From Desulfosporosinus sp. FKB (lineage in GTDB: Bacteria; Bacillota; Desulfitobacteriia; Desulfitobacteriales; Desulfitobacteriaceae), in NCBI RefSeq assembly GCF_002196705.1, contig NZ_NADJ01000025.1, forward strand, positions 1 through 60,825: 60,825 nucleotides of DNA, in the 5' to 3' direction. Both the position numbers and the translations under genes were made by a program. Positions within the stretch are counted from its first letter, which is position 1. Each line of letters begins with the position of its first letter. This document shows, in pieces, positions 1 through 60,825 of the stretch. The notes beneath the pieces were generated by a model, which saw only the letters and a list, made by a program, of their open reading frames with translations, had not been told where the DNA came from and ran no database searches.

Positions 1-283
1 ACGCTCCCCATCCCCATTTGCGATTCTCCGGATTACTGTCACTGACCTCTCCGCGCAAAGTCAGCATCACTGCGAAAACGACCATAATCGATACGGCACC
101 GGTATAGACGAGCAATTGAACAGCTGCGAGGAAATCTGCGTTCATCAGGACATAAAGCACGGCTACTCCCGAAAAGGAAAGTGCCAGATAGAATGCGCTA
201 TGAACGATATTCCTGGAAGTGACGACCCCCCAAGCTGCGGCTATTGCCAAGATAGCAAAGATAAAGAAAACGATCGTGCCCAC
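1..283 (-). CDS. nuoJ: NADH-quinone oxidoreductase subunit J, 5' part
   Basis: The first 94 codons of a membrane subunit of complex I are visible; the gene runs off the left edge. I read a GTG start at 283 behind a GGGAAGGAGGGG ribosome site, giving a protein that begins MGTIVFFIFAILAIAAAW and then shows hydrophobic helices and the conserved stretch around LLVYTGAVSIMVVFAVML that is typical of NuoJ. It follows nuoI by two bases. NuoJ is part of the proton-pumping membrane arm. The rest of the membrane arm (K, L, M, N) presumably lies beyond the edge; that is inferred from usual gene order. Confidence 0.9.
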   Translation of the reverse strand, partial: MGTIVFFIFAILAIAAAWGVVTSRNIVHSAFYLALSFSGVAVLYVLMNADFLAAVQLLVYTGAVSIMVVFAVMLTLRGEVSDSNPENRKWGWGA

Positions 284-285
284 GT

Positions 286-699
286 TTACCCCTCCTTCCC
301 ACTTAGCTTGTTCGATCGCTTGGACCGCGCAATCATATCCCATTGTAATTCTTCGCGATGGTAGACCGCATTTTCAAACTCTTGGGAGAGTCTAAGAGCA
401 CCAGTCGGGCAGCTTTGCGTACATAACCCACAAAGAAGGCAGCGACCAATGTTCATATGGTAAGTCTTTAATACTCTCTTATTGTTCCCATCCTTTTCGC
501 TCGTTAGATTGATGACTTGATTCGGACAAATATTTACACAGAGCCCACAAGAAATACACTTCTCAGGTTCTAGAGCCATGGAACTCCGTGTACGGGGAGG
601 AAGGTTAGGCTTTACTTCAGGATAATACTCTGTAAGATTTGGTCCATAGAAACGTTTAAGCGTAATGCGCAAGCCCTTTATTAAACCATTACCAAACAC
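286..699 (-). CDS. nuoI: NADH-quinone oxidoreductase subunit I (ferredoxin-type)
   Basis: A 137-residue protein with two four-cysteine [4Fe-4S] motifs (C48, C51, C54, C58 and C87, C90, C93, C97), as in NuoI, which carries clusters N6a and N6b and passes electrons toward NuoB. The start is GTG at 699 with a GGAGG seven bases upstream. The gene lies five bases after nuoH and two before nuoJ, so it is in the operon. The length fits short bacterial NuoI proteins. Confidence 0.95.
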   Translation of the reverse strand: MFGNGLIKGLRITLKRFYGPNLTEYYPEVKPNLPPRTRSSMALEPEKCISCGLCVNICPNQVINLTSEKDGNNKRVLKTYHMNIGRCLLCGLCTQSCPTGALRLSQEFENAVYHREELQWDMIARSKRSNKLSGKEG

Positions 700-703
700 T
701 TTT

Positions 704-1759
704 TCACCCTCCTATCCGCGGAATGAATAGCTGGTAAATATAAATACCTAGACCTGTTAAAAAGATGTTTGCCAGCGATAAAGGAAGCAAGATCTTCCAT
801 GCAAAATGCATAAGATGATCGACTCTCATCCGGACAAAGGTCCAACGGACCCACATCATTATAAAAATTACGAGCCATATCTTAAGAATAAACCACAGCC
901 ATCCAGGCAGAAATCCCGGGCCGTACCAGCCACCCAAAAACATCGAAACTGCAATGGCAGATGTTGCGACCACGTTGCCGTATTCAGCAAGCATAAATAG
1001 CCCCCACCTGAGTCCGGAATACTCCGTAAAAGGTCCGGCTACAATCTCCTGCTCCCCTTGAACTTGATCAAACGGAGCCCTGTTAGTTTCAGCTATACCG
1101 GCTATTAAATAAATCAAGAAGGCCAACGGCTGCAGGAATATGAAGGGAATGGTTTTCTGAGCCTCAACAATAGAAGAAAGGTTGAAAGTCTGAGTAATCA
1201 TGATGACACCTAGCAAAGAAAAGAGCAAAGGTATTTCATAACTTATCATTTGAGCTACTGCTCGGAATCCGCCTAGTAAAGAAAATTTATTGTTTGATGC
1301 CCACCCGGCCATCAAAAGTGCCAACGTTGAAATTGAGGAAACTGCCAAAAAGTAGAATATACCTAAGTCAAGATTAATGGCCACCATTCCCTTACCGAAG
1401 GGAATAACACCATACGCCATTAACGTAATCCCTACGAGCATCATTGGAGCAATCTTAAAGAGGAAGAGATCCACATTAGCTGGGTAGATATCTTCCTTAC
1501 CCAACATTTTTACCGCATCAGCAATAAATTGAAACCATCCGTGTGGACCGAGGCGATTGGGACCCGATCTTTGTGATACCCAGTGGGCAAATTTACGTTC
1601 CACTAAACTGAGAAATAGAGCTGCGACAACCATAATCAAAAAGAGCATGATAAATACTATAATATTAATCGCCAAATCAGCGCTTAAAGAATGCGAATCC
1701 GCAAATAATCCGCGGATATAGGCCGCTATATTCACAAATATATTGTTTAAAGCGTCCAT
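704..1759 (-). CDS. nuoH: NADH-quinone oxidoreductase subunit H
   Basis: A 351-residue, strongly hydrophobic protein with about eight membrane helices. It contains the conserved cytoplasmic loop [20 protein letters not shown] near residues 62-82 and the ETNRAPFD motif near 225, both hallmarks of NuoH, the subunit that forms the quinone pocket next to NuoB and NuoD. It starts with ATG 25 bases after the nuoD stop. There are no NuoE, F or G genes between nuoD and nuoH, where many operons carry them. Confidence 0.96.
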
Positions 1760-1784
1760 CTTCTTCTCCCTTCATTGAGGATTT

Positions 1785-2888
1785 TTACTTATCCACTTCC
1801 CCTAAGACGAGGTCCATGGAAGCGAAAATAGTCACAAGGTCTTGAATCTTCCAGCCGGTCACTATAGCTGGAAGCATTTGAACGTTAACAAATGCTCCGG
1901 TACGTATACGTACCCGGGCTGGCTTCGTCGTCCCATTACTAACTATGTACCACCCCATCTCTCCTTTTGGGTTCTCAACTCGATGATAAACTTTGCCGGC
2001 TGGAGGCTTAACCACTTTCGGAACCTTCGCCATCACAGGCCCTTCTGGAATATCTCTCAGTGCCTGTTGAAGAATTTTTCTGCTCTCTTGAATCTCAAGA
2101 AGCCGAATAAAGTGTCGATCATAGGTATCGCAACCATACAATACCGGTACATTAAAATCAAACCTATCGTAAATGCCGTAAGGTTCGGCTTTGCGTACGT
2201 CATACTGTACTCCGGATGCCCGTAGATTCGCTCCCGTGATTAGCAGGTTTTCTGCCAATTCTTTAGGGAGGATACCCACACTTTTCATACGTGACTGCGC
2301 AATCTCATTACCGAAAAAAATGCCATAATACTCCTCAATCATTTCAGGCATATCATCGAGAAAACTCTTAAGTGCAGGAATAAATTCGTCTGGAACATCA
2401 TGGCTGACCCCACCAATTCTGAAATAATTTAGAGTCATACGATTACCCGCAGTCATTTCAAATAAATCGAGAATACGCTCGCGATCACGAGTACAATAAC
2501 TCCAAGGAGTCCAACCACAAATATCCAAAGACCCACTCGCAATCATAAACAAGTGACTGGCAACCCTCCCCAATTCCGCAAATATAACGCGGAGGTATTC
2601 TGCACGTTCGGGGACTTCTATACCCATCAATTTTTCAACGGCTTGGACGTAACCTAAACTGTTATGCGGCCCTGCCAGATAATCCAGGCGGTCAGTGTAC
2701 GGAATAAACTGATTATAAGTACGACTTTCTGCCATTTTTTCCAGACCACGATGCAGATATCCAATTTTAGGTTCAACGTTAGTAACAACTTCTCCATCCA
2801 AATGGACCACCATACGGAACACACCATGCGTACTTGGATGTTGGGGACCCATGTTCACAGAATACTCTTGAGTTCCATCAATCATCAT
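1785..2888 (-). CDS. nuoD: NADH-quinone oxidoreductase subunit D
   Basis: This 367-residue protein is the 49-kDa-type subunit that forms the quinone site with NuoB. The N-terminal motif NMGPQHPSTHGVFRM and the later HRGLEKMAE and DRLDYLAGPHN blocks are characteristic, and the length is normal. Two adjacent ATG codons (2888 and 2885) could start it; GGTGGGG lies just upstream. It follows nuoC by eleven bases and is not fused to it. Confidence 0.96.
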   Translation of the reverse strand: MMIDGTQEYSVNMGPQHPSTHGVFRMVVHLDGEVVTNVEPKIGYLHRGLEKMAESRTYNQFIPYTDRLDYLAGPHNSLGYVQAVEKLMGIEVPERAEYLRVIFAELGRVASHLFMIASGSLDICGWTPWSYCTRDRERILDLFEMTAGNRMTLNYFRIGGVSHDVPDEFIPALKSFLDDMPEMIEEYYGIFFGNEIAQSRMKSVGILPKELAENLLITGANLRASGVQYDVRKAEPYGIYDRFDFNVPVLYGCDTYDRHFIRLLEIQESRKILQQALRDIPEGPVMAKVPKVVKPPAGKVYHRVENPKGEMGWYIVSNGTTKPARVRIRTGAFVNVQMLPAIVTGWKIQDLVTIFASMDLVLGEVDK

Positions 2889-2899
2889 TGTTTCCCCAC

Positions 2900-3388
2900 C
2901 TATTCCCCTTCTTTTCTTATTCGCATTACCGCTCGTTGTTCATGACTCTCAATAACATAATCTTTACGCATCGGATGTCCTTCAAAATCGTCCCACATAT
3001 AGATACGCTTCAAATTGGGATGTCCCCTGAATTGAATGCCGAACATATCGAAGGCTTCACGCTCTAAAAAGTCTGCCCCCTTCCAAAGGGGAGTAGCCGA
3101 GTCAATCACGGGATTTTCCCGTTCAATTGTAGCTATAATACGTAAACGCTGTGGACCGCGCAGACTGGATAATTGGTAGACAACCTCGAAGTGATCCTCC
3201 AGATCCATTCCGGCTAGGTCATGCAAAAAATCACACGGGACATCCGCGAAATTCTTAACACGCGTCAAAACTTCCAGCACATATGGATAATTAATAGTTA
3301 ATTCGAGAACGCCAAGGCTCTCTTCAACTTGTCCATTAACCTTATCTGCCAACTCGGATACTCGCGCTCGCAAAATTTTATTTAACAT
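2900..3388 (-). CDS. nuoC: NADH-quinone oxidoreductase subunit C
   Basis: A 162-residue protein with the signature of the 30-kDa-type subunit near its C-terminus: ERE(A)[16 protein letters not shown] followed by GHPMRKDY. NuoC packs against NuoD in the peripheral arm and has no cofactor. The ATG overlaps the last eleven bases of nuoB, which suggests translational coupling. Confidence 0.95.
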
Positions 3389-3899
3389 GCTTAATTAACC
3401 TCGCCTTAGCAGGATTTTGTATTTTCTGCTTAAGATGCAACATCCCAAAAATCAAGGATTCCGGTCTTGGTGGGCAGCCAGGAATATAGACATCAATCGG
3501 AACAATACTATCCGCCCCCGGCACCACAGCGTAAGAATCTGCAAACGGCCCCCCTGAGCAGGCACAATTGCCCATGGCAATGACCCATTTGGGCTCCGGC
3601 ATTTGATCATAGATACGACGAGCAATAGGGGCCATTTTCCGTGTCAAAGTTCCCGCCACGATCATTAAATCTGCTTGTCTCGGTGACGCCTGAAACACCT
3701 CATAGCCGAAACGTGATAAGTCATAACGAGGATCTCCCGATGATGCCATCTCAATAGCACAACAAGCCAGACCAAAAGAGCAAGGCCAGAAGGAATGAAC
3801 TCGACCCCAGTTCAAAAACTTCTCGACACTGGTAAGCAGAATATTCTTCTCAGCCGCAGCCTCAGCATCACGCAGTTCTTTCTCTCTCTTTACATCCAC
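3378..3899 (-). CDS. nuoB: NADH-quinone oxidoreductase subunit B
   Basis: This subunit carries cluster N2, the last iron-sulfur centre before quinone. The adjacent cysteine pair in [11 protein letters not shown] (C46 and C47), the NCACSGG motif and the PGCPPRPE motif supply the four ligands. I chose the GTG at 3899, which overlaps the nuoA stop by ten bases and has AGAAGG nine bases upstream, giving 173 residues. A longer frame reaches a TTG at 3929 inside nuoA but has no convincing ribosome site. Confidence 0.93.
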
Positions 3900-4246
3900 T
3901 CCAAAGCACCTTCTTTCCAAGCGTACCAAAAACCAACTATGAGAATGATCATGAAGATAAACATTTCAACAAAAGCAAAAGTTCCTAATTTGCGGAATGT
4001 CAATGCCCAAGGATACAAAAAAATTGTTTCTACATCGAAGGCGGTAAAGACAATAGCATAAAGAAAGTAGTTACTTTTGAATCCAATCCACGCCCTGCCA
4101 ATTGGCTCATTACCGCATTCATAGGTTGTTAACTTTTCCTTATGCGGCTTATGGGGTGCCAATAGATGAACAACAGCCATGACAACGATAGGTAAACCTA
4201 TTGCAAACGCAAGCAGCAATCCTACTGCAGCAAAATTATCTGTCAT
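3890..4246 (-). CDS. nuoA: NADH-quinone oxidoreductase subunit A
   Basis: A 118-residue membrane protein with three helices and the conserved motif [12 protein letters not shown] in the loop after helix 1, typical of NuoA. The ATG at 4246 has AAGGAGGG upstream and is the first gene of the operon, so the promoter should lie in the 560-base region to its right. I could not identify a clear sigma-A promoter there. Confidence 0.95.
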
Positions 4247-4438
4247 TTTCTTCCCTCCTTATTTTAATATTCTGAAGATCTCACCATTTTTCTCATATAT
4301 TGTTATTATTTTACAACTATTAGCTAAATACCTATATCACGAATCCCTTTATCAAGACACAATTTTAGAAATGTAAATTATCTCCTTTCCACTTTATTTT
4401 ATTTGTTCTTGCATTAAGGGTTTGTTCTTAAGTAATAG

Positions 4439-4533
4439 TGAGATATTCTCTGGGATTGGCCTGACATGGGACCCCATGTCAGGAAAGGCTTAACCCAATC
4501 ATCTCATAACTTTCCCGCAAAGTAAGGGGAAAG
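4439..4533. other. nested hairpins upstream of nuoA
   Basis: This intergenic stretch can fold into nested stems. The outer stem pairs GAGAT (4440-4444 area) with ATCTC (4501-4505), the next pairs GATTGG with CCAATC, and the core is a perfect ten-pair stem CCTGACATGG/CCATGTCAGG at 4460-4483 with a four-base loop. A separate stem CTTTCCC/GGGAAAG follows at 4510-4533. It could be an RNA leader of the nuo operon (about 200 bases before nuoA) or a protein-binding dyad. I do not recognise it as a known riboswitch class. Confidence 0.45.
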
Positions 4534-4566
4534 CTGTCTAATAAGGGTTTGGGACTAATATAGACT

Positions 4567-4612
4567 AAAAGAGTCATAGAGACTTCATCCACGAAGTCTC
4601 TATGACTCTTTT
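4567..4612 (-). terminator. strong intrinsic terminator after the CBS-GGDEF gene
   Basis: A perfect 19-pair stem (4567-4585 with 4594-4612, loop of eight bases) ends in a T-run on the minus strand. It lies about 200 bases downstream of the CBS-GGDEF stop codon. The A-rich other flank means it could also work on the plus strand. Confidence 0.8.
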
Positions 4613-4807
4613 CCAGGTATCTTTTGCTTATCAACGAACAAAATAATTTTCTAAATATTTCCGATTAATATCATCTTTGGTGTTTCGAGCTTTATAATAC
4701 AAAGATTTACTCTTGTTGAAATTCATTGTAGAAGAAAAATAAAGGAATCGTTGAAATACTAAATGTAAGATATCCTTTTCGGATAATTGTTAGTTTTACT
4801 TTCATTG

Positions 4808-5671
4808 CTAGGCGATTTCATCGCCTTCAATGCTTGCCACTGAAAGCGTCGTTTTATTCTTTTTAGCTTCTGTTGACCTTAGGCTTGCAATATTCATCAA
4901 TTGCTCCATTGTATTCCACGGATCAATTGCACGCTCTCCACGCCGCCGTCCCCCGATTACCCCTGCTGAAATACTTATCTCAATCTCGCGAACATAACGA
5001 TGTCGGCTTATAATATCTGCCAAACGATAGGCTAAGGCAGTCCCCTCATCTAAGTGTGCAGGTAATAAAACTGCAAATTCATCTCCGCCAAAACGACATA
5101 AAAAGGCATTGGAAGGTGTATTTGCACTTAACAGTTTACTCACCTCGGTTAATATGATGTCCCCTACTGTATGACCGTAGGTTTTATCAATAACTCCAAA
5201 GTTATTTACGTCAAAAAATACTATACAGATTTCTTGTTGATTTTTCAGGAGTCGTGCACCGTGATAATATATGTAATCACTTTTATAAAGGCCAGTTAAC
5301 AAATCAATATGCGACCCTAAGCGCTTTTCTAGTAATGTACGGGATAGGATACCTGATAAGTATCCATTCTCCTCTACTAAGATGACCTCCGATTTGGTTT
5401 CTTCAAAAAGTTCCTTGGCTTGCCAAAGCGACATTTCTGCAGAAACAATAACAGGTTCCTCACATGCTACATCTGCAATAATTCGATTAGGATGCGTTCT
5501 TAACAAATTTTTATATGTTATTATACCGATTAAATTACCTTCATTCATCACAGGGCAACAGGAAATGTCCTTATCTAATAATAACGCCCTTACCTTGGAG
5601 ACCCCATCCAAAACATCCACTACAGAAAATTCTTTAGAATAAATATTCGCAACACGCTCAATATTTATCAT
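4808..5671 (-). CDS. CBS-domain diguanylate cyclase
   Basis: A 287-residue protein with two N-terminal CBS repeats (about residues 5-118) and a GGDEF domain (about 122-275). The active-site loop is an intact GGDEF at 195-199, and the metal-binding DVNNFG strand is present, so it should make cyclic di-GMP from GTP. No RxxD inhibitory site precedes the loop. CBS pairs usually bind adenine nucleotides, so the enzyme may sense energy state; that is an inference. There is no membrane segment. Its start overlaps the stop of the preceding gene by four bases (ATGA), so the two are co-translated. Confidence 0.85.
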   Translation of the reverse strand: MINIERVANIYSKEFSVVDVLDGVSKVRALLLDKDISCCPVMNEGNLIGIITYKNLLRTHPNRIIADVACEEPVIVSAEMSLWQAKELFEETKSEVILVEENGYLSGILSRTLLEKRLGSHIDLLTGLYKSDYIYYHGARLLKNQQEICIVFFDVNNFGVIDKTYGHTVGDIILTEVSKLLSANTPSNAFLCRFGGDEFAVLLPAHLDEGTALAYRLADIISRHRYVREIEISISAGVIGGRRRGERAIDPWNTMEQLMNIASLRSTEAKKNKTTLSVASIEGDEIA

Positions 5672-6015
5672 AAGTCAATAGATTTGCTGACATGCACAGT
5701 TATATCGACATGTGCCTTTATAATCGTGCTTTCATCAACAATCTTTTCCCCCTCTTCTAATATAAACTTGCTTAATTTTTCTTCTGGGATCATATTTATG
5801 AGAGCATTTCGTACTACTATGGCCTCGATGACCGGATGATCAACTCTGATGATCTTATATTGGTCCGGACTGAGAACATCAACCATCCTTTTCAATGCCT
5901 CTGGACCTATAGGTGCATTACGTCCAACAATAACAACATCTTGCATAGGCGGCATTTCAAATTCAGTCAAGTGCATTTGAATTTCTGCTTTTTTGGCTTC
6001 CTTCATAACGCTCAC
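5668..6015 (-). CDS. small conserved-looking protein of unknown function
   Basis: A soluble 115-residue protein that I do not recognise. It starts with GTG at 6015 behind a GGAGG eight bases upstream. The sequence alternates charged and hydrophobic residues (VVIVGRNAPIGPEALKRMV, then ITVHVSK near the end), suggesting a small alpha/beta fold. Its four-base overlap with the CBS-GGDEF gene suggests the two work together, for example as a partner or sensor of the cyclase, but nothing in the sequence proves this. Confidence 0.7.
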   Translation of the reverse strand: MSVMKEAKKAEIQMHLTEFEMPPMQDVVIVGRNAPIGPEALKRMVDVLSPDQYKIIRVDHPVIEAIVVRNALINMIPEEKLSKFILEEGEKIVDESTIIKAHVDITVHVSKSIDL

Positions 6016-6194
6016 GGTTAGACCTCCAATTTATTTGACGAGTTGACCGATGTAATCTTTAATTTCTGCAAAAGCACCATCTTCTTGCGAAAGATTATGG
6101 CAATAACCCATCTCTAAAATTATACAAAATTTCTACATTCATTAAAAGTAATCCTATATGTAAAATTGCCCCCATCATTATTCGATGAAACCTT

Positions 6195-7286
6195 TTATAC
6201 CGCCTCATCGAATTCGACGTGACTTATGAAATACGTTAGATTTTGCATCAAATCCACATAAATCTCTTCATTAATAAATTTACCATTTCTGTCAAATAAT
6301 AAGCGAATAAGAGGACGGGTGGGAAAATGTAAAGGCACTGCCAAGACCACTCCTATTTCCCCTGTATTGAGAGTAACAACTGCATGTTCAGGATACAAAA
6401 CAAGAGATTCCTTAAAGGCCTGTACAACTTTAGGGGCAAAGTCCCTACCCGACCAAGTTAGTATCATTTCCAGTGCATGATAAGGAGGCAAACTTTTACG
6501 GTACGGCCTATCTGCAGTTAATGCATCATAAACATCGTTTACAGCTACGATTTGAGCGTCAGGATGAATGTCGTGTCCTTGTAATCCATAAGGATAACCT
6601 TTTATATTCCATCGTTCATGATGCTCTCCAACGATCGCTGTTATACTTGGTGATAAACGAACATCTCTCAACATTTCTACGCCATACTGTGGGTGTTGTT
6701 TCATGACGATATATTCATCATCTGTTAAACTACCCGGCTTATTCAAGATTTCCTTCGGGACCCTAAGTTTTCCTATATCATGAAGCAAGGCACCTAATAT
6801 CAAATTCTTAAGTTTCTTATCAGTGTACCCCAAGCGCTTACCCGTCATTGTTGATAATAACGCTACATTGACGCTATGAACAAATGTTCCATAATCATTT
6901 TGCTTAAACTTCTCCAAATCTATTCGTGAAACCTCTAAATCTAAATATATTTCGATTTGCTTTAGCTCATTAAAAATTGTCTCCACAAGGGTAACTGTTT
7001 TTTCGATCTGCTCTGGTTGAATAAGTTTTGCTTCATGGTAAATCCCCCATAAAGAACCTACTAGTTTTGTATATTTATCTTTGGGAAATGCTTTTGGCCT
7101 TACATTTGAACTTGTCTCCTGCTTTTTCCATACATAAACTTCACGTTTTTGCAGCAGTTTACTTATGTCTTCGGTTATTTGTTTTCCCTTGCACAATAAT
7201 AAAACTCCAAAGCCATTAAAAAGATCGACGTTTGCGGTCGTTCCAATAGTTAAGTTTGGTTGCACTCGTTCTAACAACCAATTCAT
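6195..7286 (-). CDS. HD-GYP domain protein, probable c-di-GMP phosphodiesterase
   Basis: A 363-residue protein with an N-terminal region of about 120 residues without clear similarity and a central HD-GYP domain. The metal-binding HDIGK is at 169-173, HHE at 222-224, the GYP motif at 230-232 and DVYDALTADRPYR near 251-263, so the catalytic set looks complete. The family hydrolyses cyclic di-GMP. The start ATG at 7286 has AAAGGAGAGG upstream. It sits beside a cyclase but 180 bases from the neighbouring gene, so it may be transcribed separately. Confidence 0.87.
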   Translation of the reverse strand: MNWLLERVQPNLTIGTTANVDLFNGFGVLLLCKGKQITEDISKLLQKREVYVWKKQETSSNVRPKAFPKDKYTKLVGSLWGIYHEAKLIQPEQIEKTVTLVETIFNELKQIEIYLDLEVSRIDLEKFKQNDYGTFVHSVNVALLSTMTGKRLGYTDKKLKNLILGALLHDIGKLRVPKEILNKPGSLTDDEYIVMKQHPQYGVEMLRDVRLSPSITAIVGEHHERWNIKGYPYGLQGHDIHPDAQIVAVNDVYDALTADRPYRKSLPPYHALEMILTWSGRDFAPKVVQAFKESLVLYPEHAVVTLNTGEIGVVLAVPLHFPTRPLIRLLFDRNGKFINEEIYVDLMQNLTYFISHVEFDEAV

Positions 7287-7578
7287 TGTTTAACCTCTCC
7301 TTTGTTGTACATACTACATCAAATTGGTGACCATGTTAAAAATAAATGCGGTTAGTTGGATATCAAAATTACAGTTCAAATGCGATTGTGAAATATATTT
7401 AAATATCTTGTTTGTATTTGTCGCAGAGCTTTTTCTAACGAATTACATTTATAATTTTCAGTTGTTACAATGCCATAATTAAACAATTATCGACATCTAT
7501 TTCTAATTCTAATACTGATAGTAATACTTTTCAATAATTTACTATAACTTTTAGTTTATAAGTTCTATTCGGGAATAC
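7287..7578. other. AT-rich divergent intergenic region
   Basis: This holds the upstream regions of the minus-strand HD-GYP gene and the plus-strand XRE gene. It is AT-rich. I see no RNA gene and no convincing sigma-A promoter. Confidence 0.4.
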
Positions 7579-7597
7579 CCTTACAATTGTTGTAAGG
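7579..7597 (+). promoter_or_regulatory. palindrome over the XRE gene ribosome site
   Basis: A perfect inverted repeat of eight bases per arm, CCTTACAA-TTG-TTGTAAGG, lies 14 bases before the XRE start. Its right arm contains the AAGG of the ribosome binding site AAGGAG. It could be an operator for the XRE protein itself or an RNA hairpin that hides the ribosome site. Confidence 0.55.
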
Positions 7598-7610
7598 AGC
7601 GTGATTAAAA

Positions 7611-7952
7611 ATGGAAGACATAATTAAGGATAGAATAAGCAAGAATTTAAAATATTTCAGGAAACTAAAGGGTTTAACTCAAGAAAAATTAGCAGAAAAA
7701 ATTGAAGTGAGTCCAATGTATATTAGTTACTTGGAACGTAGTTCAAAAATCCCTTCCTTAGTCATTTTATTTAAAATTGCAAACGCTCTTGATATTGATC
7801 CGGGCTTATTAATACAAGATGATGATTCAAAAAATATGGAAATCAATAAACTTCTGGGAATAATATCCGGTTTGGATAAATCAACAATTAAATTTCTTAG
7901 TGAGATGATTATTGCTTTTATCAAGTTCAATAATTCAAAGCCTGTATCTTAA
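7611..7952 (+). CDS. XRE-family helix-turn-helix regulator
   Basis: A 113-residue protein with a Cro/C1-type helix-turn-helix at about residues 10-63 (LKGLTQEKLAEKIEVSPMY then ISYLERSSKIPSL). The C-terminal 45 residues are likely a dimerisation tail. The AAGGAG ribosome site lies inside a palindrome, which suggests self-regulation. Its codon use is more AT-rich than its neighbours, and it sits next to gene debris, so it may come from a mobile element; this is inferred. Confidence 0.8.
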   Translation: MEDIIKDRISKNLKYFRKLKGLTQEKLAEKIEVSPMYISYLERSSKIPSLVILFKIANALDIDPGLLIQDDDSKNMEINKLLGIISGLDKSTIKFLSEMIIAFIKFNNSKPVS

Positions 7953-8266
7953 GTGGATAGATTTTTAAAAAACAATTAAGTAATCAGATTTTATTGCAAT
8001 TACATTGTCGCGAATCTACAAATAACTTTTTATCGGTGGATACGATCGTACTAATTTGCAATGTATTGACTAAAAAATTATGAAGCTCATGGTTTTATGC
8101 TTTCAACAACAAATCCAGCCAGTTTACCTCGAATTAGATAAACTGGCCAAATAATAGATAAAAACTAAATAATCAGTTAAAGTCGGCTATGCAATCAGTA
8201 AATATCAGTAGACTTCAAGAAAGTCCCAATAGCTAGATTTCAAGTCTCTTCACTTCACTTAGTTTC
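7953..8266. other. intergenic, no gene seen
   Basis: A 314-base AT-rich stretch between the XRE gene and the debris region. I see no open frame with a ribosome site, no tRNA-like fold and no strong terminator. Confidence 0.4.
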
Positions 8267-8516
8267 CTAGAGCACTGGGTATCCCCCGTCAACCCCAAAG
8301 AGAAAATCTCCGTAGCCATTGCTTTGGATTGCCGGGAATGACGTAAAAATTCCGCCGGCCCTGGATGGATTAATTGAAGCTGTCCTATATCCGTTCGGTG
8401 TTACAGAAAGGGGATCAATATTTGACTGAACGTACAATGGAGTAGCAGTAACCCCGTTCCAACTGCCTGCACAAGTGACCGTTTTGCAACACCCTCTTTT
8501 AGGAGACAGACCCGTT
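8267..8516 (-). pseudogene. C-terminal fragment of an unknown protein
   Basis: An open minus-strand frame of about 85 codons ends at a TAG (8267-8269) and has no start codon. It reads GITGLSPKRGCCKTVTCAG and ends GYGDFLFGVDGGYPVL. The frame opens inside the adjacent cotJC-like fragment, so the 5' end of this gene has been lost or replaced. I do not recognise the family; its glycine- and cysteine-containing composition could suit a surface or coat protein. Confidence 0.45.
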
Positions 8517-8692
8517 ATTCCAGAACCTGCAAGCTCATCTTGTAATCATAAATCAAATCATTTTGTTCTTCCGGAGACCCGTTTTCTCGAATAACAGCAA
8601 TGCTTTTTGGAGCAAACGTTTATGTACTCCTTCTCGAGTAATTAAAAAGCTGATCATTTTCTTCATAGTTAGGATCTGTCGTTGATTCCAAA
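8517..8692 (-). pseudogene. partial degraded copy of the CotJC-like gene
   Basis: About 176 bases nearly identical to the 3' third of the intact cotJC-like gene (19420-19601) lie here in the same orientation. The copy has a one-base deletion near 8597, a one-base insertion near 8667 and several substitutions, and ends in TAA instead of TGA. The reading frame is broken and the 5' two thirds are missing. It abuts a truncated dapA on one side and an unknown fragment on the other. Confidence 0.85.
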
Positions 8693-9112
8693 GCTCTTGT
8701 CCAAACGACTTGTGGCGGATAAACGGGATCGGCGTTGCTTCTGCGATCGTGCAAAATGTCGATACAGCCTTTCCTGGGAAGGTTTATTGTAATAAGGTAC
8801 TACCGCAATTAATCCGTCCAAATCAGCCTCTATGGCCCGAAGTGCCATAGCGACACTTGCTTGGGTAGAATTTGACCCTACTCCTGCAATTACTTTAGAC
8901 TTAGAGCCAACTGACTTTTTTACGACTCTAAATAACTCAAGCTTTTCCTCAGTGGTCAATATAGGTGATTCTCCCGTCGTGCTGTCTACGACTATTCCCT
9001 CGGAGCCATGCGCGACCAAATGTTGAGCTAATCTACTTGCCTCTGCGTAATCAACTTCAAACTTTTCATTCAGAGGCGTGACCATCGCCGTTAATAATCT
9101 TCCATAACTCAT
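8693..9112 (-). pseudogene. dapA: truncated, frameshifted dapA (dihydrodipicolinate synthase)
   Basis: The frame starts with ATG at 9112 and matches the first 115 or so residues of DapA: LLTAMVTPLNEKFEVDY, then VDSTTGESPILTTEEK with the TTGE substrate loop, then AVVPYYNKPSQERLYRHF. After that the frame shifts near 8750: the expected IAEATPIP is found in another frame. The homology then stops near 8715, where the sequence joins the cotJC-like fragment. The catalytic lysine and the rest of the barrel are missing, so it cannot be active. Confidence 0.8.
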
Positions 9113-9118
9113 TTGGTT

Positions 9119-9219
9119 TCAACTCCGTTCATAATCAGGCTGCTTGGAAACACTACCACAGCCGGCTAGACTAAAAAGGACAAATATATTAAACAAAGTA
9201 AAAACAAACCCTCCTTCAT
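9119..9219 (-). pseudogene. frameshifted small lipoprotein remnant
   Basis: From ATG at 9219 the frame reads MKEGLFLLCLIYLSFLV and then hits TAG. In the next frame the sequence continues as LAGCGSVSKQPDYERS and stops at 9119. Joined, these form a typical lipoprotein signal peptide with a lipobox LAGC and a very short tail. One base appears to have been lost. A longer frame begins inside the neighbouring terminator and is not credible. Confidence 0.5.
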
Positions 9220-9300
9220 TAGAACCTTGAGAAGCGTAGGCTATAAATTCATAATAAAAAATGCGATACAAATAACGAATTATTTTTTGTAAAAAATCAC

Positions 9301-9352
9301 AACAAAAAGGTCTTATCTTTGTATAAAAATACAAAAATAAGACCTTTTTGTT
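9301..9352 (-). terminator. intrinsic terminator after the second ferredoxin subunit
   Basis: A long inverted repeat (AACAAAAAGGTCTTAT with ATAAGACCTTTTTGTT, plus an inner TTTGTAT/ATACAAA stem) begins four bases after the stop at 9356. The T-rich arms make it a good terminator in both directions. Confidence 0.8.
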
Positions 9353-9355
9353 ATT

Positions 9356-9904
9356 CTAATAATTTAATCTCCTTGGTTCTTTATAATAGACAGATGGATT
9401 CGTCAATCGTAACCCTGGCAGTGGTGCCGTTAGACGAATTAGCTGATCAAGTGATATAGAATGTATTTCTTGACAGAGCAAGGCTCTTGTTGGACATGCT
9501 TTAACGCAATAGGGCGTCATACCTAGATCTAAACGATCATAACAGAGAAGACATTTGGTTGCTTTCCCCGTTTCAGGATGAATCTTGGGAACACTAAAAG
9601 GACAGGAAGCTACACATGATTTACATCCCATGCATTTTGAAGAATTATGAACCACGATACCATCACGGCGTTTAGAATAAGCACCAGAGGGACATACTCG
9701 CATGCATTCCGGATTTGCGCAATGATTACAGGCACTCGAAAGATAAAATCTTCTTTTCCCGTCTGAACTTTCATCCTCAATTTTTCGTATGGTTCTCCAT
9801 GTCAGAGTCGGTGGGAGGTTATGATTGATCTGACAGGCTTTAAGGCAGGCTCCGCAGCCTAAACAACGGTTAGCATCTAATATAAAACCTATTTGCTTGA
9901 GCAT
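9356..9904 (-). CDS. 4Fe-4S ferredoxin-type electron-transfer subunit (DmsB/PhsB-like)
   Basis: A 182-residue protein with four cysteine groups for four [4Fe-4S] clusters, beginning C14-x2-C17-x2-C20-x3-C24, followed by HCANPECMRVCP, CMGCKSCVASCP and CLLCYDR...CVKACP. This is the beta-subunit pattern of the DMSO reductase family, passing electrons to the molybdenum subunit. I prefer the ATG at 9904, with GCGAGGTG upstream; a longer frame starts at 9943. It follows the Tat-less catalytic subunit and lacks a signal, so it should act in the cytoplasm. No anchor gene follows it. Confidence 0.87.
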   Translation of the reverse strand: MLKQIGFILDANRCLGCGACLKACQINHNLPPTLTWRTIRKIEDESSDGKRRFYLSSACNHCANPECMRVCPSGAYSKRRDGIVVHNSSKCMGCKSCVASCPFSVPKIHPETGKATKCLLCYDRLDLGMTPYCVKACPTRALLCQEIHSISLDQLIRLTAPLPGLRLTNPSVYYKEPRRLNY

Positions 9905-9959
9905 ATCATCACCTCGCAGCATCGTTGATTTTTCTATAATCACAATAATTACGTTTTCA

Positions 9960-11999
9960 CTAGAAGCTGCGTTCGGAAGGAGTTAATTTTCTCAGACTTA
10001 CAAACGTCTCATTGATCGCAAGTCCCTTACCTCCAGCGGCCACATCGCCCATATCGGATAGGTTTGAATTTAACAGGGCATTTCGGGCTTGAGCTCTTTG
10101 TTCTATAGCCTGTTGATAAATGATGACTACATCCTCAGGCAGACTCATGTCAACTTTCACTTTAACCTGTAAGCTGGCATATTCATTCCAGATTTCTGCG
10201 GTTTCTCCAATTTTCAGGCCGTAATTTTCAAGGAGTCGAGGGTTAATATAGAGATCGTAATAATCAGATAAGGCATCCTGATAAGATTGAGAATTGATCA
10301 TCATCGAATGATGCGGTGTCAATAAACGCAAGGGAGTCTCCTTTGAGGGTAGCAGAGCGGGTTCAAAAACAGGGAGAGCCGGTAATCCGGCTGCAAGAGC
10401 ACGCGAAGATTGGAATTCATAACGTTTGGATGGGGTTACAAATTCGTGATTCTCCCAGGCGGTTGGAGGGAATTTTGCCTTAATCGGTCGATCAAGGATT
10501 TCTTCCGGAGTGTTTAACCCCAGCATACGAAGCATATCCGGACCAAGTTGCTTTAACGCAGTTTCTCTTTCCGATCCAGAGGTTGGAAAAGAACAGCTGC
10601 CTTTTTCAAATCGATTCAATTTTGCCGAAAGATTCCAAGCGATCTCCAAATCAGACTTCGCTTCACCGACTGGATTGATGGCAGGTTCATTAATTCCTAC
10701 CCAATAATGCCAATAGCTTGAATTAAGATCCCAATGCTCATAATGGGTTGTTGCAGGCAGAAAAATATCAGCTGCTTGAGCGGATTTCGTCAAAAACAAA
10801 TCGTTGATGACGATCAACTCAAGTTGCTGAATAAGCCGATGCCAATGTTTAAGGTCGGCATCTTGCGCCAAGGGATTTCTTCCGCTGAGCCATAAAACTC
10901 TTAAAGGAGGCTTATCACATGCCAGTGCTTCGCGTGCAAATCGGTTAATATTGAGTTGTCTGTTTTGCTGCTCTGGTAAACCAGCACCTGCAAATTTCCA
11001 CGTCTCAAAATGACCATAGTGAACTCCCCCGCCCTTTTCCCCAATATGACCTGCTAATGCGCCTAAAGCATCAATGGCACGAAGGGTTTGCCCTCCGTTT
11101 GTATAGCGTTGGAGACCAAAACCAACCCAAATACATGCTGGGCAGGTTTGTCCATATTCAATGGCTAGTTCGCGAATGATCTCAGCCTTGACTCCGGTTA
11201 TTTCTGCCGCTTCCGTCAAATCGATTGAATTTGTAAGGTAATCAATAAATTCTACTAGTCCCAAAGTGTAATCGTATAATTTGTCATCCATCAGATTTTC
11301 CTCGCAAAGAACCTTACACATAGCCAATGCAAGGAGACCATCTGTACCTGGTTTAACTTGTATAAACCGGTGGGAACGTGCGGCCGTATCACTGAGGTAG
11401 GTATCAAAACAAATAACTTTGCTTCCTCTATCCATGGCATCAAAAATGATGGGCATTTGATGAACCGCTGTCCATGCCGGATTGACCCCCCAAAGCCATA
11501 ATAATTTGGCATGCCCCATTTCCCTGGGTTCGGAGCAGAAAAACTTACCGAAATCATACGTCTGAGCATCAACACCTGCGGACCAACACGGTGAACCCAC
11601 TGCCCTGGTCGTAGGACCCATTCCGGAAAAAAGCCATTCCATCGCATTATGCAGGGCTCCGAAATTTCCTGAGTACTTGTTTAAAGCTAGAGATAACGTG
11701 TTTCCATCGTGTTTTTTACTATCTATTATTTTCTGAGCAATCATGTCTAGGGCTTCATCCCAACTCATCCGTTCCCAATTTCCGCTAAAGCGTTGCCGTT
11801 GTCGCATAGGATAACGGATGCGTGAAGGATTGTATACTTTTTGGATATCATTCATTGCTTTTGGACATAATTTGCCTTTGGTATAATCATGAGCGGGATT
11901 GCCCTCAATGGAAACGAGTACACCGTTGACTGTGGTACTGATTATACTGCACGTATCATAACAATTTCTCGGACAAACATGATAATGCTTTTCTGGCAA
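9960..11999 (-). CDS. molybdopterin oxidoreductase catalytic subunit, no signal peptide
   Basis: A 679-residue member of the DMSO reductase family. C9, C13, C17 and C45 form the N-terminal [4Fe-4S] site (VCPRNCYDTC...GKLCPK). The GSPCWSAG segment places C138 where this family usually puts its molybdenum ligand, an inference from position. Domain order is normal, with the C-terminal dinucleotide-binding part after residue 550. The start is TTG at 11999 with AGGA upstream. The protein is a paralogue of the Tat-exported subunit at 13557-15758 but begins directly at the cluster motif, with no twin-arginine leader. Substrate is unknown; sulfur compounds, DMSO or other N/S-oxides are possible. Confidence 0.87.
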   Translation of the reverse strand: MPEKHYHVCPRNCYDTCSIISTTVNGVLVSIEGNPAHDYTKGKLCPKAMNDIQKVYNPSRIRYPMRQRQRFSGNWERMSWDEALDMIAQKIIDSKKHDGNTLSLALNKYSGNFGALHNAMEWLFSGMGPTTRAVGSPCWSAGVDAQTYDFGKFFCSEPREMGHAKLLWLWGVNPAWTAVHQMPIIFDAMDRGSKVICFDTYLSDTAARSHRFIQVKPGTDGLLALAMCKVLCEENLMDDKLYDYTLGLVEFIDYLTNSIDLTEAAEITGVKAEIIRELAIEYGQTCPACIWVGFGLQRYTNGGQTLRAIDALGALAGHIGEKGGGVHYGHFETWKFAGAGLPEQQNRQLNINRFAREALACDKPPLRVLWLSGRNPLAQDADLKHWHRLIQQLELIVINDLFLTKSAQAADIFLPATTHYEHWDLNSSYWHYWVGINEPAINPVGEAKSDLEIAWNLSAKLNRFEKGSCSFPTSGSERETALKQLGPDMLRMLGLNTPEEILDRPIKAKFPPTAWENHEFVTPSKRYEFQSSRALAAGLPALPVFEPALLPSKETPLRLLTPHHSMMINSQSYQDALSDYYDLYINPRLLENYGLKIGETAEIWNEYASLQVKVKVDMSLPEDVVIIYQQAIEQRAQARNALLNSNLSDMGDVAAGGKGLAINETFVSLRKLTPSERSF

Positions 12000-12144
12000 A
12001 TGATGACATCCTTTCTGAGCATTTGTAACATTGCCGCCCTAAAAACACTTCGCTAAAAGGCAGTCAAATCCTTTAAAAAGTAAACCATAATTATTTTGCG
12101 TACCCTTAAACATTTTGATACAAGATCCTGGTAATGTAAACACT

Positions 12145-12975
12145 TTACTTCAGAGCGGTGATGCTGATTCCGACAGCACTGAGATAAAAGAGGGCACGCC
12201 CCAGAAGTTCCCCAATGCTACAGGCGATAAACAACATTATAACTAAGTTGGCATTAATTGTTTTTTGCTTCGAAAAGTATGTGACAAGTAATATTAACGG
12301 CAGAAGCCAATTAGCCACAACTCGAAGCCAAAACAGCGGGCTGGCTAGTAAAAATTGAACTGTGGACATTCCTTCCATGCCTGCTGTGTTAAGCATGGAC
12401 AAATAGATGGCGAAGGAAAGAATGCTGACCAGTACACAGGTGAAGACGATCAATAAAAGCTCCTGAAGCTGGGACAACTTTAATGTTTTTCGGCCAAGAA
12501 CAAGGCACGTTAATCCACCGAGTAAACCCGTTGTTAAGAGGAAAAAGAGCGGTGTTTGCACGCTGTCCCAGGCAGGCACACGTGGTAAGACATAAATCAT
12601 AGAGCTGCTAAAAATCCCTAGTAACCCAAAAGTACTGGTAATACCTGCCGCCAAGCGCCGCTTTCCTTTTGGTTGTCGCACCTGAGAATAGAAATAAAGC
12701 CAGGCAACAGCAGCGAATAGGAAACAGAGGATTTCCCGGCTAAGCCAAGAAGTGGATAAATGGGAAACTGCACGATAAGCATATTCCGGCCGACCAAGGT
12801 GAAACAAAGAAGCAATTAGCGCAAGGGCCAAAAGTAGACCCGACAACAATGCTGCTTTCTTATAAAAAATAGGGTCCACCTCTGCACGGTCTAACCACCA
12901 TAAAACGAAGATGATACCAATAGCTGTTTCTCCTAAAACAGTAAATAATACGAGCGGCCATTCCATAGTTCCCAT
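12145..12975 (-). CDS. DmsC/NrfD-like membrane anchor subunit
   Basis: A hydrophobic 276-residue protein with about eight membrane helices. It begins MGTMEWPLVLFTVLGETAIG and contains FHLGRPEYAYRAV near residue 65, typical of DmsC, which holds the enzyme on the outer membrane face and oxidises menaquinol. I chose ATG 12975 with GGAGG seven bases upstream; a longer frame overlaps the previous gene. It directly follows the ferredoxin subunit. DmsC-type anchors do not bind heme. Confidence 0.86.
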   Translation of the reverse strand: MGTMEWPLVLFTVLGETAIGIIFVLWWLDRAEVDPIFYKKAALLSGLLLALALIASLFHLGRPEYAYRAVSHLSTSWLSREILCFLFAAVAWLYFYSQVRQPKGKRRLAAGITSTFGLLGIFSSSMIYVLPRVPAWDSVQTPLFFLLTTGLLGGLTCLVLGRKTLKLSQLQELLLIVFTCVLVSILSFAIYLSMLNTAGMEGMSTVQFLLASPLFWLRVVANWLLPLILLVTYFSKQKTINANLVIMLFIACSIGELLGRALFYLSAVGISITALK

Positions 12976-12976
12976 T

Positions 12977-13543
12977 CTAATCCCTCCTAACTTGCTTTCC
13001 TTGTTTTGGTCCGACAAAACGTATTGATGGATTCGTAATCGAAGGACTTGGCAAACCGGGGAGTGTTTTTAGTACTCCCGTCTTCGCGTCGAGACTGGAG
13101 TTGATCTGGACTAATTCAAGCGCTCCTGCTACACAAGAGGCTACACAAGCCGGTTTCTCTCCCTTGTCCACTCTTTGATAACAAAGATTACACTTTTGAA
13201 CAATGTTTATAACAGAATTAAATTGCGGACGACCATAGGGGCAGGCCATAACACAAAGACGGCAGCCGATACAGCGGTTATCATCATGAATGACGATGCC
13301 ATCGTCTCGTTTAGTATATGCGCCAACTGGACAGACCTTCATACATTGAGGTTCTGAACAATGATTGCAACCTATCGAAATAAACATCCGACTGGGGAGC
13401 GGATAGGCATTTTCATCAATTTGAAAAACCTGACGCCAACGTTGGGAAATATCTGTTTGATATAAATTCTTACAAGCCATTTCGCAACCACGGCATCCGA
13501 CGCACTTCTCAGAATTGTGTAAGAAGCCAAGTTGTTTATTCAT
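12977..13543 (-). CDS. 4Fe-4S ferredoxin-type electron-transfer subunit (DmsB-like)
   Basis: A 188-residue protein with four [4Fe-4S] cysteine groups: CVGCRGCEMAC, HCSEPQCMKVCP, CIGCRLCVMACP and CNLCYQR...CVASCV. It should connect the membrane anchor to the Tat-exported catalytic subunit. The ATG at 13543 has GGAGGG upstream. The gene lies 13 bases after the catalytic subunit and its stop is one base from the anchor start. It has no signal and would be carried through the Tat pore by its partner. Confidence 0.9.
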   Translation of the reverse strand: MNKQLGFLHNSEKCVGCRGCEMACKNLYQTDISQRWRQVFQIDENAYPLPSRMFISIGCNHCSEPQCMKVCPVGAYTKRDDGIVIHDDNRCIGCRLCVMACPYGRPQFNSVINIVQKCNLCYQRVDKGEKPACVASCVAGALELVQINSSLDAKTGVLKTLPGLPSPSITNPSIRFVGPKQGKQVRRD

Positions 13544-13556
13544 CTTTCATCCCTCC

Positions 13557-15758
13557 TCATACTTTTTGCAAGTCAACAAAGTTGTCATGAAAAGCGAGAC
13601 CGTTATTGCCCGTGGCCTGTTTTCCCATGTCACTCGGAATAGCCTTCACGGTATAATTCACGTTGTAATTTGATTTGTTATACCATGCCTCATAAGATAC
13701 AACGACATTTTCTGAGGTTGTTCGCGTTAAATGCGCTTTCAAAGTTATATCACCAAGATCATTAAAGACTTTGACCTTGTCGCCTTCTTGAATACCATAC
13801 TTTGCAGCTAAATTCGGATGAATCTCCAACTTCGGTTCAGGATTTGCCGCCATCATCCAGTCAAGATTTTGGAACTGTGAGTGTAAACCTAGCTGAGGAT
13901 GAGGGGTCATTAATCGTACCGGATATTTTTCCGGCGCTTTCATTTCCTCCACCCAAATCGGCAGGGCAGGCAGACCGTTTTTCTCTGCTTGGTTGCTGTG
14001 TATTTCAATTTTTTTGGAAGGGGTGCGGAATTTTCCATCGGACCAAGCTGCCGGAGGCATTTTAACTTTACGCGGTCCATTGCTCAGTTCTTTATAATTC
14101 GAAATTCCTAAGGATGCATTGAGAGCAGCATTAAACTCTTTAGCCAACCATTCTTGCTCGCTGCCACTGGTTGGATAGGTGCATGAACCTGCTTCAAGGG
14201 CATTCATTTTCTTAGAAAGAAGCATGGCGATTTCCAGATCTGATTTTGACTCATACATCGGTTGGATCGCCATCTCATTGATCCCAATCCAATAATGCCA
14301 ATAACTTGCGTTAACATCCCAATTCTCAAAATGTGTTGTCGCCGGCAAAACAATATCTGACATTTGAACGGTTTTGTTAAAGAAGGAGTCGACTGAAACG
14401 ACAAATTCCATAGAAGCGAACATTTTTTCGATAGCATGGGTATCCGGGTCTTGACCTCCTGGGTTACGGCAAGCAAGCCAGAGCATTTTAACCGGGGGAT
14501 CTTGCTGGGCCATAACATCATGGGCAAAGTTGTTGATGTTGATGGAACGATCCCCTTCTTTGCCATTCGCCCCTACTATACCACGCGACCCTTTTGGTGC
14601 CGAATATGACATCGCCCCATAATTGAACCCCCAAGTTTCCAATTGGCCGTAGTTAACTCCTCCACCGGATTTTCCCACATTACCCGTCATTACGCCCAGG
14701 GCATCAATAATTCGGACATTTTGCCCGCCGTTTGTATGCCTTTGCATCCCATACCCCACCCACATACTGGCTGGTTTGCTTGTGGCATACTCGCGTGCAA
14801 TTTCCATAATGATCTCTTTGGGAACTCCTGTTTTGCTTGCGGCCCAATCTAAGGTGACATTGTTTTTTAAATAATCAATCCACTCATCAAAACCAACGCT
14901 GTTAGCGCGTGCGTAATCCCAATCCACCCAGTTATTATCGAGAATATACCGTGCCATGCCCAAAGCCAAAGCGCCGTCTGTGCTCGGCTTGATCTGAATA
15001 TAGAGATCAGCCTTCGAAGCCGTAGAAGTTAAGATTGGATCGATGACTACAAGTTTAGCACCATTTTCACGAGCTTTTTGGGCAAACGGAAGGGAATGAA
15101 TGGCGGTCCAGGCTAAATTTTGTCCCCAAAGAATGAGATATTTGGTATTAACCATATCCTCAGGGTCATTATTATAAAGCGTTCCAAAGTCGTAGGTTTG
15201 AGCATCAATCCCGGCTGGCCAACAAGGCGTCCCTACAGCACGTGTTGTATACCCAATACTGGACATTGTTCCATCGGCTGCATAATGGAGGATGCCAAAG
15301 TTTCCGGAATATTTATCAAAGCAGATCGGCAGCGTTGAACCATAACGCTTTTTTAGATCCAAAATCTTTTTAGCGATCGTATCCATAGCCTCGTCCCAGC
15401 TTATTCTTGTCCAATTACCTGAACCACGCGGCATTTGTTTCATCGGATATTTAATGCGATCAGGACTATAAACACGTCGAGTATAGGTGTATCCCTTAAC
15501 GCATAGCCTGCCGTTGGTATAACCATGCTTGGGATCGCCGTCCACTTTCTTTAACATGCCGTCCTGGACAAAAGATATCTGCCCACAGGTGTCATAGCAG
15601 TTGCGTGGACACACATTACGAAATTGCTTCGTCTCTGAATTATCAGCTGCAGCAGAAGCTGGATCAAGCTTTGTCAGCATTTCAAAACTAAACAGACCGG
15701 CACCCGCAGTCACAGCGGCAGTTGCCCCTAGAAATTGTCTCCGGGAGATTTTCATCAT
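13557..15758 (-). CDS. Tat-exported molybdopterin oxidoreductase catalytic subunit
   Basis: A 733-residue DMSO reductase-family protein. Its N-terminus has a twin-arginine leader (SRRQFLG at residues 5-11, then a hydrophobic stretch and ASAAA), so it is folded inside and exported. C50, C54, C58 and C86 form the [4Fe-4S] site, and C179 in GTPCWPAG is the likely molybdenum ligand by position. The start overlaps the chaperone stop (ATGA), with a good GGAGG. The family includes DMSO, polysulfide, thiosulfate and tetrathionate reductases; the sequence alone does not tell me the substrate. Confidence 0.9.
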   Translation of the reverse strand: MMKISRRQFLGATAAVTAGAGLFSFEMLTKLDPASAAADNSETKQFRNVCPRNCYDTCGQISFVQDGMLKKVDGDPKHGYTNGRLCVKGYTYTRRVYSPDRIKYPMKQMPRGSGNWTRISWDEAMDTIAKKILDLKKRYGSTLPICFDKYSGNFGILHYAADGTMSSIGYTTRAVGTPCWPAGIDAQTYDFGTLYNNDPEDMVNTKYLILWGQNLAWTAIHSLPFAQKARENGAKLVVIDPILTSTASKADLYIQIKPSTDGALALGMARYILDNNWVDWDYARANSVGFDEWIDYLKNNVTLDWAASKTGVPKEIIMEIAREYATSKPASMWVGYGMQRHTNGGQNVRIIDALGVMTGNVGKSGGGVNYGQLETWGFNYGAMSYSAPKGSRGIVGANGKEGDRSININNFAHDVMAQQDPPVKMLWLACRNPGGQDPDTHAIEKMFASMEFVVSVDSFFNKTVQMSDIVLPATTHFENWDVNASYWHYWIGINEMAIQPMYESKSDLEIAMLLSKKMNALEAGSCTYPTSGSEQEWLAKEFNAALNASLGISNYKELSNGPRKVKMPPAAWSDGKFRTPSKKIEIHSNQAEKNGLPALPIWVEEMKAPEKYPVRLMTPHPQLGLHSQFQNLDWMMAANPEPKLEIHPNLAAKYGIQEGDKVKVFNDLGDITLKAHLTRTTSENVVVSYEAWYNKSNYNVNYTVKAIPSDMGKQATGNNGLAFHDNFVDLQKV

Positions 15759-16423
15759 ACGTTCCTCCTTTGTTGTAAAGGCAGTTCAATAGTACATAAA
15801 AGCACATCCATAAGCATTGGGAAAACCGGATGATTCGCCTTTTGATGGACTCTTTCCACAAACTTCGGTAGCCATTTCCTGAGGTGTTCTTGTGAAAATT
15901 CCGTGTAAAGCTCGTAATATTTCAGACGATTCAAGCCTTTGTTTTGCATAGCTTCCTTATCTGCGTTTCTTAAGAGGTAAGCTGCAAATTCCAGCTCCGT
16001 TGCCATAAAGTCATCCGGATTTTTTCCTTGCGAAATCACCATTAGATTCTCATCTTGGTACAAACTACGTACTTTAACAGTTTGCTCCTGCATAACTAAT
16101 TGATCCTGAGATAGGTAAACTGATTCGTAGGGTGGAGCTATTGGAGGCGTGGGACCGATGAAGAGACGATTGAATTCAAAACATAGCTGCTGTTGCTCGA
16201 TCTCATTCAATAAACTATGGTTTTCCAACTCTGCACTCATCGATAAAAGTTCAGGGTAATATTCACCAAGTTGATGACACGTTTTAACCATCATTGGTAA
16301 AGTTTTATCCAAACTTTCACCACCATGACTAAAAACCCGACTCAATGCCAAGAGAACAGAAGCAATTTCTTTAAAGTGTGCTACACTCTCATTTGGTAGG
16401 TCAATCCTTAAGACCTCAGTCAC
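15755..16423 (-). CDS. TorD/DmsD-family molybdoenzyme chaperone
   Basis: A 222-residue, mostly helical protein with the family signature YxRLFxGPxxxxAPPYESVY (here EFNRLFIGPTPPIAPPYES, about residues 85-103). Such chaperones bind the Tat leader of the catalytic subunit until cofactor insertion is complete. The GTG start at 16423 has GGGAGGG upstream. It is the first gene of the operon and overlaps the catalytic gene by four bases, which fits chaperone-first translation. Confidence 0.88.
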   Translation of the reverse strand: MTEVLRIDLPNESVAHFKEIASVLLALSRVFSHGGESLDKTLPMMVKTCHQLGEYYPELLSMSAELENHSLLNEIEQQQLCFEFNRLFIGPTPPIAPPYESVYLSQDQLVMQEQTVKVRSLYQDENLMVISQGKNPDDFMATELEFAAYLLRNADKEAMQNKGLNRLKYYELYTEFSQEHLRKWLPKFVERVHQKANHPVFPMLMDVLLCTIELPLQQRRNV

Positions 16424-16548
16424 TTAGTATCCCTCCCTCACTGTTCAGGTTGTGCAAGACTTCACTTAAATAAAGTATAAATTAGGTTATTAAAACTGTC
16501 TTTGGTATAGGAAATGAAAAGAATATATGATTTTTGTAGTAAAATACA

Positions 16549-16587
16549 ATAACGCCTCTCTTCCTATTACTGGAAAAGAAGCGTTAT
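16549..16587 (-). terminator. hairpin after the PucR-type regulator
   Basis: The stem ATAACGC/GCGTTAT with an inner TCTCTTCC/GGAAAAGA lies 24 bases after the regulator stop, with a short T-rich tail on the minus strand. It separates the regulator from the molybdoenzyme operon, which must then have its own promoter in 16424-16548. Confidence 0.6.
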
Positions 16588-16610
16588 CTAACCTTTCATA
16601 TAAAGATCGT

Positions 16611-18209
16611 TTATTCTGACCAAAGGGCCTGAAGTTGGCTGATTTGGAGTGCAATGAATAAATTTACTTGATTATCAAAACGAAAGATATCCTTGTCAAG
16701 TACTTCGGACGCTTTCTTAAGCCGGTACCGCAAAGTGTTCGGATGAAGGAAAAGTCGTTGAGCCGCTTGATTCAGATCACCATTACAAAGAAAATACGCA
16801 AGGAGCGTTTCCTGAAGCTGCAAATTTGCTTCCGAATCAAACTCCAATAATGGTTTTAACGTCTCCACACAAAAATCCTCAAGCTCCTGATGATCCAATC
16901 GTTGCAGCAAGCGCATAATTCCCAGCTCAGCAAACGATGTATAGAGTTTGTCTGGAAAAAGCAAACGTCCAAGTTCAAGCGCAGCTCTTGCTTCTTGAAA
17001 ACTGCGATGTATTTCGCGCGCTGTTGGATAGAGATTTCCTAATCCAAAAGAAAGTTTGCGGTTGTCGATTACTGACTGTGCCGTTTTCTTAATGATCTGT
17101 AGATAATGTTTGGCAATCCCTTGACACTGAGATGGACTAATCTTTTCAACCGGCAAAAGAATAACGATCTGTTCATTTCGATCCAAACAGATGGAACCCG
17201 GTAGAAGATTACGAAAAGTTCGTCCGAAGTACACGATGAGTTCCTCCAAGAGTTGACGCTCCATCGGAATGGAGGAAAGGTTCTCAATCTCACCGACTAT
17301 AACCAAATGAGGCTTGTTAAAATCCCATCCCCATAGCTTTCCGCGTGAAATGATTAAGTCCAAAGAATCAAAGTTATTGTAAAGGAGGTCGAAGAGAAAA
17401 TCGCGGTGATGAAGGCGTTCATTTTCTTGTACACTATAATTCTTTAACAACTCTAATGTAAAAAGAGAAACTGCTTTGTCTAAAAAAAACTTCTCAATAC
17501 TTTTAATCTCTAAAATTGATACGGCTAACCCGAGATAGCCCAAGAGGCCACGTTGGCTAAACATAGGGTACCAGGTTAGAGGAAGATCTTTCAAGGCTTC
17601 ATCCTTCCAATAGCCTCTCCTTAAGTTATCCCAAACAGGAGATGATTCTGTTTCTGCTTGCCGGGTGAATTTAGGAATCATAAAGGGAATGGGTTTTAAT
17701 GGCCATTTTTCTCCCCCTGCCCACTCCAAGACATCCAATTGATTATCGAGCAAAAAAACATCATATCCTAATATCGTTTTTAAAGCAGAGATCCCAGCTT
17801 CTCTTTGCTGATTTGAGAGACTTCGGGTCAACATTTGAAAGCATTCTTCACAGGCCACCAAGACGCGGCCAAGTTCCATAGCCAGCCAACCTTCTACGTT
17901 GAGGCAAAAATCCGGCCAAGTAAAATTTGACTCAGCAAAAAATTGCTTGGTTTTCAAGGAAACTGTTTCATCGTGGTACAATTGTCCGGTGATTTCAAAG
18001 ACGATACTTTGATGTACTTTGTTAAACGGTTTGATTTGGATAGTGCAGCCCACAAACGGAAGGACATGCTCTTCTTTTCCTTCTAGATTCAGAATCCCTA
18101 TAGACAAACCTTCGACACCCGGAAGTGAATCAATCGGTTCTATAATTTTCAACTGAAGGGAACAAATTAAATCTCCGATGGTAATCCCTTTCGGTAAATC
18201 ATTCTGCAT
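16611..18209 (-). CDS. PucR-family transcriptional regulator
   Basis: A 532-residue protein with an N-terminal ligand-binding region and a GGDEF-like middle part, ending in the PucR C-terminal helix-turn-helix (about residues 465-525: GDLNQAAQRLFLHPNTLRYR). The ATG at 18209 has GGAGGTG six bases upstream and is preferred over the ATG at 18224. Lying directly upstream of the molybdoenzyme operon, it probably controls it. The inducer is unknown. Confidence 0.83.
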   Translation of the reverse strand: MQNDLPKGITIGDLICSLQLKIIEPIDSLPGVEGLSIGILNLEGKEEHVLPFVGCTIQIKPFNKVHQSIVFEITGQLYHDETVSLKTKQFFAESNFTWPDFCLNVEGWLAMELGRVLVACEECFQMLTRSLSNQQREAGISALKTILGYDVFLLDNQLDVLEWAGGEKWPLKPIPFMIPKFTRQAETESSPVWDNLRRGYWKDEALKDLPLTWYPMFSQRGLLGYLGLAVSILEIKSIEKFFLDKAVSLFTLELLKNYSVQENERLHHRDFLFDLLYNNFDSLDLIISRGKLWGWDFNKPHLVIVGEIENLSSIPMERQLLEELIVYFGRTFRNLLPGSICLDRNEQIVILLPVEKISPSQCQGIAKHYLQIIKKTAQSVIDNRKLSFGLGNLYPTAREIHRSFQEARAALELGRLLFPDKLYTSFAELGIMRLLQRLDHQELEDFCVETLKPLLEFDSEANLQLQETLLAYFLCNGDLNQAAQRLFLHPNTLRYRLKKASEVLDKDIFRFDNQVNLFIALQISQLQALWSE

Positions 18210-18346
18210 TCTTTTCACCTCCATGTAAGTATGATACTAAACGTTTAAACAATGTACAAAAAGTTTATTCGAGATTTGTAAATCGTTTCAAAGGAGTCTA
18301 ACCAAAAGACGAGAAGAATGCAAAAGAAAAATGGAGGTGAAAGTGA

Positions 18347-18790
18347 ATGGCGCTTGCCAGAAGCATCTTACAGAATTCAGCACTTTTAGCAGATCTCGCA
18401 CAGAAATCCGGAGGGATTGCCACATTTATAATGGCACTATTGATGGTGCTTTCAGGGCTGAGATGGGTTTTAATCGATTTTAGCCGCAACGAATCTCTGC
18501 CTAATGTAAACTATCGAGTTTTAGAAAAAATCCATTTCATTTTAGGTTTAATGATTTTCATTTTAGTGACTTATCACAGCATCTATTATTTTTTTACGTA
18601 TTTAGTTGAGCACACCGAAAATTCTTTAGTAGTGACAACGGGGCTTGGAGCATATATTTGTCTATTGGTCATTTTACACTTGGGACTAAAGTTACGAAGA
18701 AAGATATCTGCCAGTAAAGATTATCATTTGCACATATTACTGCTAATTGTCTTAATCCTGTTTATACTACTTCATTTAAACTTCAGCTAA
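18347..18790 (+). CDS. four-helix membrane protein, candidate di-heme cytochrome b
   Basis: A 147-residue protein with four predicted membrane helices (about 24-44, 62-86, 98-115 and 128-145). H63 and H77 lie 14 residues apart in helix 2, and H129 and H143 lie 14 apart in helix 4. That is the spacing by which two helices hold two stacked hemes in cytochrome b and ferric-reductase-like proteins. I infer a heme-binding membrane electron carrier. The start ATG has GGAGGTG seven bases upstream. It is divergent from the PucR regulator and the molybdoenzyme operon, which hints at a shared role. Confidence 0.7.
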   Translation: MALARSILQNSALLADLAQKSGGIATFIMALLMVLSGLRWVLIDFSRNESLPNVNYRVLEKIHFILGLMIFILVTYHSIYYFFTYLVEHTENSLVVTTGLGAYICLLVILHLGLKLRRKISASKDYHLHILLLIVLILFILLHLNFS

Positions 18791-18824
18791 TTAACACAGT
18801 AATTGCCGACTCGGCTATAACGAA

Positions 18825-19040
18825 CTAGACTGATGAGGTTGTCGGTGTTGCAAAACAACTTTCTGAACTTGCAAAAGTAGATGATATTGCGGCAATTTCT
18901 TCAATTTTTGATTCTACTTCTATATTTTTAAAAACGGCAACAACAGCCACTACCTCGTTAATATCGTTAAAGACTGGTGTGTGAATCGCACAAGCAGATC
19001 TTGCAATGAGTCCGATAATTTTCATTTCCTCCCTAAACAA
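18825..19040 (-). pseudogene. fragment of an unknown protein
   Basis: An open minus-strand frame of 71 codons. The part IHTPVFNDINEVVAVVAVFKN looks like a sensory-domain strand, but the frame has no proper ribosome site and the expected rest of a protein is missing. It stops right after FATPTTSSV. I regard it as a remnant; it could instead be a short real gene from an ATG near 19025. Confidence 0.35.
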
Positions 19041-19258
19041 CGATTGGTTTTGTATGTCGATTGATTCGATATATATTTAAAATTCCGAAAAGAATAGTTT
19101 TATGTTTCCTTGAAAATCATAACTATCCTATTAATTTATTGTTTCATTGTCAATAATAAAAAAGAGCTGTATCCTACAACTGAATGGTTCAGCGTTTTGA
19201 TACAACCCCATTATTCAAAATCATTTCGATTTGCTATATCTACACCTTGCTTCTTTAT

Positions 19259-19411
19259 TTATGCACCCAAATGCCCACCATACTTTTCCACGTTGCTAAG
19301 CATGATATCAAATTGTTCCTCGGTTAACTACTCAAATACGACTTTTTCCCACTCTCGAAACTCTTTGCGCAGTTCCTCATAGACTTTGTTAATTACTTTC
19401 CCTTGCTAATA
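19259..19411 (-). pseudogene. C-terminal remnant with an in-frame stop
   Basis: Directly after the cotJC-like gene, one frame reads KVYEELRKEFREWEKVVFE, then a TAG at 19328-19330, then LTEEQFDIMLSNVEKYGGHLGA and TAA. The sequence looks like real protein interrupted by a stop codon. I do not recognise the family. Confidence 0.4.
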
Positions 19412-19416
19412 AACCT

Positions 19417-19977
19417 TCATTCCAAAACCTGCAGACTCATCTTGTAATCATAAATCAATTCATTTTGTTCTTCCGGAGACCCGTTTTCTCGAATTAACAG
19501 CAGTGCTTTTTGGAGCAAACGTTTATGTACTCCTTCTCGATTAATTAAAAAGTTGATCATTTTCTTCATATTAGGATCTGTCGTTGATTCCAAATGTTGT
19601 TGATACAGTAGGGCGGCCCTGGTTTCTGACTGAATATCTACCTGCAGCATGGTAATATAGTCAGCATTTTGATCAATATAATTCAAAACCCAGGGAGCGC
19701 CTTGAGAATTCACACAAGTAAGCGGCGGCCCCCCTAATTTGCTAATAGCTGCAGCAATCAATTCCATATGCCCTAATTCTTCCGCTGCTATTAATCCCAG
19801 TAAATCCCGAACATACCTATTTGGCATGTTCGAACGCTGATTTAAGTACTGAATCGACGAGGAAATTTCACTATTTCGTCCGGCATAATGTTCCAGCAAG
19901 AGTTTGGCAAACCCGGGATCTTGCCGTTCAACATGTACCGGATAAAACAAATGCTTTCGATAATGAAACACCTTCAT
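19417..19977 (-). CDS. CotJC-like manganese catalase family protein
   Basis: A 186-residue ferritin-like protein. The carboxylate and histidine ligands of the di-manganese site are visible: E35-region helix, then AAEELGHMELI (about 64-74), then E in VDIQSETRAAL and EGVHKRLL. CotJC is a spore inner-coat protein related to manganese catalases, and the length fits CotJC rather than full-size catalases. The usual cotJA and cotJB partners are not next to it. A degraded partial copy of its 3' end occurs at 8517-8692. Confidence 0.8.
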   Translation of the reverse strand: MKVFHYRKHLFYPVHVERQDPGFAKLLLEHYAGRNSEISSSIQYLNQRSNMPNRYVRDLLGLIAAEELGHMELIAAAISKLGGPPLTCVNSQGAPWVLNYIDQNADYITMLQVDIQSETRAALLYQQHLESTTDPNMKKMINFLINREGVHKRLLQKALLLIRENGSPEEQNELIYDYKMSLQVLE

Positions 19978-20047
19978 CCCCCCTTTTTATCGAACCTTGC
20001 CATTATTATATGGGGGGAGACTCTTAGTGGTCACTCAAATCTCCAGC

Positions 20048-21310
20048 TCAATTCAGACCTTTGACACCAATATCCCGCCGAAAATGTGCTCCGGGGAAAT
20101 CAACGGTCTCCGCAAGAGCATAAGCTTTAGCGCGAGCCTCCTGCAGAGTTTTTCCCGCGGCCGTAACGCCTAACACCCGGCCGCCGCTGCTCTCGAGCAT
20201 TCCATTTTTCCTTTCCGTACCGGCATGAAAAATTACTGAATCCTTGTCCGTCGTCTCCGACAGGTGAATCGGGATTCCTTTCGGATACTTTGCAGGATAA
20301 CCAGGTGCAGCCATCACAACACAAACGGCAGCTTCGTTTTTCCACTCCAGCTTAACCTCAGACAACTGACCTTCAGTACAAGCCCATAATATCGGTAAAA
20401 GATCGCTCTTCAAGCGCTTCATTACCACCTGGGTTTCCGGATCGCCGAAACGAACATTGTATTCCAGAAGCTTTGGTCCTTGTTTCGTAAGCATTAGTCC
20501 CAGGAAAAGGACTCCTTGAAACGGAGTTCCTAATTCAGCCATAACCTTAAGCGTCGGATTGACAAGATTCCGCATTACCGATTCTTCAAGCTCAGTTGTC
20601 CAAATTGGAGGAGGACTGTATGTTCCCATACCTCCGGTATTAAGACCTTTGTCACCATCTAAAGCACGCTTATGATCCTGTACGGGAACCATTGGGCGGG
20701 CTGCAGTACCGTCCGTAAAACAGAGCAGACTAACTTCTTGCCCTTCAAGAAACTCTTCAACTAAAAGTTTTTTCCCTGCTGCCCCAAAATTTCCATCCAT
20801 GATTTCATCAACGGCCTGAAGCGCAGTATCTAAATCCATCGCCACGATGACACCTTTTCCTGCCGCTAAACCGTCCGCTTTTAGAACACAAGGGGCTCCA
20901 AGGTCCTTAATATAAGCTTTGGCCTGATCTGCATTTTCAAAGACTTCCCATTTAGCCGTGGGAATTTCAGCCCGTTCCATAATCATTTTCGCGAAGGATT
21001 TACTCCCCTCTAACTGAGCCGCGGCCATAGCAGGCCCAAAAATTCGCAGTCCGGCCTCTTGAAAAGCATCCACGATTCCTAAGCTAAGCGGATCTTCAGG
21101 GCCAACCAGAGTCAGGTCAATGTCTTCTTTTAAGGCAAACTCCACCAGACCTGAAATATCTTGGGCCGAAATAGGGATATTCCAAGGTTCAGTTCCGGCA
21201 TTTCCGGGTGCAACATAGAGACGTTCCAACGCCGGGCTTTGCAAGAGTTTCCAGGCAAGGGCATGTTCCCGCCCACCGCTGCCTATGACTAACACTCGAA
21301 GTTTATTCAT
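20048..21310 (-). CDS. purD: phosphoribosylamine-glycine ligase
   Basis: PurD makes glycinamide ribonucleotide from phosphoribosylamine, glycine and ATP. The 420-residue protein starts with a nucleotide-type loop (VLVIGSGGREHAL) and has the ATP-grasp domain with GLAAGKGV and the signature RFGDPETQV near 290. I chose ATG 21310 over the TTG at 21328. It is the last gene of the purine operon. Confidence 0.96.
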   Translation of the reverse strand: MNKLRVLVIGSGGREHALAWKLLQSPALERLYVAPGNAGTEPWNIPISAQDISGLVEFALKEDIDLTLVGPEDPLSLGIVDAFQEAGLRIFGPAMAAAQLEGSKSFAKMIMERAEIPTAKWEVFENADQAKAYIKDLGAPCVLKADGLAAGKGVIVAMDLDTALQAVDEIMDGNFGAAGKKLLVEEFLEGQEVSLLCFTDGTAARPMVPVQDHKRALDGDKGLNTGGMGTYSPPPIWTTELEESVMRNLVNPTLKVMAELGTPFQGVLFLGLMLTKQGPKLLEYNVRFGDPETQVVMKRLKSDLLPILWACTEGQLSEVKLEWKNEAAVCVVMAAPGYPAKYPKGIPIHLSETTDKDSVIFHAGTERKNGMLESSGGRVLGVTAAGKTLQEARAKAYALAETVDFPGAHFRRDIGVKGLN

Positions 21311-21346
21311 ATTCTCACCCGCTATCAAAAGTTACCTTCCGGAAAA

Positions 21347-22891
21347 TTAATGTTGAAAATGTCTGCGATGCGTAAAGACCATGATAATATTTAAACGATT
21401 AGCAGCCTCAATCACTTCGGGATCATGGATAGACCCCCCTGGCTGAATAATTGCTCGAATTCCTGCTTGAGCAGCAGATTCAATCGAATCCGAAAAGGGG
21501 AAGAAGGCATCGGAAGCTAAATATGCTCCTTTAGTTTTTTCACCGGCTTGTTCAACGGCAATCTTTACAGATCCAACACGGTTCATTTGTCCCGCACCGA
21601 CACCTAATGTTTGCCGGTGATCAGTTATGACGATGGCGTTTGATTTAACGTGTTTAACAACACGCCAAGCAAAATCAAGAGCCTTTAAATCGTTCTCTGT
21701 AGGTTTCTGCTGGGTAATAAATTCCCATTCATCAATAGGAGTTGTTCCTCGATCCACCTCTTGAACCAGATACCCGCCGTCAACGCTTTTCAGCATCACG
21801 CGAGGAGTCACTCGGTCATTCTCGCCTCTGCCAACTGCAAAGAGCCGGAGATTTTTCTTGGAACTTAAAATGTCCTGAGACTCCGGACTAAAATCCGGCG
21901 CCACAATCACCTCATAGAAACACTCCTTAATTGCCTCAGCAGTAGGACCGTCAACTACTCGGTTTAAAGCAATAATCCCACCGTAGGCCGAAACAGGATC
22001 TGAAGCCAAAGCACTTTTGTAAGCTTCTAAGGGCGTATTTCCTAAGGCCGCTCCACAGGGATTGGTGTGCTTAATGATGGCTGCAGCACATGAGTCAAAC
22101 TCGCGTGCAAGTTTCCACGCAGCCTCCATATCTACCCAATTGTTATAGGAAAGTTCTTTTCCCTGAAGCTGTTTTCCTCTTGCCAAACTGCCTAGGGCGG
22201 CCTCAGAATTAATATAAAAAGCGGCCTTTTGCTGAGGATTTTCGCCATATCTCAATTCTTGAACCTTTTGAGCAGTTAGACGCAGCGTCCTGGGAAAACC
22301 GCCGACCGGTTCAAGCTGCCGTTCTAAATAACCTGCAATCAGACGATCATATTCCGCTGTATGGGCGAAAGCCTCCGCCGCTAATCGCTTGCGCATACCG
22401 GCGGAAACAGTCCCTGTTTCACGCAGGACATTTAAGACTTCTTCGTAGGATTTAGGATTGACCAATACTGTAACCCTGCCATGATTTTTAGCTGCGGCGC
22501 GAACCATGGTCGGGCCTCCCACGTCAATGTTTTCGATAGCTTCCTCAAAGCTCACTCCCGGCTTGGAGATTGTCTCCCGAAAAGGATATAAATTCACGAC
22601 CACCAAATCAATAAATCCTATGCCATTTTGTTCCATCTGCTGGCGGTGTTCCTCAATATCCCGAGCCAGAATTCCGCCATGAATCAGCGGATGGAGGGTT
22701 TTAACCCGTCCGCCTAGTACTTCCGGAAATCCTGTGACCTCACTAACATATTTCACGGGGATATTGGCTTCATCAAGAGCTTTAAAAGTCCCCCCCGTCG
22801 AAATAAGTTCAAATCCCAACTCAACAAGTCCTTGAGCAAAAGTGACAATTCCCGTCTTGTCTGAAACGCTGATAATGGCTCTTCGCTTCAT
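21347..22891 (-). CDS. purH: bifunctional AICAR transformylase / IMP cyclohydrolase
   Basis: This 514-residue enzyme carries out the last two steps to IMP. The N-terminal cyclohydrolase (MGS-like) domain covers about residues 1-145 (SVSDKTGIVTFA; STGGT). The transformylase follows, with KHTNPCGAA near 275. The length is normal. Its ATG overlaps the purN stop by four bases. Confidence 0.97.
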   Translation of the reverse strand: MKRRAIISVSDKTGIVTFAQGLVELGFELISTGGTFKALDEANIPVKYVSEVTGFPEVLGGRVKTLHPLIHGGILARDIEEHRQQMEQNGIGFIDLVVVNLYPFRETISKPGVSFEEAIENIDVGGPTMVRAAAKNHGRVTVLVNPKSYEEVLNVLRETGTVSAGMRKRLAAEAFAHTAEYDRLIAGYLERQLEPVGGFPRTLRLTAQKVQELRYGENPQQKAAFYINSEAALGSLARGKQLQGKELSYNNWVDMEAAWKLAREFDSCAAAIIKHTNPCGAALGNTPLEAYKSALASDPVSAYGGIIALNRVVDGPTAEAIKECFYEVIVAPDFSPESQDILSSKKNLRLFAVGRGENDRVTPRVMLKSVDGGYLVQEVDRGTTPIDEWEFITQQKPTENDLKALDFAWRVVKHVKSNAIVITDHRQTLGVGAGQMNRVGSVKIAVEQAGEKTKGAYLASDAFFPFSDSIESAAQAGIRAIIQPGGSIHDPEVIEAANRLNIIMVFTHRRHFQH

Positions 22892-23505
22892 TCCAAACCC
22901 TCCTGTTGCAATATCTGAACTCGACGCCCCACCCGTTTAACGCTTCCAGAAACTAAGAGCCGGACGGCTTTAGGGTAAAGACGATGTTCTGCTTCTAAAA
23001 TTCTCTGAGATAAACTATCCTCTGTATCCGCTGTTAAGATAGGTACAGCCTCCTGTAAAATAATCGGTCCGCTGTCTAAACCTTCATCGACAAAATGAAC
23101 CGTACAGCCGCTTACTTTGACTCCATATTCCAAAGCTTGGCGCTGGGCATGAAGCCCGGGGAACGACGGAAGGAGAGACGGATGAATATTCAGAATCGGA
23201 AAATTGGCCTGTTGAATAAACTCTGATCCCAAAACCCGCATATAGCCTGCTAAGAGCAGAAGTTCAACACGATGTTTCCTCATCCAAATCAAAAGTTCCT
23301 CTTCTTGGGCTTGACGTTGGGGATAGTCCTTGATCGAAAAAGCCCCAGTTGGAATCCCATATTCCTTTGCTAAGCCAAGGGCAGCAGCTCTCGGCTGATC
23401 GGAACCGACTGCAACTATTTCAATCGGTAAGTCTTCTTTTTTTGAGGCCTCAAGCAATGCTTTAAAGTTGCTTCCTCTTCCAGAAGCTAATACTGCAGTT
23501 CTCAA
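22888..23505 (-). CDS. purN: phosphoribosylglycinamide formyltransferase
   Basis: PurN transfers formyl from 10-formyl-tetrahydrofolate to GAR. The 205-residue protein has ASGRGSNF at the N-terminus, the LLAGYMR segment, the catalytic [15 protein letters not shown] and [12 protein letters not shown] with the active-site D. The start is a TTG at 23505 that overlaps the purM stop (ATTGA), so it depends on coupling. Confidence 0.95.
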
Positions 23506-24515
23506 TAGGTGACACCTACTCCGTGAACAACTCGTCCTATGACATGACTCAATTCACCCATCTCCTTGAGTTGCTGACGTATTGATTCTTCATCTTCCGC
23601 ACCGACAATGATGACAAATCCTATCCCCATGTTAAAGGTCCGATACATCTCGGGCCAGGCAACATCCCCTAAACGTTGAAGCAAATCAAAAACTGCCGGA
23701 CGTTTCCAAGATGTCGGATCGATCTGAACCCCCAGTCCTGAAGGCAAAATACGGGGAATATTCTCCGTAAGTCCTCCCCCTGTAATATGAACCATACCCT
23801 TAATATTCTGTTTTGCAAGGAGCGACAGAATAGTTTTAACGTAAATTCGCGTGGGCCTCAGCAGGGTTTCCCCCAAAGGTTCTCCCAATTCCGGCAGAAC
23901 CTCCTCTAAAGAATAGTTTTCAAACAATTTGCGAGCTAAGGAATACCCGTTGCTGTGCAATCCAGTGGAAGGCAGGCCAATCAGAACATCCCCGGCTTCA
24001 ATGCTCGACCCATCAATCAGCTGATCACGGTTGACCACTCCAACGGAAAAACCGGCAATATCATAATCATTCTCAGCATAGAAACCTGGCATTTCTGCCG
24101 TTTCTCCTCCGATTAAGGCACAGCCGGCCATTTCACAGGCCCGGGCAACTCCACCGACAATTTCAGCAACTCTTTCCGGATTCACTTTGCCAACGGCAAG
24201 ATAATCGAGGAAGAACAAAGGCTCCGCACCTTGAACCAAAATATCATTAACACACATAGCCACAGCATCTTGTCCAATAGTATCATGCCGATTCATCTGG
24301 AAGGCAAGACAGAGCTTTGTTCCCACGCCATCCGTTCCGGAAACCAAAACCGGATTTGAATACTTTTCCAGATCTAACTTAAAGAGTCCCCCAAATCCGC
24401 CAAGTCCGCCTAATACTTCCGGACGGAGCGTTCGGGCTACTGCCGGTTTAATACGTTCAACTGCATTATTACCGGCTTGTATATCAACACCAGCATCACG
24501 GTAAGAGTATCCCAC
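23502..24515 (-). CDS. purM: phosphoribosylformylglycinamidine cyclo-ligase (AIR synthetase)
   Basis: PurM closes the imidazole ring using ATP. I prefer the GTG at 24515, with GGAGG seven bases upstream, which gives a 337-residue protein beginning [16 protein letters not shown], the normal N-terminus. An ATG at 24545 gives a longer frame but would place the ribosome site inside the gene. The motifs [19 protein letters not shown] and HITGGGL are present. Confidence 0.95.
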
Positions 24516-24546
24516 ATTAATTCCTCCTAATTTTTCGCCCATCATT

Positions 24547-25947
24547 TTAGCCGCAGGAATTCTTTCCGCGGTTCAAGTCTGAAACAGGAATAGGGTAAGA
24601 GCCATTAAAACAGGCCAGGCAAACATTTCCTGTACCGAGGGCCCGCAACAAACCTTCTTCTGAAATATAATGCAGCGAATCAGCTCCAACAAACTTGCGA
24701 ATTCCTTCCATATCCATACGATTGGCGATTAGCTTTTCCCGTTCAGCTGTGTCTATTCCATAATAACACGGATAGGCCACAGGGGGCGAACTTATCAGAA
24801 AGTGAACTTCTTTAGCCCCTGCTTTTCTCACCATCGCCACTAATTTTGAACTTGTAGTACCACGGACAATGGAATCATCAATCATAACAATTCGTTTATC
24901 TTTAAGGACGCTCGCATTAGCGTTCAGCTTCAAGCGAACGCCTACTTCTCTCATTTCCTGAGTCGGTTGAATAAAAGTTCGTCCGACATAACGATTTTTT
25001 GTTAAGCCTTCAGCAAAAGGCAAACCCAACGTCGTGGCATATCCCAGAGCCGAAGCTGTTCCTGAATCGGGAACAGCAATAACAAGGTCTGCATCTATTG
25101 GACATTCACGAGCTAATTCAATTCCCATTTTCAAGCGGCTTTCCGAGACATTGATCTGATCGATGGTACTGTCCGGACGCGCGAAGTAGATATATTCAAA
25201 GGCACAAGAAGCACTTTTGTGTTTCGTTAAACCTGGACGGGAGTGCAGCCCATTTTCATCAATAACAACAATTTCACCGGGTTCTAAATCCCGAACGAAC
25301 TCGGCGCCGACGGTATCAAGAGCACAGCTTTCTGAAGCCAGGCAATATCTCTCACCTTTCTTCCCAATACAAAGAGGCCGGACTCCATGGGGATCTCTTA
25401 AACCAAAAAGTTTATCCTCTGCTAGAATGACTACCGCATAAGCCCCCCGCAAATCCATCATGGTTTTGACAAGGGCATCCTCAAGAGATTCCCGGCGATA
25501 GCGCGTAATCAGGTTGATAATGACTTCACTATCTGTCGTTGTCTGAAAGACGGCTCCGTTCAGGCCTAATTCTTCCCGCAATTCCGTGGCATTCGTTAAA
25601 TTTCCATTGTGAGCTAAAGCCATCATACCCTTTTGATAATGAACGACGAGGGGCTGGGCATTGGCCAACAAACTGGAGCCTGTAGTTGAGTAGCGAACAT
25701 GTCCAATTGCCATCTTTCCGTGTAAATTCTTAATAATATGGTTAGAAAACACTTCCGAGACAAGGCCCATTCCTTTATGAACTTCTATTGCACGTCCATC
25801 AGAAACAGCAATACCGGCGCTTTCTTGCCCGCGATGCTGCAAAGCATAGAGCCCATAATAGGTTAAACGAGCCACTTCTTGATTGGGCGCATAAATTCCA
25901 AAGACCCCGCATTCCTCATGCGGTTTGTCCAGGCTAAAGTCGAACAA
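24547..25947 (-). CDS. purF: amidophosphoribosyltransferase
   Basis: PurF commits PRPP to purine synthesis. In the 466-residue protein, twelve residues precede C13, the nucleophile exposed after propeptide cleavage ([10 protein letters not shown]). The PRPP loop [13 protein letters not shown] is present, and C-terminal cysteines ([16 protein letters not shown]) match the Bacillus-type enzyme that holds a structural [4Fe-4S] cluster. The start is TTG with AGGGGGG upstream. The family is feedback-inhibited by purine nucleotides. Confidence 0.96.
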
Positions 25948-25976
25948 TTCTGTCCCCCCTTTAATTAGTGAGACAA

Positions 25977-26033
25977 GGCGAAAAGCCTTTAACTCGTTAA
26001 CTTATAGGTTAACTGGATTAACAAGCTCTTCGC
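25977..26033 (-). other. hairpin in the purC-purF gap
   Basis: The 145-base gap between purC and purF can form a long imperfect stem (GGCGAA...TTCGCC at the base) capped by a perfect GTTAAC/GTTAAC stem with a six-base loop. There is no T-run, so it is not a simple terminator. It could protect or divide the operon RNA. Confidence 0.4.
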
Positions 26034-26092
26034 CGCCCTCCTCAACAAACAGAATACCTTTGTCGTGACCTTACAGGTTTTGAAAATTTCCC

Positions 26093-26812
26093 TTAAGCGG
26101 ATGCCAGAACCTCTTTAACCCTGCGGAAGACTTCCTGATAGGCCTCTTCAACTTGCCCAAGGTCGCGGCGAAAACGATCCTTATCCAACTTTTCCCGAGT
26201 TTTTATGTCCCAATATCGACATGTATCCGGGGATATCTCATCACCTAAAAGGACTTGTCCGTTGCTTATCCCAAATTCCAATTTGAAATCAATCAGATCA
26301 ATGCCTGCCTTGACGAGAATATTACGCAATATTTCGTTGATCTTCAGCCCCATAGCCTGAATCTCCTTGGCAACCTCCAGCTTTGCCCATCCCATAGCCG
26401 CAACATGAGATTCGTTGACCATCGGATCTCCCAAAGCGTCATCTTTATAATATAATTCCACAACAGGTTGAGAGAGGACAAATCCCTCTTCCACTCCGAG
26501 ACGTTTTGACAAACTTCCTGCCACAATATTGCGGACAACAACTTCGAGGGGAACCATATCCAAACGCCGTACGAGCATATCCCGCTGCCCAAGCAAACGT
26601 ACAAAGTGAGTAGGAATTCCTGCTTTTTCAATTTCCGCAAAGAAAAGAGCTGAAAGCTGGTTGTTAACTTCTCCTTTATCCGCGATCTGTCCCTTTTTTT
26701 CACCATTGAACGCTGTGGCATCATCTTTATAAGCCACCCAAAAATAATCCTTTTCATCCGTTTCATAGACTTTCTTAGCTTTTCCCTCATATTTCAGCGC
26801 TAATTTTTCCAT
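26093..26812 (-). CDS. purC: SAICAR synthase
   Basis: PurC joins CAIR with aspartate. The 239-residue length is normal. The protein starts [18 protein letters not shown] and has the signatures [21 protein letters not shown] and LIDFKLEFG. The ATG has AAAAGGGG upstream. It follows purB by 82 bases. Confidence 0.97.
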
Positions 26813-26894
26813 TGTTGTTACCCCTTTTCAATTTTTTTATTAGATAATAAGCCAACACTAACAGGTGCTTTGCCACGATACATATTCGTTCCCT

Positions 26895-28190
26895 TTAAAC
26901 GAGCCCTAAACGTGCAAATATATCTCCTACATGTTTGGTGTGATAGTCATAGTCAAATAAGTTATCAATCTCTTCTTCACGCAGATATTCTCTGATGCCT
27001 TTGTCCCGACCGACTAAATTTTTAAATTGTTCCTTCGTATTCCAAGCTTCAAGGGCATTGCGCTGAACCATTGCATAGGCGTTTTCACGGCTAACTCCCT
27101 TTCCCACTAAAGCCAGCATTACACGTTGTGAGAAAATCAATCCAAATCCTTTATCAATATTGATTTTCATTTGCTCGGGGAAAACTTGCAAACGATCGAT
27201 TAACTGAACCATTTTATGAAGCATGTAATAAAGGGCCAGGGTACTGTCCGGCAAAATCATCCGTTCCGCCGAAGAATGGGAGATATCCCGTTCATGCCAC
27301 AAGGCAACATTTTCCAGGGCCACTTGAGCATTTGCCCGCACAACTCTGGCCATACCACAGATCCGTTCCGGAGTAATGGGGTTCTTTTTATGCGGCATGG
27401 CTGACGACCCTTTTTGCCCTTTGCCGAAGGCCTCCTCAACCTCATGAACGTCCGTTCTCTGTAAGTTGCGGATTTCGGTAGCCATCTTGTCAAGAGAACT
27501 GGCAATCCCCGCCAGAGTCGTCATATAGAAAGCGTGACGGTCACGCTGAAGGATTTGAGTGGAAATCAAGGCAGGTTTTAAATTGAGCGTTTGGCAGACA
27601 TGGGCTTCAACTTGTGGGTCCACATTGGCAAAGGTACCAACTGCACCCGAGATTTTCCCAACGCGAACTTCTTCACGAGCGATACTCAAGCGGTTTTTTT
27701 GACGCCGGATTTCATCATACCAAAGTGCAAACTTCAAGCCTAAGGTAATGGGCTCAGCATGAATTCCATGTGTTCGTCCCATCATCAGAGTGTCCCGGTG
27801 TTCGATTGCCCTGCGGCGGAGAACTGTCTCCAAGGCCTCCATCTTAGATAGCAGTAGATCCGTTGCTTCAACCATCTGCAGGGATAAAGCCGTATCGAGA
27901 ATATCGGATGAGGTTAAGCCCAGATGAATATACTTGGCTTCATCGCCTACATTCTCAGCCACATTGGTTAAAAACGCCAAAACATCATGTTGAGTCACTT
28001 CTTCCAACGCTTGAACCCGTTCCCATGTGAAGGATGCCTTTTCTCGGATTACCTCAACAGCTTCATTAGGGATCCTGCCAAGTTTTGCCCAACCTTCACA
28101 GGCGGCAATTTCGATGTTCAACCACAGAGAAAGTCGGTGTTCGTCTGTCCAAATTTCTCCCATTTCAGGAAGTGTATATCGGTCAATCAA
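26895..28190 (-). CDS. purB: adenylosuccinate lyase
   Basis: PurB removes fumarate from SAICAR and from adenylosuccinate. The 431-residue protein contains the fumarase-superfamily signature GSSAMPHKKNPI near residue 262 and the TSSDILDTA and GRTHG motifs. It starts with TTG behind AAAGGAG, eight bases away. Confidence 0.97.
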   Translation of the reverse strand: MIDRYTLPEMGEIWTDEHRLSLWLNIEIAACEGWAKLGRIPNEAVEVIREKASFTWERVQALEEVTQHDVLAFLTNVAENVGDEAKYIHLGLTSSDILDTALSLQMVEATDLLLSKMEALETVLRRRAIEHRDTLMMGRTHGIHAEPITLGLKFALWYDEIRRQKNRLSIAREEVRVGKISGAVGTFANVDPQVEAHVCQTLNLKPALISTQILQRDRHAFYMTTLAGIASSLDKMATEIRNLQRTDVHEVEEAFGKGQKGSSAMPHKKNPITPERICGMARVVRANAQVALENVALWHERDISHSSAERMILPDSTLALYYMLHKMVQLIDRLQVFPEQMKINIDKGFGLIFSQRVMLALVGKGVSRENAYAMVQRNALEAWNTKEQFKNLVGRDKGIREYLREEEIDNLFDYDYHTKHVGDIFARLGLV

Positions 28191-28218
28191 AGTGGAATCT
28201 CCTTTCTATTTCTCTACT

Positions 28219-28716
28219 TCAACCTTCGATTAATTTCTTTTGCAAAGCCTCATCCTTGGCTGCAATATCCGCTGCCATCTTCGCCCGGTAGTCCTTAATC
28301 TTTGCTCTTAAAGCACTATTTTCTGTTGCTAATATTTGAACTGCGAGCAAAGCCGCATTTCGAGCAGCGCCAATTCCAACGGTGGCAACCGGTATTCCGG
28401 GAGGCATCTGAACAATGGCATAGAGAGCGTCGACGCCATTCAAGGGGCCGCTGTTCATTGGGACACCAATCACGGGTAAGGTGGTTGACCCCGCAATCAC
28501 TCCAGGCAAATGAGCTGCCAACCCTGCACCTGCAATAATGAGTTTCCCTCCTTGATTCTCAAAAACTTTGACCCAATCAAGAGTTCGTTCTAAGGTTCTA
28601 TGAGCTGAAGAAATCTTTACTTCAAAGCCCACCTCAAATTGCCTTAGGATTTTAAGCGCATCTTCCATCACCTTGTAGTCTGAATCACTTCCCATAATGA
28701 CTCCGATCAGATTCAA
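28219..28716 (-). CDS. purE: 5-(carboxyamino)imidazole ribonucleotide mutase
   Basis: PurE is the first gene of the operon. The 165-residue protein has VIMGSDSDYKVM at the N-terminus and the SAHRTLERT, GAGLAAHLPGV and PVIGVPM motifs of the class I mutase. The start is TTG with GAGGG upstream. The partner PurK, which supplies N5-CAIR to class I PurE, is not encoded in this window. Confidence 0.96.
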   Translation of the reverse strand: MNLIGVIMGSDSDYKVMEDALKILRQFEVGFEVKISSAHRTLERTLDWVKVFENQGGKLIIAGAGLAAHLPGVIAGSTTLPVIGVPMNSGPLNGVDALYAIVQMPPGIPVATVGIGAARNAALLAVQILATENSALRAKIKDYRAKMAADIAAKDEALQKKLIEG

Positions 28717-28742
28717 AGAAATCCCTCACTTCCATGAAAATC

Positions 28743-28806
28743 AAAGCCCAGTCGAGTAAATTTCCCCCTTAAAAAGAAAGAGTGAAACCTACCCGCCTGG
28801 GCTTTT
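28743..28806 (-). terminator. leader terminator before purE
   Basis: AAAGCCCAG and CTGGGCTTT form a nine-pair stem around a long loop between the riboswitch and purE, followed by GATTTT. It is the likely expression platform of the guanine riboswitch, where ligand binding favours termination. The loop is long, so this is tentative. Confidence 0.5.
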
Positions 28807-28881
28807 ATCCCTTCGGTGTAATTTGATCCTGCAATCAAATCTGTACCACTCGGACAATCTGATTGCCCTAGGTACACTTTC

Positions 28882-28951
28882 GCTCATAGTCAGACCATTT
28901 ACGGCAGTCTGGTAGAAACTTGCGGACCATATCTCCGCTATTATATGAACT
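28882..28951 (-). promoter_or_regulatory. purine riboswitch aptamer, guanine type
   Basis: The minus strand carries the conserved purine aptamer core: TCATATAAT, then GATATGG, then GTTTCTACC in the junction, then GACTATGAG closing P1. The two hairpin arms (GCGGA/TCCGC and CAGAC/GTCTG) are intact. The discriminating base in GACTATG is C, which pairs with guanine; adenine aptamers have T there. It lies 166 bases before purE, as in Bacillus, and should lower pur expression when guanine is plentiful. Confidence 0.9.
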
Positions 28952-28971
28952 CGTATGTATTTGTTACGTTC

Positions 28972-29000
28972 ATTGTACAAGAAGGAACTATAAAGGTCAA
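28972..29000 (-). promoter_or_regulatory. sigma-A promoter of the purine operon
   Basis: TTGACC and TACAAT are separated by 17 bases on the minus strand and lie about 20 bases before the riboswitch. Confidence 0.75.
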
Positions 29001-29006
29001 TAACAA

Positions 29007-29046
29007 ATTCGAACAATATTTAATGTTTTGTATGTAACGTTCGAAT
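29007..29046. promoter_or_regulatory. inverted repeat upstream of the pur promoter
   Basis: ATTCGAAC (29007-29014) and GTTCGAAT (29039-29046) form a perfect eight-base inverted repeat just upstream of the -35 box. The cores resemble the CGAA centre of Bacillus PurR boxes, but the spacing is longer than the 16-17 bases usual there. It may be an operator. Confidence 0.45.
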
Positions 29047-29195
29047 TACACGTTTTGCTTAACTCTTTTTCCGCAGCAATGTTCAAATAAGTTGAAAACA
29101 GACCATCTGTCAAAGAACCGTAAGAAAGCAAAGAAGCTGCACGACTTTTAAAAAGTCAATTACAGCCTCATCTAACCTTAAGGTTTATGCCCTTA

Positions 29196-30011
29196 TTAAC
29201 TATCTCTTTTATAAATACTATCTTTGCAACTTATCGTAAATTCTCCGTCTTTATTTATAATCCTGGCAACGTGTTTTATGGGAATCTTGCATTGATGACA
29301 ATACCCATGAGCAAAATACTTTTTAGATTTACTCGCTTCCTTGATTTTTTCCACGCTATTTCCACATTCAGGACAGTAAATGACTGTTTGACTTAGTAAG
29401 CCTTTTAATTCATTAACCTTTAGTTCATTTTCCCGCTGTACCTTTTCCCAATTAATAATAGCTTCTTGAGAAAAATCATAAACCTTTCTGAAAATATCCA
29501 CTGTGTAGGCAGCATCACTAAACGCATCATGGAAAGGCAATTCCTTTGCGATTTCTAAGCCATCCACGGCGCTCTCCAGGCTCGGTTGTTGATGCAAGCC
29601 TTCAAACTTCATATATATTTTTTGAATGTCTATATACTTATTGAAGAATTTCGCATCGACACCAAAAAAGGAGCAATTTTCTCGTAATCCCAGGATATCA
29701 TCCTGCCCCCAAGAACATAAAACGGCTTCATTTCCGACCCAGGCTTCAAAGCTTTCCATGGCTTCCATAAAAGGCCTTCTTGGAATGATTTTGCTTGTGT
29801 TGATGTTTGTCTTTCTCTTTACATAAGGATTTAATCGTTTATAAACAAAGGGCTTGATTAATAAGTTAAACTCATCAATTTTCTCTAATTGATCATTCAG
29901 TTTTAGGGCACCAATCTGTATAATTTCATTTTTTAAAGCAGGGTTTGCTAAATCTCCCTCTTTAAAGCGAAAAAACATATTAAATTCCAAATCAAAAACA
30001 ATGTAATTCAT
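29196..30011 (-). CDS. DEDD-family 3'-5' exonuclease with C-terminal zinc ribbon
   Basis: A 271-residue protein. The exonuclease motifs are visible: FDLEFN at residues 5-10, the QIGALKL strand, WGQDD in the middle and FHDAFSDA near residue 175, which give the acidic residues and the catalytic histidine. The last 50 residues carry two CxxC pairs (YCPECG and YCHQCK), likely a zinc ribbon. I chose ATG 30011 with GCAGGAGGGG upstream rather than the frame start at 30068. The substrate could be RNA or DNA. Confidence 0.82.
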   Translation of the reverse strand: MNYIVFDLEFNMFFRFKEGDLANPALKNEIIQIGALKLNDQLEKIDEFNLLIKPFVYKRLNPYVKRKTNINTSKIIPRRPFMEAMESFEAWVGNEAVLCSWGQDDILGLRENCSFFGVDAKFFNKYIDIQKIYMKFEGLHQQPSLESAVDGLEIAKELPFHDAFSDAAYTVDIFRKVYDFSQEAIINWEKVQRENELKVNELKGLLSQTVIYCPECGNSVEKIKEASKSKKYFAHGYCHQCKIPIKHVARIINKDGEFTISCKDSIYKRDS

Positions 30012-30157
30012 ACGCCCCTCCTGCACTATAACTCTATTATAATCCCTCCTTACCATAAACGCACTCACGTAATCTTACCAAATCTGCAAAAGTTAAATCT
30101 TATTCTGCGAAATAAGTACCATGGCTCACAAATTAATGGCCATGAAGAAGAGGTCAA

Positions 30158-30184
30158 AACAAAAAGCCATCAAAAAATGACGGC
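30158..30184 (-). terminator. intrinsic terminator after the Spo0E-like gene
   Basis: AGCCGTCA and TGATGGCT form an eight-pair stem (one G-T pair) followed by TTTTTGTTTTG on the minus strand. Confidence 0.65.
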
Positions 30185-30270
30185 TCAATTGTGAACCTAC
30201 GCTAACGCTTAGAGATGGGAGACTTCTTGCCTCACCAGGTTAAAACTATAACTACATTTCAGACCATAAT

Positions 30271-30298
30271 TATATAACTATAACTATATAACTATAAC
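30271..30298. repeat. two tandem copies of a 14-base AT-rich unit
   Basis: TATATAACTATAAC occurs twice in a row, within a longer stretch (30240-30310) of related ATAACTA units. It looks like simple-sequence drift. Confidence 0.7.
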
Positions 30299-30317
30299 TC
30301 TAGCTATGGCTGTGTAT

Positions 30318-30488
30318 TTACCAAAAACTAAGCTGTTCCATAGAAGTAATCCGCTGGTACTGGTTCAATAATCTATCTAATTGCTGACTAACCTCGACAA
30401 CTTCACTATCAATTAATTCCCGATTGAGACCAAATTTGTTGAGTCTTCTGCGTAAAACCTCAATTCTTTTCAAAAGTTTCTTTTCCAC
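30318..30488 (-). CDS. Spo0E-like aspartyl-phosphate phosphatase
   Basis: A 56-codon frame with a GTG start at 30488 and GGAGG seven bases upstream. The protein is two short helices (VEKKLLKRIEVLRRRLN, then LIDSEVVEVSQQLDRLLNQY) with the SxxLD signature (SQQLD) of the Spo0E family, which removes phosphate from Spo0A and delays sporulation. It has its own downstream terminator. The call rests on length, helix layout and signature. Confidence 0.82.
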   Translation of the reverse strand: MEKKLLKRIEVLRRRLNKFGLNRELIDSEVVEVSQQLDRLLNQYQRITSMEQLSFW

Positions 30489-30718
30489 TTGGATTCCTCC
30501 CGAAAAGTCTTTTCAGTAAGAATTGTATTGTTTTTTTGCTGAAATGACAAGAATAAATTATCCAATTTTAGGTAAATTATTGTCGAACGGATAGCTTAAT
30601 CTGTTGTTTATCCCAACTAATGGTTACATGTTTTAGGAACCAAAAATGCTCCCTCATAGTAGGGATGTTTACCTGCTATTAAGGAGCATACTATAGGATC
30701 ATATATTTCAGCGAGAAG

Positions 30719-30780
30719 ACTCCCATCCTTCTGCGAAAACAGTGTTTTCGTTCTAAACGAAATGTAGGTGGGGGAGGTTT
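30719..30780 (-). repeat. structured intergenic repeat, diverged copy
   Basis: The third and most diverged member of a hairpin family (other copies at 36945-37035 and 45900-45980). It has an outer CTCCC/GGGAG stem, an inner hairpin CGAAAAC-ACT-GTTTTCG on the minus strand and a CGAAA that can pair with either TTTCG. It lies just after the stop of the lipoprotein gene and may end its transcript. Confidence 0.5.
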
Positions 30781-30781
30781 A

Positions 30782-31366
30782 CTACTTATTCAAAGAATCT
30801 AATACTTGTTGATACAATTGCTGTGGATTAAATGTACCTCGTTGCCCGCCGGCTTTGCGTTGGGAATTCGACCCATTAGCAGTACTGCTTTGGTTATTTT
30901 GAGTTTGGCTTTGACTATTTGCGTTTTGATTGTTCCCTTTAGAAGGTCTTTGCGGAGCCGATTTTAGTTCGGTTTTTTGTTGATCAGTAAATACAGCATT
31001 GATAGCATCAGCTTGCTGCTGTAAAAAATCCTGACTTGGACTCGTAGTCTTAATCAATTCTTGCAGAATGGGTTTGAGTTTATTCTTCTGGTCACTCGTT
31101 AATGGGTTTTGTTGGCTATTTTCTAAACGACGAATTTCCATAGCGGCCTGTTGAGCAGGATTAATCGTTCTCTTCGTTTGAGTAGCTTGACCTTGACTTG
31201 TTTGGCCTTGAGTTGATTGGGACTGTGTCGTTGACTGATCAGAATTTGACGAACTTGCAGTAGTTGAACTGCAGCCGCTTACTCCAATCAGTGCGGCCAA
31301 AAGTAATACCCCAATTAATAATGATGGTTTTTTCCAAGCTTTTTGGACTAGGAATCGTTTCTGCAT
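30782..31366 (-). CDS. putative lipoprotein, Gln/Ser-rich
   Basis: A 194-residue protein with a lipoprotein signal peptide (hydrophobic residues 15-28, lipobox IGVSGC with C32). A low-complexity Ser/Thr/Gln linker follows, then a helical part with NPLTSDQKNKLKPILQELI and AVFTDQQKTELKS, and a second Gln/Asn-rich tail. The helical part resembles secreted proteins with Spy-like repeats, but I cannot assign a function. It should be anchored outside the membrane. Confidence 0.7.
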   Translation of the reverse strand: MQKRFLVQKAWKKPSLLIGVLLLAALIGVSGCSSTTASSSNSDQSTTQSQSTQGQTSQGQATQTKRTINPAQQAAMEIRRLENSQQNPLTSDQKNKLKPILQELIKTTSPSQDFLQQQADAINAVFTDQQKTELKSAPQRPSKGNNQNANSQSQTQNNQSSTANGSNSQRKAGGQRGTFNPQQLYQQVLDSLNK

Positions 31367-31587
31367 AAACTTAATATCCCCCTATTCATACAAGTTTTTC
31401 TTTTCAGCGTGGTCTTTGTTTTACGAAATTCTATCCGGCCCTATCAACCATGATATAGCATACATCGAACTTTTAATGAGATTGTGACCAAGACTTTAAG
31501 ATTTTATGAAGATGAAAAAAATGTTTAAGAATAAATTTTATGGTTAGAGTAACGTTTAGCATTGTTCTTTGTAGAGGGGGCTTTAAA

Positions 31588-31746
31588 ATGACTCGCACAG
31601 TAGCTGCCTATTGCAGAAAGTGCAAGAAGTCAACAAATTTTAGTTTCAATGGCGGTGGTTGGGAATGTCCTTCTTGCGGTTCTCATAATCCAGTAGGCGG
31701 ACACGATAACTCCGAATTTCCCTATAACATTTTCAGAGATTACTAA
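31588..31746 (+). CDS. small zinc-ribbon protein
   Basis: A 52-residue protein with two CxxC pairs (YCRKCKK and ECPSCGSH) that should bind one zinc. I chose the ATG at 31588, preceded by AGAGGGGG; the open frame extends upstream to 31540 without a ribosome site. A terminator follows. The function is unknown. Confidence 0.7.
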   Translation: MTRTVAAYCRKCKKSTNFSFNGGGWECPSCGSHNPVGGHDNSEFPYNIFRDY

Positions 31747-31775
31747 ATCTCTTTTTCATCAATCGTGATAAAGCT

Positions 31776-31806
31776 AAAAGACGCCTTGTCGGGCGTCTTC
31801 TTTTTG
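31776..31806 (+). terminator. intrinsic terminator of the zinc-ribbon gene
   Basis: AAGACGCC/GGCGTCTT with a six-base loop is followed by CTTTTT. Confidence 0.85.
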
Positions 31807-31919
31807 TTCCTTCGAATCAATTCATAAATGACTTTAACCAAGTTACTAAGCAAAGGGAGAATAAAAACGCAATATATGTTAATAATATTCAAAAAATATT
31901 TTTCCTATTTGGAGGAATC

Positions 31920-32435
31920 ATGGTATTACGAGTAGTTATGGGTATTATTTATAGTTTTATAGCCTATAAACTTGGAAATTTCAGAAATTGGAGAAACTAT
32001 TACTCAACAATTGAGTTTTGGATCATAGGTAATTTAATCTCTTTATTTCTTACATATAATTATCCTCTTTGGGAATTAACGTCTCCCGGAGAAAAGATTA
32101 CGTTTAATGAACTAATTTTTTGTGTATTTGTCTTTCCATTCGCAGGACTAATATATTTAGCAAATTATCCCCAAAAGGCAATTTGTTTACAACGAATTTG
32201 TTATATTATCTTTTGGATTTCATATTTCTCTGTATTTGAGTTAATTTTAGGCTTTTTCGGTTATCTTAAATATAGTCATGGATGGGACATCGTCTGGTCC
32301 GTTATTTTCAACTCTTGTATGTTTCCATTAATGCGGATTCATTATAAACATCCGCCTTGGGCTTGGGGACTTGCAACAGTAATAGGCGTCAGTATTATTA
32401 TTTATTTCAGAATCCCAGTCAGCGCCATGAAATAA
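31920..32435 (+). CDS. CBO0543-family membrane protein
   Basis: A 171-residue protein with about five membrane helices. The stretch FRNWRNYYSTIEFWIIGNL followed by LTYNYPLWE is typical of the CBO0543 family found in spore-forming Firmicutes, whose role is unknown. GGAGG lies only four bases before the ATG at 31920, so a later ATG at 31938 is possible. Base composition is AT-rich. Confidence 0.75.
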   Translation: MVLRVVMGIIYSFIAYKLGNFRNWRNYYSTIEFWIIGNLISLFLTYNYPLWELTSPGEKITFNELIFCVFVFPFAGLIYLANYPQKAICLQRICYIIFWISYFSVFELILGFFGYLKYSHGWDIVWSVIFNSCMFPLMRIHYKHPPWAWGLATVIGVSIIIYFRIPVSAMK

Positions 32436-32519
32436 TCGAAACAAAACTATGAAATCTACTTAACGAGGCTTTTTTGGGATTTGTAAGACATTTTGAGAGT
32501 GAAGAAAGGAGAAGATTCT

Positions 32520-33146
32520 ATGAATAATTCAAGGCTGATAAAACTTTTCAAGTTTATAACAAGAGGCCTGCAACTCAAGGATTCGATAGCTATAGGTCTC
32601 TTTGGAGGTTTAATCGGAACACTATTTATTGATGTATCCAATTTTATCTTATGGAAAAAGAATCGGACTGAAATGCTTTATGCCCATTTAGGTGCCTCCA
32701 TGTTTATGAGGCCCTACCGAACAAACCAGAAAAAGAACATAATAATCGGTCAATTTTTTCATTTGATAACAGGAGCAACTTTAGGTTTACCTCTATTTTA
32801 TATCCTTAAAAAGACCGGCAGGGATTACCTGATTCTTAAAGGTGGTTTTTGCGGTTTGTTGACATGGGGAACCTTATATTCTTTTGGCATAAAAAAAGGA
32901 TTCTACTCAGCTAAACCTCATTTAACGAAAACACATTATTCCTACCTATTTCACAACTTTCTTTATGGTATAACATCCGCTCTCTCAATGGTGTGGTTAG
33001 CTCATCCATCAGTATTCCCTTCTGCTCAGGCTAAACAAAACGAAGATAAAATACTCTCCTCAAATTTTACTGATTCGTTATCAATTCCATCACATTTGCT
33101 TACCCAACCTTCAACAGATGTTGAAAATCACTGCGGTATTCACTAG
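32520..33146 (+). CDS. membrane protein of unknown function
   Basis: A 208-residue protein starting at ATG 32520 (AAAGGAG eight bases upstream). Hydrophobic stretches at about residues 23-40, 70-90, 105-125 and 150-165 suggest four helices; the C-terminus is hydrophilic. It has no domain that I recognise. It lies about 85 bases after the CBO0543 gene and probably shares its transcript. A bidirectional terminator follows. Confidence 0.65.
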   Translation: MNNSRLIKLFKFITRGLQLKDSIAIGLFGGLIGTLFIDVSNFILWKKNRTEMLYAHLGASMFMRPYRTNQKKNIIIGQFFHLITGATLGLPLFYILKKTGRDYLILKGGFCGLLTWGTLYSFGIKKGFYSAKPHLTKTHYSYLFHNFLYGITSALSMVWLAHPSVFPSAQAKQNEDKILSSNFTDSLSIPSHLLTQPSTDVENHCGIH

Positions 33147-33190
33147 AACATTAGATATACATTTTAATCATGAAATCTAATTTGCCGTAA

Positions 33191-33232
33191 AACTATAAGA
33201 ACTACCCATGTTCAAAGGTAGTTCTTATAGTT
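33191..33232. terminator. bidirectional terminator between converging genes
   Basis: A perfect 16-pair stem AACTATAAGAACTACC/GGTAGTTCTTATAGTT with a ten-base loop sits between the plus-strand membrane gene and eutC on the minus strand. Confidence 0.85.
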
Positions 33233-33255
33233 TTCTTATTGTTTTACTAATTTGC

Positions 33256-34077
33256 TTAATAGCGGACACCGCTGGCCTTTGAGGCTAAAATTTGCTTCAT
33301 AAGGCTGGCTAAATGTGCTCCAGCTTCTAGCGGAGGAATCCCTCCACGGTGGATGTTCGAAATAACGGAACGTTCCGATTCGAGCATACTTCGATGTGGT
33401 TTATAAGCCATATAAGCACTTAAGCTTTCAGCAGTACCAAGTCCGGGCCGTTCGCCTATTAATATAACCAAACTTTCGGGATGGAGTATTTCGCCGATTT
33501 CATCCATACAAGCTACTCGTCCGTATTTCACGAAGATTGGTCTTCCGATAATGAATCCATAATGGGCTAGTCCTTGCATTAAGGCAGGCAAGAGATCGGG
33601 GATATTGGCCCCAATTGCTTTTGAACTTAGACCGTCCGCAACGACAACTTGAACCTGACAAGCTGCAGTACCTCCCTTAGTTAATGTTTCTCTGGCTTCA
33701 AGGCTTAGCTTCCTGCCCAAATCCGGCCGAGTCAAATACTGCTCTTTATTCTCCACCTGAGTCTGAATTGGAAGCAGGCCATGAGCAGAGGCAAACTCTT
33801 CCGGAACCATACCCAACACAGAATCCTGGGCCAAAGCATGATCAGCCCGAAAACGCAGCATAGTCCTGGTGAGAGGCCTAGTCCCAGTGCGCCACACCCC
33901 GATACGTGCCGGAGTGAGGTGCATCATTTCCCGATAAAGGGATTCGTCTGCAGGCTGCGGAACCAACAGCTGTTCTTGAATATTAATCTTCGCCAGATCA
34001 GGCAAAACCTGATCTATCTTTTCTCTTTCTTCCTTTCTTTCCTTGAGCAAGGCAACAGTCTCATAAGGATTTTGCAT
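33256..34077 (-). CDS. eutC: ethanolamine ammonia-lyase small subunit
   Basis: With EutB this subunit forms the adenosylcobalamin-dependent enzyme that converts ethanolamine to acetaldehyde and ammonia. The 273-residue protein shows ARIGVWRTGTRPLTRTMLRF, VVADGLSSKAI, and GERPGLGTAESLSAYMAY near the C-terminus. I chose ATG 34077 with GGAGG eight bases upstream over the TTG at 34092. The N-terminus is not extended, so a shell-targeting peptide is not obvious. Confidence 0.95.
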   Translation of the reverse strand: MQNPYETVALLKERKEEREKIDQVLPDLAKINIQEQLLVPQPADESLYREMMHLTPARIGVWRTGTRPLTRTMLRFRADHALAQDSVLGMVPEEFASAHGLLPIQTQVENKEQYLTRPDLGRKLSLEARETLTKGGTAACQVQVVVADGLSSKAIGANIPDLLPALMQGLAHYGFIIGRPIFVKYGRVACMDEIGEILHPESLVILIGERPGLGTAESLSAYMAYKPHRSMLESERSVISNIHRGGIPPLEAGAHLASLMKQILASKASGVRY

Positions 34078-34118
34078 GACATTCTCCTCCAAAATGCTGT
34101 CAATATTTTTGGGCTGTG

Positions 34119-35483
34119 TTATTTTAGAAAAAGGCTGGCATCGCCGGCACGGGCAGTGAGTTTTCCATTGACCATGATCTCATGTTTTTCCAGCCAAGCT
34201 TCAAATTCCGGCAGGGGGTGCAGGTTAAACATCTCCCGCAAGCTGGCGACATCATGGAAGCTAGTACACTGGTAATTCAACATAACATCGTCACCCATGG
34301 GAATTCCCATAAAATACGCACAGCCGGCAGCGGTTAACAAGGTGGCTAAATTTTCGATGTCATTTTGGTCGACTCTCATATGATTGGTATAACAAACATC
34401 AACGCCCATCGGCAAGCCGGTAAGCTTACCCATGAAATGATCTTCCAAGCCTGCCCGGGTCACTTGACGGGAGTCATATAAATATTCCGGCCCGATGAAC
34501 CCGACTACAGTATTGACCAAAAACGGTTGATAATGACGGGCCAGTCCATAACAACGGGCTTCCAAGGTAAGCTGATCGGCACCATGGTGAGCTTCCGCCG
34601 AAAGTTCACTGCCCTGACCGGTTTCAAAGTACATAATGTTGGGTCCTTTTGCCCGCCCAAGTTTACGTCCTAAATCAAAAGCCTCATCGAGCAGGCCTTT
34701 GTGAATACCAAAAGCCTGATTTCCCTTTTCCGTACCGGCCAGACTTTGAAAAAGCAGGTGAATTGGGCTTCCTTCACAAATAGCCTTCATCTGTGTCGTC
34801 AAATGGGCCAGAACGCAGATTTGCGTGGGGATCTCCCATCTCTCTACAAAGTCATACAACGTACTAAGGGAACGAGCGGCAGCCGGCAAAGTATCCTCTA
34901 CTGGATTTAAACCAATGACTGCATCACCGACACCATAAGATAAGCCTTCCCGAACGGAAGCGAGAATACCCTCTGGGCTGTCGGTCGGATGGTTAGGCTG
35001 CAGCCTGGAGGCCAGACATCCTTTTTGGCCAATCGTTACATTAGCATGAGCCAGATTTTCCATCTTATTGCTTGCGAGCATTAGATCAAGATTGCTCATC
35101 AGTTTCGTCACCGCAGCAACCATCTCACTGCTTAATCCGGTTCCTAATACCCTGAGTTCCACGGGCCCGACATTAGAACCAAGAATATACTCACGCAGTT
35201 CCGATACCGTCCAGCTCTTGATTTTCTGATAAACCTCTTCACGAATATCGGCGTCAATAATACGGGAAACTTCATCATCTTCTAAAGGAACGACGGGATT
35301 TTTTCGCAAATCTTCAAGGGCTATTTCCGCTAATACTTGTTTAGCGGCAAGGCGCTCAGCAGCCGAAGCAGCGGCGATTCCAGCTAACATATCACCGCTT
35401 TTTTCTTCATTGGCCTTTGCTAATACTTCTTTGACTGTGTGAAAAGCGTAAGTTTGTCCTAAGAGCCTCGCATTCAGTCTCAT
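34119..35483 (-). CDS. eutB: ethanolamine ammonia-lyase large subunit
   Basis: The 454-residue catalytic TIM-barrel subunit. Motifs include NEEKSGDMLAGIAAAS at the N-terminus, SRLQPNHPTDSPEGI, YFETGQGSELSAEAHHG (with substrate-binding residues) and CYTNHMRVDQND. The length matches EutB of enteric bacteria. It lies between eutA and eutC with short gaps. Confidence 0.97.
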   Translation of the reverse strand: MRLNARLLGQTYAFHTVKEVLAKANEEKSGDMLAGIAAASAAERLAAKQVLAEIALEDLRKNPVVPLEDDEVSRIIDADIREEVYQKIKSWTVSELREYILGSNVGPVELRVLGTGLSSEMVAAVTKLMSNLDLMLASNKMENLAHANVTIGQKGCLASRLQPNHPTDSPEGILASVREGLSYGVGDAVIGLNPVEDTLPAAARSLSTLYDFVERWEIPTQICVLAHLTTQMKAICEGSPIHLLFQSLAGTEKGNQAFGIHKGLLDEAFDLGRKLGRAKGPNIMYFETGQGSELSAEAHHGADQLTLEARCYGLARHYQPFLVNTVVGFIGPEYLYDSRQVTRAGLEDHFMGKLTGLPMGVDVCYTNHMRVDQNDIENLATLLTAAGCAYFMGIPMGDDVMLNYQCTSFHDVASLREMFNLHPLPEFEAWLEKHEIMVNGKLTARAGDASLFLK

Positions 35484-35516
35484 GTCGCTTCTCCTTTACT
35501 ATACTTAGTTCAGTTC

Positions 35517-36926
35517 TTACTGTCCAAAGACCAGGGTTTTTACGATAAGGGGCACGGCTTCCTGACCGGGCAAAGCTTTGTTGATATCAATGTAGTCTCC
35601 GTTCTGCACAGTGATTTGGTCCAGACAAATAAGATGAAGTGGCAGGTGCGTGTGAAAGCGGATCGATTGACCCAATGCTTTGCCGATGTCGTCTTTCGTT
35701 AAAACTATCAGTGGGTCTTGGGGGAATTTAGCCAGCAGCAGAAGTAGATCTTGGGCTAAGACGTTGACTTCAGAGAAGTTCGGTTGGGGAAGAGAAGGGA
35801 GCCAATAGGCGACCGTTTCGTTTGGCGGGTATCGTAAACGGAACTCAGCCCATTTGTCGAAGCGATCCCGGCAGTCAAGTTCCAGAGGAATGACTGGCAA
35901 ATTTCGCAAAGGTAAACAATGGTTATCAAAACTTGTAGTACTTCCGGAAACCTCCAGCGTATGGGTTCCTGCACCTAAAACCGTGGCATGAAGTGTTTCC
36001 GCCGCAGGAAGGAAGAGGTATTTCTTCAGAACCCGCGCCTCCTTTAAAGCCTCAGCCAAGAGCGGCCCCAGATCTCCGTGGGCAAACCAGTCTTCACTTC
36101 GAGTATTGAAATATGTTCCTACTCCTCCGCTGAACATGATTAAGGGTTCCCGTAAATCCAACCTAAGCGGAGCGGTCATCAGCAAGCGGGAGCCAAGGTA
36201 ATCAAGGTCTTCAGCAAGGAGAACCTGGTCCAAAATATCTACCATCCTGCGCACAACCGGCATGAGGCGTTCTTTGTCTACAGGATCACCAACCTTGAGG
36301 GGGTCGCCGAGGTCCGAGAGAATTGCAGCCGCAGCAGGGGCGATATAGCGGACTTTATGGTTATAAGGGTCTATTTCAATCAATCGTCCCCCAATATTCA
36401 GACATGAAGTGCTTTGAATCCGTTCCCGCTCAAAGACTACAATATTGGCCGTACCACCGCCAATATCGACATTAATCACGCACCTGCCCAAGGTCTTGGC
36501 CAATTGGTAAGCTCCCGACCCTTTGCCGGCGATCACACTCTCCAGATCAGGTCCGGCAGTAGCGGTTACGAAATCTCCTGCGTATCCGGCCAAAGAATGA
36601 ATAATTTCCTCGGCATTTTCCTTTTTAGCAGACTCTCCTGTGATAATTACCGCTCCGGTATCAATCTCTTCCGGCTTAAAACCGGCTCGATCGTACTCCG
36701 TAGCTACAATCTTGCGCAAGGCCGATGCATCTACATGCAGCCGATCGACGAAAGGAGTAAAATAGACCGGACTAATAAAGATAGGGATCTTGGCTGTAAT
36801 ACAAAAGTGCGGAATCGCGGTAAGCGGAGCAGTATTTTCAATCGTCAGGTGACTGATTACAAGCTGGGTTGTGGAAGTCCCGATATCGATGCCAACACTT
36901 AAAAGGCGTTCTGAGTTGTGAATCAT
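35517..36926 (-). CDS. eutA: ethanolamine ammonia-lyase reactivating factor
   Basis: EutA exchanges damaged cobalamin in EutBC using ATP. The 469-residue protein has the actin-fold phosphate loops VGIDIGTSTTQLVIS near the N-terminus and VDIGGGTANIVVFE in the middle. The ATG at 36926 has AAAGGAGG upstream. It is the first of the three enzyme genes, just after the structured repeat. Confidence 0.93.
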   Translation of the reverse strand: MIHNSERLLSVGIDIGTSTTQLVISHLTIENTAPLTAIPHFCITAKIPIFISPVYFTPFVDRLHVDASALRKIVATEYDRAGFKPEEIDTGAVIITGESAKKENAEEIIHSLAGYAGDFVTATAGPDLESVIAGKGSGAYQLAKTLGRCVINVDIGGGTANIVVFERERIQSTSCLNIGGRLIEIDPYNHKVRYIAPAAAAILSDLGDPLKVGDPVDKERLMPVVRRMVDILDQVLLAEDLDYLGSRLLMTAPLRLDLREPLIMFSGGVGTYFNTRSEDWFAHGDLGPLLAEALKEARVLKKYLFLPAAETLHATVLGAGTHTLEVSGSTTSFDNHCLPLRNLPVIPLELDCRDRFDKWAEFRLRYPPNETVAYWLPSLPQPNFSEVNVLAQDLLLLLAKFPQDPLIVLTKDDIGKALGQSIRFHTHLPLHLICLDQITVQNGDYIDINKALPGQEAVPLIVKTLVFGQ

Positions 36927-36944
36927 GGCTGGCCTCCTTTATGC

Positions 36945-37035
36945 AAAGAAAACTTAGCTGGCGCTCGAAGACACTGTCTTCGCACGAATTAACCCTTCTT
37001 GCAGCCTCTGGCGAAAGCGGCAGGTTAGTTGCGCT
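36945..37035 (-). repeat. structured intergenic repeat between eutV and eutA
   Basis: On the minus strand the element begins AACTAACCTGCCGCTTTCG and ends GCGCCAGCTAAGTTTTCTT. These ends pair imperfectly, with three conserved mismatches. Inside is a perfect hairpin CGAAGAC-AGT-GTCTTCG. The T-rich 3' end could terminate or attenuate transcription before eutA. A close relative lies at 45900-45980 and a diverged one at 30719-30780. Confidence 0.65.
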
Positions 37036-37082
37036 TATGCTTATTTACCCAAGCTATTTCTTTATATGGGCTATTCCCTCAG

Positions 37083-37697
37083 TTAAAGAGATGATGCCCG
37101 AGGTCCGGTTTTAAAGCTTCGTTCTTTGCGGGAAAGAAGCTTAAGAATTTCATCGGCTACCTGATAGAGAGGTTTGTTTTTATCCATGGCAAGTTTGGCC
37201 ATGCGCCTGTATCCGGCGTCGTGGGAAATTCTCAAGCTGCGGGCATAGGCGGCACACGCCTTTTCTATGATTTTACGCTGGATCAGGGCAGTACGGGCTG
37301 TTGCCACTTCTTGATGCAGCGAGGCTATCCGTTGATGCAGGGCAAAGGCCATTTCAATGGCCGGTAAAAGTTCCCTTTCTGATACCGGTTTAACCAAGTA
37401 ATTGATGGCGCCCACCTTTTTCGCACGTTCAACCATTTGCAGTTGATTGAAGGCTGTAAGCAGAAGCACGGGATAACCCAGGTCTGTAATGGCTTTCGTA
37501 GCTTCAATGCCATCCAAAACAGGCATTTTTACATCCAACAGCACCAGGTCGGGCTTCGCAGTCTGCACGAGGTCAATGGCCCGCTTACCGTTGCCTGCTT
37601 CCCCAACAACCATGTGGCCGGCATCCTCCAAGATTTCACGAATATCCATCCGGATGATTACTTCATCATCCGCGATCACAAGGCGCAGTTTGGGCAT
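37083..37697 (-). CDS. eutV: EutV-type response regulator with ANTAR RNA-binding domain
   Basis: A 204-residue protein. Residues 1-120 are a receiver domain with the acidic pair D10/D11, the phosphorylated D54 (VLLDVKMP) and K103. The C-terminal 55 residues form an ANTAR helix bundle (ALIQRKIIEKACAAYARS and later MAKLAMDKNKPL). In Enterococcus, phosphorylated EutV binds paired hexaloop hairpins and blocks terminators in eut RNAs. It is encoded directly after its kinase EutW, 15 bases apart. Confidence 0.92.
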   Translation of the reverse strand: MPKLRLVIADDEVIIRMDIREILEDAGHMVVGEAGNGKRAIDLVQTAKPDLVLLDVKMPVLDGIEATKAITDLGYPVLLLTAFNQLQMVERAKKVGAINYLVKPVSERELLPAIEMAFALHQRIASLHQEVATARTALIQRKIIEKACAAYARSLRISHDAGYRRMAKLAMDKNKPLYQVADEILKLLSRKERSFKTGPRASSL

Positions 37698-37712
37698 AAC
37701 CTTTGACCTCCT

Positions 37713-39140
37713 TTACAATTCTTTAGGGAACCTAATGACAGCACATGTTCCTTGTTGCTGTTTAATAATATAAAAAGATCCATTCAATTTTTCTTCGGCG
37801 AGGATTTTCACAATTTTCAATCCCAGGTGTCCTTTTTCATCCATTTGGGGTGAAAATCCAACGCCGTCGTCTTTTATTTGCAGTTGGATTTCCGAACCAC
37901 AATCCTCAATTCCCAGATAAATACTGCCATTTTCCCGTCCGGCAAAGGCATGTTTAAAAGTATTGCTGATCAGTTCATTAAGCATTAAGGAGAGAGTTGC
38001 AGCCTGGATGCTGGGCAGGATAAAAGAAATACCTACGATCCGCCAGTCAATCTTACACTCCTGTGAGCAGAGACCAGCAAAGCTCAGTTCAATGATTTTC
38101 GCACAAAGTTCTTTCAGATCCACCTCATCCATACTTTGATTGGCTAAAACGTCATAGACCATGGCCATGGAAAGAATCCGCCGAATACTGTCCGCAAAGG
38201 CATCTTTAACTAACGGATGATCGAGGCGACGCATTTGCAGGCGCAACAAACTCGCTATATTCTGCAGATTGTTCTTCACTCGATGGTGGATTTCCTGAAT
38301 GGCAACGGATTTCAAAATTAGTTCTTTCTCTTTTAGCCGCAAATCTGTAATATCACTTAAAATAATTACCGCTCCCTCAACATTTCCCCTAGTTATGAGA
38401 GGAATACCTTCAATTTTTAAATATTTTTGGGCGAAGGTAGCTTCACGACTCCAAGCTCGATTATGGTCCGGAATCTCCAGAGATTCTCTGAGTTGTTGTG
38501 GAAGCGCCTGTAAGCGACAGGGAATTTCCGTTGTACCGACGGCCACCTGCAGGAGGCCGTCCGCCATATGGTTCATATATTGAATATCTCCTTGGCCATC
38601 TAAAACGATAACCCCTTCGCGCAGATGATCGGGAAAACTCGTTTTATTGACCGACACGCCCATTAATGTCCGCGCCAAATGTTCCGCCGTCTCGCTTAAT
38701 AGTTCCACTTGCGCCTCCTGATTTACTTGCTCAGTGATATCACGCTCCATAATTAAGGCAGCAATGATATTTCCATGAGGATTACGAACAGGCACAACAG
38801 TTTGGGCAATGGGAATGCGTTCCTGACTCAAACCTCTAACTCCAAAACTTGGTTTTCCGGAAACAAGAGTTTGATAAACCGCCGGTTCATTAAAAGGGTG
38901 TGCCAGTTGACCAACAACAGAATGTGTATAAAGTGACCCGTTCTGAGGTTTGGCCCATTTTAAGACGACGGAATCGTAACCATTAACAGTCAAAGCATTA
39001 ATAAAAATGTCGGATTCCGTCAAAGAGGCGATATAATCCAAAATTCCGCAGAGAGTTTCAATGATCTCCATATCGGCTGCCGAGAGATGAGTATGCACCT
39101 GCAACATTTGATTTAAAGAGAGACCGTTGACCTCAAGCAT
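37713..39140 (-). CDS. eutW: EutW-type sensor histidine kinase
   Basis: A 475-residue soluble kinase. The N-terminal 140 residues form a sensor region of the PdtaS/EutW type, followed by a PAS-like domain (about 165-270). The HisKA_2 phosphoacceptor EIHHRVKNNLQNIASLLRL is near residues 288-306, with an HATPase domain (NELISNTFKHAF; DDGVGF) to the end. It should phosphorylate EutV on sensing ethanolamine; the ligand is assumed from family and context. A terminator and promoter precede it. Confidence 0.92.
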   Translation of the reverse strand: MLEVNGLSLNQMLQVHTHLSAADMEIIETLCGILDYIASLTESDIFINALTVNGYDSVVLKWAKPQNGSLYTHSVVGQLAHPFNEPAVYQTLVSGKPSFGVRGLSQERIPIAQTVVPVRNPHGNIIAALIMERDITEQVNQEAQVELLSETAEHLARTLMGVSVNKTSFPDHLREGVIVLDGQGDIQYMNHMADGLLQVAVGTTEIPCRLQALPQQLRESLEIPDHNRAWSREATFAQKYLKIEGIPLITRGNVEGAVIILSDITDLRLKEKELILKSVAIQEIHHRVKNNLQNIASLLRLQMRRLDHPLVKDAFADSIRRILSMAMVYDVLANQSMDEVDLKELCAKIIELSFAGLCSQECKIDWRIVGISFILPSIQAATLSLMLNELISNTFKHAFAGRENGSIYLGIEDCGSEIQLQIKDDGVGFSPQMDEKGHLGLKIVKILAEEKLNGSFYIIKQQQGTCAVIRFPKEL

Positions 39141-39172
39141 TTCTCCGCCTCCTGCTCATTACACTAGCTCTG

Positions 39173-39241
39173 AAAAAACAAAAGCCTTCAAATTCTGAAC
39201 ATCGTTACGGTCTGTTCAGAGTATTGAAGGCTTCGCTGCCT
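39173..39241 (-). terminator. attenuator with hexaloop hairpin before eutW
   Basis: On the minus strand AGGC-AGCGAA-GCCT forms a small hairpin with a six-base loop having A at position 1 and G at 4, the ANTAR-target pattern. Its 3' arm is also the 5' arm of a strong terminator (AAGCCTTCAA with TTGAAGGCTT, inner TCTGAACA/TGTTCAGA, then TTTTGTTTTTT). The two folds exclude each other, as in EutV-controlled leaders. Only one hexaloop is evident. Confidence 0.7.
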
Positions 39242-39253
39242 AAGTTTGATAAT

Positions 39254-39282
39254 AATTTAGCGTAACTCATCCGTTGTGTCAA
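39254..39282 (-). promoter_or_regulatory. sigma-A promoter of eutW
   Basis: TTGACA and TAAATT are separated by exactly 17 bases on the minus strand. Transcription would begin a few bases before the hexaloop hairpin. Confidence 0.7.
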
Positions 39283-39298
39283 CTTAATTCCTTCTTTA

Positions 39299-40834
39299 TT
39301 ACTTGGCGCTTACTGCTTGGGATGCGGAAGAATCCAAATCTTCGGAGTCATCAAAAGCCGACTTCGGCCCTTTGAACCAGCGGCGGACACTGATGAGATA
39401 CCATGGAATGAGCAAAGCCCAAACGATTAAGAGTACAACACCGGTAAAGTTAAAGTTGGCAAAGGTTATGGGAGATTGTACAGGCAAAACAAACAAAACG
39501 CTGGCAAAAAGGACCCAAACAATAGCAATCCAGCCGACAAGTTTGCTCCAGTTACCTAAGTTCCAAGGCCCTGGCGTAAATCGTTCCGGGTGAATGTTCT
39601 TTAAAAAGACGGGGATCACATAGGCGATATAAAGACCGATAACAGCTATAGAAGTGACCGCAGCATAGACGACAGAACTGAAGAGAGCCGGAAGGGCGAG
39701 AATAAAAGCAGCTGTGATAGAAGTCAGCAGGGCGTTAATCGGAACATGTCTTCCATCGAGCTTGTACAAAAACTTGGAACCCGGCAAACCACCGTCCCTG
39801 GCAAAGGCGAAAAGCATGCGCGAGTTTGAAGTGATCGAGGCTGTGCCGCAGAAGAACTGAGCAACTATGGCGATTAGAAAGAGCAGCGTACCAAGGGTTG
39901 ACCCTAAACGGGTATTTAAAATATAGAGCACGGGATTCGTGGAGTTAAGTGTATCCTTCAGTTCCGGCATAGCCACCAGCAGCGCCATAAGCAGCAAATA
40001 ACCGGCAATGGCTGAGATGACGACAGCCATTAAGATCCCCCGTGGTGCCGAAAGTTCGGCTCCTTCAGTTTCCTCCGAAACGTGGGCGGAAGCATCATAC
40101 CCTGTAAACGTATATGATGCCAACAATAATCCTAGAGCAAAACCATACCAGTAGGGAAAGCCTGTACTCGTGAATCGAGTAGTGAACATGAAACTGATGG
40201 GATTGGCGTGGTGTGGTGCCAAAAACATTAAAATGCCAACAATGAGAATTACACCGCCAATATGCCACCAGGCACTGATATTATTGAGCAAAGAGACCAG
40301 TCGAATTCCTCGGGAATTGATATAGGCTTGGGCTGAAAGAATTATGGCATAAGTAATCAATGTGGCAACGGAACCAGCCACTCCATCCGTAGGCAGGGCA
40401 GGTATATATTGGTTCAGCAAAGCATTGACAAAAAGCGCCAAGCCATAGTCAATCCCGGCAGTGACGGCAATTTGCCCGATCACATTAAACCAGGCTGTAA
40501 ACCACCCCCAACCGGGCCCGCCCAGTTTTGACGCCCAGTAATAGAGACCTCCGGCAGTGGGGTATGCAGAAGCAATTTCCGCCATAGCAGCAGCAACCAA
40601 AATAGCGAAGAGACTGACGATGGGCCAACCGTAGACCATGGCACTGGGCCCGGCTGCACCTAGGCCAAAACCGAATAAAGTTAAGGATCCAGCCAGAACT
40701 GAAATAATCGTGAAGGAAATTGCAAAATTAGTAAACCCACTCATGGAACGGGCCAATTCTTGTTTATAGCCCAATTCTTTTAGACGCTGAGAGTCTCTTT
40801 GCAGTATCTCATTTCTTGATAATTTAATCGTCAT
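39299..40834 (-). CDS. APC-superfamily permease, probably for ethanolamine
   Basis: A 511-residue protein with about 12 membrane helices, of the amino acid/choline transporter type: an N-terminal ELARSMSGFTNFAISFTIIS, the AYPTAGGLYYWASKLGGP loop, and FTGYDASAHVSEETEGAELS, a signature of this group. The location before eutWV-ABC suggests it imports ethanolamine; GABA or choline are alternatives by homology. I chose ATG 40834; the frame also opens with GTG at 40843. Confidence 0.82.
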   Translation of the reverse strand: MTIKLSRNEILQRDSQRLKELGYKQELARSMSGFTNFAISFTIISVLAGSLTLFGFGLGAAGPSAMVYGWPIVSLFAILVAAAMAEIASAYPTAGGLYYWASKLGGPGWGWFTAWFNVIGQIAVTAGIDYGLALFVNALLNQYIPALPTDGVAGSVATLITYAIILSAQAYINSRGIRLVSLLNNISAWWHIGGVILIVGILMFLAPHHANPISFMFTTRFTSTGFPYWYGFALGLLLASYTFTGYDASAHVSEETEGAELSAPRGILMAVVISAIAGYLLLMALLVAMPELKDTLNSTNPVLYILNTRLGSTLGTLLFLIAIVAQFFCGTASITSNSRMLFAFARDGGLPGSKFLYKLDGRHVPINALLTSITAAFILALPALFSSVVYAAVTSIAVIGLYIAYVIPVFLKNIHPERFTPGPWNLGNWSKLVGWIAIVWVLFASVLFVLPVQSPITFANFNFTGVVLLIVWALLIPWYLISVRRWFKGPKSAFDDSEDLDSSASQAVSAK

Positions 40835-40953
40835 ATTTTTCACATCCTAACCTTTGAATTTACACACGTCGCTAAATTGCTTTTAGAAGCCTTCTCTTTT
40901 CCACCTCCACTTAAGTTAAATATTCTCCCATTTCAGAACTCACCTCCCTTAAA

Positions 40954-40998
40954 TAAAAAAAGCCGCTTAATCCCGGCGATAAACCTAGGAAAAGCAGC
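40954..40998 (-). terminator. second leader terminator before the permease
   Basis: GCTGCTT/AAGCGGC with a long loop is followed by TTTTTTT on the minus strand, about 120 bases before the permease start. Confidence 0.65.
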
Positions 40999-41030
40999 AC
41001 CTTTACTACTATTACATTGTATACAAGAAC

Positions 41031-41075
41031 AAAAAAAGCCTTACACATGCTTTAGCACGGTAAGGCCTCATCGCC
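41031..41075 (-). terminator. first leader terminator with hexaloop hairpin before the permease
   Basis: The strong terminator GCCTTAC-CGTGC-TAAA-GCATG-GTAAGGC is followed by TTTTTTT. Directly upstream, GGC-GATGAG-GCC forms a six-base-loop hairpin whose 3' arm is shared with the terminator stem, the same layout as before eutW. The loop starts with G rather than the A expected for ANTAR targets. Confidence 0.7.
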
Positions 41076-41096
41076 AATCGTTTATTTAATAAGCTT

Positions 41097-41125
41097 ATTA
41101 TATAGCAGATTGTGAAAAAGCGCAA
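41097..41125 (-). promoter_or_regulatory. sigma-A promoter of the permease leader
   Basis: A perfect TATAAT is preceded by TTGCGC at 17 bases on the minus strand, just downstream of guaA. It leads into two consecutive terminators. Confidence 0.65.
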
Positions 41126-41162
41126 GATTTTATAGCTTATAATGACTATTTTAAATGTCCAT

Positions 41163-42695
41163 CTACTCCCACTCAATCGTTCCGGGTGGTTTGCTGGTGA
41201 TATCATAAACGACGCGGTTTACCCCGCGGACTTCATTGACAATCCGTGAGGAGATGTTGTGGAGAAGGTCATAGGGCAGTCTGGCCCAATCAGCGGTCAT
41301 GGCGTCTTCACTCGTCACCGCTCTTAAGATTATTGGATATTCATAAGTTCGGCCGTCTCCCATTACGCCAACGCTTTTGATGGAGGGAAGGACGGCAAAG
41401 CTTTGCCACAGATCCCGATATAAGCCTGAGCGGCGAATTTCCTCGATAATAATGGCATCCGCTTCTCGCAGAATATCTAGTTTCTCGCGGGTTACCTCAC
41501 CGAGAATACGGATTGCCAGACCAGGTCCCGGGAAAGGTTGACGCCAAACGATTTCTTCACTCATGCCCAATTCCGTCCCTAATTCGCGCACTTCGTCTTT
41601 AAATAACATGCGCAGCGGTTCAACCAGCTTAAACTGCATATCCTCCGGCAGGCCGCCAACATTATGATGGCTCTTGATAGTTTCCGCTGTCTCCGTGCCG
41701 CTCTCGACAATGTCCGGATAGAGTGTCCCCTGCACCAGAAAGTCAACTTGACCGAGTTTTGCAGCCTCAGCTTCAAATACTCTAATGAACTCATTGCCGA
41801 TCGCCTTACGTTTAACCTCGGGCTCAGATACTCCTTCAAGCTTGGCCATAAATCGCTCGCGAGCATCCACAAACACTAAATTAAGCTGAAACTGCTCCGT
41901 GAAAACTTTTCGGACTTGTTCCGCTTCGTTCTTGCGCATAAAACCATGATCGACAAAAACGCAGGTCAATTGGTCACCTACAGCTTTATGAACTAAAGCG
42001 GCAGCTACTGAAGAATCAACACCGCCGCTCAAGGCGCAGAGGACTCGTCCCTTTCCGACCTTAGCCCGGATCTCAGCTACTTGCAGTTCAATGAATGACT
42101 CCATAGTCCAATCCCCGGCACAGTGACAGACATCAAACAAAAATTGCTCAAGCATTTTTTGACCGTCAGGAGTATGTTTAACTTCAGGATGAAATTGAAC
42201 GCCATAAAAATGGCGCGCAGAATCCATCATTGCTGCGATAGATGTATGCCCAGTATGGGCAGCAATCTCAAAGCCTTCAGGCAAAGACTTAATAGAATCG
42301 CCATGGCTCATCCAGCAAGGACGCTCCCCGCCTAAACCGGCCCATAAATCGTTTGCTTTGTCCACAGTAAGCATGGCTTTACCGTACTCACTGGCTATGG
42401 GACGTTCCACCGCACCTCCCAATTGCAGGGCCATAAGCTGCATGCCGTAGCAAATCCCCAGGATAGGAATTCCCAAGTTATAAATTTCGGGGTCCACTTT
42501 TGGAGCATTCGGCTGATTAACACTGGCAGGCCCTCCGGAAAAGATAATGCCTTTAGGCTGCCGTGCCTTTATGTCCTCGATAGACGTTTTATAAGAAATC
42601 ATCTCAGAATATACATGAGCTTCACGTACTCGTCTTGCAATGAGCTGATTGTATTGCCCTCCAAAATCCAGAACTAAAACGACTTCCTTTGTCAC
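41163..42695 (-). CDS. guaA: GMP synthase (glutamine-hydrolysing)
   Basis: A 510-residue enzyme making GMP from XMP. The class I amidotransferase domain ([18 protein letters not shown]; nucleophile in GICYGMQ; QFHPEV) is followed by the ATP-pyrophosphatase domain ([12 protein letters not shown] near 221) and the dimerisation domain with KPPGTIEWE at the end. The start is GTG with GGTGATG upstream. It follows hpt by 23 bases, forming a purine salvage pair. Confidence 0.97.
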
Positions 42696-42718
42696 GTTAT
42701 TTCATCACCATTTCTTTG

Positions 42719-43261
42719 TTAATTAACTTCATAAGCTTCCTGTTTCAGAACTCCTACGTAGGGTAAATTCCGATATTCTTCATTAAAATCCAAACCGTAG
42801 CCCACAACAAATTCATCGGGAATAGCAAACCCGTTATAATCAGGAACTACTTCCACCTGCCGGCGGGCAGCCTTATCGAGCAGGGTAACCACCTTAACAC
42901 TCAAAGGGTTACGAGCTTTGAGATTTTCTTTCAAGTACTTCAGGGTTAATCCGGTATCGACAATATCTTCGACCACCAAAATATGAACGTCATCCACACT
43001 ACGTTCCAAATCTTTAAGAATCCGCACGACTCCAGAAGATTTTGTTGACACACCATAGCTCGATAAGGCCATAAAGTCGTAAGCCAATGGCAGCTTGATC
43101 TCACGAATAAGATCCGCCATAAAAGGGACGGCTCCTTTCAAGATCCCTAACACTAAAAGATTTTTACCTTCGTAATCCCGAGTAATCTGTGCTCCCAATT
43201 CGGCAACGCGTTTTGCTAACCCCTCCTTGGAAATCAATACCTTCCCGATATATTCTTCCAC
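42719..43261 (-). CDS. hpt: hypoxanthine phosphoribosyltransferase
   Basis: A 180-residue salvage enzyme turning hypoxanthine or guanine plus PRPP into IMP or GMP. The PRPP loop [15 protein letters not shown] and the flexible-loop segment SYG are present. I chose the GTG at 43261 with GGAGG eight bases upstream, because it gives the normal family N-terminus ([11 protein letters not shown]); the frame extends to a TTG at 43288. Confidence 0.95.
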
Positions 43262-43390
43262 AATGGACCCCTCCACACAAAAAATCAATTAAAACTTATT
43301 TAAAAACTATACCAGAGCCTTGTCATTTCTGCAAGCGAACCTCTCCTACCTACACTTCGTTATCTCACCAGTCTTCTCGCCGCAAACAGA

Positions 43391-43429
43391 AAAATAAAAG
43401 CCAGGAACACCTCTCGGGTTTCCTGGCTT
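43391..43429 (-). terminator. intrinsic terminator between the unknown membrane protein and hpt
   Basis: AAGCCAGGAA/TTCCTGGCTT with an eleven-base loop is followed by TTATTTTT on the minus strand. Confidence 0.8.
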
Positions 43430-43468
43430 ATGTCCTTGACTCTTTCTAAACTTTATTTTATCGCTCTT

Positions 43469-44131
43469 TTAAAGAGTAGGGGCCTGTATCGTTATCTTCT
43501 TTCCAATATCCCAAAACTCAAGTGTCATTGTCATAGGGTCAGATTTGGCTTTATTTTTGGCTTCGATTGTCGCTTTTACCAACGTTTTATCCGACTTTCG
43601 AATATAAAGTGTGTACTGGAAATCGGTCCAAAATTCCTCCATCATTTTATTTTGCACACTGGGCTTTAACTGGCAAACCCAAACTTTTTGTTCGTTGACC
43701 TTCCCTTGACCGCTAAGCACCACCTCACCAAGTTCTTTCATTTGTAATGAAGATAGGGGGTCGAGCTCCGCCAGAAAGACTTCTTCTGCAGCCTGCCCGT
43801 TAGCAAATTTAATCCATTTTTTGCTAAAGGGATCTTTGCTGAACGTTGATTTGCCGATTTTGATCAGCTCAACTTCGCTTCCCGTCAATTCTCCTAAAAT
43901 CCTAGTGTTTCCTCCGGTTTTTTCCCCCTGTACTCGGGCAAGAACCCGATCTTTTCCTTCAACCCATTGATGCTGGGTCAAACTGTAGCGAAAAGAGGGC
44001 GCAGCATTTAATTTTTCCAAGCCGTGTGTTACCAGCTTAGTAGGGTCTGGCGGCCAATTAAGCCATCCTATGATACCCCCCAACAACACGATACTGATCC
44101 CAATGAGAAACCATAATCCCCTTTTCTTCAT
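43469..44131 (-). CDS. membrane-anchored extracellular protein of unknown function
   Basis: A 220-residue protein with one N-terminal membrane helix (about residues 6-25) and no lipobox, followed by a beta-rich part (SFRYSLTQHQWVEGKDRV; LYIRKSDKTLVKATIE; MTLEFWDIGKKI). The strand pattern is like the lipid-carrier LolA/LppX fold, but this is only an impression. A terminator follows. No clear partner is nearby. Confidence 0.65.
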   Translation of the reverse strand: MKKRGLWFLIGISIVLLGGIIGWLNWPPDPTKLVTHGLEKLNAAPSFRYSLTQHQWVEGKDRVLARVQGEKTGGNTRILGELTGSEVELIKIGKSTFSKDPFSKKWIKFANGQAAEEVFLAELDPLSSLQMKELGEVVLSGQGKVNEQKVWVCQLKPSVQNKMMEEFWTDFQYTLYIRKSDKTLVKATIEAKNKAKSDPMTMTLEFWDIGKKITIQAPTL

Positions 44132-44259
44132 AACATGCCCCCCTGGCGGAGTTCTTACCTACTAATATGTAACTTCAGCTTGCCTTATTCCTAGGCATTA
44201 AGAATTCCCACTTTTTAAAATATCAAGAATCCGCTCAAGTTATCAGTCAGAGGCAAAGG

Positions 44260-45654
44260 CTACTCAAGGGGAGATTTTATCCTTTTTCCTCTTGCTAAGG
44301 AGGCAAAGGTACCGATCAAACAAAGAAAACTAAAGACAATGAAACTGTTTTTCGAGCTTTTTAGGAAACTTGTCACGTAATACGGGGAATCAAGAGTCAT
44401 ATCCTTCATGTCTAAGGAAGTAATTAAAGCCACTATGGTCATACTTAATGTTTGACCCAGCAACCTCATGGTTCCCAGAGTTGAGGAGGCTACTCCATAA
44501 AGGGACCGTTCAACAGAGCTCATTACAGCATTAGTATTAGGAGAGGAAAAGAGGGCAAAACCGAGTCCGATGAAGGCCAGATTAAGAACAATAAGCAAAA
44601 TAGACGTATTCTTAAGCAAAAAAACGAATGAAAACAAGCCTAAGGTTGTTATACCCATGCCTAAAGAAGCGAGGATCTGAGAATTGATTCGATCCGATAA
44701 ACGGCCAGCCAAAGGAGAAAGAAAAGCCATAATAATGGGCTGAGACAAAAGAATTAAACCTGACTGAGATATTTCAACGTTTTGGACATTTTGCAGATAT
44801 ATTGACATGAGGTAAACCAAAGCGAACGTCGCGCTGTAGTTAATAAGGGCAGCAAGGTTGGAAAAGGTAAAGGAACGATTGCTGAGAAACAAGCCCATGG
44901 GCAGAAGAGGATATGATAGTTTATTTTCATAGATAACAAAGGCAGCCAAAAGCAGAAGCCCGCAGGCAAAGGCAATCATATAGTTGTATCCTGCAGCAAT
45001 ATCAGATAATCCATAAAGGAAAAGCAAAATGCCAAGTATCCACAGAATACTCCCCCATTTATCCAGGTTTTCATGATCTGCTCCAATCCATTCCCCGGAT
45101 AGTTTGGTTAAAGTCAAACCAAGAATTACCAAAGAAATCACAAAATTTAAGAGAAATATCCCGCGCCAGCTGATGGTGCTGCAGATGAATCCTCCCAGGA
45201 CGGGACCTAAAGAGAGGCCAATATAGGTAGCTGCTGCACTTAACCCCATTGCCTTTCCCCGGTCTTTTGCCGGGACGACAGATGTTAAGATGGCCATCGA
45301 AGTACCAAAGATCATGGCACTGGCAATTCCTTGAAAAACCCTAAATACAATTAAAACGGGAAAAGAAAAAGCCAATCCGCAGCCCAAAGATGTTACAGCA
45401 AAAGCAATCATTCCCAGAATAAAAATCTTTTTGCGGCCGACAAGATCAGCTAAACGGCCAAAGGGTAATAAAAAGGCTGCCGTGGCCAACAAGTAGCTGG
45501 TTACCACCCAGTTCAGCCAGGATTGATCAACCCCGTATTCCAAAGCAATCTGGGGAATGCCAAGATTTATAGCATTACTCATAAATGGGGTGATAAAGGA
45601 TGTTATCATGACGATAACCATAGTAAGCTTTACAATTGATTGATTTTCTTCCAT
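44260..45654 (-). CDS. MFS drug exporter, DHA2 (14-helix) type
   Basis: A 464-residue transporter with about 13-14 helices. The motif A loop GRLADLVGRKKIF is at about residues 66-78, and motif C lies in LGPVLGGFICSTISWRGIF near 160-178, typical of EmrB/QacA-type proton antiporters. I chose ATG 45654 with GGGGGATTATGT upstream over the TTG at 45669. The substrate is not predictable. Confidence 0.82.
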   Translation of the reverse strand: MEENQSIVKLTMVIVMITSFITPFMSNAINLGIPQIALEYGVDQSWLNWVVTSYLLATAAFLLPFGRLADLVGRKKIFILGMIAFAVTSLGCGLAFSFPVLIVFRVFQGIASAMIFGTSMAILTSVVPAKDRGKAMGLSAAATYIGLSLGPVLGGFICSTISWRGIFLLNFVISLVILGLTLTKLSGEWIGADHENLDKWGSILWILGILLFLYGLSDIAAGYNYMIAFACGLLLLAAFVIYENKLSYPLLPMGLFLSNRSFTFSNLAALINYSATFALVYLMSIYLQNVQNVEISQSGLILLSQPIIMAFLSPLAGRLSDRINSQILASLGMGITTLGLFSFVFLLKNTSILLIVLNLAFIGLGFALFSSPNTNAVMSSVERSLYGVASSTLGTMRLLGQTLSMTIVALITSLDMKDMTLDSPYYVTSFLKSSKNSFIVFSFLCLIGTFASLARGKRIKSPLE

Positions 45655-45899
45655 ACATAATCCCCCCAAATAGTTTTAACTATGAAGCATTATGCGGCTC
45701 CATTGAAAAATATTAATGCAATCCAGCAACGAAATTATGCCCCCGACAGTTACGAAAAATCTGCTTCAAATTGGAACCCAACAAATAAAGTTTCAACATT
45801 TTTTTGAAATATCCTACTAATTTAAACAAGGGTTATTACATTTTATATCCTGGTATCTCAAATACGGCTCTCTCTAAAAATAACAACGCTAAAGTAAGG

Positions 45900-45980
45900 A
45901 AGAAAACTTAGCTGGCATTCGAGACACTGTCTTCGAATTTGTTATCCTCCAACGAAAGTGGCAGGTTAGTTTGTACCTGA
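45900..45980 (-). repeat. structured intergenic repeat between trpA and the exporter
   Basis: A close relative of the eutV-eutA element. On the minus strand it begins AACTAACCTGCCACTTTCG and ends TGCCAGCTAAGTTTTCTT with the same conserved mismatches; the inner hairpin is TTCGAAGAC-AGT-GTCTCGAA. The G-C pair of the first copy is replaced by an A-T pair here, which keeps the stem. Confidence 0.65.
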
Positions 45981-46019
45981 CGCTAGAGGAATGTATACAA
46001 CCGAAGTATTCGAAAATAA

Positions 46020-46049
46020 GAAATAACAGCCCTTTCGAGCTGTTATTTC
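46020..46049 (-). terminator. intrinsic terminator of the trp operon
   Basis: GAAATAACAGC/GCTGTTATTTC with an eight-base loop, followed by TTATTTT on the minus strand, about 50 bases after trpA. Confidence 0.85.
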
Positions 46050-46096
46050 CGTTGTATTGCCGTTATTTTAGCCGCCAAAACAAATAATATTTCTAT

Positions 46097-46876
46097 CTAA
46101 TCAATATCTCTAACCGCGTCTTTCATACTTCGAACATAGTCATAAATATGAGGACCGGCCTCTTCACCATACTTCTCAACAATTTTGACAATCGCACTGC
46201 CCACAATCACCCCATCGGTAATTTTGGCAATTTCCTCAGCCTGTTTTGGCGTATTAATACCAAAGCCTACCGCCGTAGGAACAGAACTTGATTCCCTTAT
46301 AACCCCTATGATCGAACTCAAATCTGTTTTAATTTCACTTCTCATACCTGTGACACCCATGGAAGAGACCACATAAATAAAACCTGTCGCCTCCGCGGCA
46401 ATCTGTTTAATGCGTTGTTCCGAAGTGGGGGCGATTAAGGAAATCACGTCAACTCCAAAACCAGCGGCAATTTCAGTCAGCTCACCTTTTTCTTCATAAG
46501 GCAGATCAGGGATAATAATGCCGTCAACCCCGACTTCAGCACAGCGTTGAAAAAAGCGGGAGTACCCATAATTAAAGACGGGATTCAAATAGGTTAGAAA
46601 AACGAGAGGCACCTTAGTCTTTTGGCGCACTGAAACCACCAAGTCAAAAATTTTGTCCACGGTTGCTCCGGCTGCAAGGGCCCGGATGTTCGCCTCTTGA
46701 ATAACCGGTCCCTCAGCAATGGGATCAGAGAAAGGAATACCAATTTCCACTAAATCAGCACCGCCCTGAACCATTGCCAAAATGAATTCCTCACTCTTTT
46801 CCAGTGAAGGATCTCCCCCTGTGACAAATCCGATAAAGGCTTTCCCGTTTTTAAAGGCCTCTGCAATATTACTCAT
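46097..46876 (-). CDS. trpA: tryptophan synthase alpha subunit
   Basis: TrpA cleaves indole-3-glycerol phosphate. The 259-residue barrel has the catalytic E in [16 protein letters not shown] (about residues 46-61) and D in [10 protein letters not shown], plus GFGI(N) for phosphate binding. The ATG overlaps the trpB stop by eight bases. Confidence 0.97.
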
Positions 46877-48053
46877 AGATACTTACCCCCTTGTAGCGCG
46901 CAATCGCGGCAACATCTTTATCTCCTCGTCCTGACAAACAGATGATGATGATTTGATCCTTACTCAGATTTCCGGCAATTTTCTTGGCATGAGCCACAGC
47001 ATGAGCACTTTCAATCGCACAAATAATTCCTTCAGTTCTGGCTAGATACTCAAAAGCTTCTACCGCCTCGCCATCAGTAATAGGGACATATTCCGCCCTG
47101 CCTGAATCGTGAAGATTGGCATGTTCCGGTCCTATCCCCGGATAATCGAGACCGGCGGAAATCGAATAGACCGGGGCAATTTGCCCATATTCATCCTGAC
47201 AGAAGTAAGACTTCATGCCATGGAAAACCCCTAATTTTCCTTTAGCGATGGTAGCAGCATGCTTTTCCGTATTAATTCCGTGTCCCGCCGCTTCACAGCC
47301 AATTAATTTAACGCCTTCGTCAGCGATGAAATTGTAGAACATCCCCATCGCATTACTGCCGCCGCCGACACAGGCAAGCACCACATCGGGAAGTTTGCCC
47401 TCAAGTTCCAGAATCTGTTCTCTGGCCTCCTCACTGATGACGCTTTGAAAATCACGGACGATCATGGGGAAAGGATGAGGACCCATCACAGACCCTAAAA
47501 CATAATGAGTATCATGAACACGTGCCGTCCACTCACGCATTGTTTCGTTTACAGCATCCTTCAAGGTCATAGTGCCGCTGGTTACCGCATGAACCTTGGC
47601 TCCCAGCAGCTCCATCCGGTAAACGTTAAGCGCTTGCCTGTCCGTATCTTCCTTACCCATAAAAATCTCACACTCTAGGCCGAGCAGGGCTGCCGCTGTA
47701 GCAGTGGCAACACCATGCTGTCCGGCCCCAGTTTCGGCAATAACGCGTGTCTTGCCCATTTTCTTAGCCATCAAAGCCTGCCCTAAAACGTTGTTGATTT
47801 TATGGGAACCGGTATGATTCAGGTCTTCACGCTTTAAATAGATTTTGGCGCCCCCTAAGTCTTTGCTCATTTTCTCGGCATAATAGAGCAGCGAAGGTCT
47901 TCCCGCATACTCGTTCAGCAGCTTTTTAAGCTCTGCCTTAAACTCGGGGTCATTCTTAAAATGTTCGTAAGCTTTTTCCAGGTTGATGATTTCATTCATC
48001 AGAGTTTCCGGGATATATTGCCCCCCGTGAATGCCGTATCTGCCTTTACTCAT
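46869..48053 (-). CDS. trpB: tryptophan synthase beta subunit
   Basis: The 394-residue PLP enzyme condenses indole with serine. The PLP lysine is in [11 protein letters not shown] (K near 86), and the phosphate loop is [10 protein letters not shown]. This is the standard TrpB1 form that pairs with TrpA. The start overlaps trpF by eight bases. Confidence 0.97.
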
Positions 48054-48642
48054 ATCGCATTCTCCTAACTATTTCTAGAATTTTAGCCTTGTCTTTCTTC
48101 CCATCTGTCTCCACTCCGCTGCTGAGATCAACGGCAAAAGGCTTTGCTGCCCTAATTGCCTGCTCAATATTATCTGCCTTTAGTCCTCCGGCCAAAAAAA
48201 AGGGTTTTTTTACTTCTCCGACCATACTCCAGTCAAAAGTCTGACCGGTCCCGCCTGCTCCGTGATCGAGGAGTAAAAAATCGGCCGCGCTGTCCTGCAT
48301 CGCCTCAATATCAACGTGTGTTTTCACATGAATTGCCTTAATTATTGGTTTAGAGGTCAAGGTTTTTAATTCCCGGATATAGGTTTCACCTTCGTTCCCA
48401 TGGAGCTGAGCCATTTCAATAATATTATCATTCAAAAGTTCAGCGATCTTGGTTAACGATTCATTAACAAAGACACCCACTGGTGTGATTTCCGGACTTA
48501 GTTTCGGCCGCATGGCCTTTGCCCATTCCACAGGTATCTGTCGGCGGCTCTTGGCAAAAACAAAACCGATAAAATCTGGTTTAGCCTCATTGACAAAGTC
48601 AATATCACAATTTTGAAAGAGTCCGCAGATTTTAATTTTCAT
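48046..48642 (-). CDS. trpF: phosphoribosylanthranilate isomerase
   Basis: A 198-residue barrel enzyme. The catalytic cysteine is in KIKICGL (C5), and the general acid D near residue 126 is in [15 protein letters not shown] at 48642, four bases after trpC. The gene is separate, not fused to trpC. Confidence 0.95.
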
Positions 48643-48645
48643 AGC

Positions 48646-49428
48646 TTAATTGTCCCCCCGCAGCAGGGCAAGCTCTTCTTTTTTATGACGGCTGCGCATC
48701 AAGGTTTCCCCGATCAGAACGGCGTCGGTCTTATTGGCCTTTAAGACAGCCACATCCTCCGGCAATTTAATGCCGCTTTCCGAGACAAAGAGAATGTCTT
48801 TAGGGACTAATTTACGCAGCCTGATACTGGTGTTCAGATCAACTTCAAAGGTTTTAAGGTTACGGTTATTGACTCCGATCACTCTGGCCCCGGCCTGCAA
48901 GGCCGAGCTGACCTCCTCTGCAGTATGAGCTTCCACAAGGGCACTTAAGCCCAAACTATGAGCAATTTCCAGATAGGTTTTGAGTGTATCCGCAGCCAAC
49001 AAAGCGCAAATGAGCAGGATAGCAGAGGCCCCAATGATCTTGGCTTCGTATATTTGATAGCTGTCCACAATAAAATCCTTGCGCAGGAGAGGAAGCTTTA
49101 CTTCCTGGCGAATCTCCGTGAGATAGCGGTCCTGACCTTGAAACCAATAGGGTTCCGTCAGCACGGAAATCGCTGCAGCGCCTGCCGCTTCATAGTCCCT
49201 GGCAATCTGTAAATAGGGAAAATCTTGAGCAATAATTCCTTTAGATGGTGACGCTCTTTTTACCTCACAGATAAAAGATAGTCCCTCAGCTCTGAGAGCC
49301 TCTTCAAAGGGAAAGCCTGTATTGGGATCTAAAGCCTTGGCTTCTAAAATAATTTGCTCTTCCGTTTCTTTTCGTTTCAGTTCAGCGACTCGCTCCACGG
49401 TTCGCTGCGCTATTTTCTCTAAAATCAA
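48646..49428 (-). CDS. trpC: indole-3-glycerol phosphate synthase
   Basis: A 260-residue barrel enzyme. It contains CEVKRASPSKGII (catalytic K), LLRKDFI with the second lysine, IGVNNRNLKTF and FVSESGI. The start is TTG at 49428, overlapping the trpD stop by four bases, with GAGGT upstream. Confidence 0.96.
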   Translation of the reverse strand: MILEKIAQRTVERVAELKRKETEEQIILEAKALDPNTGFPFEEALRAEGLSFICEVKRASPSKGIIAQDFPYLQIARDYEAAGAAAISVLTEPYWFQGQDRYLTEIRQEVKLPLLRKDFIVDSYQIYEAKIIGASAILLICALLAADTLKTYLEIAHSLGLSALVEAHTAEEVSSALQAGARVIGVNNRNLKTFEVDLNTSIRLRKLVPKDILFVSESGIKLPEDVAVLKANKTDAVLIGETLMRSRHKKEELALLRGDN

Positions 49429-50447
49429 TGTCCCAGCACCTCGTTGGAAAGTCCGGCAAATTCTTCAAGCTTGCTGAAAGCTGCGCCGCTGTCGATAAGA
49501 TCTTGGGCAAGAGGGACAGCAGCCTGAATCGTCGCAGCCTTGTCAGCCAGGTACAAACAGAGAGCAGCATTGAGAACGACAACATCACGTTTGGCACCCC
49601 GCTCAGAACCGTTTAAGATATTGCGGGTTATCTGAGCATTTTCTTCAGCATCCCCTCCAATGAGCTCCTCCAAATTACAATAATTAAATCCTAATTCCTG
49701 AGGGTCCAGATAATAACTTTTAAGGTTCCCATCCTCTATTTCACAAACCTTCGTCCTCGTGGTCAGCGTTGCCTCATCTAAGCCATCACAACCGTGAACC
49801 ACCATGCCCCGCTTGACACCGAGATTGGAAAGCACCCTTGCCAAAGGTTCCACAAGTTTCTCGTCATAGACACCCATTAACTGCCGCTTAGCCCCGGCAG
49901 GGTTGGCAAGAGGGCCAAGGATATTGAAGATTGTGCGGACGCCCATCTCACGCCGTACAGGAGCACAGTGTTTCATTGAGCTATGATAGGTTTGAGCAAA
50001 CATAAAACACAAATTAATAGATTCTAAAATTTTGCGGCTCCGCTCAGCAGAAATAGCGATATTAATGCCCAACTTTTCTAATACATCGGCTGCTCCGCTT
50101 TTACTGGAAACACTACGGTTGCCGTGCTTGGCTACAGGGACTCCCGCGGCAGCAACAACAAAGGCTGTCGTTGTCGAAATATTAAACGTCCCCGCCTCGT
50201 CTCCGCCGGTGCCTACAATATCCATAACGTCGTGAACCTGATCAAGGTGCAGGGCTTTTTCACGCATGGCCTGAGCGCTGGCGGTAATTTCATCAATACT
50301 TTCGCCCTTCATCCTCAGGGCGGCGAGGAAAGCGCCCATTTGGGCATGGGTAGCGCTCCCATCCATCATTTCCCCCATAACCGTCTTGGCCGTCTCAAAG
50401 TCCAGGTCTTCACCTTTAATGACCTTGTATATTGCTTCGGTTATCAT
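49425..50447 (-). CDS. trpD: anthranilate phosphoribosyltransferase
   Basis: A 340-residue enzyme joining anthranilate to PRPP. The PRPP-binding GTGGDEAGTFNISTT (about 80-94) and KHGNRSVSSKSG are present. Its ATG lies 31 bases inside the trpG end, in another frame, so the two are coupled. Confidence 0.97.
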   Translation of the reverse strand: MITEAIYKVIKGEDLDFETAKTVMGEMMDGSATHAQMGAFLAALRMKGESIDEITASAQAMREKALHLDQVHDVMDIVGTGGDEAGTFNISTTTAFVVAAAGVPVAKHGNRSVSSKSGAADVLEKLGINIAISAERSRKILESINLCFMFAQTYHSSMKHCAPVRREMGVRTIFNILGPLANPAGAKRQLMGVYDEKLVEPLARVLSNLGVKRGMVVHGCDGLDEATLTTRTKVCEIEDGNLKSYYLDPQELGFNYCNLEELIGGDAEENAQITRNILNGSERGAKRDVVVLNAALCLYLADKAATIQAAVPLAQDLIDSGAAFSKLEEFAGLSNEVLGH

Positions 50448-51018
50448 GCTTATTCCCCCTCAAAAAATTTTCCATAATGGTTTTCCCCTGTGGTGTGAGG
50501 ATCGATTCCGGATGAAACTGAACGCCATAAACCTTGTAATCCTTGTGTTTAACGGCCATTATTTCCCCGTCATCCGTTCGGGCGATGACCTTTAGTTCCT
50601 TGGGTATGGTTTCTTCCAGAGCGGCCAGAGAATGATAGCGCGCTCCTGCGATAGTATCCGGCAAGCCTTGGAAAAGCGAACAATCCGTATCTATCTTTAT
50701 TGTCGATTGTTTGCCGTGCATTAGCTCTCGAGCATAGGACACTGTGGCCCCGAAGGCTTCGCAAATCGACTGATGGCCTAGGCAAACCCCGAAGACAGGG
50801 ATTTTGCCTGCGAAATATCTGGAACTCTCAATACAGACGCCGGCGTCCGCCGGTTTACCCGGCCCGGGAGAGAGAATAATTGCTTCAGGTTCCAAAGCCT
50901 CGATTTCCGGTATGCTTAGTTCATCGTTGCGAATGACCTTAATATCAGGATTGATGGAACCAATAAGTTGATAGAGGTTATAGGAAAAACTATCATAATT
51001 ATCGATTAAGAGAATCAT
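50416..51018 (-). CDS. trpG: anthranilate synthase glutamine amidotransferase subunit
   Basis: A 200-residue class I glutamine amidotransferase that supplies ammonia to TrpE. The nucleophile is in VFGVCLGHQ (C79), and the His-Glu pair is in VQFHPES near 168-174. ATGA overlap with trpE. In some bacteria the same subunit also serves folate synthesis; that cannot be judged here. Confidence 0.96.
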   Translation of the reverse strand: MILLIDNYDSFSYNLYQLIGSINPDIKVIRNDELSIPEIEALEPEAIILSPGPGKPADAGVCIESSRYFAGKIPVFGVCLGHQSICEAFGATVSYARELMHGKQSTIKIDTDCSLFQGLPDTIAGARYHSLAALEETIPKELKVIARTDDGEIMAVKHKDYKVYGVQFHPESILTPQGKTIMENFLRGNKHDNRSNIQGH

Positions 51019-52487
51019 CAGTCGATAACCTCCTCAGACATTTTAAGAGCTTTCATGACAGCTTGGGCTTTGTTGAGGCATTCTTGATATTCCTTTTCCG
51101 GCACACTGTCGGCAACAATACCGGCTCCGGAACGGACAAAGATCTTACCGTTCTTTTTAAAGACAATGCGGATGGCAATACAGGTATCTAAGTTGCCGGT
51201 AAAATCGATATAGCCAATGGCTCCCCCGTAGATGCCGCGCTTATTATTTTCAAGTTCATTGATAATCTCACAGGCTCTGATTTTAGGGGCCCCAGAAAGC
51301 GTGCCGGCCGGCAGTACAGCATCAACAGCATCTAAAGCTTTTTTATCCTCTCTTATTTCCCCTTTAACCGTCGATCCGAGATGCATAACATGTGAGAAAC
51401 GCTCGATCGACTGATATTTTTCAACCTTAACGGTGCCAAATTTGCTGATTCTGCCCAAGTCGTTTCTGCCCAAATCCACCAGCATATTATGCTCGGCCAA
51501 TTCTTTAGGATCGGAGAGCAAATCTTTTTCGTTCTGAATGTCCTCCTCAGCATTTTTTCCTCTTGGTTTAGTTCCTGCCAAAGGAAAAGTGAAGAGTGTT
51601 CCATTTTGAAGTTTAACTAAGGTTTCCGGAGAAGCGCCGGCAATTTCCAAATCATTGCTGGAGATATAAAACATATAGGGAGATGGGTTTAAGGTTCTCA
51701 GCACACGATAAGCATTAAGAAGGCTGCCTGCAAAATCTGCTTCGAAACGATTTGAGAGCACGACTTGAAAGATATCCCCTTCATGGATATAATGCTTACC
51801 TTTGTTTACCATCTCGCAATATTCGTTTTCCTTAAACAACGGGCGAAATTCGGAAGTGACTTTACCAGGTTGAGTTTCTCGATAGACCCCGTGTTTGATG
51901 AGGTCAGCCATGGCTTCGATTTCCTTGACAGCCTTGCTATAATTTGAAGCAAGTTTATCCGTTCTTACATTGGCGATAAGAATGATTTTTTGTTTCAAGT
52001 TATCAAAAGCAATGACCTTGTCAAAGAGCATTAAATCTACATCTTTAAAGCCTTCCTGATCTTCCGCATCCAGTTTGAGGGAAGGTTCATTGTATTTGAT
52101 ATAATCATAAGAAAAATACCCTACCAAGCCGCCGGTAAAAGGCGGCAGGTACTCTAACCGCGGGCTTTTATTGTCATCAAGGATCTGTTGAATATACTCT
52201 CGGGGGTGTTCCGTGGTCTGAGAACTGATTTTCGATAATGATTTGGTAGTGATCGTTCCGTTTGTACAGGTTACTTCCAGTTTGGGATCAAAACCTAAAA
52301 AGGTGTAACGTCCCCACGTTTCGGCGCTCTGAAGACTTTCCAGCAAAAAACAGTGACTGCTGACGCCTTTCAGGATTTTCAGCACTTCGATGGGAGTCCT
52401 GATATCCGAGTATATTTCACGGCTGACGGGAATCAGGTTGTAATCTGCTGCAATTTCTCTGGCTTCATCTAAGCTTGGTCTGTACAT
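51018..52487 (-). CDS. trpE: anthranilate synthase component I
   Basis: A 489-residue chorismate-using enzyme. C-terminal motifs are FPLAGTKPRGK, DLGRNDLGRI, GTLSGAPKIRA and RSGAGIVADSVPEKEYQE. The N-terminal region has LLESLQSAETWGRYTF, including the LLES motif of the tryptophan feedback site. It is the first trp gene, 53 bases after the leader terminator, with ATG behind GGAGGT. Confidence 0.96.
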   Translation of the reverse strand: MYRPSLDEAREIAADYNLIPVSREIYSDIRTPIEVLKILKGVSSHCFLLESLQSAETWGRYTFLGFDPKLEVTCTNGTITTKSLSKISSQTTEHPREYIQQILDDNKSPRLEYLPPFTGGLVGYFSYDYIKYNEPSLKLDAEDQEGFKDVDLMLFDKVIAFDNLKQKIILIANVRTDKLASNYSKAVKEIEAMADLIKHGVYRETQPGKVTSEFRPLFKENEYCEMVNKGKHYIHEGDIFQVVLSNRFEADFAGSLLNAYRVLRTLNPSPYMFYISSNDLEIAGASPETLVKLQNGTLFTFPLAGTKPRGKNAEEDIQNEKDLLSDPKELAEHNMLVDLGRNDLGRISKFGTVKVEKYQSIERFSHVMHLGSTVKGEIREDKKALDAVDAVLPAGTLSGAPKIRACEIINELENNKRGIYGGAIGYIDFTGNLDTCIAIRIVFKKNGKIFVRSGAGIVADSVPEKEYQECLNKAQAVMKALKMSEEVID

Positions 52488-52544
52488 AATTACCTCCTTT
52501 GAACATGCTCTTCGTTCATGGACGGGAGGGCCTTGTTTTCAAAC

Positions 52545-52840
52545 GTCAAAAAACCCGTCCAATGACTATAGTCAAGGACGGGTTGAATTCAATACAATAC
52601 CCGCGGTGCCACCTTGCTTCACGGAAAAAAATTCCGCACGCTTAACAGAATACCATCATATTCCTGGCAACTGACGTATGCCTTCACGTCGCGAAATACT
52701 TGGTCAAAGCCTTTGATCGCGCCCTCCGTGGTCCATTTAACAATCTGCGTTCTGCCGGTTCACAGCAACTCCGGCTCTCTGGAAGTGCACGATTTGTTTT
52801 TATCTCCACTTCAACGGTTTAGGGTGAGTTATTTAATTAC
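52545..52840 (-). promoter_or_regulatory. tryptophan T-box leader
   Basis: The minus strand has the T-box core AAGGTGGCACCGCGG (52601-52615), followed by a terminator with stem AACCCGTCC/GGACGGGTT (52552-52584) and T-run. Upstream, the Stem I region contains AGAGAGCCGG and a specifier loop where TGG (52733-52735) is followed by A, matching a tryptophan codon. Uncharged tRNA-Trp should favour the antiterminator and switch on trpEGDCFBA. Confidence 0.92.
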
Positions 52841-52845
52841 TATGT

Positions 52846-52874
52846 ATCATACTCATCTTGTTTGGATTTGTCAA
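52846..52874 (-). promoter_or_regulatory. sigma-A promoter of the trp operon
   Basis: TTGACA and TATGAT are separated by 17 bases on the minus strand, directly before the T-box. Confidence 0.85.
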
Positions 52875-53020
52875 CCGCAAATCATCAAGAATTTTACAGA
52901 ATTTCTCGAGCTTTTTCATGCAAATTTTCAAAGTCATGAACATCTGCTGGACATGCTGAATAGCATGTATTAGGAATCCTCTCGCACTTAAGATTAGCAC
53001 AAAATAAAGGAGTGAACTAT

Positions 53021-53137
53021 ATGATTATAACGGCATTGATTATTATAATTGTCCTGTTGTCAATAATCATCTGGGAACTGTGGGTATTACGCAAACTATT
53101 GAGACCTCATGTGCCACCCCAACCTTTCCATTTTTAG
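53021..53137 (+). CDS. 38-residue single-helix membrane peptide
   Basis: A short frame with ATG at 53021 and AAAGGAG eight bases upstream. The peptide is one hydrophobic helix (residues 2-22) followed by a basic segment (VLRKLLRPHVPPQPFHF). Its own terminator follows eight bases later. The ribosome site and terminator support a real gene. I do not know its function. Confidence 0.65.
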   Translation: MIITALIIIIVLLSIIIWELWVLRKLLRPHVPPQPFHF

Positions 53138-53144
53138 ACGGTTC

Positions 53145-53178
53145 GGCCTAGGTGCAAAGCCTAGGCCTTTTCTTTTTT
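53145..53178 (+). terminator. intrinsic terminator after the membrane peptide
   Basis: GGCCTAGG/CCTAGGCC with a seven-base loop is followed by TTTTCTTTTTTT. Confidence 0.88.
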
Positions 53179-53181
53179 TAC

Positions 53182-53574
53182 CTATTCTTTCGGTGGATGC
53201 GAACTGGCCCCTGCATTATAATGACACAGAAAGATGTTGAAATAATTCTCTGCAATTTGCTGCTGCTCTATCTCGCCTGTAATTTTCAGGATTTCCATTG
53301 CTGCTTCAATAGTGCACAAAGTTCCTTTAATTCTGCCTCTCCACAATAGAAATCTCGATTCCCGAGAAGGCTTGATCGAAACTACAGGAAGATCGTTTAA
53401 GCAGCTGCTCTTTCTGACAATTTTTCTCGCTTCTTTCCATGCCCCATCTATTAAAACAAATCCCTTCTCATCTTTCGGAAAATCTTTAGTAGTATTTGTG
53501 TCAAGATCCTCATTCTCATTAGGAAAAAGCAAATATGCTCTGCCACTATAATCTTTTATATTTTCTAGCAGCTT
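53182..53574 (-). pseudogene. N-terminally truncated DTW-domain protein
   Basis: The frame shows VLIDGAWKEARKI, the DTW signature (here DGAW), and a plausible C-terminal half of this family, whose members add an aminocarboxypropyl group to tRNA uridine. The family is usually about 200 residues and starts with a cysteine cluster; here the open frame begins after a TGA at 53575 and has no start codon with a ribosome site until a TTG at 53532. The N-terminal half is missing. Confidence 0.65.
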
Positions 53575-53637
53575 TCATATAACCGTGTTATCTTTTTAAC
53601 CGTAAGATTCTGCTTCATTCTTTTTATAACATCCAAA

Positions 53638-53961
53638 TCAATGACCTATTTTAGCTAATGCTCGTTTACCATAATCAATGCTTTGAGTTAGAGCATTTTG
53701 GAAATTTGTTTGAGCTTGCTTATAATTAATGGTTTTAAGTTTCTGAGTAACATTACCGATCCCGCTTTGCACTGTAGTTTGTACTTTACCATTAGTAATG
53801 TTTTTTAATGGTGTTTCCTGAGTCAAGTTCAGAAGTAGGAATAGGGCCAAAGCTAACACTGCCAATAAAAATATTCCTTTAACTATAAATCGTATAAATT
53901 TTACAACTATAAATACTCCAATAACGATAGCTGCGATAATCAAGATCATGTTTGTTGTCAT
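53638..53961 (-). CDS. small membrane protein of unknown function
   Basis: A 107-residue protein with two adjacent hydrophobic helices (about residues 5-22 and 30-46) and an amphipathic C-terminal part (IGNVTQKLKTINYKQAQTN). I chose ATG 53961 with GGAGG six bases upstream over the upstream frame start at 54024. Confidence 0.65.
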   Translation of the reverse strand: MTTNMILIIAAIVIGVFIVVKFIRFIVKGIFLLAVLALALFLLLNLTQETPLKNITNGKVQTTVQSGIGNVTQKLKTINYKQAQTNFQNALTQSIDYGKRALAKIGH

Positions 53962-54045
53962 CGTTAACCTCCAAATATAGGTCTCCTTTAATATCCTTGT
54001 TCTTGCCCATATAATACGTAACACGTAATACCGTAATCAGTTTCC

Positions 54046-54873
54046 TCAAGACCTTGCCTGTTTATCTTGGCTTTCAACAAACCAATCAATTAATCGCCGG
54101 GCTATGCTCCCTGTTTTTGGTATTAAAGGCATATTTTCTATAGCAAACCATCCGGCATCGATGATTTCTTTATTATCAATTATTATGTCCCCGCTCGCAT
54201 ATTCAGCAGTAAAACCGACCATTAATGAATCGGGGAATGGCCAGGGCTGACTGCCGAAATACTTGATATTTTTGACCTTAATGCCTACTTCTTCCCTGAC
54301 TTCCCGTTGCACACACTCCTCAAAGGTTTCCCCCGGCTCCACGAACCCTGCTAAAACGCTATAGAAACCGCCTTGAAAGCGGCTTCCCTTGGCCAATAAA
54401 ATTTCATGTCCTTTAATAATCGCCACAATAATTGCCGGAGAGATTCGTGGATAATTGACAAACCCACATGAAGGACAAATTTTAGCTCTTTCATCGTACT
54501 TATTCTCTGTTTGACCTCCGCACCGGCTGCAGAATTGATGGGTATAATCCCAGAACAATAGTTGGGAAGCTTTTCCCGCCAAAAAAAATAATTCGTCTGG
54601 AATTTCGCCCAGTAACTGTCTAAGATTTATACATGTCATCTCCTCCGGTAAAACCGTCTCCTGACTGAGCTCCGCAATATTTAACAAATGCCCGTCTGCT
54701 CCTTCAATTTGCTGGCTTCGAACTAAATAATTTTTCAATTTATAGGACTCAATTTCTGAAGGACTAAATTGCAGTTTCCTATCTAGAGTGACAATTTTGT
54801 TCCCTTTAAATAATAACCAAGTAGCTGTTAAATTTTTGTCTGGTTCAGAAAAATATCCCGCTTCAAAATGCAC
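54046..54873 (-). CDS. nudC: NAD-capped RNA / NADH pyrophosphatase NudC
   Basis: A 275-residue Nudix hydrolase. The four-cysteine zinc site (FCSRCGG...ICPSCG) precedes the Nudix box GFVEPGETFEECVQREVREE and the NudC-specific SQPWPFPDS. These identify NudC, which cleaves NADH and NAD caps on RNA. I prefer the GTG at 54873, with AGAGGA six bases upstream; the frame reaches a GTG at 54894 without a ribosome site. Confidence 0.92.
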   Translation of the reverse strand: MHFEAGYFSEPDKNLTATWLLFKGNKIVTLDRKLQFSPSEIESYKLKNYLVRSQQIEGADGHLLNIAELSQETVLPEEMTCINLRQLLGEIPDELFFLAGKASQLLFWDYTHQFCSRCGGQTENKYDERAKICPSCGFVNYPRISPAIIVAIIKGHEILLAKGSRFQGGFYSVLAGFVEPGETFEECVQREVREEVGIKVKNIKYFGSQPWPFPDSLMVGFTAEYASGDIIIDNKEIIDAGWFAIENMPLIPKTGSIARRLIDWFVESQDKQARS

Positions 54874-55137
54874 TTGCCATCCTCTTTTCTTCACATGATT
54901 TCATAACGTTCTCACATTGGCTATCTAATAATTTAGTATTATCATTTTTCTACTTTACAAGCCTTAAGCATTTTGTTAAACTAGTCACACTTTTTAGTCT
55001 TAATGTAAGAAATGCTCCATTTTTATATAATCATAGTACCGTTAAGATGCATTGTCACGTTAAAAAGTATAATTAATCTGTTTTAGTTACAGTTATTAAG
55101 AACTCAACAACAGAAGATTAGAGAGAGGGATTTGCGA

Positions 55138-55728
55138 ATGATAGCAGAATTTACTATTATTAATGACCCTTTACGCCCAAGTATTTGTACCAATCTCTGT
55201 TCAGTTTGTTGCCGAAATGCTGCAAATGATCCTGAAAAATTAGGTTGTTGCTCTTATGAACCAGAATTTTGTCTTTTCGATTTAGTATTTTTATATCTAA
55301 ATTATCCAGATATCTATACCTTAATCTTAAATGAGGGTCAAATAATCGAAGGCTATAACGGAATAATGGTGGAAATGAAATCTAGTTTTAATCATTGTCC
55401 CTTTGCAAGTAATACAGGTTGTATTTTACCCAAAGACGCCACGACACCACTGTGCCGTTTATATGTTTGCCGGGAAGCAGCTAAATTTGGACCGCCGCAA
55501 ATTGAAGCAAGATTTGATGAATACTTTTCAAGCAAAGAATATCATTTCAATAATTATTTAAATAGTAAACTGGTTTATGAAGAGGGAATGACTAGCTCGA
55601 GTTTAGATAACTTTATTAAGGAATGTTCTCAAATCATCAAGGCTATGCTATCGGGAGTCAATAGAAATAACCCGCCAACAGAAACTTTTACGAAGGAAAT
55701 ACCAATTGAAGATTTCAGGTTATTTTAA
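55138..55728 (+). CDS. cysteine-cluster protein (YkgJ-like)
   Basis: A 196-residue soluble protein with many cysteines: SICTNLCSVCCRNA, then LGCC...FCLFD, then HCPFAS..GCILP...PLCRLYVC. The pattern is like YkgJ-type metal- or iron-sulfur-binding proteins. The ATG at 55138 has GAGGG upstream. The molecular function is unknown. Confidence 0.7.
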   Translation: MIAEFTIINDPLRPSICTNLCSVCCRNAANDPEKLGCCSYEPEFCLFDLVFLYLNYPDIYTLILNEGQIIEGYNGIMVEMKSSFNHCPFASNTGCILPKDATTPLCRLYVCREAAKFGPPQIEARFDEYFSSKEYHFNNYLNSKLVYEEGMTSSSLDNFIKECSQIIKAMLSGVNRNNPPTETFTKEIPIEDFRLF

Positions 55729-55765
55729 AAGGGACTACCACTTTTTTAAAGTGATAGCCCCTTTT
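55727..55765. terminator. bidirectional terminator after the cysteine-cluster gene
   Basis: AAAAGGG..ACCACTTT pairs with AAAGTGAT..CCCCTTTT around a short loop. It overlaps the TAA of the plus-strand gene and lies 32 bases after the stop of the minus-strand peptide gene. Confidence 0.75.
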
Positions 55766-55797
55766 GACTTGATTTCTATGAATTTTTCCCAGTATTC

Positions 55798-55959
55798 TTA
55801 TCCATGACTAGTCTTTAATTGCTGAGGTTTAATTATATAATTGTGCTTACTGAAATGCCTGCGAATCAGTTTCGAAATGTGATAACAAGAAGTAGCAATT
55901 ACTACAGCGCAGGCCCCAAGAAAAATAGCTAACATTATCATCGAAATCCATGCGAACAT
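55798..55959 (-). CDS. 53-residue membrane peptide
   Basis: The start ATG at 55959 has AAAGGAGG eight bases upstream. The peptide has one membrane helix (residues 3-24, with two cysteines) followed by a basic tail (KLIRRHFSKHNYIIK). I see no known family. Confidence 0.6.
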   Translation of the reverse strand: MFAWISMIMLAIFLGACAVVIATSCYHISKLIRRHFSKHNYIIKPQQLKTSHG

Positions 55960-56256
55960 ATACAACGCCTCCTTTATAGCTTTAATTCAAGGTCTTGAAA
56001 TAGCATTCCCTAAGGAAAAAATCTTAATTAGCTGGGGGATAAGTGCGGCCTACTGAGTTATTATTTATGAGATAGTGTTTACATTCACATTCTCAAATAC
56101 ATTTAGATGCTTATACTTTATTAATATCTTTCTCACCATTGATCTTGTGTAAAGGATAACATTCTCAAAGTCTAAAGTCTATAGTTAATCGCTATCTTAC
56201 CAATTAATATTTTTAATAATCATTGGTCTGGATAACTCTCTTTTTTCAGTAAACAT
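55960..56256. other. intergenic, no gene seen
   Basis: About 300 AT-rich bases upstream of the small peptide gene. I see no open frame with a ribosome site and no recognisable RNA. Confidence 0.4.
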
Positions 56257-56292
56257 AATAGCACTAAACTCCATTTGCGGAGTAGTGCTATT
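56257..56292. other. hairpin in the intergenic region
   Basis: AATAGCACTA/TAGTGCTATT with an inner CTCC/GGAG forms a stable stem without a strong T-run on either strand. Confidence 0.5.
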
Positions 56293-56412
56293 TGAGACAA
56301 GCCTATCCTCCAAAGGTGTTGCTCCTAACTCAAATCAGCAAATCATGATTTGAAATTATTAGGTTCTTTGCCGATTGCACTTTTTATTTTCTTCTTTAAT
56401 TATAGAAATAAA

Positions 56413-56459
56413 AGAAAGCTGTATTAAAGGATGTGATCACACCCTCTCTACAGCTTTCC
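56413..56459 (-). terminator. intrinsic terminator of the ferredoxin gene
   Basis: GAAAGCTGTA/TACAGCTTTC closes a hairpin 15 bases after the ferredoxin stop, with TTTATTT downstream on the minus strand. Confidence 0.75.
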
Positions 56460-56473
56460 TCTTTTCTTATATA

Positions 56474-56665
56474 CTACTCTTCAATAGAAATACAATGTGC
56501 AGGACAACCCTGAGCGGCTTCTTTAGCAGCTTCCTCACATTCGCTGGGGACTGGAGTTGTATAAACTTCTGCTAACCCATCATTACCCATTCTGAATACC
56601 TCAGGACAAAAGGCAGGGCAGGATTCACACCCGATACATTCATCTTGATTTACTTCAGCAATCAT
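56474..56665 (-). CDS. small ferredoxin
   Basis: A 63-residue protein with CIGCESCPAFCPEVF near the N-terminus and GCPAHCISIE at the end. C10, C13, C16 and a C-terminal cysteine should hold a [4Fe-4S] cluster, and C20 and the last cysteine may form a disulfide or second partial site. It resembles the single-cluster ferredoxins of clostridia. The ATG has AAGGAGG upstream. Confidence 0.9.
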   Translation of the reverse strand: MIAEVNQDECIGCESCPAFCPEVFRMGNDGLAEVYTTPVPSECEEAAKEAAQGCPAHCISIEE

Positions 56666-56754
56666 TAATATAACCTCCTTAATTTGTTCTCCCTGAGTAA
56701 AAAATAATAGTTACCAATTACTACTATATAAGAATTAGAGCCTTTTTTCAAATC

Positions 56755-57111
56755 TTAATGGCCACATTCGTTATGTTGCATATGTTCATTACAAACAGCA
56801 CCGTTAGTTTTGAGAGTACCTTGCAGATATTGCTCTGCAACGCTCTGGGCATGTCCCCCGGCGCCTGTTATCACTTGAATTCCCTTTTCATTAAATATTT
56901 CTATTGCGCCACCGCCCATACCACCTGAAACAATAACTTCTACTCCTAAGTCATTTAAAAAGTTGGGTAAAAAGCCAGGCTTATGCCCAGGGTTTAGTAA
57001 TGATTCGACGTTAACAATTTGATTATTTTCCACAGAAAAAATACTGAAACTACGGCAATGACCAAAATGCTCGGCAACCATACCATTATCACTGGCAACT
57101 GCAATTTTCAC
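56755..57111 (-). CDS. NifX/NifB-type iron-molybdenum cofactor-binding domain protein
   Basis: A 118-residue protein of the dinitrogenase iron-molybdenum cofactor family: KIAVASDNGMVAEHFGHCR, then VIVSGGMGGGAIEIF, then ITGAGGHAQSVAEQYL. Stand-alone members occur in many anaerobes without nitrogenase and are thought to handle metal clusters. The C-terminal tail is rich in His and Cys (CNEHMQHNECGH), which suggests metal binding. The GTG start has AGGGGGT upstream. Confidence 0.85.
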   Translation of the reverse strand: MKIAVASDNGMVAEHFGHCRSFSIFSVENNQIVNVESLLNPGHKPGFLPNFLNDLGVEVIVSGGMGGGAIEIFNEKGIQVITGAGGHAQSVAEQYLQGTLKTNGAVCNEHMQHNECGH

Positions 57112-57112
57112 T

Positions 57113-57265
57113 TTAGAATACCCCCTTATGTTCTTGCAGTAATTCTTTCTGTGTCATAAATTTGTCAATGTTCTGGTCTACAGGATTTGCTCTGTTACAA
57201 ACCCCGGTTTCTTTTCCCCTAGAGAGTCCTCGTGTCCTTTGCCCCATCATATTTTTCCCTGGCAT
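57113..57265 (-). CDS. small basic protein before the NifX-like gene
   Basis: A 50-residue protein beginning MPGKNMMGQRTRGLSRGKE, one base before the NifX-like gene. Short proteins with an MPG...G..RG start, often DUF5320-like, commonly precede such genes. The ATG at 57265 has GGGGGT upstream; the frame extends further without support. Its role is unknown. Confidence 0.6.
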   Translation of the reverse strand: MPGKNMMGQRTRGLSRGKETGVCNRANPVDQNIDKFMTQKELLQEHKGVF

Positions 57266-57284
57266 TCGGATTACCCCCTTCTTA

Positions 57285-57340
57285 TTATTGACATATACCT
57301 TTTTGGTCAATTATACTTGATTTTGAACATATGTCAATAA
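57285..57340 (-). promoter_or_regulatory. promoter and flanking dyad of the NifX-like operon
   Basis: On the minus strand TTGACA (57332-57337) and a perfect TATAAT (57310-57315) are 16 bases apart. A perfect 12-base inverted repeat, TTATTGACATAT at 57285-57296 and ATATGTCAATAA at 57329-57340, flanks the -10 region and includes the -35. It looks like an operator for a dimeric or tetrameric regulator. Confidence 0.65.
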
Positions 57341-57435
57341 TGATTTTGACTAATTCTTTTTCCTCTATTAATACTCGATAGAATTAGCAAAATCGCTTGA
57401 ACATAACATTGCCATGGAAAGGAGAGGATTATAAT

Positions 57436-57907
57436 ATGCTTTCCTGAAGATCCAAAGGATACAGGAATTTTTGTTTATGAATTTCCAGTTTCCAGTCCTA
57501 CTTTAACGTTATCTGCTGAGGCAATAAAAATAGCACTCAACACGTTTAACGACCGCATATTTAAAAATTACAAACTTCAATTTGAAATTGTGAATTATGG
57601 AACTGACACAATTTGTTTAGAGGGCCCAACAACAGTAGAACAAACTCAATTTTGTTTTCATTTTTGTAATACAAGACAGGGTATTTATTTGGAGCGGCTT
57701 ATATTACCCTCACAGTATATGAGAAAGAGAATTGGGTCTTTTTGTGTTCAATGGCTGCAAGAATTTGCTCGTGATTTTGGCTTCAAATACATTGTTCTCG
57801 GTTCAGTTGCCGAAGCTCGCTTTTTCTGGACCAAAATGGGATTTAGATCTCTTACAGCAAAAGAATTATATAAATTCCCTGGTTACCAAGGACGATACAC
57901 TCACTAG
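57436..57907 (+). pseudogene. GNAT-like acetyltransferase, frameshift at codon 2
   Basis: A ribosome site GGAGAGG precedes ATG at 57436, but that frame stops after three codons. One base later (57440) a frame of about 156 codons opens: FPEDPKDTGIFVYEF to FPGYQGRYTH. Its second half (IYLERLILPSQYMRKRIG; GFKYIVLGSVAEARFFWTKMGF) is GNAT-like, including the acetyl-CoA loop region. A single extra C after the ATG would explain this. It may be a recent mutation or a sequencing error. A GTG at 57590 could start a short form. Confidence 0.6.
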
Positions 57908-57976
57908 CATAGACCAGCAAACGTTATTTACTTGCGGTGGTCTAACAAAGTACTGAGTAATTATGTGACATAAAGC

Positions 57977-58921
57977 TTAGCAGGAGACAACTCTGTTTCG
58001 ACCTTTAGACTTCGCTTCAAATAATGCTTTATCCAGCCTTATTATAACTTGGTCAGTATTTTCGTTTGGTTTATATTCCCCAACTCCTAAACTAATGGTT
58101 ATTTTTTGTCCTATTCCAAAGTCATGTTCTTGGATTACGCTTCTTATTTTACCGGCAACCTTTCTCGCGTCCTCTAACTCCGATCCATTTAGAATAATGA
58201 TAAATTCTTCTCCGCCCCAACGAAATAAGCGATCTGTTTTTCTAATATTCATCAATACTAAATCAGAAATATGCCGTAAAATAAGATCACCCATTTTATG
58301 CCCATAACGATCATTGATCATCTTAAAATGATCAATATCAAAGAATATCAAGGAAAATGAGATGTTATGATTTTCCTTATCCTTAATGACTAGGTTAAGA
58401 TCATCATTAAATTTTCTGCGGTTATATACCCCAGTCAAGGCATCCAACGTTGCCATTTTTTCAAGCTTATTATTCATAACCTTTAGCTCATTAATATAAG
58501 TTTTCAACTGACTTTCATACTCTTTTTTTTCTGTTATATCACGGGTTGTCCCTATGTAACCGATGAATCGTTCTTCTTCAAACATCGGCTTAGAAGATAC
58601 TTCAAACCATTTGACAAATCCGTTCTTACAAACAAATTGGACATCATATAAGATTATTTCTTCGGAATCTCCATCTATTCGTTTTTGGACACGCGGCATG
58701 GACTGATTGATAAACTGATTTCTAGACTCTTCAGCCAAAAACTCCGGCATTTTATGTCCTATTAAATCACCAGCATCATAACCTGTCATCTCCTTAACGT
58801 TTGGGCTTACAAAGGTAAAAACGAAATCCTTAGTCATTTCCCAAACTACATCTTTAATATTTTCAATGATATACTTATACCGATTAAATTGATGGTGTTG
58901 AAAATTCATATCCTCTTCCAT
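57977..58921 (-). CDS. PAS-domain diguanylate cyclase
   Basis: A 314-residue soluble protein with a PAS domain (about residues 15-140, ending in the GTTRDITEKK of a PAC motif), a short coiled linker and a GGDEF domain. The active loop is RWGGEEF, and an RxxD inhibitory site (RKTD) lies exactly five residues before it, so product feedback is expected. I chose ATG 58921 (GAGGG six bases upstream) over the TTG at 58927. Confidence 0.88.
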   Translation of the reverse strand: MEEDMNFQHHQFNRYKYIIENIKDVVWEMTKDFVFTFVSPNVKEMTGYDAGDLIGHKMPEFLAEESRNQFINQSMPRVQKRIDGDSEEIILYDVQFVCKNGFVKWFEVSSKPMFEEERFIGYIGTTRDITEKKEYESQLKTYINELKVMNNKLEKMATLDALTGVYNRRKFNDDLNLVIKDKENHNISFSLIFFDIDHFKMINDRYGHKMGDLILRHISDLVLMNIRKTDRLFRWGGEEFIIILNGSELEDARKVAGKIRSVIQEHDFGIGQKITISLGVGEYKPNENTDQVIIRLDKALFEAKSKGRNRVVSC

Positions 58922-59282
58922 TGACAACCCTCTTTAATTTCAGTATCTTTTGCAACAAATCAACCCTGCTTGCTTATCTCATTTTAAGTTATTCCTTGAA
59001 ATTACAAATTTCAATTCAACATTTTTCCTAAATATTCCTTCTTGAATGTCCAATATGTAACAAAAAAGTAACATTCTCAGGAAAGTATTTTAGTCTTCTC
59101 GAGAATTCAGACTAAAGCAGGGTAACAACAAAGGAGCGCTGCAAACTGAATCCTTGGGAAGCTGACTTTTGATGTATACAACGCTAAAAAAGCCCAATAT
59201 AAATGATTTTCTTCGAATTGCTATCATTTTTCTGCATATTAATTGTATCTTACAGTTTAGCTGGGAAAATAATTTTGACTCT
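58922..59282. other. intergenic with one hairpin
   Basis: The region upstream of the cyclase is AT-rich. It contains one stem (TTTAGTCT 59089-59096 with AGACTAAA 59109-59116). A plus-strand frame at 59169 runs through a terminator and lacks a ribosome site, so I do not call it. Confidence 0.4.
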
Positions 59283-59335
59283 AAGAAGCGAAAAAATAAC
59301 GTCTATCTTTTAAAGACGTTATTTTTTCGCTTCTT
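59283..59335 (-). terminator. very strong terminator after the 145-residue protein
   Basis: A perfect 22-pair stem (59283-59304 with 59314-59335) with a nine-base loop and A/T-rich arms lies 22 bases after the stop at 59357. Confidence 0.85.
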
Positions 59336-59356
59336 GATATATTTTCTTTTTCAAGA

Positions 59357-59794
59357 TCAGGCTGTTTGCTGAACGCAAAGTCTAGGATACCTAAACCCTG
59401 CATCTTTGGCCATAGCCAAAAATAGATCTTTGTCACAATCAACCGTAATTTTAAAATAGGACAATTCCTTAAAGTGAGTATCTGTACACTCTCGAATATC
59501 GACCTGCCATTGAATTCCCAGTCCTTTAGTAAAGGTCAATATCCTCGCCAAATATTCGAAACTTACACGAACCATACCCAGGGGAGTTACATCCTCATCA
59601 TTTTGAGCAACAATTTTATTAATTACTTGAATCTCCATTTTTTGAGGTATCTCGCCGCCTGTTTGAATAAGTTTTGTAATTAGATCATTATAAACTTGTT
59701 GATACTCTTGGAGTTCCTCTTCTCTTAGTTCTCTTACACAACTGTCTTGACCCTTTAACGTAAATCGTTTTATAAATTCGGCACATTTTTTCAT
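59357..59794 (-). CDS. protein of unknown function
   Basis: A soluble 145-residue protein beginning MKKCAEFIKRFTLKG, with ATG at 59794 behind AAGGAGGG. It has a charged helical N-terminal half and a strand-rich C-terminal half (VRVSFEYLARILTFTKG; YFKITVDCDKDLFLAM). I do not recognise a family. It stands alone between a terminator and a region of inverted repeats. Confidence 0.65.
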   Translation of the reverse strand: MKKCAEFIKRFTLKGQDSCVRELREEELQEYQQVYNDLITKLIQTGGEIPQKMEIQVINKIVAQNDEDVTPLGMVRVSFEYLARILTFTKGLGIQWQVDIRECTDTHFKELSYFKITVDCDKDLFLAMAKDAGFRYPRLCVQQTA

Positions 59795-60012
59795 AGAAAG
59801 TCCCTCCTTGTTAAAGTTCTAACATTCACATGATCTTCTCGAAAAATCTAAAATCTATATGTGATTTACTATTCCTTTTTTCCACCTTGATCTTACTTAA
59901 ATGGTACCACCGGAAATGGTTTCGTGTCTATAGTATCGATTTATCTTGACAATCAATTATTTATATTCCAATCCATTGTGTTCTTCTCAAATATAGCAGC
60001 CAAAAACTTATT

Positions 60013-60067
60013 AAGCCATTGACGGCCGAGTGTCCCTTCTCGCCGTCAATGGCTTCAGGGACACTCG
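60013..60067. repeat. interleaved perfect inverted repeats
   Basis: Four arms occur in the order A-B-A'-B'. A (60013-60026) pairs with A' (60042-60055) over 14 bases, and B (60027-60037) with B' (60057-60067) over 11 bases. The gaps are 0, 4 and 1 bases. Both stems are perfect but overlap, so in RNA only one could fully form. It lies between thiE and the unknown gene; on the minus strand the second stem is followed by AATAAGTTTTT and may terminate thiE. Confidence 0.8.
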
Positions 60068-60129
60068 ACCAATCCACACTACCTATTTTCATTCTTCCTA
60101 TAGCGTATTAAGCGATATGAGGAGTCTTA

Positions 60130-60714
60130 TCAAACTTTCTTTTTCAAGATGCTGCTTAACCTCATAATAGTACCGTGAATATCCTCACTGCCAACAATCT
60201 CGGTAACTAAGGCCACAGTCTCAGCGCCGTTTTTGACTACGTCAGATAAATTATGCTCCTTGATTCCGCCAATGGTAACAAAAGGAATATTCAAGTTTTC
60301 AACCACATAACGCAGGTATTCTAAACCGACGGGAGCACAGACGTCGGTTTTCGTCTGAGTTTTATAAATTGGACCAACACCAATATAATCCGCTCCTTCC
60401 CTTACTGCAGCTTGGGCTTGTTCTGGGGAATGAGTAGACAGACCAATTATGCGATTCGGCCCCACAATCTCTCGCACAACCTTAACAGGCAGATCGTCTT
60501 GGCCAACGTGAACCCCGTCAGCATCAACAGCTAGGGCTAAATCGAGATGATCGTTGACAATAAATAAGGCTCCAGCCTCACGAGTCATCTTTCTTAAAGC
60601 CAGACATTCTTCATACATAGCCTTCATCTTTTTCGATTTTTCCCGATACTGCAGAATTTTTACACCGCTCGTAAGAATCTGCTTGCCTACTTCTACGTTA
60701 CTGAAGTTTCGCAC
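60130..60714 (-). CDS. thiE: thiamine-phosphate synthase, N-terminus short
   Basis: ThiE joins HMP pyrophosphate with thiazole phosphate. Motifs are LQYREK, FIVNDHLDLAL, DGVHVGQDDLP, VGPIYKTQTKTD and VTIGGI. At 194 residues it lacks about 15-20 N-terminal residues including the first strand (YLVTD-type). The GTG at 60714 directly follows a TAG in the same frame and has only a weak ribosome site. The residues just before that stop (ELELIY) look like the missing strand, so a small deletion or frame damage is possible. Confidence 0.82.
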   Translation of the reverse strand: MRNFSNVEVGKQILTSGVKILQYREKSKKMKAMYEECLALRKMTREAGALFIVNDHLDLALAVDADGVHVGQDDLPVKVVREIVGPNRIIGLSTHSPEQAQAAVREGADYIGVGPIYKTQTKTDVCAPVGLEYLRYVVENLNIPFVTIGGIKEHNLSDVVKNGAETVALVTEIVGSEDIHGTIMRLSSILKKKV

Positions 60715-60825
60715 CTAATAAATCAGCTCTAATTCCGGCTTAATTGGGTCAAACAGATATAAAAATTCCGCATGAACACAGGGTTTTGGTATAATTTGAT
60801 TGCGTACAAATCTACCAAAATTGAG
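60715..60825 (-). CDS. possible C-terminal fragment cut by the window edge
   Basis: A 36-codon open frame enters from the right edge and ends with TAG at 60715-60717, immediately before the thiE GTG. It ends EFLYLFDPIKPELELIY. It may be the tail of an upstream gene or the damaged N-terminus of thiE. A plus-strand TATAAT with an upstream TG (60790-60795) suggests the region may instead hold a promoter leading out of the window. Confidence 0.3.
   Translation of the reverse strand, partial: LNFGRFVRNQIIPKPCVHAEFLYLFDPIKPELELIY

Follow-up and report, generated by a model that had tools for sequence, protein, structure and literature searches.

A worn copy of a dispersed double-hairpin repeat behind a thiE-like gene of Desulfosporosinus, from a family resembling the TwoAYGGAY RNA

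Two inverted repeats threaded through each other behind thiE

The window, i.e. the whole analyzed stretch of 60,825 nucleotides from Desulfosporosinus sp. FKB (contig NZ_NADJ01000025.1), encodes a thiE-like gene close to its end. About 50 nt behind the stop codon of this gene begins a compact site in which two perfect inverted repeats are interleaved in the order A-B-A'-B'. Parts of the site correspond to M1, a dispersed repeat family, and to M2, a module found within it, both of which are described below. The features are:

60130..60714, minus strand: thiE-like gene (TMP-TENI, PF02581, 213.7 bits)
60013..60026, no strand assigned: arm A, AAGCCATTGACGGC, 14 nt, perfect with A'; not a feature of the M1 family
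60027..60037, minus strand: arm B, CGAGTGTCCCT, one half of the conserved outer stem in hairpin 1 of M1
Between arms B and A': spacer TCTC of the window copy, 4 nt
60042..60055, minus strand: arm A', GCCGTCAATGGCTT, pairing with arm A over 14 nt
60042-60053, minus strand: apical hairpin of M1 hairpin 1, GCC-AUUGAC-GGC, within arm A'
60045..60050, minus strand: apical loop AUUGAC, its GGA lost; most copies have ANGGAY here
Between arms A' and B': spacer C of the window copy, 1 nt
60057..60067, minus strand: arm B', AGGGACACTCG, opposite side of the outer stem
60067..60080, minus strand: remnant of hairpin 2 (GACC) with the first bases of an M2 insert, ATCCACACT (60072-60080), cut short; from BLASTN

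The listing of inverted repeats contains 60013-60026/60042-60055 (14 nt, 100%) and 60024-60037/60057-60070 (14 nt, 93%), the latter with a perfect core of 11 nt at 60027-60037/60057-60067. This confirms the layout described in a first-pass annotation of this DNA, namely perfect stems of 14 and 11 bases with spacers of 0, 4 and 1 nt, and supports its point that the two full stems are mutually exclusive. By scripted search the window contains a single interleaved pair of 14/11, and not even a 12/10 pair arose in 40 dinucleotide shuffles of it; the earlier judgment that a random origin is very unlikely is thus borne out, and a chance palindrome is rejected. At the 8/8 level, weak pairs are nothing unusual (window 3, shuffle mean 2.0), and a 9/8 pair occurs at one other place in the window, near 9280. 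On both strands the site folds much more stably than shuffles do (z of -5.1 on the plus and -4.9 on the minus strand). The predicted plus-strand fold is the A stem, and that of the minus strand is the B stem with the inner GCC..GGC hairpin, at a predicted -34.9 kcal/mol for 60 nt. A piece of a tRNA or rRNA is rejected, given that no tRNA was found in 22 loci and that a purine riboswitch (RF00167, 28867-28968, minus strand, 84.7 bits) is the sole Rfam match in the window to exceed its cut-off.

Two further observations concern the surroundings. In 60715-60825, near the contig end, an in-frame TAG stands just ahead of the GTG start of the thiE-like frame, and the thiE-like frames of relatives are longer open frames. 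At 59283-59335, between two genes, lies a perfect AT-rich hairpin of 21 bp (AAGAAGCGAAAAAATAACGTC and its complement), perhaps a bidirectional terminator; all Rfam matches to it are under the cut-off.

The window site as a copy of the M1 repeat family

As judged by sequence comparison, the site is one worn and rearranged copy of M1, a repeat dispersed in Desulfosporosinus and its relatives, mostly between genes. BLASTN with the 121 bases around the site recovered four further places in the FKB genome; of 40 genomes searched, 21 gave matches (FKB included), namely 21 of the 24 Desulfosporosinus genomes and none of the 16 others. The M1 unit is a double-hairpin repeat of about 55 nt (plus-side reading GGTCCCTTCTCGCCRTCCATGGCTACAGGGACACTCGGCCATCCATGGCCAGCGG). 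Its first hairpin is long, with an outer stem GTCCCT/AGGGAC that is equivalent to B/B' and an inner GCC/GGC stem that forms the tip of A', and it is followed by a short hairpin. A covariance model, R1, built from 29 copies without the window copy, has matches in 28 of 29 Desulfosporosinus genomes, with 2 to 54 in each (E 0.01). Across the class it matches 47 of 82 genomes, distributed over 12 of 27 genera; none of the 3 genomes of family f2 and none of the 9 of family f4 are among these. The first-pass annotation had made its reading depend on further copies and conservation, and copies of the B hairpin are indeed found in those 28 genomes; B/B' is a conserved hairpin with features of a protein site.

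R1 matches the window copy at 60029-60068 (42.8 bits, E 4.4e-7). This match is reported on the plus strand, and the GGA loops of the family lie on the opposite strand, here the minus strand, which runs in the direction of the thiE-like gene. A weak R1 match on the minus side (18.2 bits) fits the near-palindromy of the M1 unit. In BLASTN, 60037-60080 matches an M2-bearing copy elsewhere in the FKB genome (L003) at 84%; the second hairpin of the window copy ends after GACC and then runs into the start of M2, as in the M2-bearing copies of this genome.

Comparison with the aligned copies indicates what in the window is peculiar to it. Its first loop is one of just 5 of 108 hairpin-1 loops without ANGGA. 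The outer stem (B) has 11 bp vs 6 in 100 of 129 entries (129 of 133 entries kept, aligned matches longer than 62 nt being left out). An upstream stretch that pairs with A' over at least 10 nt is seen in only two of the 133 aligned entries (116 distinct sequences), with 14 nt in the window and 12 nt in L176, an entry from another genus. Both arm A and the lengthened arm B are outliers among the aligned copies and are therefore best regarded as local features. Arm A is probably a local inverted copy of A', and both peculiarities probably arose by an inverted local duplication or a template switch within the nearly palindromic unit. The window copy would then have retained hairpin 1 with a lengthened stem, lost its GGA and been truncated in hairpin 2. 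With arm A unconserved, a conserved switch employing it is rejected. From the earlier reading, the mutually exclusive stems, the non-chance origin and the conserved B/B' hairpin stand; the A-B-A'-B' device using arm A does not.

Conserved pairing, paired GGA loops and a possible link to CsrA

Maintained pairing of the M1 stems was examined in three alignments: 1) A2; 2) A3, with 35 matches (30 distinct) from other genera; 3) A4, the genus-level set of 69 matches (67 distinct), of which the window copy is one. The three share some places under different locus identifiers. Paired cells amount to 96.8%, 95.5% and 98.4% in A2, A3 and A4, and changes on both sides are seen in 6, 9 and 6 of 16 pairs, respectively; one outer pair in A4 occurs as CG, AU, GC and UA. 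The covariation scores are 0.192 in A2 (shuffled mean 0.105), 0.236 in A3 (0.119) and 0.232 in A4 (0.111); in each case none of 500 shuffles reaches the score, and it also exceeds those of all slid versions. The pair-type measure was reached by 32, 14 and 2 of 500 shuffles in A2, A3 and A4, and the measure of doubly changed pairs by 9 of 500 in A4; given the kinship among copies and the use of the model to fit A3 and A4, all these shuffle counts overstate independence and are not probabilities. Wobble pairs in the stems number 10 vs 13 (without loop-closing positions and without the pair at columns 39/56), which does not identify the transcribed strand. A by-eye wobble count in A2 that had pointed to the plus strand was discarded, as most such cells are loop-closing positions.

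The loops are the second conserved element. Among the 116 distinct aligned copies, ANGGA with a free N is present in the first loop in 103 of 108 cases and in the second in 108 of 114 (8 first and 2 second loops with gaps set aside). Both loops read ANGGAY, on the strand opposite the plus side of M1. The family thus displays two neighboring ANGGAY-type hairpins with covarying stems, an arrangement resembling the core of the TwoAYGGAY RNA (RF01731). This RNA was listed as a probable RNA by Weinberg and others (PMC2864571), and in the available text of Gardner and Eldai (PMC4333381) it is proposed as a CsrA-binding RNA of Clostridia, the paired GGA loops being suited to the CsrA dimer; CsrA-binding sRNAs in Clostridia figure there as predicted and not yet validated.

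Direct matches between the two families are weak. The RF01731 model, of 168 positions, aligns through its conserved core with the opposite strand of one M1 locus (L190) at 36.6 bits vs a cut-off of 43, and has no match on seven M1-bearing loci searched with Rfam. In the window RF01731 stays below the cut-off, with no match listed on L001; the window copy does not have two AYGGAY hairpins, its loop being AUUGAC and its hairpin 2 truncated. RF01731 matches 39 of 82 class genomes, 25 of them above cut-off, and the FKB genome has a single match barely above it (C35:369984-370131, 43.2 bits). In the reverse direction, eight RF01731 loci were searched with R1: five have a weak match on the opposite strand (15.0-17.4 bits, E 0.02-0.064), the other three none. 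Among the matches listed, the two models overlap at at least two places (G021:C44:208282-208438 and G066:C76:3914-4034). Because each model matches the loci of the other only weakly, M1 and TwoAYGGAY look like distant relatives, or look-alikes that share paired loops. They have in common two adjacent hairpins with ANGGAY loops and an occurrence in Clostridia; M1 differs in being short, dispersed, multi-copy and, where listed, under the Rfam cut-off. M1 is, then, a core resembling TwoAYGGAY inside a dispersed, modular repeat; the window copy is ordinary as a site, and the family is what is of interest.

Paired GGA hairpin loops suited to the CsrA dimer are likewise described, in the text available of PMC4333381, for the sponge RNAs CsrB/CsrC and RsmX/Y/Z. 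These are dedicated sRNA genes of Gammaproteobacteria, whereas M1 is a dispersed repeat for which binding is predicted. The FKB genome has one csrA, of 79 aa. It stands beside frames that we take to be flagellin-like and FliW-like, and its product presumably carries the CsrA residues Leu4 and Arg44. Across 82 class genomes the presence of csrA is not associated with that of M1: M1 occurs in 41 of 69 genomes with csrA and in 6 of 13 without it (Fisher p 0.54), and 41 of the 47 M1-bearing genomes have csrA. The case for CsrA is thus built on the loop signature together with the published prediction. On this basis, intact M1 copies, when transcribed, would most likely bind CsrA dimers. In one genome (G044, contig C6) an M1 copy (107398-107454) lies about 0.7 kb from a csrA gene (108131-108286), which is probably a coincidence.

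Genomic context and competing explanations

In loci of 2.4-4 kb, 51 of 53 distinct M1 copies lie outside ORFs of at least 150 aa and 2 inside (70 matches, reduced to 53 copies by merging those with the same flanks). A looser rule, applied to ORFs of at least 70 aa in stretches mostly of 1.2 kb, placed 27 of 68 copies inside an ORF, a figure that we think is inflated by spurious frames in the repeats. As the two results differ widely, the placement of M1 between genes relies on the stricter rule. The orientation of M1 toward neighboring genes is without preference (26/23 and 26/24), which speaks against a cis-acting role in mRNA.

One gene end offers a series of orthologous sites with and without the repeat. 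The gene is present in 27 of 29 genus genomes and has a conserved end (..YLDAAVRY). By eye, this end is free of M1 in 10 of the 27 and bears units or pieces of it in 17. R1 has no match in the 10 empty ones; among the 17 filled ones it matches 11 at E <0.001 and one more at 0.046, the pieces in the remaining five being recognized by eye only. G010 has 53 nt at the precise point where G007 lacks them, and CCG stands at both borders; this difference may be a gain or a loss of M1. In G017, two 54-nt units and a truncated third continue the frame, each full unit adding 18 codons. Six gene-end units, one of them degenerate, have 85.9% of cells paired, and in 4 of 13 pairs both partners have changed; their covariation (0.231 vs 0.134) is reached by none of 500 shuffles, and their pair types are no better than shuffles. 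Rickettsia palindromic elements, REP/BIME sequences and MITEs are small dispersed hairpin repeats of a comparable kind, and the units of G017, which extend an open frame, add to the likeness. To our knowledge, paired ANGGA loops and hairpins nested in loops are not features of these elements.

Given this background, the window site could be explained in several ways. It might be a functional RNA switch in which alternative A/A' and B/B' hairpins govern how thiE is transcribed or how stable its transcript is. The two perfect, mutually exclusive stems, the folding of the plus strand as the A stem and of the minus strand as the B stem, and the proximity to the thiE stop would all suit such a device. 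However, arm A is not conserved, no terminator-like site is listed at 60013-60067, and T-runs of at least four follow M1 in just 1/70 and 4/70 matches. Moreover, R1 was run on 14 thiE loci from relatives (all but the six more distant thiE matches) and has no match there, so that among the loci covered only the thiE locus of FKB carries M1; the sequence behind thiE differs in these 14 loci, and an empty site for the window copy was not found among them. We accordingly consider a switch very unlikely. A plain intrinsic terminator or a chance palindrome would be at home behind a gene, and five T stand on the minus strand, 6 nt past the outer end of arm A. Nevertheless, the site does not present a GC-rich stem followed by a T-run, it is unlisted as a terminator, and M1 copies generally come without T-runs, all of which speaks against an intrinsic terminator; with chance improbable at the 12/10 level, hardly any weight is left for this explanation.

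A more serious competitor is a DNA-level mobile hairpin of REP or MITE type, with stems and loops recognized by an enzyme and without a role as RNA. It would account for the dispersal of M1 outside ORFs, for its indifference to strand and for the clean presence or absence of 53 nt in G010 and G007, and it gains from a correlation of M1 counts with those of Y1 transposases in 29 genomes (rho 0.44, p 0.018), which is raw, with genome quality and size not factored in. Against it, M1 is present in all five genomes without a Y1 match (some of these assemblies being incomplete), and the gene-end units keep their pairing in spite of changed stem letters. On balance, we view mobility without an RNA role as possible and rather doubtful. 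Together these observations favor, with good though not full confidence, the reading of the site as a diverged and truncated M1 copy with a local arm A, lying inert behind thiE, from a family whose intact copies are likely predicted targets of CsrA. The window copy itself is most likely an inert, stable hairpin rather than a working switch.

Hairpins nested in loops and the 5S rRNA connection

The M1 family is modular. Further hairpins are found inside M1 loops in L174, L177, L222 and L187, as well as in G013 and G006. The module M2 occupies the second hairpin of M1 copies and other hairpin tips of the form CCA..TGG, and in the FKB genome it also lies inside 5S-like genes at contig ends. Its contexts were labeled by simple text patterns as M1 hairpin 2 (21), 5S-like (20) and other (13), with two of the 5S-like labels (L066 and L076) going to what look like other hairpin contexts. 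Rfam places ordinary 5S genes beside the interrupted ones on three M2-5S loci, one of these genes being truncated where the contig stops. Stepanov and Fox (2021, PMC7812874) have published inserts in 5S genes and their remnants, including those of Desulfosporosinus. The M2 module of M1 hairpin 2 is akin to these expansion segments and remnants in that it is also inside 5S-like genes of FKB; the accessible text of that article makes no connection between the inserts and dispersed intergenic repeats, and the window copy lies outside rRNA. Literature listings from searches aimed at such dispersed repeats contained no papers on them.

In light of these connections, we put forward, as a speculation that is more likely wrong than right, that an order-wide double-hairpin repeat family spreads CsrA-binding sites, acting as a distributed CsrA sponge or as the seed of new CsrA-controlled transcripts, and that it grows by hairpins inserting into hairpin loops, those of 5S rRNA genes included. 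M1 would thereby bring together a regulatory RNA core, the paired GGA hairpins proposed as CsrA sites, and a dispersed repeat, which are usually treated separately. Should the intact copies bind CsrA, models of CsrA titration in Clostridia would need to include as many as 54 model matches per genome. The hairpin-in-loop inserts common to M1 and 5S-like genes also offer a testable source for rRNA expansion segments.

Several loci show additional arrangements. Contig ends of the FKB genome (L017, L018, L024, L019-L021 and L026) bear tandem 5S-like genes with M2 hairpins, and some of the M2 hairpins in the 5S-like genes of L017-L021, L024 and L026 hold yet another module. An rRNA operon in L177 (G051) contains an M1-like copy at 1501-1589 with a 33-nt loop insert, flanked by a tRNA gene and the 23S gene. 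In L186, L187 and L222, M1 copies sit at the tips of arms in larger paired structures (GGCAGTGTACA...TGTACACTGCC, with variants), which are perhaps a larger structured repeat. Finally, one of the other FKB copies of the repeat has a TPP riboswitch nearby (L004, 1294-1407, minus strand).
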